Source: Brassica napus
Taxonomy: Eukaryota; Streptophyta; Magnoliopsida; Brassicales; Brassicaceae
NCBI RefSeq assembly: GCF_020379485.1
Contig: NC_063452.1
Span: forward strand, 39,558,208-39,622,207
Length of the DNA stretch: 64,000 nucleotides
Direction of reading: 5' to 3'
Shown here: positions 1 to 64,000 of the stretch, piece after piece
How the letters are laid out: each line of letters starts with the position of its first letter
Numbering within the stretch: position 1 is the stretch's first letter
The notes under the pieces: generated by a model
What the model saw: the letters and a program-made list of their open reading frames with translations, nothing else
Told to the model about the DNA's origin: nothing
Database searches by the model: none
Program-made: the position numbers and the translations under genes

Positions 1-1397
1 ACCTCAACCTCAACCTCACCGTGGACCGATGTAGAAGGAGTAGCCTCTGTATCGATCAAACCCTCAAAAATCTGAGTTGGCTTTTTGAACTTGCCAATGT
101 CCTTAATCGTTTGATCTTCCATGAACACAACATCTCTGCTCCTTATGAGCTTCTTCTCAACGGGATCATAAAATCTGTATCCCAACTCATCTTGACCATA
201 ACCGATGAACACACACTGCCGTGACTTTATCTCAAGCTTCGATCTATCAACTTTGGGAATATGAACAAATGCCTTACACCCAAAGACCCTCAAGTGACTA
301 TAAGAAACATCCTTACCAGTCCAAATCCTCTCTGGAATATCACCCTCCAATGGAGCACTTGGTGACAAATTCAGCACATGAACCACCGCGTTCAAAGCTT
401 CTGCCCAGAAAGTCATCGATAAACTTGAGCGTGAAATCAAACATCTCATCCTCTCAATAATAGTCCTGTTCATCCTTTTAGCCAACCCATTCAGTTGTGG
501 AGTATAAGGCGGCGTGTACTGATGCCTTATTCCATGCTCTTTGCAATAAGCATCAAATGGTCCAAGATACTCTCCACCATTATCGCTGCGGATACACTTC
601 AGCTTCTTCCCCATTTGTCTCTCAACCAATGCCACAAAATGCTTGAAATATTCCAGCACCTGATCCTTCGTCCTCATAGGAAATACCCACAACTTCCTTG
701 AATGATCACCAATGAAAGTCACAAAATATGATGCGCCGCCAAGAGATCTTGTCCTCATTGGACCACACACATCTGAATGTACCAAATCCAGTACTTCGGG
801 TTTCCTAGAAGGCGCATAAGACTTGAAAGATACCTTGTGTTGTTTTCCCGCAAGGTAATGCGAACACTTCTACAGGTGCAAACCAGAGATTCCTGGAATC
901 ACCTCATTCTTAGACAACACAGCCATTCCCTTCTCACTCATGTGACCGAGTCTCTTATGCCATAACTCCATGGCATTATCATTCTCCACCGCATTAACAA
1001 CATCTTTGGAGACCTTAGCCTGCATCCAATAGAAAGATGAAGACTTCTCACCTCGAGCCACAATCAAAGAACCCCGAGAGAGCTTCCATTTACCACCACA
1101 TTGCAAACTGAAATAACCCTCATCATCAAGTCTTCCCGTCGATATCAGATTCATCCTAATATCAGGAACATGCTTAACATCCTTAAGCACCAACCTAGTC
1201 CTAAGACTAGTCTTCAAGCATATATCGCCAATGCCAGCAACCTGAGCCATCTCATCATTTCCCATCTTCACAGAACCATAATTACCCGTAGTATAGGTAG
1301 AAAACAAATCCCGCTGTGATGTTGCATGAGTAGTAGCTCCACTATCAATCACCCAACTGGTGTCTTGGGCATGCGACATTAATGGCATCACCCTCAA
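1..1397 (-). pseudogene. copia pol part: protease, gag-pre-integrase, integrase (partial)
   Basis: Reading from 1397 leftwards, the frame shows the aspartic protease motif W-V-I-D-S-G-A-T, then the gag-pre-integrase motif L-W-H-K-R-L-G-H-M. A TAG at 870-872 interrupts it. Beyond the stop the same frame stays open to position 3 and encodes an integrase core: V-H-S-D-V-C-G-P entering the catalytic domain, then a second catalytic Asp in R-S-D-N-G-G-E-Y and the linker region towards RT. The frame differs by one base from the gag frame, so protease and gag are separated by a one-base indel around 1366-1374. Polyprotein of an LTR retrotransposon; not functional as it stands. Confidence 0.9.
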
Positions 1398-2226
1398 GAA
1401 GAATGAGAAACTGATCTTCAGTGACAGTCACCCGATCCACCTTTTCTTCTTGATTTCCTTGCTGCTTGTTTTTCAACTTCCAGCAATCCTTCTTCATGTG
1501 CCCTTTCTTGTGACAGAAATAGCACTCCATGTTAGCAAATTTATTAGATTTGCTTTTGCTCCTGTTCTTGTCTCTCTTGGGATCTCTACTCGAACTCCTC
1601 CCCTTTGACTCAGTAACAAAGACATCTGAACGCGAACTGCTAGCATTCGACAGTCTTCTTGCTTCCTCATTAAGAACAATGTTCTTTACTGAATCCATCG
1701 AAATAACACCTTCCGACGCGGAGTTACAAAGAGACATCCTGAAAACCTCCCAAAAATCCGGTAAAGTACCGAGAAACCACAGACCGTGAATCTCATCATC
1801 AAACTTAATGCCCATATCAGACAGCTTGTTGAGTAATCCCTGAAACGCATTTAAGTGATCCGTCATCGGAGTTCCCTCCTGATACCTTAGCTCAATCAAC
1901 TTCTTGATCATGTACATCTTGTTGTTTCCGGTCTTCCTAGCATACAACTGCTCCAGCTTCTTCCACAAAGAACGAGCATCCGTCTCAGTCTCAATATGAT
2001 GCAAAACATTATCATCTACCCACTGCCTTATCAGCCCACACACTTGGCGATGGAGCAGCTTCCACTCTTCATCCGTCTTCTTCTCAGGTTTCTTCTCCTC
2101 GAAGACTGGAACATGGAATTCTTTAACAAAGAGCAGATCCTCCATCTTGCCCTTCCATAGATGATAGTTGGCACCATTCAAGCTTATCATCCTGCCCATA
2201 TTCTCCATCATTCTCACAAGCAACAA
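1345..2226 (-). pseudogene. copia gag polyprotein (UBN2-type) with zinc knuckle
   Basis: This 293-residue frame begins near the primer-binding site, as gag does in copia elements. It contains the W-K-G-K-M-E-D-L type N-terminal gag motif, the L-W-K-K-L-E-Q-L-Y and L-N-A-F-Q-G-L-L segments of the gag UBN2-like domain (roughly residues 20-180), a basic Ser/Arg-rich stretch, and one CCHC zinc knuckle C-Y-F-C-H-K-K-G-H-M-K-K-D-C near residue 235. The frame ends at 1345 because of a one-base shift just before the protease. Gag packages the element RNA in cytoplasmic particles. Confidence 0.9.
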
Positions 2227-2265
2227 TAACCCGAAGTTATCAAACCCAAAGCTCTAAAACCAGAA

Positions 2266-2277
2266 GCTCTGATACCA
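2266..2277 (-). promoter_or_regulatory. primer-binding site of copia element 1
   Basis: The minus strand reads TGGTATCAGAGC, the standard match to the 3' end of initiator tRNA-Met that primes minus-strand synthesis in many copia elements. It lies three bases from the inner end of the LTR at 2281. Confidence 0.93.
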
Positions 2278-2280
2278 CTT

Positions 2281-3179
2281 TGTTGGGGAAAAATATGGAC
2301 ACACGACACGAGCGCAGCGGAATGTGATCGATCGTATTCCCCTGACCTTGTGTGAACCTGTGAGGAAAATACTTCGACGATAGCAGGATATAGTATAAGC
2401 AATAACTAAATGAGACACACTTTTTACGTGGAAAACCTCCTCGATGTGAGAAGGAAAAACCACGGGACCGTAGTCCACTCAACAATCCACTATATAAATG
2501 TATGTGAGTACAAACACGTCCTACCTGTTCAACAACCTGAACAGAACAGAGACTCAAGCTACAAAGAGCTACCTCCAACACAAGAACAACAACAACAAGA
2601 GAGTAACACAAAGCTTCAAAACCAGCAGCAACCAAACGACCTCAGATCACAAGGATTACGGAAACCAGAGACTAATCCCGCTGTACAAATCCAAGATACA
2701 CTAGTCAACAACACCTCTTCCAAATTTCAGCTCAATCAGAGAAGATCTCACCGTCGGATTTACCAAACACTCAAGACAGCACTGCTGAAGAACTGTGACG
2801 ACCAGCTTCACTAAACCCCAGACAACAGAAGATCCAACCATTAAAATCTAAATCCCTTCGTGAACCTTTAACCCACTGACTGAAGAAGCTTTCCACAAAA
2901 TATCAGTCCGATCAGGTTCCGTTTGACCCTCCAAATCTGCCTTGACAAACCCAGACGAAATTCTGCCTCCTTCCCTCTTTTCTCTCTTTTGTTTTTTTGA
3001 TTCTTGTAAGTCTCTGCATAAAAATTAGGACAAGAGACAATATATATGTGTCTCACTAACCCTAAGAACCTCCATGGCCCAATACTAATCTCATGGACTA
3101 ATACCAATGACCCAACTTTCAAGTTTGGTTATCACTAACCAAATCCAATGGGTTTTCTCCATCTAGAAGGAATCCAACA
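2281..3179 (-). repeat. 5' LTR of copia element 1 (899 bp)
   Basis: The inner edge is fixed by the primer-binding site. The plus-strand sequence begins TGTTGGGG and the other edge reads ATCCAACA at 3172-3179, so the LTR has inverted TGTTGG/CCAACA ends. It should contain the promoter and poly(A) signals of the element. The partner LTR lies outside the window, so the outer boundary rests only on the terminal TG...CA match. Several open frames inside it on both strands are not genes. Confidence 0.75.
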
Positions 3180-3891
3180 GATAATGGAATGCCCATGGAT
3201 CCACGACATGAGAGAAATATCCACCACCTTTCATCAGTAGTCAAGTTTTCTACTCTATGGGACATAAAGTACATTACCATGAAAACTCTCGTTCTCGCTA
3301 CCAAACGACTCTAAAAGGAAAGACTACAGTTTTATAGCAATTACAGAAGGCACTACTGGTGCTTCGTACCATATGTTGATCAGATCCATGATATACCACT
3401 GTGTGAAGGTGACACTAGTAAAAACCTGAAAGTAGGCTCCAAACTTCCCACTGCTCTAAGACAGAGGCTAATAGGTTTATTTCGGTCAAAATCAAACTGT
3501 TTTGTGTGATCCCATATAGACTTTCCCGGTATTGACCCAAAGTTATTAATGCACAAACTACAAGACGAAGCACATCATCAACCAACAAGGCAAAAATGCT
3601 CATCTTCGCTCCGAAGTTAGATCAAAGTCTAGTTAACATTATAACAAAATAATACTAATCCCAACAGAATCTCTTTTTACAATTGTGAATTACTTATTTT
3701 GGAGGATATCACTAAATTACTTTGCTAACCAGTTCCCATGAAGTTAATGGTACAATTGAAAAAGTTGAAATGATAAAATCTATTGAAATATTGACAGGGA
3801 CCCAAGGGAGATACTACAACTTGCGAAAACAAAGAATACTATGTAAAATGATGCTCAAATGATGATCTCCGTTCTTGAACGAGTAGATAAT
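3180..3891. other. intergenic, no gene seen
   Basis: About 710 bases between the copia LTR and the next retroelement. No ORF with recognisable protein similarity was found on either strand. The last five bases (ATAAT, 3887-3891) are the target duplication of the element that follows. Confidence 0.6.
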
Positions 3892-4405
3892 TGTTGGGTA
3901 TGGGCTTGGCCCTCCCAAAAGGCCCACAAGACAATTATCCAGACACATGATCACAACAAAGAAAGTCGGTTCGTCGACTCGCGAGCCGGTGATCGACTCA
4001 TCTTTAGACTGCTTTTGATCGGCGAGACGACCAACTGAAAGTCGTCGGCTCGATGACTCGAGTCAGCAGCGCGACACCTCGGCCCAACCGTTCGAGGAGG
4101 CCCGTCAGGACAGAGCACATTAGGTTAACGAGCATGTGTCTATAAAAGGAGGAGAAAAGGCAAAAATGAGGGGATCCGCAAATTACTACACTCGCTTTCG
4201 GCTAGATCTAGGGTTTAATATCTTACTTCTCGCCGACTTGTACGGTCCGACGAACCAGCTTTCGCCGGACTAATTCCTTTGTTCTCTCCCCCTTTTGTAA
4301 CACTGTTTCGACTCATTGATCTAATAAAACACGTCTTTGTCTTGACCCACCGACGAGAACTCGTCCTTTCTCTTTACTAGTTTATCGACAGTCTCGGTTC
4401 AAACA
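3892..4405 (+). repeat. 5' LTR of the LARD-like element
   Basis: 514 bp, TG...CA ends, followed directly by the primer-binding site. It contains a TATA-like TATAAAAG at 4141-4148 and an A/T-rich AATAAAACA signal near 4323, the expected promoter and polyadenylation parts. The matching copy is at 6658-7171. Confidence 0.95.
4141..4148 (+). promoter_or_regulatory. TATA box in the 5' LTR
   Basis: TATAAAAG, about 260 bp before the LTR end and repeated at 6907-6914 in the 3' LTR. Its position fits the R-region start of an LTR promoter. Confidence 0.6.
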
Positions 4406-4407
4406 GT

Positions 4408-4422
4408 TGGCGCCCACCGTGG
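4408..4422 (+). promoter_or_regulatory. primer-binding site of the LARD-like element
   Basis: TGGCGCCCACCGTGG begins two bases after the 5' LTR. This tRNA-complementary signature is typical of plant Ty3/gypsy elements and fixes the sense strand of the element as plus. Confidence 0.8.
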
Positions 4423-4714
4423 TTCGTGACCCTCAGAGTCCCCGACAGGTTCCGACTGCCTCTCGATAGACTTCTTCCTCTTTTTCTTCTCCTTCTTCTT
4501 CTTCTTCTTCGGAGGTTTATCAGATCCGGTACTCGCTTGGGTATCGATTGAAGCAGAAGAATCGGGAGCAGACCTTTTCTTCTTGTTACCGTCCGTCACC
4601 GACGGCTCGGTAGTCTCTCATTCAGAAGACTGCACGAGATCCTCCCTCGAGGACTCGATATTAATCGGGCCTACAGATGGTCTTGGGGAAATAGCAAGAG
4701 GGGGAGGCCCTGAA

Positions 4715-4845
4715 TGAGTCGTCTCACCAGGAGTCGTCCTACTAGGAGTCGTCTCACCAGGAGTCGTCTAGCTAGGAGTCGCCTTATTAGGAGTTGTCTC
4801 ACCAGGAGTCGTCCTACTAGGATTCGCCTAACCAGGAGTCGCAGA
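4715..4845. repeat. 15-bp tandem repeat, about 8.7 copies
   Basis: Consensus AGGAGTCGTCYYACY, imperfect. Its unit is a multiple of three, so on the minus strand it keeps one frame encoding Thr-Thr-Pro-Gly-type repeats, which suggests expansion while the antisense ORF was translated. Confidence 0.85.
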
Positions 4846-5264
4846 AGATGTCTTTTTCACTCCGCTCAGCTTCTTCTTGATTAGTGCACTCAAGTCCGCA
4901 AGTTCCTTCATTCCCCTAGCTGCGTTGATCACCTTTTTCTCGGCACGGTTGAATATCGAAAAGCGCCGCTTGTTGCCAATAATCAAAGGTGACAAATCGG
5001 ATCTCCAGTCCCCTGCAAAAGGACGACGAGTCAAATCCGGATAAAGGCCTCGAGTGAACAGACGTGAGCCAGGAAAACCATGTAATCGTGAAAAGGAAAC
5101 TTACTCTTCGAGATCCTGTCGATGGCTCTTCAAATCCTCTCAACGGTGATGTCTTTCCAGCTTACTTGAACACGCGACACGACGGCACGAGCGTTAGCAA
5201 TGAACTCTTCTGGATAGGAGGCCGAATCTGGGTGATCAACTGCAATCAAACGAAGACTCATCAG

Positions 5265-6074
5265 TCAGAAAACGAAAGGAAGAAACAGTCGGCAAGCTAA
5301 CGATAGTGCTCTACCGAGCTTATGGTTCCATAAAAATCGAAAGGAATAGCCGGGCGGCTCCTCAAAGGCAAAACCGTAAGATTTGACGTAAAAATAGAAG
5401 CGCTGCCAATTGGCCGTCCTGCTGGGGTGGTCAATAATAACATTGTAGTTTGGCCTCATCTGAATCGAGAACAATCCGTCCCCCATAGACTTGACGTAAG
5501 TCAGCTCTTCAAGAGTCCGCACGCTCATCGAGATATCGATCTCCGCCGCCATCACCATCAACGCTACCGAGATACGGAACACGCCATTCAAGAACTGACT
5601 CATCGCTGCGTCACGACGTCTCGCATAAGATGTGATGAGTCGAGGAATCGGAAACCAGAGCTTGGTCTCGCTCTGGAAGTATGACTCGTAGACACACTAA
5701 AACCCCAACGAAGGGGACCACGGCCTCTGAGACCTTGTCGGGATTAGGAAAGTCACTCCGACTCCTCCACACTCTTTCAGCAAAGCTTTCACGCTGGTAG
5801 GAGTTGAACGAGTCTCCTCGACGTTCTCCCACGTTAGTCCTTCCACGACAGGAGAACCCATCTGTCCCGGTGCCAAAGCTGGGAGAGCCTCGAAGATCCC
5901 TTCGGGGTGATAACAGCATGGAACGAAGTCAGGGAGAGAAGCCTCTCCTTCACTTGCCCCACCCTGACCGTCTCTCGCAATCAACGAAGCAGCCTCTCTC
6001 TCCTCGCGGAGTTGACGTGCCGATTCAGCAACGAGGACTCGCTGAGGCGTATCCATGTTCTCCGTATCCATCAT
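5265..6074 (-). pseudogene. antisense ORF resembling the 'putative gypsy type transposon' domain
   Basis: The minus-strand frame is open from an ATG at 6074 to 5265 except for one TAG at 5697-5699 (checked codon by codon across 5604-5697). The protein would be about 269 residues. After an acidic, Glu/Arg-rich N-terminus it contains L-W-F-P-I-P-R-L-I, G-L-F-S-I-Q-M-R, and N-W-Q-R-F-Y-F-Y-V-K-S. As remembered, this pattern is seen in the plant domain annotated 'putative gypsy type transposon' (PF04195). That domain sits in antisense or extra ORFs of Tat-lineage and non-autonomous gypsy elements. Orientation opposite to the element's primer-binding site is clear. Function unknown. Confidence 0.6.
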
Positions 6075-6644
6075 GGCTTAACGATGAATCGTCTCGAAGT
6101 CGGAGGGAGAATTCGACTCGACGACATGAGCATGACTCGATTCGGTCGCTCTCGCCATAGCCTTCCCTTTCTGTGCCCTGGAAAGCCTACCGCTACCGCC
6201 CGACGACATTCTCAAAGGACTAAGACTACAAAGTTAGAGAGAGAAGCGGAAAGCAAGAGAGAGAAAGTACCTGAACCGGATGAAGAGTGGAGAAAATGAG
6301 ACGCGAGGGGGGTATTTATAAGGGAAGGAGCGCATCGCACCCCGAGGCGTCATCATTAGGCCTAGATGGGCCTAGACCGGCCCATTTGGGCGCGTGAAGC
6401 TCACCACGACTCGCGACGTTTCGACTTCTCGAGGAAAACCAAGACCGGTTCGAATCGAGACCAACAGTCGAAATCAAAACCGGAAGAAACCGCCGGTCCA
6501 AATCGAATCGGTCAAATCACGGAGGGAGAATAAACGAGGTGCTCACACAGTCGAAGAATCAAGTGAGATCATAAACCTGGAACGATTGTCTTGCAAACCC
6601 TACTTCCAAATTCGCTGAGTCGGCTACGCTACTCACCAGCGAAC

Positions 6645-6653
6645 TTGGGGGAC
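6645..6653 (+). promoter_or_regulatory. polypurine tract of the LARD-like element
   Basis: TTGGGGGAC lies four bases before the 3' LTR at 6658, the expected position of the plus-strand primer. Confidence 0.65.
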
Positions 6654-6657
6654 TTAC

Positions 6658-7171
6658 TGTTGGGTATGGGCCGTGCCCTCCCAAAAGGCCCACAAGACAA
6701 TTATCCAGACACATGATCACAACAAAGAAAGTCGGCTCGTCGACTCGCGAGCCGGTGATCGACTCGGCTTTAGACTGCTTTTGATCGGCGAGACGACCAA
6801 CTGAAAGTCGTCGGCTCGATGACTCGAGTCAGCGGCCCGACACCTCGGCCCAACCGCTCGAGGAGGCCCGTCAGGACAGAGCACATTAGGTTAATGAGCA
6901 TGTGTCTATAAAAGGAGGAGAAAAGGCAACAAGGAGGGGATCCGCAAATTACTACACTCACTTTCGGCTAGATCTAGGGTTTAATATCTTACTTCTCGCT
7001 GACTTGTACGGTCCGACGAACCAGCTTTCGCCAGACTAATTCCTTTGTTCTCTCCCCCTTTTGTAATACTGTTTCGACTCATTGATCTAATAAAACACGT
7101 CTTTGTCTTGACCCACCGACGAGAACTCGTCCTTTCTCTTTACTAGTTTATCGACAGTCTCGGTTCAAACA
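6658..7171 (+). repeat. 3' LTR of the LARD-like element
   Basis: 514 bp, the same length as the 5' copy, with about 16 substitutions and no indel seen. It is followed by ATAAT (7172-7176), the second copy of the target duplication. Confidence 0.95.
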
Positions 7172-7254
7172 ATAATCAGATAAGATTTCCAATAACCCCA
7201 CATGCAATAAGTTGGTGTAAATGACGGTTCTTGGAAATGGTTTTATAGGTCAAT

Positions 7255-7359
7255 TATGATGAGGCTGCTAGGGTTATGTATGGTCCATTGGCGAGGGTTA
7301 ATTTCCCTCAGAAGTCTGTGTCTGATGTCACCAGTGGTTCGAGTCAGTCTGAGGTTTAA
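7255..7359 (+). pseudogene. DREB2-type AP2/ERF domain fragment
   Basis: A short open frame ending in TAA at 7357-7359 encodes Y-D-E-A-A-R-V-M-Y-G-P-L-A-R-V-N-F-P-Q, the end of an AP2/ERF DNA-binding domain. It is followed by D-V-T-S-G-S-S-Q-S-E-V. The tail after the domain is characteristic of the DREB2 subgroup of dehydration-responsive transcription factors rather than other ERFs. The first two thirds of the AP2 domain (the W-V-A-E-I-R strand region) is not found upstream, and the frame stops soon after the motif. This is a gene relic of about 105 bp. Whether the nearby LTR element inserted into a larger copy is not clear, because the 5' part is not on the other side of it either. Confidence 0.7.
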
Positions 7360-8290
7360 GGGATGTCAGGAATATCCATCTGAGCTTAACACCATTGCAT
7401 GCAGAAGCCGAAGTCTTAATATGTGCAGAGGAATGCAAAATTAATTTTTGACAACTAAAATGGCATTGGAGACGGACATCTCAGATTCGGTGAGATACTG
7501 AGATGGTGTCTATATCAGAAGACTTGCCTGCTTTCCTAATCCATTTGGAAGAATTTCAAAGATGTAGAAGTTTCTTTAACATTTTTGGCTTTTTGCAATC
7601 TCCAAAATTCTACGATTGAAAAATTCAGTAGCAAACAAGGTTACAGGAAGTCTAATGATTCATATTACATATGTTGTCAGCATAGATACAGAGTTTTCCA
7701 CCTTTGATTATTTGATTTATTAGTAAATTAATAATGTTAATATTAAAATATTTTATTAATTAATAGTATTATTAATTTACAGAAAATGTTTCTTTTTGAT
7801 TCATTTATTTAATATATGTTGTATTCAAAATAAAAAGAATACTTATTTCATGATGTATATAAGTATTAAATTTTATAAATTTAGCTTTTATATTATTATT
7901 TTAAAATTGTTTGGTGTATAGAAAATATATACAATAAAATGTAAATGTTTTATTATACGTAATATTTTAAATAGTATCAAAATATTTTGACTTTGTAAAA
8001 CATATAAAGATAGATTTCATTGTATATAACTTAACCATATAATGTTATAAACTTTATAAATATCATCGATTAATTTAAGACTTTAATGAGATCATATATA
8101 CATATTACTTTTTAAAAGTCAACATTTTAAATATTTTAAACTGGTGCAACTAAGAATTGGTATAATTTATTAATTTATAGACTTTACACTTTAAGTATCA
8201 CAAACATACATACATTTTTAGATTTATTCTGACAAAATAATATCAAATTATTTTAAAATGTTAAGAAAATAAAAATATACTTCATTTTGA

Positions 8291-8607
8291 AGATACATAA
8301 TAACAAAATTCTGGTGTGTAGCCGTTGCAAACTTTATTTATCCTACCAATTAGTTACAATTGTGTATAGTTGTGTGTGAAAGCGTATATATAACAAGGTA
8401 TATTTACATACCATTAGTTACATATATTACATACGATTTTTACAGTCATATATACTTTGTTGGTCATCAACTGATCATTAAGTGAGATATTTTGAAAATA
8501 TTTAGTTATGTATGGAAGTAATATACGTATTGGTAAGTAAATATTATGTAGATACATAATAACAAAATTCTGGTGTGTAGCTGTTACGAACTTTATTTTT
8601 CCTACCA
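8291..8607. repeat. 58-bp direct repeat, 259 bp apart
   Basis: 8291-8348 and 8550-8607 both read AGATACATAATAACAAAATT followed by CTGGTGTGTAGC and end TCCTACCA, with only a few differences. The sequence between holds no recognised gene. Confidence 0.85.
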
Positions 8608-8639
8608 GACATAATATTAGCTTCAAAACTCTAAAAAAA

Positions 8640-8756
8640 AACACTTGAAAATGTTGTTAACTGGATAAAACTTTCACAAATCAGACAAGAATAATGTTAG
8701 CCATCGATAAAATGGATTAGTCATCTAACAATAAAACTTGATTAATTTAAAAATCA

Positions 8757-8792
<36 letters not shown>

Positions 8793-9330
8793 TCATATGT
8801 TATCAAATAAGTTAACGGGCTAATAATGAAAGTAAGAAACCAATTAAAAAAATCAAGTAAATGTATGAACTTTTTGTATAGTTAAACTTCCGGTAATAAG
8901 ATATTTCTGCTATTTGATAGACTGGTTACAAATAACATAGAACATCTAAATCTTGTATTATTCGGATACACTGACAAATATACCAACATTATACTTTGTG
9001 GACATTGACTAAGAATAATATTGGCTAGCAATAAGATCAGTTAGCCGTCTAAAAATAAAGCTCATTGATTAATTCAAAAGATAAATATAAAGTATGATTA
9101 ATTGCTATGTTGTCAAATAAGTTAACTGGCTAACAATAAAACTAAAATAAATAATTCCCAAATACAAGTAAATATATGAACTTCATGTACATATGAATTC
9201 TTGTAACAAACTATTATAATATGTTTGCTATTTTATACATTGATTACAAATAACATAGTACATTTAAATTTTATGTTATCCGGCTACATCGACAAATATA
9301 TCAGCATCACATTCTGTGGAGAGAGTTCAT
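8640..9330. repeat. diverged tandem repeat, unit about 310-320 bp
   Basis: Landmarks recur in the same order: AAGAATAATRTTRGC at about 8688 and 9011; CAAATAAGTTAAC at about 8805 and 9114; AACATAGWACATYTAAAT at about 8934 and 9251, each with a nearly constant spacing. The copies are strongly diverged, so this is an old duplication, perhaps of a transposon end. Confidence 0.65.
8762..8789. repeat. (AT)n microsatellite
   Basis: Uninterrupted AT dinucleotides of about 14 units inside the diverged tandem repeat. Confidence 0.9.
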
Positions 9331-9968
9331 CATTGATCACTGTTAAGACCTGCAAATATTACTCTTTAAAAGATTTATTTTACACTTGGTTCTATAAGAT
9401 TGGATTAACGTATGGTTGGTTACAAATTAAAGTTAATTCAGTTAAATCCTTGTACTATTGTATTTTATTTAAATGCCTCTTAACTTCGATTAGTCAGCAC
9501 CAATTGTCATCAAGGGAGAAGAATGGTCGAAACGAAGTTCCACTGTTGTTCTCTCTCTTTTCTTTTTCAAGTTGATGATTAATTAAGTGAGATACACGTT
9601 AGTGAGAATAATGAACTTTGATCAAACTCTCAAGACTTTTCTCAGGTCTCTGATCCTCGTCTCCTTGAGTCTTTCTTTCTCCATAGATTAATACAAAATG
9701 GCCCCGAAGTTCGACACGGAGAAGATGCAGAAATCCAGAACTTCCTTAATAGCTGATGTGGTAAGGTAGAAGACGAGTTAAATAGAAAATCGGTTGAGGA
9801 CGAGCTGAATATTTTCATTTCCTTGTTTAGTTCTTTATGAAGGATTACAGTTGAAAAAAAAAGGAAGCTCGAGGTTAGAGAATCTAATAACATGGTATGA
9901 TTGTACAGTTAATGTAACTCTGTACTTATTATCAATGTCACTTTTTATATAAGACTAGATCGGTATAA

Positions 9969-10978
9969 TCCCCTATATATTATTTGAGAAACATTACAAC
10001 TTCTTTTTGTAGCCACGTGTCATCACTACGATGATTCTTAGAATCATTAGAGAAATATGTCGGTCTATCTAATTATATAATAAATTTTTATTTAAACTAA
10101 CCATAAATTTATTATTAATGTTCTTTATAATTTCCTTAAATAAAAATTACGGAATTGCCTAATGCGGCTAAAGTATATATGACAATTAATGATTTTGAAT
10201 AATAAAGATTTGATAAAAAATAGTGTATCTTCTATCATTTGTTTAATATTAAACTATTAAACTAAATTAAACAACCACAATAACCATATAATAAAAATTT
10301 AGATTTTTCTGTATATGTTGTATTTCGAATTTTTAAAAATGACTATAAATTACTAAAACTGTTAAAAATCTCACATTCCAATTTTGTGATTCATGGATTA
10401 AACTTTTTGTTATAACAAAACACAAATGATTACAAAATCATATAAGTAAAAAGTCAAATTTAATTAATTATTAAGAATGATATATATATATATATATTGT
10501 TTTAAACCATATCAAATACATAAATATTTTAGTTTCGGAATTTAATTTGAACAATTTTTTTTTATAAAAGCTTTGAATGAACATTGACAACTTAATTTTA
10601 AAAAAATTATAAATTACTAAAAGTATTAATCCCACAATGAAAATTTTATTATCAGTAATTTAAAGTTTTAATATAAAAGATACAAATGATAAAAAAAAAT
10701 CATATGAGTAGAAATAATCATTTAATATACATTAATATTTAAAATATAATATGTATGTTAATATCATTTAAAATTTAATTACATATCCTATCAAATAGAA
10801 AAAATATTGTTTGGATTAATAAAATTGATTTAATTATATGTTTGCACCAATTTAATTATATATGTTAGTTAATGACTTTAAATTATTCAATATATATTTA
10901 TCATGTAAAAATATAAAATATATATAATTATTTATATATATAATGTTTATTCCGCGCAAGGCGCTGATCTTAACCTAG
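9969..10978 (+). mobile_element. non-autonomous Helitron
   Basis: The left end is TCCCCTATATATTATTTGAG with an internal CCACGTGTCAT typical of Brassicaceae Helitrons. The right end is CTAG at 10975-10978, preceded by a GC-rich hairpin-like CCGCGCAAGGCGC about 15 bp upstream. The flanking host bases are A (9968) and T (10979), the canonical AT insertion point. There are no terminal inverted repeats, no target duplication and no Rep/helicase frame. It would be moved by rolling-circle replication proteins from an autonomous element. Confidence 0.82.
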
Positions 10979-12541
10979 TATGGAGATATTTAAAATACAA
11001 AATTGTTATATATAATTATAAGATTCGGACCCTCACCTCAATAGTTATCTTACTAGCACGGGTATTTTATATTTAAAACTGAATTTTATTTAATTATCTA
11101 CAATAAATGTTATAAATTAAAATTTTAAAAAATTATTTAGCAACTTGGATAGTTAAGAAATTTAGAATATAATTCTAAATATACACATACTATAAAAAGT
11201 AAACATTATAGTGAATCTCATGAACTAAATCATATTTTTGATCAAAACGGAAAAATCAAGTTCATTAAAAACTTTTTCTATATGTATATTAATTTGAATA
11301 TAGATGACAAAAAAAATTAATTTGAATATAATTATAAAAAAATAGAATACATTTTAGTATATTTTTTTAATCTAAACCCCTGTTCGAAAATTTGCTAAGC
11401 GCTATCCGTGCGGTGACTACGGGCCTAGCGAATTATCAGAAAATCGGAAATAAATCGGAGAGTACTCGGGGAATTTTTTTTTTCTGTATATGTAGCTATA
11501 AATAAATATAAATATTAAATATCGACAAAAATAATCATAGTAAGACATGGTCTAGTGGTTTGAGTAATGTTTTTCAACTTTATTAACCCGGATTCGACCA
11601 GGTTAAATGGGCTTTGGCCTCTTTTTTCGTTTCTTTTTAATGAGTAATGAAAAGACAATTATGCCCCCTTCTTTTTCAACGTTACCTGCAACTCTATTTC
11701 ACATCCATGGCTTTTAGAACTCTTTTATATCGCTTTCACTACTGTTTTTGTGTGTTTATACCATAACTACACTAGATCTACAGAAAAACATCAGCTTCGT
11801 TCTTAAAACCTACCAAAAACAAAGTTTCCGCCTAACACAACCGCATCATCCCAAAACGCCACGGTCACTTACCGTCGCACGAGTTCTCGGCCGCCGAATC
11901 GTCGACGCGGGCTCATTTTAGAACAGCGATCTAAACATATTCATGCATGTGTAAGTATTAAAATTTTCAAAACAGCTTTAAATTAAAACAGAAAAATCCT
12001 AATACATTATTACATATAATAACAAATTATTGTGAAATAACTAACTTATGACTTGAACCATCACTAAAATAAACAAAAAAAAAATACTACGTCCTTTTAT
12101 AACGAAAAATTGAAAATATATGCACATAAATATTATTAATTTTTATATTTTTATACAGAGGTGAAATTTGTGGCGCAAGTTAAAGAGATAAAAAAATATA
12201 TTTTTCTCTCAAAACAAGTATTCCTCTTTTCTATTTTTTCTATATAAGAAAAAAAATTTCTTTATTTTTTTATTTATTCAGTTGAAGAAATTAACACTTG
12301 GCGAAATTTGACAACAATATTTTTAATAAAGAGTATCTTTTTATGATATACACAATCTTAATCATATAATTTTATTGATTTTAATTTTCATTTATTTTTT
12401 ATTTTATACTTAATAATTTTATTATATAATATATTTTTGAAAAATATCAAAATCATAAATCATCTTATGTTCGATTATGTTAATAACAGTTTTGAGAAAT
12501 GAAATTTTTTTTATTTGTTATCATATTATGTTATCTTTATA
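10979..12541. other. AT-rich intergenic DNA with a Helitron-like end and a tRNA-like stretch
   Basis: No gene seen. At 11053-11056 CTAG is followed by CACGGGTATTTTAT, the reverse complement of a Helitron 3' end, but no matching 5' end was found to the right. At about 11545-11605 the sequence has a TGGTCTAGTGG and a later GGATTCGACC that look like the A and B boxes of a tRNA-derived element. Their spacing and flanks are not convincing enough to call a SINE. Confidence 0.45.
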
Positions 12542-12551
12542 AATAACAGTA

Positions 12552-14658
12552 AATCATCTTCTATTCGCTGATGATTCATTGTTCTTCTCTTTGGCTAATC
12601 TGAAAGCTGCAAGGAAACTCAACAACATTTTCAAGTTATATGAGGCAGTCTCAGGACAAGCCATCAATCTTAGCAAATCAGCGATCACCTTTGGAGCTAA
12701 AGTTAATCCTAGAGTGAAAACTTTAATGAGGAATACTCTCGGATTCATAATGATGGTGGTATTGGGAAATATTTAGGATTGCCTGAGCAATTTGGGACTA
12801 AGAAGAGTGAGATGTTTGCATATATTGTGGAGAAAGTGAAGACTATAACTTAAAGCTGGAAACAGAAGCATTTATCCCATGGTGGAAAGGAAGTTCTATT
12901 GAAAGCGGTGGCTCTGGCAATGCCTATTTATTCTATGAACATCTTTAGATTACCAAAAGAAATCTGTGAAGAAATCAACTCCATATTGGCTTGATTTTGG
13001 TGGGGATCATGAGAACGTAAAGGGCTCCACTGGTATGCCTGGAAAAGAGTAAGTGTTCCTAAAAGTGAAGGAGGACTTGGTTTTCGAGATTTGGAAATAT
13101 TTAACCAAGCGTTACTGAGTAAACAAGTATGGAGGATAATGCAGAACCCTAACTGTCTCATGACTCGTATCTTAAAAGCAAGATACTTCTCAGACGGGGA
13201 TATATTAAAAACTAAGTTGAAGAGGAAGGCTTCTTATGCTTGGAAATCTATTTTGTATGGTCGGGATCTCTTAACAAAAGGAATGCGATATATTGTGGGA
13301 GACGGATCACAAGTGGATATGTGGACTGATCCTTGGATACCTGATCACCCACCGAGGCCACCAAGAGCAGTAGGAGAGGTACAACTTGGGGAGCACGTTA
13401 AAGATTACTTGGACCCAAATACTAAACAGTGGAATGAACAGATGTTAAGACAGTTTGTGATTGAGGAAGATGTACAGAAGATTATGGCCTTGAAAATCAG
13501 CCCACTGGCTCAACAAGATCTTTTAGGATGGCACTATAATGAAGATGGTCTGTATACAGTCAGATCAGGTTATTGGTTAGGATCTCATTTACCTGAGAAT
13601 AACCAAATATTGCCAACACTTGGTAATGTGGAGCGTAAGAAACGGATTTGGAAAACCAAAGCTCCCCCTAAACTGTAGCATTTCATTTGGAGGCTCTTAA
13701 CCTGTAGTCTAGCAACTGGAAACAATTTGAAACGAAGACATATCCTCAGAGACGCACAATGTAGACGTTGTTGTAGTGCTGAAGAAACAGAGGAGCACCT
13801 ATTTTTTGAATGTCCATATGCTAAGCGAATTTGGCGCGCTTCGGGCATTTCGAATATGATAATTAATAGCCCTTCCATATCTTTGGAAGATAAAGTATCT
13901 GAATGTTTGCAAACCTGCCTCTCACCACGATTACATCATTTTCAAGATCTTCCATTATGGATCTTATGGAGGATTTGGAAGAGTAGAAATACTCTCATAT
14001 TTCTAAACAAAGACACACAGTGGGTTTCTCTACTTCGATTCGCAAAGAATGATGCTATGGAATGGAGACAGAATGGGCAAGGTGATCTGCACTGGAGAGG
14101 AACACAGACTTCTCAAAATATTCCAACAGGTGTGCATAGATGGAAACGACCGCAATACGGATGGAGCAAATGTAACACTGATGGATCATTCATCAACACA
14201 GAAATAGCTAGCTCGGCAGGTTGGGTCATCAGAGATAGTGATGGAATTTACAAAGGCTCTGTACACGCAACAGGTAGAAGAACACAGAGTGCCCTGGAGA
14301 GTGAGTTACAAGCAATACTAATGGCGCTGCAACATTGTTGGAGTCTAGGCATCAATCAGCTTATACTTGAAAGTGATTGTCAGAAAGCAGTAAATATTAT
14401 CAACAGCAAACAGCTTCATTTCGCGTTTTACAACTGGACAAGAGAGATCAGAGCATGGATGAGCAAATTTCAAAGGATTAAATGTCAATGGATTGGAAGA
14501 GATGCAAATAAAGTGGCTGATAAGTTAGCAAAAATAGAAGGGAGGATGTCTCTTTTAGGTTTAATACATATATCCCAAGAACAATATCCAATTTGCTTCA
14601 TGTAGACTATTTACACTCTAATTAAGTAATAAAGTGATGTTATAAAAAAAAAAAAAAT
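12552..14658 (+). mobile_element. 5'-truncated LINE (L1-type non-LTR retrotransposon)
   Basis: The element begins inside the reverse transcriptase domain just ahead of the F-A-D-D catalytic motif and ends in a poly(A) run at about 14644-14657. A perfect 10-bp target duplication surrounds it. Retained parts, in order, are the RT C-terminus, the zinc-binding RVT region and an RNase H domain. Upstream endonuclease and the rest of RT are missing, the usual result of incomplete reverse transcription. Confidence 0.92.
12554..14605 (+). pseudogene. LINE ORF2 remnant: RT end, zf-RVT, RNase H
   Basis: The frame starts in F-A-D-D-S-L-F-F and continues through the RT thumb (S-G-Q-A-I-N-L-S-K-S). It then crosses stops near 12852, 12994 and 13009 in the 12.8-13.1 kb stretch. 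From 13091 to 13678 it encodes the G-Y-W segment and W-T-D-P-W-I-P motif, with a TAG at 13676-13678. In the same frame 13727-14605 follows, with a zinc-binding pattern C-R-R-C-C...H-L-F-F-E-C-P and an RNase H domain (C-N-T-D-G-S-F, then A-L-E-S-E-L-Q-A and E-S-D-C-Q). The RNase H catalytic Asp, Glu and Asp are present. At least four inactivating changes plus the truncation make it dead. Confidence 0.88.
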
Positions 14659-14920
14659 AATAACAGTATGGTTTTCTGTAAGCAATATTTATCGATATAT
14701 AAATATGTATATAAATATATATATAATCTTTTCTAGGTCTTTTCATATCGTTGACCAAAAAGTAGATGTAGAATCAAATTTTCATTAATTAAACGTAATG
14801 AGCAATTCAAAAGATACATCTACTCACTCTCACTCTTAACAAGTTAAATAACGAGGGAAACCCCACGTGGTAAATGTTACAGAAGCATTAAAAAAATAGT
14901 TAATTAGCGGGAAAATAAAA

Positions 14921-14932
14921 CTAATATAAATG
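14921..14932 (+). promoter_or_regulatory. possible TATA box of the GILT gene
   Basis: CTAATATAAATG lies about 45-55 bp before the chosen start codon at 14977. This spacing favours 14977 over the earlier in-frame ATG at 14956. Confidence 0.4.
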
Positions 14933-15127
14933 TTGCTATAAGTACTAAAATTCTTTTGAAAAAAATACTTTCAACAATGGCTTACTCTTCTTCTTCAAAC
15001 AAACTTATGTTCTTCTTCTTAGCTTTTCTTCTCCTGTTCTTATTCTCAACCAATCTTGTGGCTGGAGAATCCGACAAAGTGAAACTCAATCTTTACTATG
15101 AATCACTTTGTCCATATTGTCAGAAAT

Positions 15128-15282
15128 TCATAACAGATTTTTTTTTTCCACTTGGCCATCCGGAGCTCCTTAGATGGTAAGAAAACGCGGATTCTGCGGA
15201 CTTCGTAGTGATTAGTCCTTAAACCTAGAAAGTCTTTACGATCACACTACGGTTAAAAAAAAAAAAAAAAATCATAACAGAT
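15128..15282. repeat. 11-bp target duplication around the exon 1 insertion
   Basis: TCATAACAGAT at 15128-15138 and again at 15272-15282. Removing one copy and the insert joins the GILT coding sequence in frame, which proves the site was originally continuous exon. Confidence 0.92.
15139..15271 (+). mobile_element. 133-bp poly(A)-tailed retroposon (SINE-like) in GILT exon 1
   Basis: The insert begins with a short T run, ends in a 17-A tail at about 15255-15271, and is flanked by an exact 11-bp duplication, the signature of LINE-mediated retroposition. No clear A or B box of a tRNA-derived SINE is visible, so the family is unknown. It could also be a short processed transcript. Confidence 0.75.
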
Positions 15283-15549
15283 GATCTAGTAAAACTCTTC
15301 GAGTCCGATCTCCACGGAATCACCGATCTCAAGCTAGTTCCATTCGGTAACGCAAAAGTCCCAGACAATCTGACGGTCATTTGCCAGGTTCTTTTCAACT
15401 TTTATTTCTTATCTAAAAGAGATTCTTTCATTTTAGTTAACCATTTTTTCCAGTACAAATGTTTAACACTATTGTTGATGATCTTTATGATATTCTTCAG
15501 TACTATTCTTTAAAAATTATACGTTCTCATCTTTCTTTTTATACACTAA

Positions 15550-17469
15550 CTAGGTGGATACCCCCGATTTCTTGCCGATCTAAATGTTTTTGTAAAAATA
15601 TATTTATTATATCTTTATCATCGAAAGTTAAATAAGAGTTTTTTTGTTAAATTTGTTTTAAGAATATATTTTATATATTTATTCAAGTTAATTTTGAAAA
15701 AGATAAACATGACTATTTTTAATATTTTGTATTGATTTTTTTTCATCAAACGACTAATCTTTTATTCATACTTGAGGTGGTCTGGAGAACCAGACCGGAA
15801 CAGAACAATCAATGTAGTACATGTCCATATGAAAAGATCTCGCTATCTTAACTAATGAATAAGAAATTACATTTTCGGTACGAGGAATAAAAACAATCGA
15901 GAACTCTGTGAATCTACTCTTCAGCTTCATCATCTCCTTCAACTCAGTTGAAAAGTTAGGCCATGCTTCGGGATATTGAATCATTGAGACTAGATCCTTA
16001 TAGTCGGTGCCAAAAGCCTGACACTTCGACAGTTGTAACATGCATTCCATTGCCCATGAGAGGGCCTCGAGCTCTAAATGAAGTGGTGAGATTCTTCTCT
16101 GTTGGTATCTTGCTCCAAATAACCGAGTTACTCCTCTAGATTTTATCCATGTCTATCCATAACCACTGAAGAGTACGTCATGTGTCCATGATCCATCTAT
16201 CTTACATCTCTCAGAGATTATTGCTTGTTTAGGATGTTGTATTTCCGCGGTTCCTCCTGTTTACGATTAGTTTCAAACCAGTAATGGCATTCGGACTCAG
16301 CGTATTTGACAGTTTCTAATGGGTCCCTGTCTATCCTCTGAATACTTTATCGTTTCTTGCTTTCCAAATGTTACCATATAATCCAAGGATAGGGATCTTT
16401 ATCCAGCTCAGGATCTTCAATATCATTATTTCGCTAGAATAAATAGTCCATGTTTACTTAATGGTTTGCACTTGGGAACACCAATGGTGGGTTCGGGGTT
16501 GCTTCTAGGGCCCACGTTTATAAATCTGGCGGACATTCAAAGATAGCATAGTTAATATTTCCATCTTCCGCTCTACATCTAGGACAATGGTTGTGACATC
16601 GCATATGACAATGTATTAGGTTGCTTATCAATTCTAGTTGTCCAGAGATCGTTGGCCATATATGGTGTCTGATTTTCGGTGAAACTTTTATCTTCAAAGC
16701 AAAGACTTGGAGTTTTGTGATACTCGATTCTATCCGTGTCTCTGTCGTTTCTCTATTGAGCAAGTTTGTTGCTATCCAATAGCCAGATTTAACAGTGTAC
16801 GTATCACTCTTATAACTCCAGTAATATTCGTCCCGATGAAATCCTTGAGTTATGGCCAAAAAGATGGAACTCTTGTCATAAATGTACTAAAATTAGTTAT
16901 ATATAACATTCATGATTCAGTTTTTAATAAAATTAATTAATTTTTGAAGATATATAATATTGAAACTTTCTATTTTTAAATAATTTTTACCTAATTTTTC
17001 CTTTAATAAGTTTAAAAGTTACAGTAATATAATTATTACACAAAATCTTTTCAGTTTACATCAACTTGATTCTCTGTATATTCATATATCCAAAAAAAAA
17101 ATATATATATGAATAACATACCAGTTATATAGGAATATAAAACTACTATATCAATTCTGTAAATCATTTTAAAGATATTTTATATAGTTTATAAATACTT
17201 GATTGCTAAAATGAATTTATGAAGCATTATATATATTTCCTATAAATCTATAACTAATTACTATAAATTATTATATGCAATATATTTGAATCATTTGGAT
17301 ACTGATGCAAGATGGTTCTAGAACTGATTTTTTACTCATTAAAATAAATAAAAATTGAAATTTTTTCAACCAATCAAATTATAATAATTTTTCTTAAATT
17401 CTCTCTATATTTGGCAGATAAACAAAAATCATTTAAATGACTTCTCATTTAATATATAGTATAATAGGA
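15550..17469 (-). mobile_element. Helitron inside GILT intron 1
   Basis: On the minus strand it starts TCCTATTATACTATATATTA at 17469 and ends in CTAG at 15553-15550, with host A and T outside (plus-strand A at 15549, T at 17470). The 3' end reads GGGTATCCACCTAG, as in other Brassicaceae Helitrons. The element has no coding capacity of its own and carries a LINE fragment, so about half of its 1.92 kb is a later insertion. Confidence 0.72.
15735..16862 (-). mobile_element. 5'-truncated LINE nested in the intronic Helitron
   Basis: A T run at 15735-15743 is the reverse of a poly(A) tail. Minus-strand frames then encode an RNase H end (15766-16050: A-L-x-W-A-M-E-type region, F-I-P-R-T-E-N) and further up a zinc-binding RVT segment (16518-16859: Y-Y-W-S-Y...V-K-S-G-Y-W, then C-H-x-H-C-P-R-C-R-A). 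The frames are separated by stops. The 5' boundary near 16862 is approximate and no target duplication was identified. Confidence 0.75.
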
Positions 17470-19147
17470 TACCAATAAATTTAGATTTTAATGTTAGTTT
17501 TTGTATTTAAATTTAAGTTATTAAATTAGATACAAATATTAAGTTAATCTCTTTATTCATTGGGTATTTTATTAATTTTTATTTAACTAAATCACAATTG
17601 TTTGCTCTGTAGATTTTTCTTTAGAGTTAGTTTATGAATAATTTTTATCTTTAAATAATATTGTTTTGGTTAATTGAGTTTATGGATTGACTTTAGTGAA
17701 GTATTTTTTAAGATTGAAGAATGATGATATGTTTGTCTAATTTTGATTACTTTATAATATTTCAGTAGTTTTGGAGTAATATACTTCATTAACGCTTTCC
17801 TTTTCATTGAATTCTATCAACGTTAGTTCAATTGACATTTAACAAGTCTGAATTTGTAGGAAAAAAAATAGATGAGATCATTTATATCATTAGTCTTTTT
17901 CAAATTATCTAAATTTACAGAAATTATGATTAAATCCTAATTGTACTGAATAAAATATTATATTTAATATAGAAATAAATAAATCTACCAATGTTGTGAA
18001 AATATTTACAGCATCTGTAATGTTTCAAAATATTCGTATTTTTTTTATTTTTGTGAGTTTATTTTTATATCTTTCTTATACCACATATAATCGAATAATA
18101 CTTTGGTATTGGTAAAGCATAAACATGAGCCATTGTAGTGATACATATTAACAAATTTTACAATTGTTTGAAAGGCAATTATTTTTGACTAAACACTAAT
18201 AAATTAAAAGTAATAAACTATATATACATCGATGTGCTACGATTAACAAAACCCAAAAATATATAACTTACCAAATATATATATACTATCAAATATATAA
18301 ATATTATTAAAACTATTTATTAAAATCATTGAAAATTTCTTTTTATTTAATAATAAATTAGATAGTACCAAATATTTGTACAGAAGATATATTGTAATTT
18401 TAATTTTCCAAAACTGTTTATTATTAATATATATAAATATATATATAATTATTTACGAAAACCTAAGCCTAAAATCATGGAAAACTTGATAAATAAGAAA
18501 AATAACCTAAAATCATGGATAACATGATAATATATCACGCTTTGACTTGTAGCTTTTTATTTAATAAGCTGATGTTAATGAAACCTATAACACTATATAA
18601 TTCTTCCATGACATAAAAGAGAAGAAAACTTCTTTTAAAAATAATAAAGAAAGAAAGAAAGAAATTATACGATTTAATGTTATTAAAATAAACATAAGAT
18701 GAACGTAGATATAAAATTATTGCTAAAATTTCATAATAACCATTAATAATTATATTGAATATAATGAAAAATATTTATTAAGTAATCACTAAAATTGTTT
18801 AAAACTAACAATTCAAAAATTATTTAATAAAACTAATGATCCAATCTACAATCATGGAAAATATGACAAATAAGCTTTTTAAAATTAATAAAAACATTGC
18901 AAATAAATACAAATACTTAAAATAACCTAAAATCATAAAGAAAATGACAAAGTAAGCAAAATCACTTCTCAAATAATAGTGTAGATAGATAAATCTTTGT
19001 TAATAAAAACTACTTACTCTAAAAAAAAAACTACTTACTCTCTCCTATTTATAAATCGATTAAATAACTTGTATGTTTATTATATGATCTGTTTTAATTA
19101 CTTTATCAAAAATTATCTGTTTTAATTAATTATTAAATTTTGTTAAG
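17470..19147. other. rest of GILT intron 1, AT-rich
   Basis: No coding frame recognised. It contains a short AAAG microsatellite near 18647-18664 and a 15-bp direct repeat ACTACTTACTCT near 19008 and 19031. It ends at the exon 2 acceptor AG at 19146-19147. Confidence 0.55.
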
Positions 19148-19838
19148 CATGGTGAAGAGGAATGCAAACTAAACGCCATTGAAGCTTGCGCCGTAAGAAC
19201 TTGGCCCAATCCGGTATGTAACTACTAATATCTACTGTATTAAATAATTCTTCAAGCAAATGACTGTCTAAATTTGAAAATGTGATGATTACGGAGCACA
19301 GAAAATGCATTACTGGTTCATAAGGTGCGTTGAAAAGAACACAAAAAACTGGGAATCATAATGTTTTAAGACATATGGGGGTGAGAAAGCCATCAGGGAT
19401 TGTTACTCCGGTGATATATCTAAAAATGTTAGTATGGATAAAACAATCATAATATACAAATATGTTGTATAATTGTCATATAACCCTATACTTCTTTTAT
19501 GTTATTCAGCTTATACTTGCTTATGCAAAGCAGACTTTGAATTTGAAGCCGAAGAAAAAATATGTACCATGGGTAACAGTGAATAGCATGCCACTCTATG
19601 ACGTATAACTCTTTTTTTTTTCAAAAATCTGACATCTGTATACAAATTTTTAATAATTAATGAAAAATATTTTGTTTTTTTTGTTTTGGGGATGCAGAAT
19701 TATGATGATTTTGTGGTCCAAGTGTGCAAAGCGTACAAAGGAAGGTCTCCTCTCCCTAAATTCTGCAGTTCTGCTTCGGCAAAGAAGAAAGTGTTGACGC
19801 TTCAAGTCTCATATGCCGATGAAGCTTTCCATTACTAA

Positions 19839-20172
19839 GAAGAGTAATTATTGAACTAAGATGGATTTAAGTTTATGTTGTAAGTGGAATAATATAAATA
19901 AATTTCAAACATTGTATGTTTACGCGTTGATATATGAACTCCCGGATTTTTATATATTCAAACTGAAAACACATAAATTAAACTATATTAAGAACCATCC
20001 ATACAAGTTTAATGTAACTTAGACCATCTTCGTTTTTGTATTAGATGTAGCATCTGAAAACAACCTATGAATGTTGCATCCAAATGTTCATTATTAAAGT
20101 TGGTATTTGCATCTAGATACAACATCTAGATGTTAAATTGTACGATTTTTGATTTTATAACACTATTTGAAT
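19839..20172. other. GILT 3' flank
   Basis: Presumed 3' UTR and terminator, with AATAATATAAATAAATT signals near 19888-19903. No other gene. Confidence 0.4.
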
Positions 20173-20182
20173 GCTACAAGTT

Positions 20183-20247
20183 TTTTTTTTTTTTTTTTTT
20201 TTTGGCAGCAAACGGCTATTCTATTACTCAAACTTGAGGTGGTCTAG
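20183..20247 (-). mobile_element. very short LINE 3' tail
   Basis: A T run (to 20204) is followed by sequence ending AACTTGAGGTGGTCTAG, which matches the 3' end of the LINE at 15770-15783. Near-identical 10-mers GCTACAAGTT (20173-20182) and GCTATAAGTT (20248-20257) look like a target duplication with one change. Reverse transcription stopped after about 40 bases. Confidence 0.65.
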
Positions 20248-20404
20248 GCTATAAGTTAAAAAAATTAAAATCATATTCTTTATATTATTGATAACGAACT
20301 AACTATTATGTTAGAATAAATTTGCTTAAAATTATATTTGTAAGAAAATAATTATTATATATGAATAAAATTGAGATTGAATTCTCATATACGAAAAAAA
20401 GATT

Positions 20405-20990
20405 CGAGATTTTGATCTAAAATGTAATTTTGCGATTTTGAAGAAAAAAATCCAATTTCGAAATTTTGGGAGAAAAGTCAATTTTGCGCTTTAGGAGGAA
20501 ACCACAACATTGTAGCTTTGGCGAAAAATAGTTTAGGAGAAGAAATCCTATTTTGTAATTTTGACGGGAAATCTGATTTTTGCAGGTTTGGTGAAAATCT
20601 CTCAATTTTGCATTTTTGACCGAAAGACTCGATTTTGCAGTTTTAACAGGAAAATTCATTTTTGTTGTGTTGGCGTAAAAACTCATTTTTTTAGTTTTAT
20701 GGAAAACTTGATCTATAGTGTTGGTAGGAAACTCCAATATTCACGATTTTGGCACAAAATATATTTTGTGGGTTTGACAGAAAAGTTCGATTTTGAGGTT
20801 TTGGTGAGAAATTTGTTTTTGCAGGCTTGGCGGACAAAACCGATTTTGCGGTTTTACACGAAAATCCAATTTTTGTGATTATGACAGAAAATCTGATTTT
20901 GTGGTCTTGTATGAAATCTCAATTTTGTGGTTTTGGCATAAAACATGATTTATGGTCTTGATGAGATAATCTGATTTTGCGGTTTTATTT
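20405..20990. repeat. degenerate 26-27-bp minisatellite, about 22 copies
   Basis: Each unit has the form TTTTGCGGTTTTGGCGGGAA followed by about six bases, varying strongly between copies. Long open frames appear on both strands (20417-20737 minus, 20561-20878 plus) only because the units are AT-skewed and nearly a multiple of three. The protein would be a meaningless Phe/Lys-rich repeat. It is an old satellite-like block. Confidence 0.85.
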
Positions 20991-21909
20991 TGGTTATTTA
21001 CCAATCACAATTCTATTTTGGTTATTTCTATTTTGAACTCAAATTCAGTCGCAAATCCGTTATCCTCTTAACAAAATTTCATTTTCCAAGAAAAATGTTT
21101 AGGTTGCATTCTTGTAAGGGAAATTAGGCCTACTAACCATACAAAAAACATAAATTCACTAACTAAACAAAATATCTCCCTCTCTCATACTTTCTCTTCC
21201 TATCTCGTTCTTCCTTCTCTCTACGAATCTAATTTCTAATTTTTTTTTGGTTATTTGGCAAATAAGCCCTTCTTGTAACAACTTTGTGTCTTTTAAGTTT
21301 ACAATTTGCTACTTGGGTAGGTTTAGATTTTTATTTGCTAAATGTGTAAATCTATTTTTTAGGAAACATGAAATATCTAATAGGAGCTTGGTCAATTTTC
21401 ATATTTTTCTGTTTTGCCTTTAACATTTTTTTTTATTTTAATGTTACGAAATTCAAAATTTACCCACTGAACTTGCCAAATATTTTTACCCAATAACTTT
21501 TTTTTTCTCTCTCTCTCTCATAAAACATACTGTTTTTGAAATCCCAACCGTTTATACACAATGTTTGATTATCTTGTTTGAACCGTAAACAATTTCCCTT
21601 TTGTTTCTTCACTTGAATCGACTTGCTGGATATTGAATAATTGTTTCATAATCGATCTACAATCCATACAATACCTGGCATACTACCAGGCATACATACA
21701 CTGCAAATCAAAACTAACGAAAATTGTTACCCAATTGCGAAGGCAAACGGCGTTGAATCGGAGAAACCACAGCTTAGCTTATCAGGCAGACCTCCACCTC
21801 AATACACACTTTTTCAGTTCTTTTTGCTTGCTCTAGTCAATTAAATTTAATTGGATTTAAATATTAACTGTAGGGGAGTTATAACGTAATTGTCTACGAG
21901 GATCACGCT
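20991..21909. other. AT-rich intergenic DNA
   Basis: No gene recognised. Two overlapping frames near 21633-21844 are short and have no family resemblance. Confidence 0.5.
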
Positions 21910-22576
21910 TTTTAATACGAACAATACTTAGGTTCTCACTGCTAAGGTAAATTCACTGCGCTCTTCGTAGCCAACCAAAGTGACATGTAAGATTCATTAA
22001 AAAAGATAATAAAATTTAAAATAAAAAGCTGAAAAAACATACCCACGTATGCAAAACTCAAAAAATCTAAATTCTAAACTTTAAATCTAAAACAATAAAC
22101 TCTAAATCCTAAACTCTAACCATCAATCCTAAACCATAAATTCTAAATCATAAATCCTAAACCCAAAATTTTAAATCCTAAACTCTAAACCCTAAATCCT
22201 AAACCCTAAACCCAAAACTCTAAACTATAAACTCTAAATCCTAAACCCTTAAATCATAAGGTTTATGATTTAGAGTTTTGGGTTTAGGTTTGGGGTTTAG
22301 GCTTTAAAGTTTAGGATTTAGGATTTGGATTTAGGTTTAGATTTTTGGATTAGGGTTTATGGTTTAGAGTTTTGGATTTAGGGTTTAAGATATTGGGTTT
22401 ATGATTTTAGAGTTAGGTTCTTAGAGTTTAGAGTTTTGCAGACGACGTTAATGTGAGTATTCTTTTTCAGCTATTTTTTTTAAATGAATCCTACATGGCA
22501 GTTTGGTTGGTTATTTAGAGTGTGGTGAATTTAACCATTCAACTTAGGGTGAACCTAAGTATTGTTCTTTTAATAC
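21910..22576. repeat. 9-bp target duplication of the foldback MITE
   Basis: TTTTAATAC at 21910-21918 and 22568-22576, exact, directly abutting the inverted ends. Nine bases is the length made by Mutator-type transposases. Confidence 0.88.
21919..22567. mobile_element. 649-bp foldback MITE (Mutator type) with telomere-like arms
   Basis: The ends are inverted copies, GAACAATACTTAGGTTC on the left and its complement on the right. The inverted similarity continues inwards for more than 100 bp (ATTCACTGC, CCAACCAAAGTG, AAAGCTGAAAAA and their complements). The centre consists of two opposed blocks of degenerate AAACCCT-type heptads, about 22070-22255 forward and 22258-22435 reversed, so the whole element could fold into one long hairpin. 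The exact 9-bp duplication supports a MULE origin. No coding capacity. Confidence 0.85.
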
Positions 22577-22649
22577 CCCAAAAGTCTTTTGATTTCAAAT
22601 GCATTGACTACAATTAGAAATTATCACTACAAGAAACACAATTATAACA

Positions 22650-23060
22650 ACGGCGGTTTTCGTAGTTATTTCGTCGTAAAATAAGGTTTACGAGGAATTG
22701 ACTACGAATGCCGTTTCGTCGTTAAACGTTTGTCGTAACCCATTTTCCTCGCTAGTTCGTCGTAACTTTACGAGGAAATATTTTCGTCGTAGAGTGGGGT
22801 CAAACGTTTAGTCGTACAAGCGACGTAACACATTTCCTCGTAAAAAACACGTTAAATGTTTCCTCGTAAAAGACACGTAAACATTTTAGTCGTAAAAAAC
22901 ACGTAAATCATTTCCTCGTAAAAACACGTAAATGTTTCCTCGTAAAGTACATGTAAATTTTATCCTCGTAAAGTAGACGTAAATATTATCCTCGTAAAGA
23001 ACACGTAAACTATTCCCTCGTGAAGAAGACGCTCAGTTTCGTCGTTAATTAGACGTAAAT
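22650..23060. repeat. CACTA subterminal repeat array
   Basis: Short motif TTTCCTCGTAAA and variants such as TTTCGTCGTAAA or GTTTAGTCGTA, spaced about 20-24 bp, mostly in one orientation, with ACACGTAAA between. In En/Spm elements such arrays are the binding sites of the TnpA-type protein. About fifteen copies are visible. Confidence 0.8.
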
Positions 23061-23218
23061 TAGCTACGAATTGGCTTCGATTCTTTATTTTGTACAAAAA
23101 CAAAAATATAATCAAATTTAGTTTTAAATTTATTTCAAAATTCTTAAAAATGTAAATAATATAAATAAATACGAAAAATATTTTATAAATATTTAAGTTT
23201 CAAATTTTTACTACAAAA

Positions 23219-23873
23219 TTAAAAGATGACAAAAAAGTAAGGGTTGTTGAAGGGGCGGAGCTCGTCGAAGAACTCCTGGCTCCTCCTCTGCACATCTTCT
23301 TCATTGTGGGATGGCTCTGGAATGGAAGTTTGAGTCAGCATCTGTGCCACCATAGCCTCCACCTGATGATTTCCAGACGCCAGAACGTCTAGAATGCCCT
23401 CGAATGAAGTCATACGAGCTGCAAACGAAGACCGTGTCTGGTTCAACTCGGAACGCGTCTCGTTCAACTCGGAACGCAGCTCAGTGACTTCATCAGCCCG
23501 TCCCTGACCATAAGACGATGTCGCTCTTGGGACATCGTTGACAGAACCTATCCCCAACGTACGTCCCTTTTTCTTAGGAACAACCTTAAAAAAAATAAGG
23601 TTAGTAATTAAAAATTAGATTAAATGAATAATAATAATTAAAGATTTTTTAAAAAATTACCTCCTCGTAAATCTGATCCACTTCAAGTGTGGATAATGTG
23701 ACCGGTATTCCATTGGGAGACTGCTGGGTCAGCTGGGTTTGGCGATCTTCAATTCGATCAACCACGTCGTTGTAGATTTGCTCGGACCTAGGATCAACAA
23801 ATTGCCCAGCCTTGTTCCTGTGGGTCCTCTCGTAAAGATCCTTAAGAGACGGGAGAACTCCCGTCTCTTTGGC
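23219..23873 (-). pseudogene. CACTA Ptta/En/Spm-type protein, C-terminal exons
   Basis: Exon 23873-23661 (acceptor TTTTTAG just before it) encodes P-S-L-K-D-L-Y-E-R-T-H-R-N-K and F-V-D-P-R-S-E-Q-I-Y, the plant transposase Ptta/En/Spm signature (PF03004-like). A 76-bp intron (GTAATT...TTTAAG) separates it from exon 23584-23219. That exon begins with a basic V-V-P-K-K-K-G-R and contains a heptad-like coiled coil with repeated S-E-L-N-E-T-R and S-E-L-N-Q-T-R. The upstream exons are missing because the element is cut at 23905. The product would be the DNA-binding accessory protein that recognises the subterminal repeats. Confidence 0.75.
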
Positions 23874-23905
23874 CTAAAAACATTTAAGAAGTTAGAATAT
23901 ATATA

Positions 23906-25087
23906 TGTGGAAACCAAAATTCTCACCGTCGATTTCCGTAATCGGAGGAAAGACAAGAAACCCTAACTTTCCCTGAGGTCCCGGATTCTCGGCGAGAGCC
24001 AACGACAAGTAACCAAACAAATGCGGAAAATACGAAAAGATAACTAAACAAACTCATAGAAAAAGGTAGATCTTATTTCGAATCCGCGTAAGAGCGTTGC
24101 GATCATTACAAGAGATTATAAAAGCTTCGGCCGCAAGAGCTGTCAGCGAATTACTTAGTTCTAGCAACCTAAAACCTTAAACCTAGTTGAGTCGCAGCTC
24201 GATAACAGAAGACAAAAAAGATACGAAAAAGGTTTCGATTGATTTTGGACTGAACCTTATGAAAGGCTGCCTACGTACCCCTTTCGAGGATCAAGCCGAA
24301 CGTAGTTCGATTGAAAGAGTAGAACAAGAGATCAAACTGCCTGGGCGAGTTCGTCTAGTAATCGAGTGCCAGTCATAGAAACAGAACATGTCGAGAATAA
24401 TGCCTAAAAGTTTCTAAGTGCAGAGAGTTCTAAGAGTAAAAAGAATTGTCTCCTTGCCTCTTCAACCTCGACGTCCTTATATACTCCTCCTAGAGGCGGT
24501 CTGCTCTTTCCCTTTCTGCCCTTGGTCGAGTTTATCGCTTCGCGGAAATATTCCATTTTCCTTTGATCTTCGTGTTTATCTCTGGAAACTTCACATTTAT
24601 CCTCCGAACTTGAAATTTATCCTCTCCTGCAAAACAATAGATCAAACGTCATAACGATTGGGCTTGATTTGGTATAAAATCATAAGTGGGCTCTTAGCCG
24701 CATTCTGGGTCATCTCGGGCCGTTTTTCGACTTAGGCGTTTTTACGATTTTATAAAAAGAGCGCTTTCAAAAAGACATCGATTCCAAAGAACATTCAAAT
24801 TCCTCGTATAGCGTAGGCAATTCGAGGTGTTCAGCTAATCGTTGTCGTTTTATACGATCAATCCGAATGTTAGTCGAGAAAACGAGTTCTTCCGGTTTTT
24901 AAATCGTAAAGTTCCAACGGTAACTACGATCGAGATGAAACAAGAGCAGGTTCGTTTTAATCCCGAAGGGGGGAGCTGGAAGGACGGTACGAAGACAGCA
25001 CGATCGTTCCAGCTCGGCCATCCACGTTTTCGGTCCAGCTCGGCCATCCGCCGAGCTGGACTGTGTGCTCTGTCCAACCTTCAATAA
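23906..25087. repeat. LTR-like sequence of an unassigned retroelement
   Basis: Homology to CACTA stops and a TGTGGAAACC start follows. The block has TTATAAAAGC (about 24117) and GC-rich palindromic GAGCTGGA/TCCAGCTCGGCC stretches near 25010-25065, features of Brassicaceae gypsy LTRs. It does not match the 3' LTR of the Athila element to the right and no second copy is in the window, so the boundaries and family are uncertain. Confidence 0.4.
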
Positions 25088-25220
25088 AACATGCATAACT
25101 TATGCTACAGGATGATGATTGACATCAGACCGGTGGTATGGGAAAGCCAACTCAAAGCTCTACCTTGTGTCCAAAGATGGGCTCAATCAAACCATGGGAA
25201 GGTCTTCATCAATCTGACGC

Positions 25221-25408
25221 GTCTTTTGCTCAGGAGTGCAACGCGGTTGAGTTAAGGAGTGGAAAGCTAAAAATCTGACGCGTCTGTGCAGTTCTGCACC
25301 TCAAAAGTTCCGAACGAACGAGTTGGACTGCGTGTTTGGTTCCATGATCCATTTCTCTCGAGTCTTTTGCTCAGGAGTGCAACGCGGTTGAGTTAAGGAG
25401 TGGAAAGC
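25221..25408. repeat. 47-bp direct repeat before the Athila coding region
   Basis: 25221-25267 and 25362-25408 are identical: GTCTTTTGCTCAGGAGTGCA, then ACGCGGTTGAGTTAAGGAGT and GGAAAGC. The two copies are 141 bp apart. A rearrangement at this junction probably removed the 5' LTR and gag of the Athila element. Confidence 0.9.
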
Positions 25409-25410
25409 AA

Positions 25411-26565
25411 TTGTCGGAGCAGGTTAAGAAAAAGTTTACTGCGGCTGAGAAAGGGAAGCAGAAAGAGTTGGAACAACCCACTGAGACCCCAGTAGCTGCT
25501 GAAAAGGAACCAACAGAGAGGATCAATCAACCAGAACCAGAACGACCAGCTGAGGTCGTTTGCCCTATTCCAGAGCCTGTTCCTGCTCGCAAATTTACCC
25601 CTAAAGTCCCTTACCCTATTCCAGCAAAGGTTACTCGCAAGGACCGAGAAGAGATGAAGTGTAGGAAGATGGTGGAAGACCTAACCGTCCGACTTCCCTT
25701 GATGGATACGATCCAGATGATGCCCTCTGTGCACAGCTTTATGAAAGGATTGATCTCAGGAAAAATATCAGAGGAGAACGAATTCATGACAGTCTCTAAG
25801 GAGTGCAGTGCAGTCCTTCAGAACAGGCAGATTAAGAAGCGCGGAGACCCTGGCAAGTTCGTTCTCTCTATCCAGATTGGGAAGACAGTTTTCTCATGTT
25901 CCTTGGTTGATCTGGGATCCAGCGTAAACCTCATGCCCTACTCTGTAGCACGACGTCTGGGATACTCGCATTTCAAACCAACAAGGATGTCCTTGGTATT
26001 CGCGGATAGATCAGTTAAGTCTCCTGTTGGCATTCTAGAGGATCTTCAAGTACGAGTCGGGAACACTTCTGTCCCAGCAGACTTCGTAGTTCTTGAACTG
26101 GAAGAAGAATCCAAAGATCCTCTTATCTTAGGAAGACCGTTTCTTTGCACTGTTGGAGCAATCATTGACGTGCGACAAGGGAAGATTGATCTCCATCTGG
26201 GAGACATAGTCATGCAGTTCGAGATAGATGAGCTGCTGAAGAAGCCGATGCTGGATGGACAGACATTCGAAGTGGATGAAGGGATTGATCCGTTACAACC
26301 TAGCGAAGGGATGATTGAGGAGATTCTTAAGGAAGATCCCCTCGAGCTCGCACTTGTAAGAGCTGAGGTTGAGCAGAGTGTCGAGAACATTGACGCAGAT
26401 GGGTATGCTAAGATGTTGGACTCCGAAAGGAGTATGGGAAGAATGGTGGCGAGTCTAAGTCTGGGGAAGAGAGCAACAAAGACGAGAACACTCCAACTGG
26501 AGCAACCTCTTCATGGAACTCACCTGTTCCGCCGAACCTGCCTGATGACCCCTGGAGCGAGCTAA
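25411..26565 (+). pseudogene. Athila gag end and aspartic protease
   Basis: The frame starts in a Glu/Pro-rich gag spacer and continues into a retropepsin-like domain with V-D-L-G-S-S-V-N-L-M-P at about residue 167 and L-I-L-G-R-P-F at about 246. D-L-G instead of D-T/S-G is common in Athila. Only the last part of gag is present. The frame terminates at 26565, before RT, which lies in another frame with an in-frame stop between. Confidence 0.82.
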
Positions 26566-26648
26566 GGGCTCCTAAGGTTGAGCTAAAACCCCTTCCTTAG
26601 GGGCTCAGGTACGCTTTCTTAGGTCTGAATTCCACCTACACTGTCATT

Positions 26649-27665
26649 GTGAACAATGAACTCAATAATGTAGAAACTGCATTGCTCTTGTGTGAACTTC
26701 GGAAGTATCGTAAGGCAATAGGATATTCACTAGCTGGCATACCTGGCATCTCACCTGACTTATGCATGCATAGAATACACCTAGAAGACGAATCAATGAC
26801 TTCTGTTGAACATCAGAGGAGGTTAAACCCGAATCTAAAAGATGTTGTTAAGAAAGAGATAATGAAACTTCTAGAAGCAAGTGTAATCTATGTCATCTCT
26901 GATAGTAAATGGGTTAGCCCTGTTCATTTAGTACCTAAGAAAGGTGGAATCACTGTTATCACAAATGAAAAAAATGAATTGATCCCTACTAGAACAGTGA
27001 CAAGGCATCGTATGTGCATTGATTTCAGGAAATTAAATGCGGCCACTAGAAAGGATCACTTTCCGCTTCCTTTCATTGATCAAATGCTTGAAAGATTGGC
27101 TAACCACCCATATTACTGCTTTTTAGATGGTTATTCAGGTTTCTTTCAGATTTCCATCCACCCAGACGATCAGGAGAAGACAACGTTCACATGCCCATAC
27201 GGAACGTACGCGTACAGGAGAATGCCATTCGGCCTGTGCAATGCGCCAGCAACATTTCAGCGTTGCATGATGTCGATCTTTACTGACCTGATTGAAGACA
27301 TTATGGAGGTTTTCATGGACGATTTCAGCGTCTATGGAAGCTCTTTTAATGTATGTTTGTCAAACTTGTGCAGGGTACTAAAAAGGTGTGAGGATAAGCA
27401 TTTGGTGCTCAATTGGGAGAAGTGCCACTTCATGGTCAGAAATGAGATTGTTCTAGGACATAAGATCTCCGAGAAAGGCATTGAGGTTGATAAGGCAAAG
27501 ATCGAGGTGATGATGAGCTTGCAGCCCCCAACAACTGTGAAAGCAATCCGGAGCTTCGCGAAGGATTCTACAGGAGGTTCATCCAGGATTTCTCAAAGAT
27601 CGCGAGACCACTCACCAGACTGCTCTGCAAGAAGATCAAGTTTAATTTTGACAGCGAATGCTTAG
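26649..27665 (+). pseudogene. Athila reverse transcriptase
   Basis: The frame contains W-V-S-P-V-H-L-V-P-K-K-G-G, R-M-C-I-D-F-R-K-L-N, the D-G-Y-S-G-F-F-Q-I box, P-F-G-L-C-N-A-P-A-T-F-Q and the catalytic F-M-D-D-F-S-V-Y-G. All three catalytic aspartates are present. At about 27560 a small indel shifts the frame: the RNase H connection ([11 protein letters not shown]) continues in the +2 frame, and this frame ends at 27665 in unrelated residues. Confidence 0.88.
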
Positions 27666-29590
27666 CTGCGTTCCACACGATCAAGGGAGCTCTAGTTAGC
27701 GCGCCTGTTGTGCAACCGCCAGATTGGGATCTTCCCTTTGAAATCATGACCGATGCAAGCGATTTTACAGTTGGAGCAGTCCTTGGGCAGCGCAAAGATA
27801 AGAAGCTTCATGTGATCTATTACGCAAGCAAAACCATGGACGAAGCTCAATGCAGATACGCTACTACTGAGAAGGAACTTCTGGCTATTGTTTTCGCATT
27901 CGAGAAGTTCAGATCCTACCTGGTGGGCTCGAAGGTGATTGTGCACACAGACCATGCTGCTCTTAAGTATTTGCTTACAAAGAAGGATGCAAAACCAAGG
28001 TTGTTGAGGTGGATCCTTCTTCTCCAAGAGTTTGATCTGGAGATTAAAGACAAAAAAAGTGTCGAGAATGGGGTTGCAGACCACTTGTCCAGAATGAAGA
28101 TTGAGGATGATACAGCTCTTGATTCAGAACACACAGTGGAACACGTCAATTCAATTGGTCTGCGCTTCGCGGAACAACCCAGAAGTATCATATCTGATTG
28201 TTCTCGCGTACCGCAACAACCCTTGAGCATAATATCCGATTGTTCTCGCGTATCGGAACAACCACTAGCAGCGATCCAGAAGCAGTATTCTCACCTCCCC
28301 TGGTTTGCTGAGATTGCGAATTTCCTAGCTGCTGAAAAGGAACCACCGAAATTCACTGGAAACGAGAAGAGGAAATTTTTAAGAGAGGCTAGACAGTATG
28401 TTTGGGATGAACCGTACTTGTACAAACATTGCAGGGATGACATATTCAGAAGGTGTGTTCCAGAGGCAGACATTCCAGGAATTCTACATCACTGCCATGG
28501 TTCCTCTTATGCAGGGCACTTTGCTACATTCAAAACAGTTTCCAAAATTCTCCAAGCAGACTTCTGGTGGCCGACTATGTTCAGGGATGCTCACGCCTTT
28601 ATAGCCCGATGCGATGCATGTCAGCGACTTGGGAACATCAGCAAGAGGAATGAAATGCCTCAAAATTATATTTTAGAGGTTGAGGTGTTTGACTGTTGAG
28701 GAGTTGACTTCATGGGACCATTCCCTCCCTCTTTCAAGAACGAATACATCTTGGTGGCCGTTGACTATGTCTCCAAGTGGGTAGAAGCAATAGCAAGTCC
28801 CACCAATGATGCAAAAGTGGTGACTAAGATGTTCAGCTCCATCATCTTTCAGAGATTTGGAGTACCTAGAGTGGTCATTAGCTATGGCGGAACACACTTC
28901 ATCAACAAGGCATTTCAGGGTCTGCTAAAGAAAAATGGGGTGAAACACAAGGTAGCTACTGCTTATCATCCCCAGACGAGTGGTCAGGATGAAGTTTCCA
29001 ACAGGGAGGTCAAGAACATTCTCCAGAAAACTGTCAATACCTCGCGCAAAGACTGGTCCCTTAAACTGGACGATGCTCTCTGGGCCTGCAGAACAGCCTA
29101 CAAAATGCCGCTGGGAACAACCCCTTATCACCTGGTCTACGGTAAGGCCTGCCATCTCCCAGTGGAGCTCGAATACAAGGCTGCATGGGCGGTTAAGTTG
29201 CTCAATTTCGACATCAAGCCAGCAACTGAGAGGCGCATGATCCAAGTCCACGAGCTTGAAGAGATACGACACCTTGTCTATGAGAGTTTTAAAATTTATA
29301 AGGAGAAGACCAAGGCCTACCATGACAAACGGATCATTGCTAGAAGTTTTGAACCAAACGACAAGGTCCTGCTTTTCAACTCCAGACTTAGGCTGTTCCT
29401 AGGTAAACTGAAATCTAGATGGTCCGAACCATTCACCGTTAAGGAAGTCCGACCTTACGGAGCTGTTGTCTTGTTGGACAGAAAGGGAGACGAGTTCGTC
29501 GTCAATAGTCAGCGCATCAAGCATTACCTTGCTGACTCCACAATCGCAGAGGGTGAAGAGATTCCCCTAAGCGATCCCACATCAGCCTGA
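27568..29590 (+). pseudogene. Athila RNase H and integrase
   Basis: One frame, interrupted by a TGA at 28697-28699. The first part has the RNase H motifs ([22 protein letters not shown]) and the H-H-C-C zinc-binding region of integrase (H-C-H-G...G-H-F...C-D-A-C). The second part is the integrase core: [10 protein letters not shown], then S-Y-G-G-T-H-F where S-D-G-G is expected, then S-N-R-E-V-K. The second catalytic Asp is Tyr (28883-28885), so even without the stop the integrase could not join DNA. Confidence 0.87.
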
Positions 29591-30392
29591 TCAGCTGAAC
29601 CAAGTCAAGCTAATGACTTTAACTAAGCGCTTGGTGGGAGGCAACCCACTGGTGAGTGTATATATTGTTTTCTATGATCTATTGTGTTTCTTTTAAATTA
29701 GATTGCAGGTTAAAACCGAACGCTTCTACGAAACAACCGAAGGCCTGTTCTCCTGGTGGAGCAACCTCTAGCCTGTTCCAGGTAAGTGTTCTGGACCCAA
29801 AAAAAAAAAATTAAATAAATAAATTGGCTGAGGGTAGTTAGGGTTTTGCCTATTTAAGGCTCCACCCTTCCACTTTCCCCTTTCACTCCGCCGTACACTG
29901 TTCCCCAACCCTTGCGATTTTGAAGCAACCACCAAAACTTAGATCTTCATCCATTTTAAGTGATTTTTGCTTCTCATTCGCTTGGATTTTCGAGTTCTCT
30001 CTGTTTTTGCAGTCCATTTCACCATTTTCATCAGGTAAGAGGCTCGACAATCCCCATCCAAATCGCAAAACTCGGTTTGCAAAGTTCATCATTCTAACCG
30101 CTTGAAAGATCGATTCTTGTTGAGAACTACTTGATTTCGATTTTTCCTTCTGCTGTTAGGGTCGATTTAGATGATGAACTCATGATTCATTTCACATTTG
30201 CGATTTGCGATTGATAGGACTGTTCGAATTCGATTTGTGAATAGTTGAATGGAGTTATTGGGTTGAGTTTTCGATATGTTGTTTGTCGTTTCAAGGCATT
30301 TGCGGTTTGCATAAGGAGAGATGGAAATTATTCAATTCCATTTCTTCTATGCGACATAATAGAACTAAAGCTTTATTTTGTTTGCCTTGCAG
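29591..30392 (+). other. Athila spacer between pol and the downstream ORF
   Basis: No protein similarity. It contains a 10-A run near 29800 and TTGGTGGGAGGCAACCCACT, a GC-rich palindrome just behind the pol stop, and ends at the start codon of the next ORF. Confidence 0.5.
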
Positions 30393-31847
30393 ATGGCACG
30401 AACTAAGCAATCAGCCAAGAGAACGAGAGAGACCTTCACGAGCAGTACGCCACCCCAGCAGGCACAACAACAAACCTCTGCGACCTACCTATGGCCCCGT
30501 GAACAAGAGGGTGAACCGATTGATCTCAGCAGCCCATTGCTCTTGGACTTCAACTGCGAGGGATGGGATAAGGAAACAGCAGCGCGTTACAACGCCCTCC
30601 TCTGGGTTGACATGTTACCCACTCGTTTCTGCCACACGGAGACTCTGGCTGATCTTGGGATCGACGAGGATGTGTCCGAGACGCTACACACCATAGGGAT
30701 AGTTCCTCTATGCTATTCAGCACATGAGCTCTACCCAGACCTTGCTCGCCAAGTGCTCGCCACCGCCACGATCACGTACGAGGATTCCAATGCACCCTCC
30801 TACGCCAACTGCTCACTCTCTTTCATGGCCGATGGAGAGTACTGCTCCTTATCTCTCAACAAGCTCAGCGAGATCTATGAGATAGTCAATGAACCGAAAG
30901 GAGTAGCGGTGGCGAAAAAGTTCTCTCCTTTTAACGCCTTTTGGGATTGCATTGTGAATGGGAACTTCACACCCGGAATGGCTTACCAGTCGAAGATCAG
31001 GAACCCGGTGCTTCGGGTCATTGCAAAGATCATCTCAAACCTCTTGTTCGCTAAGGATCTGACCTCGAAGGTCACCAACGGGGAGCTGCAAACCCTGTAC
31101 GCTGGTATTGAGGATGAAATCCGAGCTTCTGGGTCCGGCATTCCAATTCAAAAGGTCAAGACAAACCCCGGTTTCAACTTCATGACCATGATCTGCGAGA
31201 GGCGGCAGTGTCTTATGCACGGTTCGAACAAGAAGGACAGAAGTGGTTGCTTGCTCACACCGCTCTTCAAGCATTTCGGCATTGATCTCAGCAAGTACAG
31301 CGTCAACAAAGAGGTTCAGTACCTTGACATCAAGTACCTTATGGCATGCCACATCATGCGTGATGAAGAGACCTACAGTTTCTTTGACAAGGAGGGTACC
31401 CAGCTGTTCACCAAGTTGCCAAACCACGACATCACCAAGCTCAGTGAGTTCGACAACATACGGTTCCTTCCATCACCCGTGCTCCTATGCACTGATCCTC
31501 GCGCCGCTGCGCCTGACGCGGACATGGACGATGTCGAGGACATCACCCCGGACGCTGACCCATCTTATGACCTCGGGGAGCTGGCAGATGTGACGGATGA
31601 TCAGGCTTACCGCCGCTGGATGGTTAACTCGCAGTGCAAGAACAACAGTCTCATGCGACGGATCCTACCCCTCATCACCGGTGGCTGCATCGCCAAATGC
31701 AACCAGAGAAGATCACCGGAAGCGCAAACCCCACGAACACACCGTCCCGGCAAGGAGCCAATAGGAACAGCAACCTCAACTGAAGCGGTCCATCGCTCGC
31801 GCAACAGGCGTTCATTTGATCCGGCCGAGAGCGGAGAATCCGACTAA
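30393..31847 (+). CDS. Athila downstream ORF (ATHILA ORF-1 family type, envelope position)
   Basis: A 484-residue open frame with no internal stop, starting M-A-R-T-K-Q-S (an in-frame ATG five codons earlier is less typical). The N-terminus is basic and Ser/Thr-rich. The middle has conserved-looking segments L-W-V-D-M-L-P-T-R-F and F-S-P-F-N-A-F-W-D-C. A late acidic patch (D-A-D-M-D-D-V-E-D) precedes the Arg-rich C-terminus. It resembles proteins annotated as ATHILA ORF-1 family (PF03078), which lie behind pol where retroviruses have env. No convincing signal peptide or transmembrane helix is seen, so an envelope role is not supported. It is the best-preserved frame of this element. Confidence 0.7.
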   Translation: MARTKQSAKRTRETFTSSTPPQQAQQQTSATYLWPREQEGEPIDLSSPLLLDFNCEGWDKETAARYNALLWVDMLPTRFCHTETLADLGIDEDVSETLHTIGIVPLCYSAHELYPDLARQVLATATITYEDSNAPSYANCSLSFMADGEYCSLSLNKLSEIYEIVNEPKGVAVAKKFSPFNAFWDCIVNGNFTPGMAYQSKIRNPVLRVIAKIISNLLFAKDLTSKVTNGELQTLYAGIEDEIRASGSGIPIQKVKTNPGFNFMTMICERRQCLMHGSNKKDRSGCLLTPLFKHFGIDLSKYSVNKEVQYLDIKYLMACHIMRDEETYSFFDKEGTQLFTKLPNHDITKLSEFDNIRFLPSPVLLCTDPRAAAPDADMDDVEDITPDADPSYDLGELADVTDDQAYRRWMVNSQCKNNSLMRRILPLITGGCIAKCNQRRSPEAQTPRTHRPGKEPIGTATSTEAVHRSRNRRSFDPAESGESD

Positions 31848-33350
31848 GTCCGCAAGGATCTTTCTATTCCATTGTTCTATCCACCTGAACTCTTTATTTT
31901 CTTATGTTTATGATTTGTGTTGTTCTTTGGCCGACCTCGATTTGGTTTCACACCAGGGATGGTGTGAACTAAGAGTTTGGGGGAAGCACTTGTGTGCTGA
32001 TACTTTTCTCTATGTTTTTATTTCCATGTTTGTTTTATTGAGCCAGTTTAGGATCGAGTCAGCTAAAACTCTTGTGGGAATTAGGACCTTGTGATATATT
32101 CTTTTAACCACCTCGTGCTCTAACATTCTTATGCAGTGACCTTAGCAGTGATGAAAGACCCACACTTGGACCTGGAACACCCTCTGACTTATCTCATTTA
32201 ATTATCCAGAAGCTCTCATCCGATCAGGTTACACTGGGTAGACTCAACTCCACCTAACTTGAACCTAATCTTGACTGAAATTCTTCTTGTTATGGGCACT
32301 AGATCAGGGAAACGAGATCAACGCTCAGGGCTTCTTACTCTTTTTACCAATCTTGCTGATCCTGAGTGGCTAGCTCATCTTTAGCTAGTTCCAACCTTGC
32401 ACCTAAGCCTTTATTTTCACCCTCATGCACTCTGTTTTTCAATGTCATATGTGCAGATATGTGCAAAAAGGTCGGAGAGGATAGGATTGACGCAGCCCCT
32501 TACTCGTTAATGCCTTACATTCAGAGAAGAGAGAGCGAGCATAATGAGAACAGTTGGCAAGATCAAGCCCCAATAAGAAGAACAGTCAAGGGTGCATGAT
32601 CTAACCAGAGGAACAATGGCGACCCGTGAGAAACAAAAGGATAGACCACCAGTGGCCGCAAAACATTCACCCCGATACCTTTCCCTCGAAACCCCATTCA
32701 TTTTGTCAGCCAAATATATATATATATACAGTATGCTTTTATTTATTTTATGATGGAGATGGGGAAGGTAACTTCGGAAGATACACGCCACTGGGAAGGG
32801 TTGGGCAAGGAGTTGGTACTGATTTTTGAGGAATAAGAAAAAAAGTCAAGAGCTGGAGAACAGTCATATGATTGACCCGAAGTGGAGAACAACCACATCC
32901 GTGAAGCAGAAATGAGTAAGGGTTGTGGACATCAATAGATCCGTCCTCTCTTGCTATTTTGCGCGATACCCTGCATACACTCAAATAAGGTAGCCCCTAA
33001 ACACTCTCTGCTCCACCATAAAACAGCCTGTTCCTTATTAACCCGTCTACCCTGAATAGTGTCTGTAATGAGAAGCTCACGCTGTTCTTAATTGATATTT
33101 AAAGAGTTTTGTCTCGATAGTGTGACCTTTTCAGGTATGAGATAGAGAGTATGGAGCTGATTCTCGAACAGCGATCGTGGGTGTTCTGGTAAGGGTGTGC
33201 GGTCTAAGTCTACAACTTGTATGGTTCAGAGATGTGTGGTAAGAGTATGGTTATTGAGGACAAGCGAGTTCCCACTCCTTCAAACCTTTCTCCCTAATCT
33301 TGAGGCTTGACCTTGTTCGAGGACTAACAAGGATCTAAGTCTAGGGGAAT
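31848..33350 (+). other. Athila 3' untranslated region
   Basis: About 1.5 kb without coding similarity. It contains an internal purine tract TTTGGGGGAAGC (31977-31988) and the terminal one CTAGGGGAAT (33341-33350) directly before the LTR. Confidence 0.55.
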
Positions 33351-34448
33351 TGATATACGATGTTTCTAACACCATTATATGTGTGCTTTGAGCTAAATCT
33401 CAGTCCTAATTCTGTGCTTATTTGATATCATTCCAGGTTTGGAACAGCTGAAAGATCAAAGAAGAGAGATCCATGAAGAAAGATGCTATTTTGGGATACC
33501 CGATGCGGAACAGCCGATCAGACTCCCGAAGAGAACAAGCGGCTGACTGTTCCCGATCATTAAAGAAACTTCCAATTTCGGGAGTTTGCCCTAAATTCTA
33601 TCTCTCCTCACTTCTCCATCAGCGCCTCCATATAAAAAGCCTATCCTATCACTTCTAAAAGGGACACTAATTTTTGGCAAGAAACCTAGAACTACCTTGC
33701 CGATTTAGCAACTTGTAAGGGAGAAGGCTCCATCTCTCACTTTCACGAGAAGATCATCCTAAACCCTTGTTCTTCCTACTCTATTTTATATGCAATATTA
33801 TTCAGCCATCATGTCTGTGTCATCCTGCATTATGATTGAGTAGTCAGCTAGCTTGCTTAGGGTTTTAGGGTGTCTATCGCATTGAACTAAACGCAAATAA
33901 GTGATCTTAACTGTTCTTCATTCATATTGATCTTATTGCTTGCATTGAATTGATCACTTAATGTTCGATCTTAAGTTTAATCACCTAGCTATCCGCTTAG
34001 GAGATGAATTAACATATATTGAATGAGCTTCATATCCCTAATCAGCGAGAGTAGATATTAGGGTATTAAGTGAACTAATCGAACCTATCCTCTAAGGCTC
34101 GCGATCGGATCTTGTTCCAAGCGATAGCTTAGGAATCGAGACCAATCAGCGAAGGGGCCAGTTCCACGATAGTGGACTGTCCTAGCCGAGCGATCCGAGT
34201 TCTAGACTGCATATCATCGCATTTGAATAGTCGTTTGGTTTAAGCTCTGACACCCGATGAATAACCCTAAGCTGGCTTTCATTAAATCGAATTCTATATC
34301 TAAGTGTTCTTGTTACTCGTGTCACCATTAATATTTAAAACTCACTTGTTCTCAGCTTAACATTGAACTCAAAAGAGTAAAGAGTAAATTGGTCATCTGG
34401 ATTGAATCTAAAATTACTACAATTACCACTGTTAACTTGACAGTAGCA
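33351..34448 (+). repeat. 3' LTR of the Athila element (about 1.1 kb)
   Basis: It starts TGATATACGATG directly behind a purine tract. It includes CATATAAAAAGC (about 33630) as a possible TATA region, and TTTTATATGCAATATT near 33784. The end is placed at the CAGTAGCA at 34441-34448, because just beyond it the minus-strand copia protease sequence begins. No 5' copy is available for confirmation. Confidence 0.6.
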
Positions 34449-34461
34449 AATATTCATTTTT

Positions 34462-35613
34462 AGTATATTATATGACCTCTACTCCATCTGAGTTTAAGAC
34501 TTTTATTTTCCCAATTCCTTTCACATCACTCTAGGTATTGTTTGCCATGAGAACCTTTCCATCGTCAATGTCTTTGTAATCAAACAAGACATCTCTCTGA
34601 GGTGTGATGTGAAACGAGCACCTGGAATCGAGAACCCACTCTTGTTTAGAATCTAGTGGGCTTACTATTAGGACTAGTGGTTGTTTACGTTCTGAAACCG
34701 TATTCGCTGAATCACTAGAGTCTTGCATCATGTTTTGCCTTTGAGGACACTCACGTTTCCAGTGACCTTCTTTCTTGCAGATAAAACAAGCAGTTTTGCC
34801 ATCTCTGTTTGCTCTTGGCCTGGACTTAGACCGTTGATCCCTAGACTTTGATCTGCCTCTTCCCGAACGGTTGTTGTTGTTTCCTCATTCATTCCTCTTA
34901 TTAGATCTTCCCCTTGACTCAACATAGAGTCCTTCATTTGACTTTCCACCTTTCCCTAGCAGACCTCTCTGCTTCAACTCAATTTCCTTGGAGTAAGCCG
35001 ATTAGACAACCTCTCTCACAGTGAAAGTATCTTTCCCAGTGCCATACTTCAAAGTATGAACTAGTTCCTCATAAGGTGGTGGTAGACTGGTAAGCAACTG
35101 AATTGCTTGATCTTCATCGCTTACATTAATGTTGGGACTTGCTAGATCACCAATTAGCTTTAGGAAACCATCCATGTTTTCTTCGATACTCTTAGACTCA
35201 TCCATCTTGAAACTTGCAAACTATTGCTTCAAATAGATCATGTTAGGCAAAGTCTTAATCTGATAATCACGCTCAAGAGCTTTCCACATCTGATAAGCTG
35301 TAGGTTCATGCATCACTTTCCGTAGAATAATGTCACTAAGACATGTTCCCAATAGATTCTTGACTCTTGTATCTTTTGCTACCTTCGCAGTATCAAGAAC
35401 CGGATCTGTTCCTTCTTCTGCCTTCTCTGAGGACTTGTCCAAAGTAGCACCTTCCTCAAGAACTGAAGCTAATCCTTGGATCTCCAGCTGACCAAGGAGT
35501 TTGTATTTCCACATACCAAAGTCTCCTTTTCCATCAAACTTTTCCATTTCGAAACGGCCTCGTGTTGGCTCCATCTCGATCCCTTCTCGATACAACTCTC
35601 CACAAGATCCCAA
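34462..35613 (-). pseudogene. copia 2 gag and protease start
   Basis: 35613-35221 carries the gag start (E-K-F-D-G-K-G-D-F-G-M-W-K-Y-K). 35205-35002 continues gag (L-L-T-S-L-P-P-P-Y-E). 34949-34728 is a basic region followed by the zinc knuckle C-F-I-C-K-K-E-G-H-W-K-R-E-C. 34731-34531 enters protease, where the active site reads L-D-S-R-C-S instead of D-S-G. Stops at about 35221 and 34531 and a frame change near 34730 show decay. A few codons of protease continue to about 34462. Confidence 0.82.
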
Positions 35614-35674
35614 TCAGTAGATCTACGTGAAACCAACAGATACCAAGCAAGCAAACCACAACTCTGATACCACT

Positions 35675-36021
35675 TGTTAGCTATTTCTGCTTAACCTTGG
35701 TTCAATTTCAGGTTCAAATCTCAATCTAATTCGTTCGTATGTGTATGCAGATGATCAACTACGCAAGATATCAAAATGCAAACGAGATTGTTCACCCGAA
35801 CTTCGTTTCCTACTGTCCAGGGAGGGATCGGTACCCTCAAGCTTCACCAGAATCAATACAGAGCTTCGGTAACGTTTATACAACAAGATCTCGAGAGATC
35901 TCGATACTCCGAAAGAGTCTCGTGCTGTTACCTCCGAAATATACCACAGATAATCAGATCCTCGGCTAGATCAACGTCGGAGACACTTCGCCGTCGTCTC
36001 CTGTTGAAGTAGCTACCGGTA

Positions 36022-36090
<69 letters not shown>

Positions 36091-36390
36091 TATCTTCGTT
36101 GAAGCTATCGTCTCTCACTACTCTGTTTTGCAGATAATGATCGGGATCATGACGACGATGGCCGTTATAAGCTCATGCTGACTTAGCACACCCGTGTGGG
36201 CTTAAGTGACGAGACGGCCCAGTTTTAACACGAGCTTCTGCTGAAGAATGTGACGTGGTCCGCTTCTGAAAGCCCAACTTTTAGAAGTCCAGAAGACCAA
36301 AGCCCACAACTACTCTAACTGCTTCATTAACTCTTGGTGTGTGGCAAATATAGTTGTCATAATAAAATATTTACCCCAGCTACCCAACAC
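35675..36390 (-). repeat. 5' LTR region of copia 2 (outer edge uncertain)
   Basis: It begins TGTTAGCTATTTC two bases from the primer-binding site. The other edge may be the CCCAACA near 36385-36391, but no partner LTR exists to prove it. Confidence 0.45.
36025..36087. repeat. (CT)n microsatellite
   Basis: About 31 uninterrupted CT units, within the copia 2 LTR region. Likely to be length-variable between accessions. Confidence 0.95.
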
Positions 36391-37412
36391 CCCTTTAACT
36401 TGGTATTCACTATTTAAGGTTATAACATTCTCTGATTTCCTCCTATCTCATAGAAAAAAATTCAAGTAAAAACAAAAGACTTATGTTGTCTTACCAACTC
36501 TTCCCGACGAATTCATTTGCAAAATTATTAAAATTGTAGGGAGGAATCTTTTCGAAACGTTGGTTCATTCTTGAAGGCTTGGAAGTGATCATAAGGTCTG
36601 GTGCATGAAACCACGGTCTTGAAGAGTTGTAACGTTGGACTGGTAATCAATGTGAAGCTACATTACATAATTTTCCTTTACAGAAACCGTGTTTCATGAG
36701 GGTCTCAATCTAACAACGCACTGCGGAGATCTTGAGGGTGCCTTCAAACTCTTGGAAGTAAATGTTCTATCCCACAAATTATCAGCTATTGCGTATGGGA
36801 TATTCAACGTATGCCGAGGACAACAAATCTAGTCAAACTTTTCATCAGTTTTCTGTGAATCACACGGCTGTTAAGTCCAAAAACTTAAGGGAAATGGGAG
36901 ACCAGTTGGAGTGAACATTATTATTGCACCGTACACCGTATATGGACACATACAAAGTCACCTTCAAATATCTGGATGATGAGGTGATCAATGCGCCATA
37001 TTTTGTTTATAGGCATGAATATGGTCCAGACATCGACCAGTCCTGCACAAATTTCAGTACTTTTTGCATATGTCGCACGTTTGTTCCATGCTCTAAGCAT
37101 TTAAAAAAGAAATTTCGGATCCTTCCATTTAATGTACTACTTTTCTAGTGTCCTTTAACTTGGACTGTTCAACTAAGTTAGTGAAAACTCGTTATTGCAC
37201 AATTTTTTTAATCATTATAAGATTCAGTAATAGAGTTTGAGTCATTATAACTATAGAATTAATCAAAATAAGAAACTTACTTCTTGATCAGCAATGATGA
37301 TCTATATATGTTAGACATTTTTGAGGAAGGATCCTTTTCCTAAACACTCAAAATTTCAGTCCAAATTTCAAACTTTGAAAAACTTTCACTCATATGTGAT
37401 ATTCGAAACCAA
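36391..37412. other. intergenic, no recognised gene
   Basis: A minor frame at 36924-37148 has no family resemblance. The last bases (CTCAT, 37413-37417) are the target duplication of the next element. Confidence 0.5.
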
Positions 37413-37417
37413 CTCAT

Positions 37418-37925
37418 TGTAAGCTCAAGAATTGTGAGCTTGTTCGTTCTGAGCCAAGAGTGTGTTACACATGGTGATGAGTGTGTTACACATGGTGATG
37501 AGTGTGTAACATAGTACGTTAAGTTTGTTACGGCGTGATGACGTGTCACAAACTTATGGAAGTAGAAGATATTGCTTTGGCGCGAAGCAAAGAAGATCTT
37601 CTGTTGGCGATATTTTAGGAAGTAGAATATTGTCTTTCACGTGTACTTAACGAGGGAACCTAGAAGTGTTTAAGGTTAAGAGTTAAGAGAGTAAAATCTA
37701 GAGCAAGAGGTTTGTTCTTGTCGGCTACAGAAATCGAGTGAAAGGTTTTCAGCTTGGGTTTCTGTAATTTAGAGATTAGAAATTGGTCCGTCGCTAGTCG
37801 TGTGTCACTGAGCATAAACCGGATTAAATAGATCTAGGAGGATTGTTTAAAAGATTTCTAATATACAAGAAAGTGTTCTTGAAAGACTTGTGTACGGTTC
37901 ATATTTGTGTGTCTCTGAACTTTCA
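37418..37925 (+). repeat. 5' LTR of the Sirevirus-like element
   Basis: 508 bp. It is 21 bp longer than the 3' LTR because GTGTTACACATGGTGATGA with its two flanking bases is present twice in tandem (about 37448-37495). Confidence 0.96.
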
Positions 37926-37927
37926 TT

Positions 37928-37939
37928 TGGTATCAGAGC
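37928..37939 (+). promoter_or_regulatory. primer-binding site, initiator tRNA-Met
   Basis: TGGTATCAGAGC, two bases after the LTR. Confidence 0.95.
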
Positions 37940-37993
37940 AGGAAACCTCTGTGGTATCAAGTACTACTAACAGGTTGAGATCCTGCAGATTTC

Positions 37994-40900
37994 ATGGACA
38001 CCATGAAGGAACTCTTACACATTCATAAGCCTATCATGCTGGACAGTACCAACTTTGGTCACTGGAAAGTGAGGATGCAACACATCATCAGAGGAGTTGA
38101 TGAAGATGCTTGGATGTCTGTAGAAGATGGTTGGAGTGCTCGTACCGTTGTCTTGGAAGATAAGTCTGTTGGTCCAAAGCCTAAAGACCAGTGGACTGAT
38201 GGTGAGAAGAAAGCGACTAAGTTCAACTCTAAAGCTCTAACTGTCATATTCTCGTCAGTAGATGTTGAGCAGTTCAAGATCATACAAGGATGTGAATCTG
38301 CCAAGCAAGCGTGGGATACGCTCATAAATCACTTTGAAGGAAATACCAGTGCGAGAAGGACACGCCTTGATCACCTAGCCTCCAAGTTTGAGAACCTGAG
38401 AATGAGTGATGATGAGCCGATTGATGGATTCATATGCAAGATCAGTGAATTGGCAAGTGAAGCGTCTGTTCTTGGCAAGAAGTATGAAGAAAAGGATTTG
38501 GTGAAGAAGCTGCTAAGGTGCTTACCACCACGGTTTGAAGCTTATAAAGTTGTTCTCACACTTGATGTTGACATAGATGAGATGAAGTTTGATCAACTCT
38601 CAGGCATTCTGAAGGTGCATGATCTTGAGAAAACCGACCGACAATCTACTAACCAGAAGAGCATTGCCTTCACAGCTGAGTCTAAGGATGATGGTCGAGT
38701 CACTAAGATTGAAGAGAATCTGATTTTAATGGCTCGAAACTTCAACAAGTTTGTCAAGCGTATGGAGAAAGGTGGTGGTAGATCCAATGGACGCTACCAA
38801 AAGAATGATGTTGAAAGGGACAGCTCTCAGCACTCAAAGCAGGATTCTAGCAAGAACACAAAGAAGTGTCATGAGTGTGAAGGTTACGGCCACTTCAGAA
38901 GCGAGTGTCCCCTTGCTAAGAGAAAAGAGCAAAAATGTATTGAGTGTAAAGGCATTGGGCATACACGCAGTGAGTGTCCTAGCTTTCTCAAGAAAGAGAA
39001 GTCTCTCATGTGGTTCAGTGACACTGAATCTGAAAGCGACAGTGACGAAGGTGAGCTGCACCTAAACTTCATGACTCTAATTGGCCAAGAAAGTGGAAAA
39101 GATTCTAATGCTTACAGCGAGGATGATGATGATCTTGAGCAAGATCTTGAAACTGAGTACAAGACTCTATTTGACAAGTTCTCTGATCTCAGTCATGAGA
39201 ATCTCGAGCTTCTCAAGGAGAAAGCAATGCTGAAAGCTCAGATTAACATACTGGAACTTGATCAGCCTTCCACCAAGACAAAAGCTTACTCAATTGACCG
39301 AGAGTCGGATCAAGAAGTTCTTGCACTTAAGAGAGCGATGACAGAGCAGGAACTAGTTCGTAAGGAAGCTGAAGCACACGTACAAAGGTTGAGCGATCTC
39401 TTAACCGTAGAGACTGATCGAAGTAGGCTACTCGAAAGTCAACTAACTGAAAATCACAAGAAGGTTCGCATGCTCTCAGCTGGTACTGCAACTCTTGATC
39501 ACATACTTACATTGGGACAGTATCCGAGTCTCAACATCGGCTTGGGATATAAAGGATCTACCTCAAAGGCTACTGAAACGAAGTTTGTGAGGGAAGCTCC
39601 TAATGAAGAAAAGAAACCAGAAGAGAAAGGGGTCCCTGCTGAAAGAAACGAGAATGTCCTTCCTAAACCAAGAAGACGTGGAAACGGAAGTCATTTCTGT
39701 GGGAAACGAGGACACAACGCTAGGTTATGTTACTTTCGAAGACGTCAGTATGAGAGAGCATGGAGGTTGAACTTGTGTTTCACCAAACCAACTGCTTACG
39801 GTTGCGTGTGGATAGCCAAACGTGATCTATATCCGAACTACAAAGAGAACACTCACTCTGAACTAAACACCGTTTCTGTTAACTCACACACTGAAGCAGA
39901 ACATGATCTTGTTTGCAACTTTGTACGAATACAAGTACACACAGAGATCGTTAGTAATGTTGCTTATACCTCTGCTGAAGAAGCATCACAATCTCAACTT
40001 CCCTGGTATTTTGATAGTGGGTGCTCAAAGCATATGACTGGAAATGAAGACTATCTTGAGAAACTCGAACTCATCAGAGTTGGAAAAGTTACTTTTGGAG
40101 ATGGAGGACAAGGCAAAATTCGTGCAATTGGAATAACCTCCAGACCTGATGTGCCTAAACTCTCAAACGTTTACTTTGTTGAGGGTCTCAAGGCGAATCT
40201 GATCAGTGTGAGTCAACTATGTGATGAAGGATTAGAGGTTATCTTTAACAGCAAGGAATGTCGCGCCGTTGATGCAAGAAACAATGTGGTGCTGAGAGGT
40301 ATTCGTTCAGGGAACAACTGCTATCTTTGGAGACCTTCAATTGTGTGTTTTACGGCTACTGAATCCAAACTTGATCTCTGGCACAAGAAACTGGGTCACA
40401 TGAACACCAATGAGCTTAGCAGACTCGTGAATGCTGAAGTAGTAAGAGGTGTCCCTGATTTGGAGAAACAGACAGAGACAGTATGTGGAGCATGCTGCCA
40501 AGGAAAGCAAGTCAAGGTACAGCACAAACAAATTTCAGAGATCAGATTTACACGGATATTGGAACTGGTTCACATGGATCTTATGGGTCCTATAACACCT
40601 GAAAGCGTTGCTGGTTAGCGATATATTTTTGTATTGGTTGATGATTTTTCCAGGTACACTTGGGTGGACTTCTTACGCAACAAGTCTGATGCTCTTGAGA
40701 GTTTCAGAATCCTGGCTCTTCAGCTCAAACAGGATAAGGGAGGAATCATTCAGATTAAGAGCGATCATGGGGGTGAGTTTCAGAATGAGCAGTTTGATAA
40801 GTTCTGTCACAGTCAAGGTATCCGTCCTCAGTATGCCGCTCCGAGAACTCCTCAACAAAATGGGGTTGTGGAAAGAAAAAATAGAACATTGCAAGAAATG

Positions 40901-43066
40901 GCTAGAGCAATGTTGTGTGGAAACAGTGTTCCATCTGGCTTTTGGGCGGAATCAATCAACACTGCGTGCTATGTGATAAATCGGGTCTATGTCAAGCCAA
41001 AGACCAAGACTACTCCTTATGATATTTTCAAGGGTAAAACACCGAATCTGAGCCACATGCATGTGTTTGGATGCTTGTGCTACATTCTGAATGATAAAGA
41101 ACATCTGGGAAAGTTTGAAGCAAGAAGTGACATAGGGATGTTCCTAGGATACTCAGTGAACAGTTCAGCCTACCGTGTGTTTAATTAGCATACCAAGTTT
41201 GTTGGTGACAATGTTAACGTCGTCTTTGATGATAGCATTGGATTCTATGAGGCTCGAGTAACACAGACAATAGACGGTGTAAAGCCAAGTTCTTCAAGAC
41301 AAGCTGAAAATGAAGCTGAAAATGAAGTGAAGGATGAGTCTGAAGAAGACAACGAACCTGAGATTACCAAGGTCAATCTTGATCAAGGAAAAGTACACCA
41401 AAACCACTCCTCGTCAGATGTGATTGGCGGACTGTATGATGAAAGATTTACAAGAAAGAAACAAATCAACTTCAAAGAGATGGTCAAGTTGGCGTGTTTC
41501 ATGGTGAAAATGAATGAAGTAGAATGCTTTGTGTCACTTATTGAGCCCAAGAACATTCAGGAAGCATTAGATGATGAATTCTGGACTGAATCGATGCACT
41601 TGGAACTTGAGCAGTTTGAACGACTCCAAGTGTGGGTATTGGTACCAAGACCAAAGAACGTAAACATCATTGGAACCAAGTGGATTCACAAGAACAAGAC
41701 TGATGAGGAAGGGAACGTCATTCGAAACAAGTCGCGATTAGTTGGACAGGGATACTCTCAGATTGAAGGAGTAGACTTAGATGAAACCTTCGCTCCAGTT
41801 GCGAGACTTGAATCAATACGACTACTGTTTGGTATGGCTTGCAACCTGAGAATCAAACTCTATCAGATGGATGTCAAGAGTGCCTTTCTAAACGGTGTAT
41901 TACAAGAAGAAGTCTACGTAACACAACCAAAAGGATTTGAGGATCCACATTTTCCGGATCACGTCTACAAACTCAAGAAAGCTCTTTATGGATTGAAACA
42001 AGCTCCACGAGCTTGGTATGATCGTCTGACGGAGTTCCTGGTACAAGCTGGTTTTCAAAGAGGTGGTGTGGACAAGACTTTGTTCATCGGAGAAGATGGA
42101 GATGATATGCTGATCATTCAAGTTTACGTGGATGATATCATTTTCGGAGGAACGTCTAAGCAAATGGTTGATGACTTCGTGACGACTATGACAAAGGAAT
42201 TTGAAATGAGTATAGTTGGCGAACTGAGCTATTTCCTCGGACTTCAGATCAAACAACTAACCGATGGAATCACAGTGTCACAAAGTACCTATGCCAAAAA
42301 TCTCATCAAACGATTTGGATTGCAGACAAGTAAGACTGCAAAAACGCCTATGAGCACAACAACCAAACTTTCCAGAGATAGTGATGGGAAACCAGTTGAT
42401 GAGAAACTCTACCGAGCCATGATTGGAAGTCTTCTTTACCTCACGGCAAGTCGTCCTGATCTATGCCTCAGTGTGGGAATCTGTGCTCGCTATCAAGCTA
42501 AACCGAAGGAGTCTCACATGAATGCGGTAAAACGTATTATCAAATACGTGAAAGGCACCCTTGACTTTGGTCTTCATTATACATTTGACTCTAATGTGAA
42601 TCTTGCAGGTTTTTGTGATGCTGATTGGGCATGTTGCTTAGATGACAGACATAGCACATCGGGTGGTTGTTTTTTCTTAGGAAACAACATGGTCTCGTGG
42701 CATAGCAAGAAACAAAACTGTGTCTCTCTTTCCACAGCAGAAGCTGAGTACATTGCACTAGGAAGTTGTTGCACTCAACTCCTTTGGTTGCGACAAATGC
42801 TTGTTGACTACGGTATCACCTCTGCTCCCATGCTTGTTCATTGTGATAACATGAGTGCTATAAATCTCTCTAAAAATCCAGTTCAGCATTCACGTACTAA
42901 ACACGTGGATATAAGACATCACTTTGTGAGAGAGTTGGTGGAAATGAGGATTGTGATTTTAGAGCATGTCCCAACAGAGAAACAACTTGCGGATCTCTTT
43001 ACCAAACCACTGGATTACAACACCTTTCTGGGTCTTAGAAAGGCGTTGGGAATCATGGAACTCTGA
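37994..43066 (+). pseudogene. Sirevirus-like gag-pol polyprotein with two nonsense codons
   Basis: A single frame of about 1,690 codons, interrupted only by TAG at 40616-40618 and TAG at 41186-41188. Domains in order: gag (residues 1-270); two adjacent zinc knuckles C-H-E-C-E-G-Y-G-H-F-R-S-E-C at about 290 and C-I-E-C-K-G-I-G-H-T-R-S-E-C at about 313; a coiled acidic spacer; a further C-G-K-R-G-H-N-A-R-L-C at about 566; protease F-D-S-G-C-S at about 672; gag-pre-integrase L-W-H-K-K-L-G-H-M. The integrase keeps its D, D, E residues (V-D-D-F-S, S-D-H-G-G, V-V-E-R-K-N). RT has V-Y-V-D-D at about 42123, and RNase H has S-T-A-E-A-E-Y. All catalytic residues seen are intact, so only the two stops distinguish it from a working copy. 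Confidence 0.93.
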
Positions 43067-44159
43067 TTAAGTCCTGAAGAAGGGGGAAGAGTCACTGTAA
43101 AAATGCTGGACTCTATGCTTTGATGCTACCCCCTCACTAACACCTTGAGTCAACAAGTTCTACTGTGTAAGTTCTGTCACCTCACTCTTGTTATCTCGCT
43201 TTTCTGATTCACTGGTGAAGGGCACTCATCTTGAACTGAGATGTTATCCCATTTCACGTTTGAGCCATTGATCACTGCCTGGATTGAATGAGGAAACACA
43301 TAAGGGGATGAGTGTTACATAAGAGGAAATGTGGGTCACGCAAAAGTGTCAAAGGTAAGGCTCATGTGTAACTTCATGAAAGAGGTATGTGACTCAAAAT
43401 ATAAAAAAAAAGAAATTATATAAAAAAAAAGGAAGGCCCGGAATGATAGATACTCGTTTTGGAGCTGGGTGTTACCCCACTTTGTCTCTGATTTCGATCA
43501 CTGTCTTGACTGGGCAGGTATGTTACCAATCTCTTGGGATACATATTTCGGAGCAGTGTGTTACCCCACTTTGTCTCTGGATTCCATCTCTTTCCTAGAA
43601 TTAGAATTGTGTATTAATTGTCTGTTGATAAAACGTGAATGTCTGTGAGTTGGAGAGACAGACACACAAGAAGCCTAACGTGTGTTTCCAGACCATACAG
43701 CTGAGTGCGAAAACAGAGTTGGGTTGACTGAATGAACACAACAGAGTCTCGTTTGTGACAGCTACTCGACTGAGAAATAGCTACAGACTTGGGTTGACTC
43801 ATTGATTTCAATAAAAACTGTTTTGGTAGCTAGATGTGTGGTGAAATCGTTCTTCAGTGACTATACCCCGAGATGCAGGAATCATACCCATCGATGTCTA
43901 TGTGTATAAGGCTGGCTATCATCACAATTCTCATGACTTCCGTACTCTCATACGAATGTAAGTGAAGTCTATGCTCCTGGTTACATGCATGAGTTACACA
44001 TAAGTTCTATTGCATCATACACAGTGTATTATTTGCTATTATTTTATTTGAGCCGAGTTACTTTATTTGGGGCTAATGTTTTAAATTGAGTGAAATTAGG
44101 TCATCGGTTGTGTCACTCTCAAAAACAGTTTCCGACACATCTAACTCCCAAATCGAAAC
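43067..44159 (+). other. Sirevirus-like spacer between pol and ORF3
   Basis: No coding similarity. A 25-bp segment GTGTTACCCCACTTTGTCTC (plus flanks) is present at about 43468-43492 and 43557-43581. The same GTGTTACNC core recurs in the LTR tandem duplication (GTGTTACACATGG), hinting at a shared motif. Confidence 0.5.
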
Positions 44160-45430
44160 ATGCAACCCACCCGAAGAATCTCCCGATTGTCTGAGAGAGG
44201 AACATCTACTCCGGCTCCCTCCGCCGCTGGTCCTTCCGGACCTTCCCGCAAACGAATCTGGAAACAACGGCAAGAGATCACTCCGCCGCCGTCTTCTCCG
44301 CCTGCTGCATATACGTCTTCCTCATCTACCGACGACGAGGTTGAAGCCTTTCAACCCAAAGAGCCGCGTTATCAAGCAAGCCGTGCTATCTTCCAAGCAC
44401 GAAATCAAGAGAACCCCGAGATGCTTCGTTCCAACATCACTCCGTTCTCGAGTCGCTTCGTCATGAGCAATTCGGCTGAGAGGTATGAAAAATTGGCTCC
44501 ACGTGAGTTTGTGATTCAACAGAGGTTAGATGTGAATGATGTGAAACGGGTGGTAGTTAGGTCGGGTTTGATCTACACTCTGATTGATAGTGATCTGTTT
44601 CACCCTAATGTGGTGAAAGAGTTTATTGCCAATTTGGGTACTGCTGAAGATAGAGGAAATGGTGTTGCTGTGTTTCTTCGTGGGTCTATGGTTGATTTCT
44701 CGCCTAGCCTGATTAATGCTCTGTATCTGGTTCCGGGATTTGAAGAAGATCATGACTACTTGGCCGCAGACATTGATCAAGTGTGCTCGTTTCTGACGAA
44801 TAATCGTGTGCAGCGTTGGGAAACCATGAGCTCCAAGTATCTGACCCCGACGAATCAAGTCCTTTACAAGCTAGTGTGCTCAAATTGGATTCCCACCACC
44901 AACTACACGTCAATGAACCAGGAACGACTCAAGTTTCTCTACATGATTCATCATCACAGAAGCTTTGACTTTGGTCAGATGGTCTACGATCAAATCATCA
45001 GCTTTGCAGCTAACATTAACACTGACAGGTCTCGGAGGATCATTTTCCCTACATTGATTCAGCAAGTTATTGACTATCAACGTACAGTGCTGTCATTTGA
45101 AGATGATGAGAAGTATACCGGGTATCCGAAGCTGGTTGTCAAAGACAAAAAGGCAGGCATAGGGCAAGGGGCTTACTCAAGCTCCGTGGATCTTCTGGCT
45201 GACATTGAGCGAACCATAGCTGATCTTAAAAGCATTCGGATTCGCTTGAGGAGTAAGGGTGTAGTACTTGTTGAACCTTTTTCTTGAAATCTATGAGTTT
45301 CTGACCTTATGTTTTTATCTTAATGTGCATCTACTCAGGGGGAAAATATCCACAGTATCCTCGTCAAACCCCACAGGATGAGGAGGAAGATGAAGTGGAA
45401 CTGGATAGTGAAGAGAGTGAGAGTTTCTAA
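44160..45430 (+). CDS. Sirevirus-like ORF3 (envelope-position protein), probably spliced
   Basis: The main frame 44160-45287 encodes 375 residues. A basic, Ser/Pro-rich N-terminus (R-R-I-S-R-L-S) leads to a globular part with S-A-E-R-Y-E-K-L, L-F-H-P-N-V-V-K-E-F-I-A-N-L and V-S/D-F-S-P-S-L-I-N motifs. As remembered, these resemble the 'putative plant transposon protein' domain found in Sirevirus third ORFs. A GT at 45259-45260 and an AG at 45337-45338 would remove an 80-bp intron. They would join the frame to an acidic tail (D-E-E-E-D-E-V-E-L-D) ending in TAA at 45428-45430, in place of the abrupt unspliced end. No obvious signal peptide or membrane segment is seen, so an envelope function is only positional. 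Confidence 0.7.
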
Positions 45431-45680
45431 TGAGTGAATCTATTATTTCTTACTCGATGCACTATGTACTGAACCTAGATATTGTAGTCTGCATCGTACT
45501 ATTGTTTTTGCTTCTGTTTGATTGTGTGATTTGAAACTCTTAATTTCTTAAGTGTGTGGTGTTTCCGCTTTCTCTTATCTTGTGGTATGATGGTAGACTA
45601 ATCCTTATGCTTGATATGGAAAATTGTCTTGTGTGTTGAGCTTTGTAGCAACAGGTTGAGTATGTTGTCACATTCAGATA

Positions 45681-45693
45681 AAAAGGGGGAGAA
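45681..45693 (+). promoter_or_regulatory. polypurine tract of the Sirevirus-like element
   Basis: AAAAGGGGGAGAA directly before the 3' LTR. Confidence 0.9.
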
Positions 45694-46180
45694 TGTAAGC
45701 TCAAGAATTGTGAGCTTGTTTGTTCTGAGCCAAGAGTGTGTTACACATGGTGATGAGTGTGTAACATAGTACGTTAAGTTTGTTACGGTATGATGACGTG
45801 TCACAAACTTATGGAAGTAGAAGATATTGCTTTGGCGCGAAGCAAAGAACATCTTCTGTTGGCGATATTTTAGGAAGTAGAATATTGTCTTTCACGTGTA
45901 CTTAACGAGGGAACCTAGAAGTGTTTCAGGTTAAGAGTTAAGAGAGTAAAAGTTAGAGCAAGAGGTTTGTTCTTGTCGGCTACAGAAATCGAGTGAAAGG
46001 TTTTCAGCTTGGGTTTCTGTAATTTAGAGATTAGAAATTGGTCAGTCGCTAGTCGTGTGTGACTGAGCATAAACCGGATTAAACAGATCTAGGAGAATTG
46101 TTTAAAAGATTTCTAATATACAAGAAAGTGTTCTTGAAAGACTTGTGTACGGTTCATATCTGTGTGTCTCTGAACTTTCA
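45694..46180 (+). repeat. 3' LTR of the Sirevirus-like element
   Basis: 487 bp, TGTAAGCTCAAG...GAACTTTCA, followed by CTCAT at 46181-46185. Confidence 0.96.
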
Positions 46181-46185
46181 CTCAT

Positions 46186-47955
46186 AATTCTTCTTCAGTT
46201 TCAACTTTTGTTGTTGTGATGTATGGAGAAATAACTCAAAAGATTGTAATGAATGTATCGTATTTATATCGTCATATTGGGAAACATAATATTTAGCTTT
46301 CGTTATTATATTTTAAGAAAAGTTCTAAAATTTATAACCATTATAGTAGTATGAATATATTGTTTTTGTATGTCAGGTATATTATGATTTAATAAGTTAT
46401 ATATTGATAATATGATTTAATCAAATGATATTTTTTTATAAAATATCAATATTTTATATTTTTAGAAAATAATCATGATATATTTCAAATCATTATAATC
46501 TTGCATTGATTATTTGTATATAATATAAAAATATTTGAAAAGAAGATAAGTAAAAATTCCCAAAATAAATAACCGAGGGTACATATGGCCAAAATAAAAT
46601 TTAATAAAAGACATTTATTCTTGATTATAATATCTTAAACAAGTCTATCACACAAAAGTAAAAGAACTACTAATAACAAATGTATTAAGTTGAGAATACT
46701 TTAAATGTACATGTTTTGAATGTAGTGACCGAACAATTAATGAATTGAACATTATCTTAGAGCATCCAAGTTATTGGTTATCTCTTTATAACCCCTATGT
46801 ATTGTATAATAAATACTTTTATGTTATATTATATATTAGTATAATATACTTTGGAATAAATAATATAGTATTTTGTATATTAGTTTTTATGATTTTTATC
46901 TAACCTTGTAGGACTTCAATTTTCCAGAATCATAACACACACCATAAGATGACTAGAATTTGTCGACATGTTTAACAATTTTTCCATATGCAATACAACT
47001 CACTCGATCAAGTATGAAATTATGGTCAGTAAATTAATCATTATATAGTTTAATATTTAAATGAATATGCAATGATAATAAATAAAAGAATTTAAAATAT
47101 ACACACTTAATATCAGTTAAGAGGTTACGATATAGATCTGATAGGTGTGGGATTTTCAGCTCCTTTATTATGGATGTATCCCACAAGATTTCCAACGGAT
47201 ATAAGAGTTCCTAATATATCTAATAGAAAGTCTGAAGAATAGTTAGTAAATAAAAAAAAATATCATATGAAGATAAATTGAAAATATAGTGCTCTGACCA
47301 AAAGAAGATTTGGGATGAACTAATCTCATGTTTAACTCATTGTATTTTACGAATGAGAATATTTCAGATGTGCTTTTGGGAAATATGAAATCCACACGAC
47401 TAATAGGATCAAAAATAACATGATCTTGATGACGAGTTACCCTCATAATGCCAATAGAATGGACTACGTTGAAATCAGTTAGAAATCAGTTAGTTGGCCC
47501 CATAAGAAAAAAAAATACTACATTAGATTATGATATATGAATGATAGTTTTATTACATATATGACAAATACTCAGATTTTCATTCATGAGAATCATTTGA
47601 CAATCATAACCAAACATTCCATTCCTCACGGTCAATTTCTGTTTGATTTGGACCCTTACTGAAATGTTAAAGGATTTGGTGTTCAACCCTCCAAAGAAAC
47701 AAAAGCATTTGTGATAACTGGGTAAATCACATCATTGAATAAGAACCTTATATATATGAATGAATTAAAATAGAAAATTCAAGATATAAGTAAAAGATAT
47801 AATCTTAACGAATTGATTAAGAATATTTGCTTAATATTCTGGTGGCCAAATTAAGGTAAGCACATAAATAAGAATATATCGACCGTAAAGTATATTACTT
47901 AGATTCTGATATCTTGTATATTTACATATTCTAAGCATCATTCTAGTTCATATAA
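46186..47955. other. AT-rich intergenic DNA
   Basis: No gene recognised. A 67-codon minus-strand frame at 47243-47446 has no clear family. TTAGAGCATCCAAG near 46759 resembles a Harbinger-type MITE start, but no partner end was found. Confidence 0.5.
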
Positions 47956-47959
47956 TGAT

Positions 47960-49285
47960 CATTTAGATGCATTTAGAGCTTGTTTGGGTTGCATTGCATT
48001 TGTGTGTTTTCGGGTTTGGAGAAGTGCTAATCAGGTTTTGGAGCTTAAGAGGTCATAAAACGTTCATGATGATGAAGATTGGCGTGGTAGCAGGCGAGAA
48101 TTGCAACCAGATGATGGCTGCGAAGAGGAGGCACCACCGCGGGCAACCTTCGCAGGAAGAATCTGATCACGGCAAGGTGTCGACGAAACGGAACCCTCAC
48201 TGTAACCATCCTTCGCGGGGTAGTCATGCCCGCGGCCGTGTGTCGTCAAAACTGACAGGGTGCTTCGCAAGTGATGATCACAGGATGTATTGGTCGCGGC
48301 CATTGCATGTGTTTCGCGGGTGAAGATCGCGGGCTGGAGACGGTTGCGGCTGAGACACTAAATAGCTTTGATCCATGTTTTAGTTGGGTCGTCCCAGGAT
48401 TGTTGGGTTGACCCAGTTCGTATTCTAGCTTAGTATAAATATGTTTTGGACCTAAAGGATTAGATTATCTTGTTTTCTATCTAAACACAAACCTATTTTG
48501 GTGAAAGATTCAGTCTTTAGCTTCTTTTCATCTATATATCTTGTGTTTATTGGATTATGTTGATCACTAATCAATGATTAACCTTAAATCACCATTGGGT
48601 TTATCATGTCTATTAGTGAGTAGTTACTTTTTGAATCCATGAGTTAGGTAGATCTAGGATGGTTAATGAAGATTTAAGGTGTTTAATGATTAAATTTCTT
48701 TGTTTCTATGCATACTGAGTGTTATTAATGCTTGATTTGACTTGATCACTCTCATTTTGATAATAAACTATTTTATAACCGGAAGATGTTTGTTAAAATG
48801 CTTGACTGAACTTAATATTGCTCTAGCTTGAATAAGCAAAGAGATTTGATGTTAAGATTGCTAGATGGTTAGTAGACTTGAATATAATGCATGCTTGAAT
48901 GATTTAAACCAATGAGAATTGATGTTTGATTCATGATTGCATAGTGATCTCTACCTTGGGAAAGGATTGATCTTTATTTGTGTTCTAGACCTATAGGAAC
49001 TTGTGATTGCTTGAAGTTAACACCTTGACTTGGATTTAATTACCTTAAATTGCTTTAATCATGTGGGTTCTACCTTATCATTTGATTGAAAACTCTAGTT
49101 ATTGCTCTTGTTTGTTTGGTTCTTGAATTGAAATCACTTAACTACCTTGATTACTTAACTATCTTGATTGCACTTAGATTAAGCATTACTTGCATTCTCT
49201 TTGCTTCAAAATGACTTAGAATTTGGATTGACACTTTTATACTACTTTGATACTAGGATCCTAAAAAGACCTTATCAGATTCTCA
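47960..49285. repeat. probable solo LTR of a gypsy-type element
   Basis: GC-rich upstream half, then AGTATAAATATG (about 48434) and a transcribed-type leader with ACCATTGGGTTTATCATG and GATCTAGGATGGTTAATG. This is a layout common in Brassicaceae Athila-like LTRs. There is no internal domain on either side. The candidate end is CTTATCA at about 49273-49279. Boundaries are approximate and no target duplication was proved, so it may be a fragment. Confidence 0.45.
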
Positions 49286-50092
49286 TGATGTTATAAAGGT
49301 AAATGTAACAATAACGAAGCAGTCAATGTTTATACGTAACATAGATTATCTATTTTGTTCATGAGGGTATTAAAAAAAAAATGTTTGACACAACATGCAA
49401 CTCGAATGAGAATTTCACATAAATCATATCTATACTAATAAAGTTTGTTTTTCTCTCTTCTAAGGAAGCCATCTCAGCATTGAGTGTTCCTTCTTTTGAC
49501 ACTTGAAATTTTTACAAACGAGATTTAACGTCCTTTGTTAGTCGTTTACAAGGCTATGTAATTCATGTGACCCAGAACTAACCAATCTTAGCCCACCAAA
49601 AGCCCATATCAGCTTCCATCTTCTTTCTCGGCTAGGAAAACCTTGCTTCCACACCCTCTCTGATACCGCCTTCGTAACAGCTCTGCTGTCTTTCACACCA
49701 AGTAATAAAGCTTCTCATTTATGGGTTTCAACCCAAACCTCCCACTATGTAACATTAAATTTTCCTACCCTTGTTGATTTGGGATTCCGGTCTTTTCATC
49801 CTATAAAATGTACACAGTGGTGAATATCACTGAATCCAACTTTTTCCTAACTAATACTTTCATACTCAGCCAATAGCAATGATTTCTCCACCATCTTTTG
49901 CTTTCTGATTTGAAGTTCGGCCACTGTTGAGGATATGATCCTAGAAATCATCAAGATGATTAAGAAGAAAAATATCAAAGCTCAACAATCATATTGGTAA
50001 CTCACGACTCAAGCTCAACAATCATATTGGTAACTCACGGCTCATTGGATATGAAGAACAGTGAAATATATACATTGGATATGTTATATATA
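49286..50092. other. intergenic, possible Helitron 5' end at about 49428
   Basis: TCTATACTAATAAAG at 49428-49442 matches the consensus start of Brassicaceae Helitrons, but no CTAG 3' end in plus orientation was located before the minus-strand Helitron at 50093. A near-perfect duplication ACTCAAGCTCAACAATCATA / TATTGGTAACTCAC is seen at about 49975-50040. No gene. Confidence 0.4.
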
Positions 50093-50812
50093 CTAGGTGT
50101 TTTTCTGCACCATGTTCATAAATAAAAGTTTCAAATTTTATATTATATTTAAAATAAATCTTTGTTAATTTTAGATTTTATTATGTTCTAGAATTTACTT
50201 TTAAAATTACATGTAAAATTAAGATAAAACTAAGTATTTTTATTTAAATGTATATTTAATAAGATGTGTATATATTAAAATATTAATCTCGGAAATTTTT
50301 TTTATCTATTTCTTTTGGTTAAAATATATTAAATCAAATTCTAAAAAAATTAAGAGAAATTTTTGTTAGCTATATAATTATCAAAACGTAAAACTAAATA
50401 AAATTTTAAAAAATTTGTATATATTAAAATGAAACTAATGGTATTGGGATTAGAAAATTACATTTTTTTAAAAAAAAAACAACTAGCTAAAATTTTGAAG
50501 AATTGTTTTAATAATAAAATTTATATAATTATAAAAAATAGAATTAAAGAATATTTTAAAAATTGTAAATTATGACTATATTTCTATTACAACTGTTATA
50601 TTATTTTTATTATACTAATGATGATATATGAGTTATTATCATATTCTAAAAAGTTTAGCAAAATTATAAAACAACATTAAATGTAAATGTTCATGTCACA
50701 ATTAAATTCAAGCTATGTCATCATTAGTAGTAATGCCATGTCACCATTTTTCTTTCAAAATCAATGTGGTAATGACACGTGGCAAATCACTTGTCAAATA
50801 ATGTATAGAGGA
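50093..50812 (-). mobile_element. non-autonomous Helitron
   Basis: On the minus strand it starts TCCTCTATACATTATTTGAC with an internal CCACGTGTCAT (shared with the Helitron at 9969) and ends in CTAG at 50096-50093, flanked by A (50092) and T (50813) on the plus strand. 720 bp, no coding frame. Confidence 0.78.
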
Positions 50813-51748
50813 TGGTTGAGCCCATTTTGGAGGCGATACAAGTCCAAGAATAGTAAAAAATAGTTGCTCTATTTCTGGTCAAAAGTGATGAACATTGGAG
50901 TGAATTAGTCAAAGAAGGCCAAGAGATGTTCAACAAACATTTAGTAGCATTGTTGTTTTTATAACGCTGATTTATTATGACATTACATTTATGAGAAATA
51001 TTACATAAATAGTAGCATTGTTTTTAGTTTAGTCTTTGCTTGACTTCAATACACTTAAATAATTAATAGCAGTCCAATAAATAAGTTGTAATTTCCATTG
51101 AAATAAAACAGACTTTTCTTGTTATTCTTGGAAACCCTTTTTGAGAGTGATTCTCATGTTTGTTCATTCAGGAACTTTTCGATATTTAATTTGGTGTAAA
51201 ACTGAGATAAAACCGGTAGTATCAAGTGAATCTCTCCATCTTCACTTATGTCGCCATTCTATGAATCCAACGACCATCACCAACGTTATAAGTCTGTGCA
51301 TTCCCTAGATTCAAACTATCTAGAACGTGTCGAGCATTGAGTCAATGGTTTAATATACCCTTGGTTAAGGTTTCAAGCTTGATCAAGTTATCTTGGATTA
51401 TCCATCTACCCTTCCAGAGATCCGGTTTTATCCAGGGTCTTGTCAATTGGTATCAGAGAAATCTCTGGAACTGGTATTCTATCATCTTTTCATCATCTAT
51501 CTTTCCGTCTTCTTTTCTTCTATTTTTATTTTTTCCGTTTAAATTATTTTGTCTTGTTTACTGTCTACTGATCGTTGGACCTAGTATGTTTAGGTTTTTG
51601 GTTTAACAAGCATTCATATTCCACACTGTGATTCTTGGAAATATATACAAACGTTTTGAAATTTGAAACCATGGGAATGCATTTCACCATGAGAACAAAA
51701 GAGACAGTAACTAAGAATGACTATTGATTTCGATGGTAACTTGGTTTC
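50813..51748. other. GA20ox2 downstream flank with a possible retroelement relic
   Basis: TGGTATCAGAGA at 51448-51459, preceded by a CA, looks like the primer-binding site of a copia element behind a decayed LTR, but no gag frame follows. The minor frame 51337-51606 is not recognised. Transcript ends of GA20ox2 are expected just left of 51749. Confidence 0.4.
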
Positions 51749-53142
51749 TTAGACGGGGAATTTGTTGGTAATGATCCAATTTGTGAAGGAATCGAGAGTA
51801 TTGACATCTGCTCTGTAAAGTTTTTGAGTGAACTCAAGGAACATAGGCCAAGTAAAATCAGGGTATCTTCTTGGTGTCATCTTCTCCAAAATCTCACTTG
51901 GTGGCTTCACAACTTTGTCTCTCTTTGGACACAAGAAAAAAGCCATTGATGTCCTCGCGCTCTCTCTGTTCACAACCGCTCTATGCAAACAACTCTTGAA
52001 TATCCCGTTCGATAGAGCCTACATAACCAAAATTTATCAACTATCTTTATAGGAGTAACCAAAATGTATTTCCATTTTAGATCATTAACTATACCATGAA
52101 AGTGTCACCAATATTGACGACGAAAGCTTTAGGATTGGGGAGAATGGATTGCCACTGATTGTCAACAAAGACTTGAAGGCCATTGACTTGGTCTTGGTGA
52201 AGAATAGTCAAAGAGCTTGGATCACAATGTGGTCCTGTACCTAATGTGAGATCTGGTGTTTGGCATGGAGGGTAATGATTTAGCCTCATTATCGAATCAT
52301 TCTCTTCAAAAAATTCCCTGAAATGATCTTTCTTTATGCCTAAACTAAGACCAAGAAGCTCCATGATTTCGAGTGACAGGCTGCTCATTGCTTCACAGTA
52401 GTTTTGATACACCCTCCTGTAAACATATTAACCGGGGTAAAACATTAACAAAGCCGGTCAAATTTATTTCCGGTTTAATAATTCCGTTATAAGAAACACG
52501 TTTACTCAAGTAAGGCTAGAAAACAGAGGAACATATGACATATTTGTTTTTTTGCTCTGTTTTATATTTCTTTGTTCTGGTTTAGGACACGTACCCAAAC
52601 TGTTCAAACTCTTGTCCTAATGTACCGGAGAAGTAATCTTGAACGGTTCTTGATCCACTTATTTCGTTGGAAAACGGGAAAGAGAGAGTCTCCTTCCATG
52701 GGAGCTTGGTGGAGAATCTTCCGGTGAAGCTACTGGCATATCCCCAGCTCTCACCAGGTTTCCTTTGGGCTCTCTGTTTTCCGGCGAGAGGCATGTCGAA
52801 GAAACTTTCCATGTAACGGTGAGCATCGGATATGAGCGACTCGCTGACTCCATGATTGACGACGAGGAAGAAACCGTGTTTGGTGCAAGCTTCTGCGATG
52901 AGTCTAGAAGCCTCTAGAGTTGTGTCTTGGCTCGAAAGATCGATGAAAGGGACGTTGAGCTCGGGAATGTCAATTGAAGGTTTCTCTTTGTCAGGCCAAA
53001 TGAATTGGTTTGGGATTTGAGATTGGACGTTAAGAAGAGAAGGGTTGAAGATTAAGGGAGGAGTTTGGTCGTTTTCAAGATCTTGTTTTGGTTCTTGTTC
53101 TTTCTCTGCAGGAGATGTTGGTGTTGTGCAAATTATCGCCAT
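51749..53142 (-). CDS. GA20OX2: gibberellin 20-oxidase (2-oxoglutarate/Fe(II) dioxygenase)
   Basis: Three exons on the minus strand: 53142-52595, 52416-52095 and 52018-51749, introns GT-AG, total 1,140 bp = 379 residues plus stop, matching the 378 of Arabidopsis GA20ox2. The enzyme removes carbon-20 of GA12/GA53 in successive oxidations to give GA9/GA20, the precursors of bioactive gibberellins, in the cytosol. Seen are the N-terminal dioxygenase part (H-G-F-F-L-V-V-N-H-G-V), the GA20ox-specific L-P-W-K-E-T, N-H-Y-P-P-C-Q-T-P, the iron ligands in H-C-D-P-S-S-L-T-I-L-H-Q-D and in the exon 3 H-R-A-V-V-N, and the 2-oxoglutarate Arg in R-E-S-A-R-T-S. I see no lesion. The start ATG is the only one giving the family N-terminus M-A-I-I-C-T-T. 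Expression is normally under gibberellin feedback, but no element for this can be named from the sequence. It is an isolated gene between transposon-rich stretches. Confidence 0.96.
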
Positions 53143-53228
53143 CTTTTAGGGGAGAGTTTTTGTGTTTTTGTTGTCTTGTTCTGAGTTTTGTTGTGGAGGA
53201 GATGGGGAAACAAATGGTCCTTAAGTCT

Positions 53229-53235
53229 TTATATA
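53229..53235 (-). promoter_or_regulatory. TATA box of GA20OX2
   Basis: The minus strand reads TATATAA, about 90 bp upstream of the ATG at 53142, which leaves a 5' leader of roughly 55-60 bp. Confidence 0.6.
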
Positions 53236-53249
53236 AGCAAGTTTCAAGT

Positions 53250-56078
53250 CTAGTTAGTGTACATTTGCTTTTCTTCACAATAATTGCGTTCCATTTTTTG
53301 TTTCCAGCATTTTGTAGAGGAGTTTGGGATTTTATACTAATCTAGTATCTTGTTTAAGTAAATACTGTATAATAGTAGTTCAAAATTATATTGAACTCAA
53401 CATTTGGTCTCAATCAATAAGACAAAAAAAAAGCTAGACGACAAGTAATCCCTAAATTAAATGCGTCTTTGCTCATGTGCATGGTATTCCTGCATGTTCG
53501 ATTCAGCCTTTATCCTATACAATAATACCTTCCTACGGAATCTTGCAATCATTTCATATAACTACTAGGTCAACAATCCACGCACCCAGAATGTTATATT
53601 TTATAAAACATGTATTAAATAATAACAAAAGATATGTAAAATATATTTTTATGATTTGATCAAGTTAAAATTATAAAAGTATTTGAATTTTTATCAATTA
53701 AAATATAATATATATTTTAAAATTTTGACTAAAATATTTATCAATTTTTGTTGTCATCATTAAAATTTTATATCGTAGATAATTAAATTTAACTGATGTT
53801 TAAATAGATAGACACAAATATATTTTAGTATGAATATTTAATAGTATCTATTAAATTATGCTTAATCTTCTTCTGGGTTTATGATTATTTGGATCTTTTC
53901 ATAACAAAATTTTTAAATTACTGGTCACAATTTTTTTATATGAGACTTTTTGACAGCTTTAGTAGTTTAATTATAATCGTTTGCAAATATTTAAATGTAA
54001 TATATGCAAAAAAAAGTTTAGTATATGATTAATATGATTTTAAAATTTATTTTACTAATATAAATTGTTATCAAATCTTTATTGTTCAGTATCATTAATT
54101 TCATATTAATTGTAAATCACATTAGGTAATTCAGTAGCTTTTATTTAAAGAAAAAATGAGAAAAAAACTTTTTTGAGCATTTGATTAATGAACGGTCCAT
54201 TTTATTATATATGATGGCAGTCGTGTAATATTTCAAGTAATTGTTTTTTTTTCTTAATATGAGTGATAAGAGTTATGATATTGACATATAAGCATTGTAG
54301 TCAACCTTACTACTTAAAAAAAATGTTTCTTAAGAATGTATAACTTGAAAAATGTTTCACAATTAAATATAAGAGCATCTCGTAAAGAAACTCCATAACT
54401 TCAAATATATAATTTTTTTGCTCTCCAAAAAGAAATTTTAAAACTTCAAATTTGGAGTTCTAAGAAGGAAACTTCAAACTTGAAGTTTCACTACTCAAAA
54501 CTTAAAATTTGAAGTTTTATCTTTTTATTTGCATTTGGTTCTTAAAATTAATTAAATATCACATTTATGATCCTTAAGTATTTTTTCGTTTATCGTTTTA
54601 ATCCTTAAAATTTTTGTATCTCATAAATATTTCAAATTTGTTTTTTTATAAATTCAAGTTTTACTCATAAAATTAAATAAAAATATTTAAATAAGATTTA
54701 TAATATTTTTAACTAGAATTAGATAACAAGAATATTACAAAACAAACTTAATAAAAAAGAGATACATGAAGACATAATTATTGCATGAATTTAAATATTA
54801 CAACAAAACTAATAGTGTGATAAATTTTCTCCGGAACCTCTAAAATCTCCAAAATATTGTCCAAAAAAATTCTGTGTAACCGAAGATGTAGCATTACGAA
54901 AATAATTTTATGAAATAGTGTGGTATTTTTCTTGTAGTTTAATAACTAGTACATATATAAAAATATTATGAATTTTTACTAATTATGACAAATATAAAAA
55001 CTATAGTGTAAAATATAAATAATTTTGAAGTTAAATTTGAAGTTAAATTTGAATTTTTTTTTGTGGAGAAGAGCACCTTGAAACTTCAAATATAGAGTTT
55101 TAGAAATTTTAAAATAGTGATATTTTTGGAGATACTTTTAGAGATGATACCGAATAGTGTGAAATGTGTGTACAGAATACAACAAAATTTTAAGAATGTC
55201 TAACCATTAATTAAGAAATATCTAAAATTTCACCTTACAAAAAAGTTATATGTTGTTCTTTACAAATACAAAACCTATTTATTAAATGAAAAACATATTC
55301 ATTTGAAAAAAAATTAAAATGAAGAAAACTAAATTGTACTCAAATATAACTATTAAATTTTTAAAATTTATTAATGAACATCTCTTTAAAACTAAGAAGG
55401 ATCTTGATCTAGCTTCCGTGGAACCGGAAATGGATACACGAAAACAAAATATTTCGAAACATGAAAACATGATTTTTTTTTTTAGAAATACAAACATTTA
55501 AAATATTATATATATATATGATTGATCAATATATAAATTTATTAATTTCTATATTTGTTTTATCTAAGATAGAAAATCAAGTAATGAAATAGTATTATTT
55601 TTCTTTGCAGATTCTATAAAACAATTATCAAAGAGCAGAAAATAAAGCATGTTTCCTTTCGATAAAATTAGGAAATAAAAGATTTCTCCTTATATTCATT
55701 AAATATAAATAGATTATCTTTAAAGAAAAAAAAAATATCCTTCACATTCCCAAAAAAGAATCTTGTGTTTTTAAATGGCGTTTTCAAAATAAAAATTTCA
55801 AGAAATATGCTCAGTGGGTTTCCAAGAGATTTCGATTTAAAAACATTTTCCAGAAGAAAAAAAACAGATTATCAACCGAGTTTACATGCAACATAGACAT
55901 GATAGCGCCACAACCCCCTTTTTTTGAAAAACTTCCACCCATTTTATTCTTAGACGAAATCATCTTTTCTGTTTAATGAATTTTGAGGTTTTATTTTATC
56001 CAATTTCAATAATTAGATTTAAAGAGTTATACAGTAATTCTCATCCATTATTGGGAAATCAGAACCCTTAAAGAAGAC
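53250..56078. other. GA20OX2 upstream region and AT-rich intergenic DNA
   Basis: The first 1-2 kb is the promoter region of GA20OX2; no transposon disrupts the proximal 1 kb. Between about 54370 and 55150 there is a MITE-like block: GAGCATCTCG near the left end, GGAGATACTTTTAGAGATG near the right, and repeated AACTTCAAATTTGGAG / AACTTGAAGTTT inside. The ends are too degraded to call a family. Confidence 0.5.
54370..55150. mobile_element. degraded MITE-like block
   Basis: Left GAGCATCTCG and right AGAGATGATAC are inverted-like. Internal AACTTCAAAT and ATTTGAAGTT repeats occur in both orientations. Resembles Harbinger-type Brassica MITEs but no target duplication could be shown. Confidence 0.35.
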
Positions 56079-56089
56079 TTAAGAACCAA

Positions 56090-56312
56090 TTTTTTTTTTG
56101 ATAATTCGGGGATATCCGGTGGGTCGAGACCCAACTGACTAGTCCGTTAAGAGTCTGACTACGGCACCAGCCAGACCCGGTAAGCTCACAAGGGGAATTA
56201 GTACCCATGTCGCCTGCCTATATAGATGTATAAATCTGAGTTGACGCAGATTTGAACCCATGTTTCTTAGGGACACTGAGACACTATGCGCCACCCGGGC
56301 ACACCCGCGTGG
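56090..56312 (-). mobile_element. tRNA-derived SINE (223 bp)
   Basis: On the minus strand it starts CCACGCGGGTGTGCCCGGGTGGCG-like (a tRNA-related head with GGGTGGCGCATAGTG as box A), has GGTTCAAATCTG as box B at about 56248-56259, and ends in a short A run (T run at 56090-56099 on plus). TTAAGAACCAA (56079-56089) and TTAAAACCCAA (56313-56323) look like an 11-bp target duplication with two changes. It is transcribed by RNA polymerase III and moved by LINE enzymes. Confidence 0.82.
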
Positions 56313-56323
56313 TTAAAACCCAA

Positions 56324-57023
56324 ATTTTCAGCCATTATCAACAACGTAATCAGATTTTATTTATTTACATCATCTTAAAATTCGTTTACGTTCAGTGTAT
56401 AACAACATTTGAGTTTTTCGTTCGGTAAATTAACAACTAGCTCAATTTGTTTTAAATGGATGCCTACGCGTATGAAATCCATATTTGGTCACTAAAAATT
56501 AACAATATCGATACATCCTCTGGAATCAATTTTAGCTTCGTTCCAACAAACAAATTGCATGGGAACAGGAACTAATTGGGTATTTTAATGGGCAAAAACA
56601 AGTTAATTAAATCAATGGATTCTTTTTGTGGTGTCTGTTTTTATAGTTGGCAGGGGGCAGAGGTTCCCGAGGTTGTGTTTTGGCTGTGTTTAGGAGAAAT
56701 TTTAGTTCCACATACTTATGTAAGAATTTAAACTTTTTTCAATTTTAATTTATCAAGTTGTGCGTTTATTTTCTATTGGATCTCAAAGAAAAATGAAAAT
56801 TACGAGACATATAATGAAGAAGATGAAGAAGAATGACCATCCTTTTTGGCCAAATTGGAAGAATTATCGCTTATCCGTTTTATATTAATTTCTGCTCCAT
56901 ATATTTTATTCCTCATTCTTTGAATGTCCGAGCTGTTTCCGTGCTCGAGGTCTTGTTTTTTGTTTTATGTAGAAACAGATTCCAAATTTAATGGTTCTTC
57001 AAACCACCCTCTTAGAATCTAAT
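56324..57023. other. intergenic, no gene
   Basis: AT-rich, no recognised frame or repeat. Confidence 0.5.
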
Positions 57024-57025
57024 TA

Positions 57026-57265
57026 ATTCTTTCTGTTTCTGTTTAAGTGTCGTTTTGCGTCTGTGCATACGCATCAAGAAAACAATTAATTTTGTATATT
57101 TCATATATAAAAACACAATTACCAATACACCTAACCATATTTTAACCAATAGAAAAATAAATTACTGGATAAAACTAATAAATTTTGCATTGAAAATCGA
57201 AAACGCATCTTATTTTGTAACGAAAAAAATTCTCTACAACGACACATATTTAGAATTGGAGGGAG
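57026..57265. mobile_element. degraded Stowaway-like (Tc1/mariner) MITE
   Basis: The right end GGAGGGAGTA and the left TTCTGTTTAAGTGTCG match the CTCCCTCCGTTT... ends of Stowaway elements of crucifers, with TA on both sides (57024-57025, 57266-57267). ACGACACATATTT near the right mirrors AAGTGTCGTTTT on the left. The frame at 57055-57285 lies across it and is not a gene. Confidence 0.6.
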
Positions 57266-57709
57266 TACAATTACGGAGTTTTTGATGTCAATTTTTTTTT
57301 TTCAGAACATTCATTGTAAAGATGCTCTTAGATTCTATTGGTCTAATCTCAAAATAGAAAATTCAGTCAAAATCATCACACATGGGCATGTCCAACCAAT
57401 AAATGAATCAAAAAATTAAGTAGTCCATCCCTTTTATAAAACTACCGTACATGGCTCAGAACAAAAACTGATAACGAAATGATTGCTATTGCAAATGAAA
57501 AGATCTATTTAAATTCCATTTTTAGTAGTATTTCGTTACTTGGGATCAAAATATAAAAACAACTAATTTTTAAGAATGCAATGAAATCGTGTAGCGGATA
57601 ATGAAAAATTAAATTATTTGAATCTGATTTGCCCAATTCAAATATTTTAATTATTTGGTTAACTAATTTTTACAAATAATTACCTAAGACAATAAGAAAC
57701 ACTCAAGAT

Positions 57710-58265
57710 ATCCGGGAAATTTAGGGTATCCGGATCCGTCGGATCCGTGGATTTAATATCCGGATCCGGATTCGTAGTTTCCGGATATCCGAGTTTCGGA
57801 TATCCGTCTCGATATTCTATTATCCGCGGATATCCGGATCCGGATCCGGATCCGTCAAAATAATTAAAAATAATTTTTTTAACAAAAAATATTAATTTTT
57901 TTAATATAATACATAAATTAAATATTTATAAATATATTTATATATGTTTATAATATTGTAAAAACTAAAATATAATATTATAAGATTAATTCATGTATAA
58001 ATATTAATATATCAAATATAAATATTAATAAAATTTAAAAATTTAATGTATTTTAAAAATACGGATCCGGATCCGGATATCCGGACCTAAAAATTAAGAT
58101 ATCCGGATCCGGATTCGGTTTGCACGGATCCAAGATTTTACTACCCGGATTTGGATCCGGGCACCCCGGATTTGGATCCGGGCACCCCGGATATCCTATT
58201 TTCGGAGCGGATCCGGAGCGGATCTCGGATCGAATCCGGATCTCGGATAATAAGTCTCAGGCCTA
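57710..58265. mobile_element. GGATCCGGATATCC-rich element (hAT-like?)
   Basis: Two clusters of the palindromic motif ATCCGGATCC / GGATATCC (57718-57860 and 58058-58240) flank an AT-rich core. The right cluster contains two copies of a 25-bp unit GGATTTGGATCCGGGCACCC plus CGGAT-type flank. The right edge read on the minus strand is TAGGCCTGAGACTTATTATCC, similar to ends of non-autonomous hAT elements; the left edge is not clear. Confidence 0.45.
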
Positions 58266-58589
58266 ACGTTATATACTATCTTTTGAACGAAGAAACGAGA
58301 ACGTTCTGCATTGTTACCGGTAATAAACGAGTTGGAACTTGGAACAAGTGTCCGTTACGTGCTCAACAGTAATAATTACCCATTTTCTCGCAGGGAAGTT
58401 TACTCAAATATACAATATTTTAGGACAATTGACTAGAACCATATAGATCTTTTTTTTATTACTGGCATTTTTTAAATACCAAGCGTGCTCTTTTTTACGT
58501 TATGAGAAAAAACATATTTACAAGAATGCCATTACTTTTCGCTGCCACGTAAGCAAAAACCTGGCGCCATGTAGGAATTATGTTTCGTG

Positions 58590-59225
58590 TTTTCATTAAG
58601 CCAGCCGTAAATCGCTACATATATCGTTACGGCTGATTTATTTCTACGTGTCAGCTGAATTAATAAAATCGGCTGACTAAAGAGTCACAAGGCTGATTTA
58701 AGAACATAAGTCAGCCGGCCTGTACGGCTGAATTACAAAAATGTGGCTGATTTATGAGATAACGGCTAACTTACAGACAACGGTTACGGCTGACTTATAC
58801 ATCGGGGGTTTGTTTTATGGAAAATTTTCCTGAGTTGTAGTTAAGAAACGGCTGAGTTATGTTTCCCCGACCGAGTTAATGAATATCGACTGACTGAGTT
58901 ACATAATTTACGGCTGACTAATGTGATGTTGTTACGGCTGAGTTTATGTTAAATCGCCTGTAATAGGATGGATTAACAGTAAACTCAGCTCATTTACGGC
59001 TGACTTATTAGCGAAAGATTAATTACTAGAATATCATTCGTTTGACGGCTGATCTATGTGACGATACGGCTGATTTATTGTTTTTCATCCTAATTACGGT
59101 TGATTACGGATCAAAAGATTAATTACTGAAATAGTATCCACGGTTCGGCTGACTTACATTGTAAATCAGAGCTGATTTACGTAGGCTGATTTATGTATTC
59201 GTTTGTCGGCTGATTAACCGATTTT
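58590..59225. repeat. CGGCTGA motif array, block 1
   Basis: About 23 copies of the motif (core CGGCTGA followed by S/T-TTA), nearly all in the same orientation and 15-45 bp apart, for instance near 58629, 58668, 58723, 58782, 58848, 58910, 58933, 58995, 59044, 59066, 59145 and 59206. Spacer sequences are unrelated to each other, so this is not an ordinary tandem satellite. Confidence 0.85.
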
Positions 59226-59373
59226 CCATGTCATCCGCCATGTCATCAACTCGGATTTGCCATGTCACTGCTAACGAACTACTTTACAACTACGTTTGTC
59301 TGTCTGTTCATCTTCTTTATCTATCTATATATCTATCTTCTTCATCTTATTCTTCATCTTTCTCCGAGATCTT

Positions 59374-59610
59374 ATGGATCCGGTAATTATTGTTTCTGGT
59401 AACTGGATTAAGAAAAACAGATATGTATTCAACGCCGACAGTATAGGGTGTAGAGTTCTGCATTTAGATGAGAAAACAAAACATGAAGAATTCGCAAAGT
59501 CTGTACTCGATGATTACGGATTGAATGAATTGAGGCATCAGAAAACAATGGCGCACGACACTCCACCAGTTTACGGAGAACAATGATGACGAAATGAATC
59601 TTAATGACAG
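59374..59610 (+). pseudogene. shortened MULE transposase N-terminus (copy A)
   Basis: It starts M-D-P-V-I-I-V-S-G-N-W and matches copy B at 62597 for the first 50 or so residues (R-Y-V-F-N, L-H-L-D-E-K-T, L-D-D-Y-G-L-N). Relative to copy B, one stretch between L-R and K-T-M-A-H-D is missing. A second deletion joins T-P-P-V-Y directly to G-E-N-N-like sequence at a TTACGGAGAACAA microhomology, after which stops follow. The rest of the first exon is absent. Confidence 0.75.
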
Positions 59611-59639
59611 AGCAAGAGAGACGATGAACAGAGCACTAT

Positions 59640-60023
59640 CGTATGTTTTTGTATTAAGTTTTGGTTTTTGGGTTTTAATGTTTTGTATTACAGCAGGGTT
59701 TAGGGTTTTCTTGATTAGTATTACGGCTGAGGTATGGATTTTAATGTTTTTGTATTACGAGTGAGTTAAGGTTTTTTATGTTTCTGTGACACGGCTGAGT
59801 TTTGTTCTTAATGTTTTGTGTTACGGCTGAGTGGATGAGTTATGGATAAAATTCCCGCTCAAAAAACAAAACGTTGCAAAGCGAAACGTCGCGATAATAT
59901 AACTGTTCTCTGCCTATAAATAATGTGTCTACTCTAACAGTACAACTTTAAACTCTTTATTTTCCACAATTACTCTTTATCTCTATTTTACACAATTACT
60001 CTCTATCACCCCTCTCAAAGCAA
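59640..60023. repeat. motif-bearing spacer between copy A and the first F-box relic
   Basis: Three or four copies of the CGGCTGAG motif (near 59726, 59797, 59826) in 200 bp, then a leader with CCTATAAATAATG at 59910-59922, a probable TATA box about 105 bp before the F-box ATG. Confidence 0.6.
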
Positions 60024-60714
60024 ATGGGATATTTCCCGATTCTTGAAATGCCTGAAGAAATTCAGGCGTTGGTGGTTGAACATGTGGCCGGTAACTCCTT
60101 CCAAGATCTCTATGGCCTTAGAGCATCGTGCATTGTTGATGAAGGCGTTAGCAGATCGGCATAGTGTATTCCATTTTTACGATGTATTATCCGTTCCCTG
60201 GGGAATCAATATGCCTGCTGAGTTGTTGAAAACTTGCTACACTGAGAGAAATCCAAGCACACTTTATATAAAGGGTGTTCAGTTTGTCTTTACATATAAC
60301 CTTAAAGAAGAAGGAGTTGCTCTCATGAAGCTTGCAGCGGATGCAGGATATGAGCGTGCTGTGTATACACACGCAATGACTCGGAAAATCTTTTGGGATG
60401 ATGATGAGGGGTATTTTGCTCGTTTTCCAAGGGAATACGTTATCAGGATCGGGAAATTAGTGCGATCTGTGAAATGGGGATGGGGTTTGTGGCACGGTGA
60501 CGAGTTCCGTGCAAAGTGGGCCGAGTTCATCTCAGCGGTTGTTCTGTCGTTCTGCAGTTGCCAATGTGCTCCTCTTTTGAGGCGAGAATGTCCCTGCTTG
60601 TGCCACATTGATACCACTAAGGATGACAACATGTGTTACCGCTGTTTCTGGATCAAAGAGGGTTGTTCTTCCGTGACTTTGAACCAATTAGTTTGATTAG
60701 GAACACAATGAAGT
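60024..60714 (+). pseudogene. F-box protein gene of the At2g35280-like type, copy 1
   Basis: It starts M-G-Y-F-P-I-L with the F-box core L/M-P-E-E-I-Q-A-L-V-V-E and L-Y-G-L-R-A-S-C. One extra base near 60131-60141 relative to copy 2 shifts the frame. The remainder is read at 60145-60696 with the family C-terminal motifs Y-I-K-G-V-Q, L-M-K-L-A-A-D-A-G-Y-E-R-A, K-I-F-W-D-D and R-C-F-W-I-K-E. A small deletion near 60658 changes the last residues. F-box proteins of this family would act as substrate adaptors of SCF ubiquitin ligases. Two frameshifts make this copy a pseudogene. Confidence 0.8.
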
Positions 60715-60804
60715 GGTGAAGATGCATTGTATCAGAAACCTATTTTTTTTTGTTCTTTGCTATGCCATTATGTATGTAGAACAACATATTAATGTATGGG
60801 TTTA

Positions 60805-61020
60805 TGGTAATGTTTTCGGCTGAGTTTTCGTTTAATTACGGCTGAGTTATCATTTAATTATGCCTAAGTTATCGTTAATTTACGGTTGAATTAACGTTTA
60901 ATTATGTCTGAGATATCGTTATTTTACGGCTGAGTTATCGTTTAACTATGTCTGAGTTATCGATAATTTATTGGCTGAGTTATCGTTTAATTATGTCTGA
61001 GTTATCGTTAATTTCTGCCT
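60805..61020. repeat. CGGCTGAGTTA array, block 2 (about 30-bp periodic)
   Basis: Here the motif is organised as a degenerate tandem repeat of about 29-31 bp: GGCTGAGTTATCGTTTAATT alternating with TGTCTGAGTTATCGTTAATT, about seven units. Confidence 0.85.
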
Positions 61021-61033
61021 TATCAAACTTTGT

Positions 61034-61294
61034 AAATACTAAAGTATTATCGTCTCCATGTTATAAAGGCCTCGATATTAGTTCTGAGCCGTATTTTCAA
61101 CACTTTTGAAGCGCCATAATATATCAACACGGTCAAATCAAGAAAGACGAAACGTCCCATTATTATAAGGGACGTTCAATATTATAAAAAAGTATTACCG
61201 TGAATATTAAATCAGTTTTTAAATACTAAAGTATTATCGTCTCGATGTTACAAATGTCTCGATATTAGTTCTGAGCCGTATTTTCCACACTTTT
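61034..61294. repeat. 74-bp direct repeat with AAAGTATTATCGTCTC
   Basis: 61034-61107 and 61221-61294 are near-identical: AAATACTAAAGTATTATCGT then CTCSATGTTA... to TTCTGAGCCGTATTTTC and CACTTTT. A third, shorter AAAGTATTACCGTCTCGAT is at 61362-61380 and AAGTATTACCG also occurs at 61190. TTCTGAGCCGT carries the CGGCTGA motif in reverse. Confidence 0.85.
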
Positions 61295-61464
61295 CCCGTA
61301 TTTTCCATACTCAGCCGTTTCATTAATATTAACGGCTGAGGTATATTTTGAGTTAAATAATAAAGTATTACCGTCTCGATCTCTATGAAGGCGTCGATGT
61401 TATATTAACCAACATGGCTGAGTTATCTCAAATATCATTGCTTAGTTATATTAACGTTACATTA

Positions 61465-62157
61465 ATGGATTATTTCCTGATACTTGAATTGCCTGAAGAG
61501 ATTCAGGCGTTAGTGGTTGAACTTGTGGCCGGTAACTCCTTCACAGATCTCTATGGCCTAAGAGCATCGTGCAAGTCGATGAAGGCGTTAGCAGAGCGGA
61601 GCAGGGTAAACCATTTTTACGATGTGTTCTCCGTTCCCATGAGACTCAATATGCCTCCTGAGTTGTTTAAAATTTGCTACGCATAGAGAAATCCAAGCAC
61701 ACTTTATATGAAGGGTGTACAATTTTTCTTCACATTTAACCTTCAGGAAGAAGGACTTGCTTTCATGAAGCTTGCAGCGGATGAAGGATATGAGCGTGCT
61801 GTGTATACATACGCAATGACTAGAAAAAAATTTTGGGGTGATGAGGAGTATTTTGCTCATTTTACAAGGGAATCAGTTGACAGGATCCAGAAACTAGTTC
61901 GATCTCTAAAATGGGCATGGGGTTTGTCGCACGGTGACAAGTTTCGGGCAAAGAGGGACGATTTCATTTCAACCGTTGTTCTTTCGTTCTATAGTTGCCA
62001 ATGTGTTCATGTTTTGAAGCGAGATTGGGTCTTGTGGTACATTGAAAACAGTAAGGGTGACAAAATGCGTAACCGTTGTTTCTGGATCAAAGAGTTGGGG
62101 CTCTTCTTCCGTGAGTTTGAACCGATGAGTGTGATTAGGGACACAAGGGAATGGTGA
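61465..62157 (+). pseudogene. F-box protein gene of the At2g35280-like type, copy 2
   Basis: One frame from ATG 61465 (matching the copy 1 start) to TGA 62155-62157, interrupted by a single TAG at 61684-61686 where copy 1 has a Glu codon. About 230 codons. F-box L-P-E-E-I-Q-A-L-V-V-E-L-V at residues 9-21, then N-P-S-T-L-Y-M-K-G-V-Q, A-A-D-E-G-Y-E-R-A, F-W-G-D-E-E-Y-F and R-C-F-W-I-K-E-L-G. The upstream in-frame ATG at 61414 lies inside a motif copy and is unlikely to be the start. Both copies lie between two transposase starts, so the F-box gene was either captured by the MULE or caught in its tandem duplication. Confidence 0.82.
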
Positions 62158-62204
62158 AGATGTATTCTATCAGAATCTTTTCTCTTTTTATGTTCTTTGC
62201 TATG

Positions 62205-62435
62205 ACATTATTACGGCTGGTTTATATTTTACATTATGGCTGGGTTGTCTTTTAATTACGACTAATTTTTTTTTATGGCCGGGTTCTCTTCAATTACGGC
62301 TGAGTTTTAATTTCATAATGACTGAGTTATTTTGTTGGAGTGTTATTTAATTACAACATGGCTGAGTTAATTAAATACGTGACAGCCGAGTTATTGTTAC
62401 TTAAAGGCTGAGATAATGTTAACTTTTTGGCTGAG
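62205..62435. repeat. CGGCTGA motif array, block 3
   Basis: About nine copies, including ACGGCTGGTTTA, ATGGCTGGGTT, ACGGCTGAGTTTT and ATGGCTGAGTTAA, directly behind F-box copy 2 and ahead of the second transposase leader. Confidence 0.8.
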
Positions 62436-62596
62436 TTTTGTAAAAAAATCCAAGATACAGACAAGGAATCCGCCATGTCATCAACTTGGATTTGCCATGT
62501 CATCACTAACGAACGAAATTTACAACTTGCTTTATGAGACTGTTCATGTTCTTCTTCATCTTAGTTATCTATCGTCTTCATCTTTCTCAGTTGGTT

Positions 62597-64000
62597 ATGG
62601 ACCCGGTAGTTATTGTTTCCGGTAACTGGATTAAGAAAAACAGATATGTATTTAACGTCGACAGTAGAGGGTGTAGAGTTCTTCATTTAGATGAAAAAAC
62701 AACACATGAAGATTTCGCAAAGTCTGTTCTCAATGATTATGGATTGAATGATTTGAGGGATCATATTCAGTATAGCTACATGTTCTCGAATAAAGCATTG
62801 AAAACAATGGCGCACGACACTCCACCAGTTTACGTGTCCAATACTCGACAATTGCAAGGTTTTCTAAGCCTAAAGAAAATCGAAAAACTACGTCTCTGTG
62901 TGGAGATTACGGAGAACAAGGATGAAAGAGCAAGAGAGAAGAGTAAAACATTTTTCAGATTTAGCTCAGAAGTAGAAGCTTCAGAAGTTGAGTCCAGAGA
63001 CGAAAATTACAGTGGGAGTTACGATGGTTTCAGTTTGGAGAAGGAACAAGAGGACAATGAGAATGACTGCTCTAGTAATGTGGAAGGAGAAAAACACGAC
63101 GTAGTCGGAGAAGATGAAATATGCAAAGAAAACGAAGAAGATGAGGAATTTGAAAGCCGATTTGATATGTTCGACGATTCGGACGGTGCGTCATCTGAAG
63201 ATGATAACTTCAGCTCATACGGTGAGTCTCCTACATAAGACGAAGATTCACCAACGCTACCTCCCAAGAAGAGATATCAGAACTTCTCGATGAGCGGATC
63301 TAAAGGGAATCTGGAGGTTCTAAGGTTGGAGATGTCGTCGATAGACATTGCGGTTGGTCAACGATACGAGAGTAAAGACGATTTGGAGAGACGACTGAAA
63401 CTTCTTACAGTGAGGCATCAATTTGATTTTGATGTAGAAAAATCAACCCCGACATCATACGTTGTTAAGTGTTGGGTTGATGGATGTCTCTGGAGAGTTC
63501 ATGCTTCTACCCAAGGAGAATCCCCAGCGTTTTATGTTCGTATTTACGATTCGAAGCATACATGTTCTGTAACTGAGCGTTCTAATCGATCTCGACAAGC
63601 AACACCAGATATTTTAGGAGAGTTGTACAAGAACTTTCTCGGCAACGTTGGTCCAGCCGTTCGCCCTACGAGCGTCGGAATAGCTATCACTAAGCAGTTT
63701 GGTATACAGTTAATTACTTAACGATACGTCTGAGTAATATCAAATGTAGCGGCTAACATATTTATACAATGCGGTTGGGTTACTATAATATTAGATGCGG
63801 CTGAGTTATAATAAAGATAGGGTTGAGTTATTTTTACGTTGTGGTTGTCTTAATTATTTGATGCGGCTGAGTTATGAGCATCGTTTTTTCATGTGAACAG
63901 ATGGATTATTGGAAATCACACCGGACGCTGAAATTCGCAAGGGAAATCGATGAGGGAACACCTGAGTGTGGGTTTGAAAGCTTGCCTTCTTACTTATACA
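62597..64000 (+). pseudogene. MULE transposase (MuDR/VANDAL type), first exons, copy B
   Basis: The first exon runs from ATG 62597 to about 63709, then exon 2 from 63901 (behind ATGTGAACAG) to beyond the window. The N-terminus V-V-I-V-S-G-N-W and D-F-A-K-S-V-L-N-D-Y-G-L form a PB1-like region (residues 1-60). An acidic linker (E-D-E-E-F-E-S-R-F) follows, and after an in-frame TAA at 63236-63238 the same frame continues with the MuDR N-terminal DNA-binding domain: V-G-Q-R-Y-E-S-K, then H-Q-F-D-F-D-V-E-K-S, C-W-V-D-G-C-L-W-R-V and S-K-H-T-C-S-V-T (zinc-binding Cys/Cys/His pattern). Exon 2 begins M-D-Y-W-K-S-H-R. The intron donor is not a clean GT. The catalytic core lies to the right of the window. 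Confidence 0.85.
63722..63900 (+). repeat. transposase intron carrying the CGGCTGAGTTA motif
   Basis: About seven motif copies (for example GCGGCTGAGTTAT at about 63796 and 63863, GTCTGAGTAAT near 63728, GGGTTGAGTTAT near 63822) in 180 bp between two exons of the transposase. Exons on both sides have none. Confidence 0.8.

What the first reader, a model, noticed from the sequence alone, without database searches (positions are those of the whole stretch)
58590..63900. Motif array (CGGCTGASTTA) confined to non-coding parts of a VANDAL-like MULE: candidate anti-silencing recognition system
More than fifty copies by eye of one short motif, core CGGCTGA followed by GTTA, CTTA or TTTA. They fill the leader (58590-59225), the spacers, the block behind each F-box relic and even the transposase intron (63722-63900). 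The exons of the transposase (62597-63709) and the bodies of the F-box relics contain none that I can see. Spacing varies and the spacers are unrelated, so slippage alone does not explain it. Known precedent: VANC proteins of Arabidopsis VANDAL elements bind short motifs (for VANC21 reported as YAGTATTAY) dispersed in non-coding DNA of their own family and cause demethylation. The motif here contains a CG, unlike that one. Inference: a lineage-specific VANC-type or transposase-binding code.
Basis: partly seen in the sequence, partly recalled or inferred. Interest (0 to 1): 0.9.

Follow-up and report, generated by a model that had tools for sequence, protein, structure and literature searches.

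The report
Transposon family marked by short motif
A plant DNA transposon family carries dozens of copies of one short DNA word in its non-coding parts, together with a gene of a kind known to bind such words and undo silencing, so it is probably one more self-recognition system of that kind, with an extra F-box-like gene on board.

Summary
58590-63900 has 9 exact, 25 (<=1 mismatch) and 51 (<=2) copies of CGGCTGASTTA, against 0.005, 0.08 and 1.5 in shuffled sequence; none lies in the in-window transposase exon. The element is larger than the window: 58393-74203, 15.8 kb. Its right part carries the predicted partner, a minus-strand DUF1985...Ulp1 gene, the kind that a 2026 review calls KIU-type VANC.

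The motif is family-wide: 3406 exact genome copies against 179 for the reversed word. Around the Ulp1 exon of 30 copies there are 362 motifs (<=1 mismatch) in 90 kb of flanks and 0 in 17.1 kb of exon. Two deletion derivatives without element genes keep 30 and 31 motifs. Polarity per compartment is conserved.

Best reading: binding sites of the element's own KIU-type VANC. Against it: no binding or methylation data, no site-level purifying selection found, and no DUF287 domain seen near the motif.

Most unusual: an F-box-like/TPR gene is standard cargo, without stops in 21 of 21 young copies; the window's "relics" are decayed copies of it.

The parts
58384..58392 (.). left target-site duplication TTTCTCGCA (right copy TTTCTCGAA just after 74203, outside the window)
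   Evidence: 8 of 9 bases equal, read by eye
58393..64000 (+). part of the 15,811-bp element inside the window; it continues to 74203 (L009:10203 equivalent, L009/L010)
   Evidence: ends found by comparison with other copies
58590..59225 (+). leader motif array: 5 exact, 13 at <=1, 22 at <=2 mismatches
59374..59574 (+). duplicated fragment of the transposase N-terminus, 73% identical to the later copy
59669..59832 (+). 33/34-bp tandem array containing the motif
60024..60696 (+). F-box-like/TPR_27 relic 1 (decayed copy of the cargo gene)
60697..61464 (+). motif block behind relic 1, with 22/44-bp tandem array at about 60818-61014
61465..62157 (+). F-box-like/TPR_27 relic 2 (one stop); TPR_27 1e-6 in 61687-62154
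62158..62596 (+). motif block behind relic 2, before the transposase
62597..63705 (+). transposase exon 1 (DBD_Tnp_Mut in 63239-63718), stop at 63236-63238; no motif at <=2 mismatches
   Evidence: exon end by eye
63706..63900 (+). transposase intron 1: 2 exact motifs, 6 at <=2 mismatches
   Evidence: splice sites by eye
63901..64000 (+). transposase exon 2, continuing into L009 (MULE/Transposase_mut and SWIM parts there); the minus-strand DUF1985...Ulp1 gene follows at L009 9409 down to about 6004

Best explanation
CGGCTGASTTA is the recognition word of a VANC-type anti-silencing system. The element is a VANDAL-like MULE. Its minus-strand DUF1985...Ulp1 gene, a KIU-type VANC, would encode a protein that reads dense, same-polarity, roughly helically spaced copies of the motif in the non-coding DNA of its own family, removes silencing marks there, and so lets the transposase and partner genes be transcribed; non-autonomous copies that keep only the arrays would profit too. 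Shown here: the array, its family specificity, its near-confinement to non-coding DNA, conserved polarity, preferred spacing, the DUF1985-Ulp1 gene, motif-rich deletion derivatives. Inferred: that this protein binds the motif, that it demethylates, and that this helps the element.
For: DUF1985 and Peptidase_C48 in one minus-strand gene region of the same element; His93, Asp107/110, Gln167 and Cys174 columns of the Ulp1 domain invariant in 10 of 10 aligned copies (their catalytic role is recalled). 3406 exact genome matches against 179 for the reversed word; word pairs 21-23 bp apart 1152 against 0. 362 motifs in 90 kb around 30 Ulp1 exons, 0 in the exons. On C1 below 18.19 Mb 4 of 4 listed transposase loci of the >=84% clade lie in motif clusters, 0 of 2 of the 63-72% clade (capped lists). 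Derivatives L014 and L015 without element genes keep 30 and 31 motifs. Spacing modes 22-24 and 31-33 bp, none at 15-18. The layout matches what Hosaka 2017 reports for VANC21 and VANC6: dense, same-orientation, partly tandem motifs in introns, intergenic and terminal DNA. The Ulp1 part evolves faster than the transposase (dN/dS 0.66-0.90 against 0.245 between near subfamilies), as reported for VANC against VANA.
Against: No binding, methylation or expression data. DUF287 not found with the motif. Motif columns are not more conserved than spacers among 30 paralogous introns (0.862 against 0.902; exon codon positions show no constraint either, so that test lacks power) and not significantly so among five leaders in the unbiased test (p 0.05-0.54). 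L061, 3.3 kb of a relative with a DUF1985 exon, has no array, so such a gene does not always come with one nearby. The periodicity is not clean: the window element alone peaks at 8 bp and distinct distances give weaker values.
Confidence: 0.66

Rival explanations
1. The motif is a binding site of the transposase or of another element protein, needed for synapsis and cutting like the subterminal repeats of other DNA transposons; any anti-silencing is a by-product, as named for Spm TnpA and MURA.
For: Motifs are dense next to both ends and point inward from both sides; deletion derivatives keep them; the transposase has a MuDR-type DNA-binding domain; PMC10706983 (passages) lists TnpA and MURA among anti-silencing transposon proteins.
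Against: Motifs fill introns and intergenic blocks far from the ends, and one intron of the transposase carries them in the opposite polarity; subterminal sites alone would not need that.
Confidence: 0.16
2. The arrays are neutral: a short word spread by tandem duplication and gene conversion within non-coding DNA, where nothing opposes it, and then decays.
For: 22-, 33/34- and 44-bp tandem arrays; no site-level conservation; many copies carry mismatches.
Against: The shared block is only about 15 bp between unrelated spacers; the word is the same in subfamilies whose Ulp1 domains are 58-68% identical; polarity is conserved per compartment.
Confidence: 0.12
3. The motif is a site of a host transcription factor that the element uses for expression.
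For: Motifs upstream of the transposase and of the Ulp1 gene are mostly in the sense direction. The word holds TGAC/TGAG cores as some plant factors bind (recalled, not tested).
Against: About 90 of the first 100 listed genome places fall in clusters of this family (my reading); introns and 3' intergenic blocks are dense too.
Confidence: 0.05

Closest known systems
KIU-carrying VANDAL elements (Kaonashi: VANC genes with an Ulp1 domain)
   Same: MULE with weak terminal repeats, 9-bp target duplications, DUF1985/Ulp1 gene, motif in non-coding DNA (this report; PMC13317346 and PMC6117577, passages)
   Different: Another word (the words of KIU systems are in Sasaki 2022, which is not held, so I could not compare); F-box-like gene as cargo; not tested for function
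VANC21 / VANDAL21 (Hiun) and VANC6 / VANDAL6
   Same: Short motif in dense same-orientation arrays in introns, intergenic and terminal DNA, partly tandem, rare in exons (PMC5735166, parts 1-3 of 6 read)
   Different: Words YAGTATTAY and AGTTGTCC/AGTTGTAC there, CGGCTGASTTA here; those VANCs have DUF1985 and DUF287, here DUF1985 and Ulp1
En/Spm TnpA and MURA
   Same: Element-encoded proteins named as anti-silencing (PMC10706983, passages); TnpA binds a short repeated element motif (recalled)
   Different: Those sites are near the ends (recalled); here they fill the non-coding DNA of the whole element

Membership tests
MULE / VANDAL-like | MURA-type transposase (MuDR DNA-binding, MULE, SWIM) | tested here: met
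   DBD_Tnp_Mut 2.6e-12, Transposase_mut 8e-6 and SWIM 4e-9 in the window copy; MULE 5.7e-23 in copy L012
MULE / VANDAL-like | 9-bp target-site duplication | tested here: met
   9 of 9 in L012/L013 and L015, 8 of 9 in the window copy; none clear for L014
MULE / VANDAL-like | lacking or short degenerate terminal inverted repeats | tested here: met
   imperfect ends GGGAAGTTTACTAGAATGTTACA / GAGAAAATTACTAGAATGTTACA in L012/L013, weaker in the window copy; definition from PMC6446971 passage
MULE / VANDAL-like | transposase falls in the VANDAL clade of a tree | not tested
   no named VANDAL sequences were at hand
VANC, VANC21/VANC6 type | DUF1985 domain | tested here: met
   PF09331 62.5 bits (cut-off 35.1) in L013:7614-8471; 30.8 bits, below cut-off, in the window copy
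VANC, VANC21/VANC6 type | DUF287 domain | tested here: not met
   146 genome matches, none of 4 on C1 below 18.19 Mb near a listed motif; 0 of 8 loci read with the motif; not found by Pfam in the ORFs scanned
KIU-type VANC | Ulp1 (Peptidase_C48) domain in the same gene as DUF1985 | tested here: met
   C48 2.1e-34 on the same strand downstream of DUF1985 in the window copy; same order in L012/L013 and L020/L021; the joined transcript is inferred, not observed
VANC systems | dense, same-orientation motif in non-coding DNA of the own family | tested here: met
VANC systems | protein binds the motif and causes loss of methylation | not testable with these tools
   needs DAP-seq/EMSA and bisulfite sequencing
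F-box protein (cargo gene) | F-box domain at the N-terminus | tested here: inconclusive
   PF00646 16.8 bits, below its cut-off of 20.5; among 35 relatives F-box-like matches 3 and F-box 2 at E<=0.05, TPR_27 31; three N-terminal helices at low confidence and no PDB match at E<=0.001; some relatives are named F-box domain-containing in public records

The most novel reading that the evidence does not exclude
The element is a three-part anti-silencing machine: motif arrays as address labels, a DUF1985-Ulp1 protein that reads them and strips SUMO from silencing factors there, and an element-encoded F-box-like protein that hands those factors to a ubiquitin ligase at the labelled copies. The F-box-like gene would then be a transposon counter-defence gene and not captured debris, acting like viral F-box silencing suppressors (polerovirus P0, recalled) but aimed only at its own family.
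Probability: 0.13. Interest if true: 0.87.

Novelty: new variant of a known kind. Interest (0 to 1): 0.62.

Why it matters
VANC systems are known in Arabidopsis; how their address words change and which other element proteins take part is open. Here is a large, recently active family (24 full-length transposase matches at 97-100% identity) in a genome that is probably Brassica napus (inference from a 100% named match, and genome size), with one sharply defined word, subfamilies at several levels of divergence, a relative with the same kind of gene but no array in the 3.3 kb read, and motif-only derivatives. Co-evolution of reader and word becomes directly testable, and the pair could serve as an address tag for targeted demethylation in a crop genus. 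The F-box-like gene as standard cargo adds a possible effector; the paper searches made showed no listing about it, which does not prove that it is unpublished.

Tried and rejected
Captured host F-box debris: rejected as a description of the family. 21 of 21 copies at >=98% identity have no stop, 21 of 21 have a transposase 0.5-6 kb upstream on the same strand, 18 of 21 have a convergent Ulp1 match within 15 kb (30 of the 150 listed Ulp1 places were typed in, so a lower bound). Its selection signal is weak: against more distant copies dN/dS is 0.51-0.75 in eight of nine comparisons and 1.5 in one 96-codon piece; one near-identical pair gives 1.06.

RNA-level signal (splicing or RNA binding): thought unlikely because transposase intron 2 carries the motif antisense, and never sense, in 6 of 6 copies; three of the six are near-identical B copies, so four are distinct.

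CpG-dependent signal: not needed. TG, AG and CA often stand for CG, and in L020 AG outnumbers CG 15 to 8.

Selection on motif sites: a first leader test looked positive (p 0.003-0.009), but columns were chosen by motif presence; the leave-one-out version removed it (p 0.05-0.54).

Genome-wide pair counts at other spacings: only 21-23 bp was answered. The fetched regions were used in its place: 35 of 38 regions, 3 near-identical B regions dropped, 29 of the 35 are paralogous Ulp1 loci, and L055 overlaps L022 and is counted twice.

The conserved minus-strand ORF L013:3968-4321 matches 30 unnamed or hypothetical proteins and no Pfam family above cut-off. The Ulp1 domain finds no PDB sequence at E<=0.001. 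The F-box-like model finds no PDB fold at E<=0.001, Sel1-repeat proteins among the best weak matches.

My own error: the 72-residue query 'fbA' was in the wrong frame (6 stops read as X). It served only to mask coding DNA, where it covers the same interval.
Full report
OBSERVATION. It is there. Both strands of 58590-63900 hold 9, 25 and 51 matches to CGGCTGASTTA at 0, <=1 and <=2 mismatches; 200 order-1 shuffles give means of 0.005, 0.08 and 1.48. The 58,392 bases of the window left of the element hold 0, 2 and 15. The word sits in the leader, the spacers and the intron; the transposase exon and relic 2 have none, relic 1 has one at two mismatches. A k-mer ranking that was not told the word puts parts of it on top in the window element and in copies L012/L013 and L020/L021. 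Anchored on GCTGA, the conserved block is about TTACGGCTGASTTAT and the flanks are near background.

THE ELEMENT. The right extension (L009, position = window position minus 64000) shows what the window cuts off. The element runs from 58393 to 74203 (15,811 bp) between TTTCTCGCA and TTTCTCGAA; copy L012/L013 is 14,968 bp between perfect TTAGAATTT copies. Order: left end, leader array, transposase, F-box-like/TPR_27 gene, intergenic arrays, then on the other strand a DUF1985...Ulp1 gene and the right end. The window copy has in addition a duplicated transposase fragment and two decayed F-box-like copies upstream of the transposase, and a third downstream. Its transposase frame is interrupted by stops; this is described only.

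FAMILY-WIDE. The exact word occurs 1689 + 1717 times in the 997-Mb genome, against 82 + 97 for the word read backwards. Pairs 21-23 bp apart occur 1152 times against 0. Of the first 100 listed places, about 90 fall in clusters of this family and 10 look isolated (my reading). On contig C1 below 18.19 Mb, 4 of 4 listed transposase loci of the >=84% clade lie in motif clusters and 0 of 2 of the 63-72% clade (130 of 3187 transposase candidates were scored). In 30 loci around the Ulp1 exon, the best 30 of 150 scored matches (of 1785 candidates), window copy included, there are 362 motifs (<=1 mismatch) in 90 kb of flank, coding or not, and 0 in 17.1 kb of exon. In the window element, coding DNA has 2 in 7,514 bp and non-coding DNA 55 in 8,297 bp. 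In the six other regions of that call, coding counts are 1-5 per region and non-coding counts 12-52; several of these regions are near-identical B copies. The B-type exceptions lie mainly in a Lys/Glu-rich exon with four hits in L012/L013, where the word codes Ala-Glu-Leu.

POLARITY AND SPACING. In the gene's frame all 181 motifs on the upstream side of the Ulp1 exon are sense and all 181 on the downstream side are antisense, in the same 30 loci. The leader (apart from two minus motifs), transposase intron 1 and the intergenic blocks are plus; transposase intron 2 is minus; the Ulp1 gene introns and right end are minus; the same in three elements of different subfamilies, except that L020 has no motif in intron 1. 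Intron 2 is minus in 6 of 6 copies. Spacing modes are 22-24 and 31-33 bp, with smaller ones at 26, 44-49 and 53-55 and none at 15-18. Over four elements a 10.5-10.75 bp periodicity is present (R 0.377 at 10.5, jitter-null mean 0.097), but the window element alone peaks at 8 bp, the values fall to 0.18-0.53 when each distance is counted once, and tandem copying makes pairs dependent. I call it suggestive.

DERIVATIVES AND CONTROLS. L014 (about 5.0 kb) and L015 (about 4.2 kb, flanked by TTAGTAATT) have both ends, only a remnant of 29-37 transposase residues, no ORF of 110 residues or more inside, and 30 and 31 motifs. L061, 3.3 kb of a compact relative with a DUF1985 exon (Ulp1 about 44% identical), has no array; only this one relative was read. 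Of eight DUF287 loci, none has the word and seven have other repeated words.

SELECTION. Transposase dN/dS between two subfamilies is 0.245; the Ulp1 part 0.66-0.90 among near subfamilies and 0.38-0.43 to the most distant. Motif columns are not more conserved than spacers among paralogues (0.862 against 0.902), and codon positions of the exon do not differ (0.926, 0.917, 0.917), so old copies decay neutrally and the test has no power. Between five leaders a first test was positive, the unbiased version was not. Site-level constraint is unproven.

F-BOX-LIKE CARGO. The protein (229-231 residues) has TPR_27 above cut-off and an F-box below cut-off. F-box support in relatives is thin (3 and 2 matches among 35) and the model is weak at the N-terminus. 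As cargo it is solid: 21 of 21 copies at >=98% identity have no stop, 21 of 21 have a transposase upstream, 21 of 24 young transposases have it downstream. In eight compact relatives the gap between transposase and Ulp1 matches is 0.8-1.4 kb, which leaves hardly room for it there. Named relatives among the 120 listed are from Brassica, Raphanus and Sinapis; the best, at 100%, is from Brassica napus, so the genome is probably that species (inference).

MECHANISM. Hosaka 2017 (PMC5735166, parts 1 to 3 of 6 and passages) shows that VANC21 and VANC6 recognise YAGTATTAY and AGTTGTCC/AGTTGTAC in dense non-coding arrays and cause demethylation. Sasaki 2023 (PMC10398659, parts 1 and 3 of 6 and passages) adds the contest with RdDM in these regions. 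The 2026 review PMC13317346 (passages) says that some VANC genes carry Ulp1 (KIU) and that KIU-carrying VANDALs recognise motifs and are hypomethylated, citing Sasaki 2022 in EMBO J, which is not held; I recall that abstract as stressing sequence, density and helical periodicity. The architecture here matches, so I read the word as the address of this element's DUF1985-Ulp1 protein (0.66). Transposase binding (0.16), neutral spread (0.12) and a host factor (0.05) remain.

VERDICT. Motif plus KIU-type gene make a new member of a known kind; the F-box-like gene as fixed cargo makes it a variant. Function is untested.

Noticed in passing
L013:1058-1483 and 1573-1860 (+): Copy L012/L013 carries two B3 DNA-binding domains (3e-10 and 1e-19) between the F-box-like gene and the Ulp1 gene; looks like captured host sequence.
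   Followed up: no
L013:3968-4321 (-); L009:4882-5229 (-): A small conserved minus-strand ORF (...WVHDWPTWRAIPDHFKERWF...) recurs between the F-box-like and Ulp1 genes; its 30 relatives, where named, are Brassica proteins without a function. Possible extra element gene.
   Followed up: partly
L013:6-299 (-); L009:3479-3697 (-): Small GRF zinc-finger ORF (PF06839 1.4e-7) in the B copy; the window copy has what looks like a remnant.
   Followed up: no
L013:5701-6861 (-); L021 about 2700-3500 (-): Lys/Glu-rich repeat part of the Ulp1 gene has Ala-Glu-Leu repeats whose DNA resembles the motif; Hosaka 2017 notes tandem peptide repeats in VANC proteins.
   Followed up: partly
G000 contigs C1, C38, C96, C116, C159, C183, C211 and others: A young subfamily: 16 transposase matches at 100% with identical score and 13 F-box-like genes with the same top score, at different places, which points to a recent burst.
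   Followed up: partly
L061 (C38:13245060-13248359): Compact relative family with DUF1985 and Ulp1 genes close to the transposase, no F-box-like gene between them, no motif array in the part read.
   Followed up: partly
L023-L030: DUF287 loci share other repeated words such as GGATATAA, AGTTATAC and CTGGGTAA; candidate address words of other VANC systems in the same genome.
   Followed up: no
window 57735-58240: GGATCCGGATATCCGG-rich stretch just left of the element with short tandem repeats of 11-21 bp.
   Followed up: no
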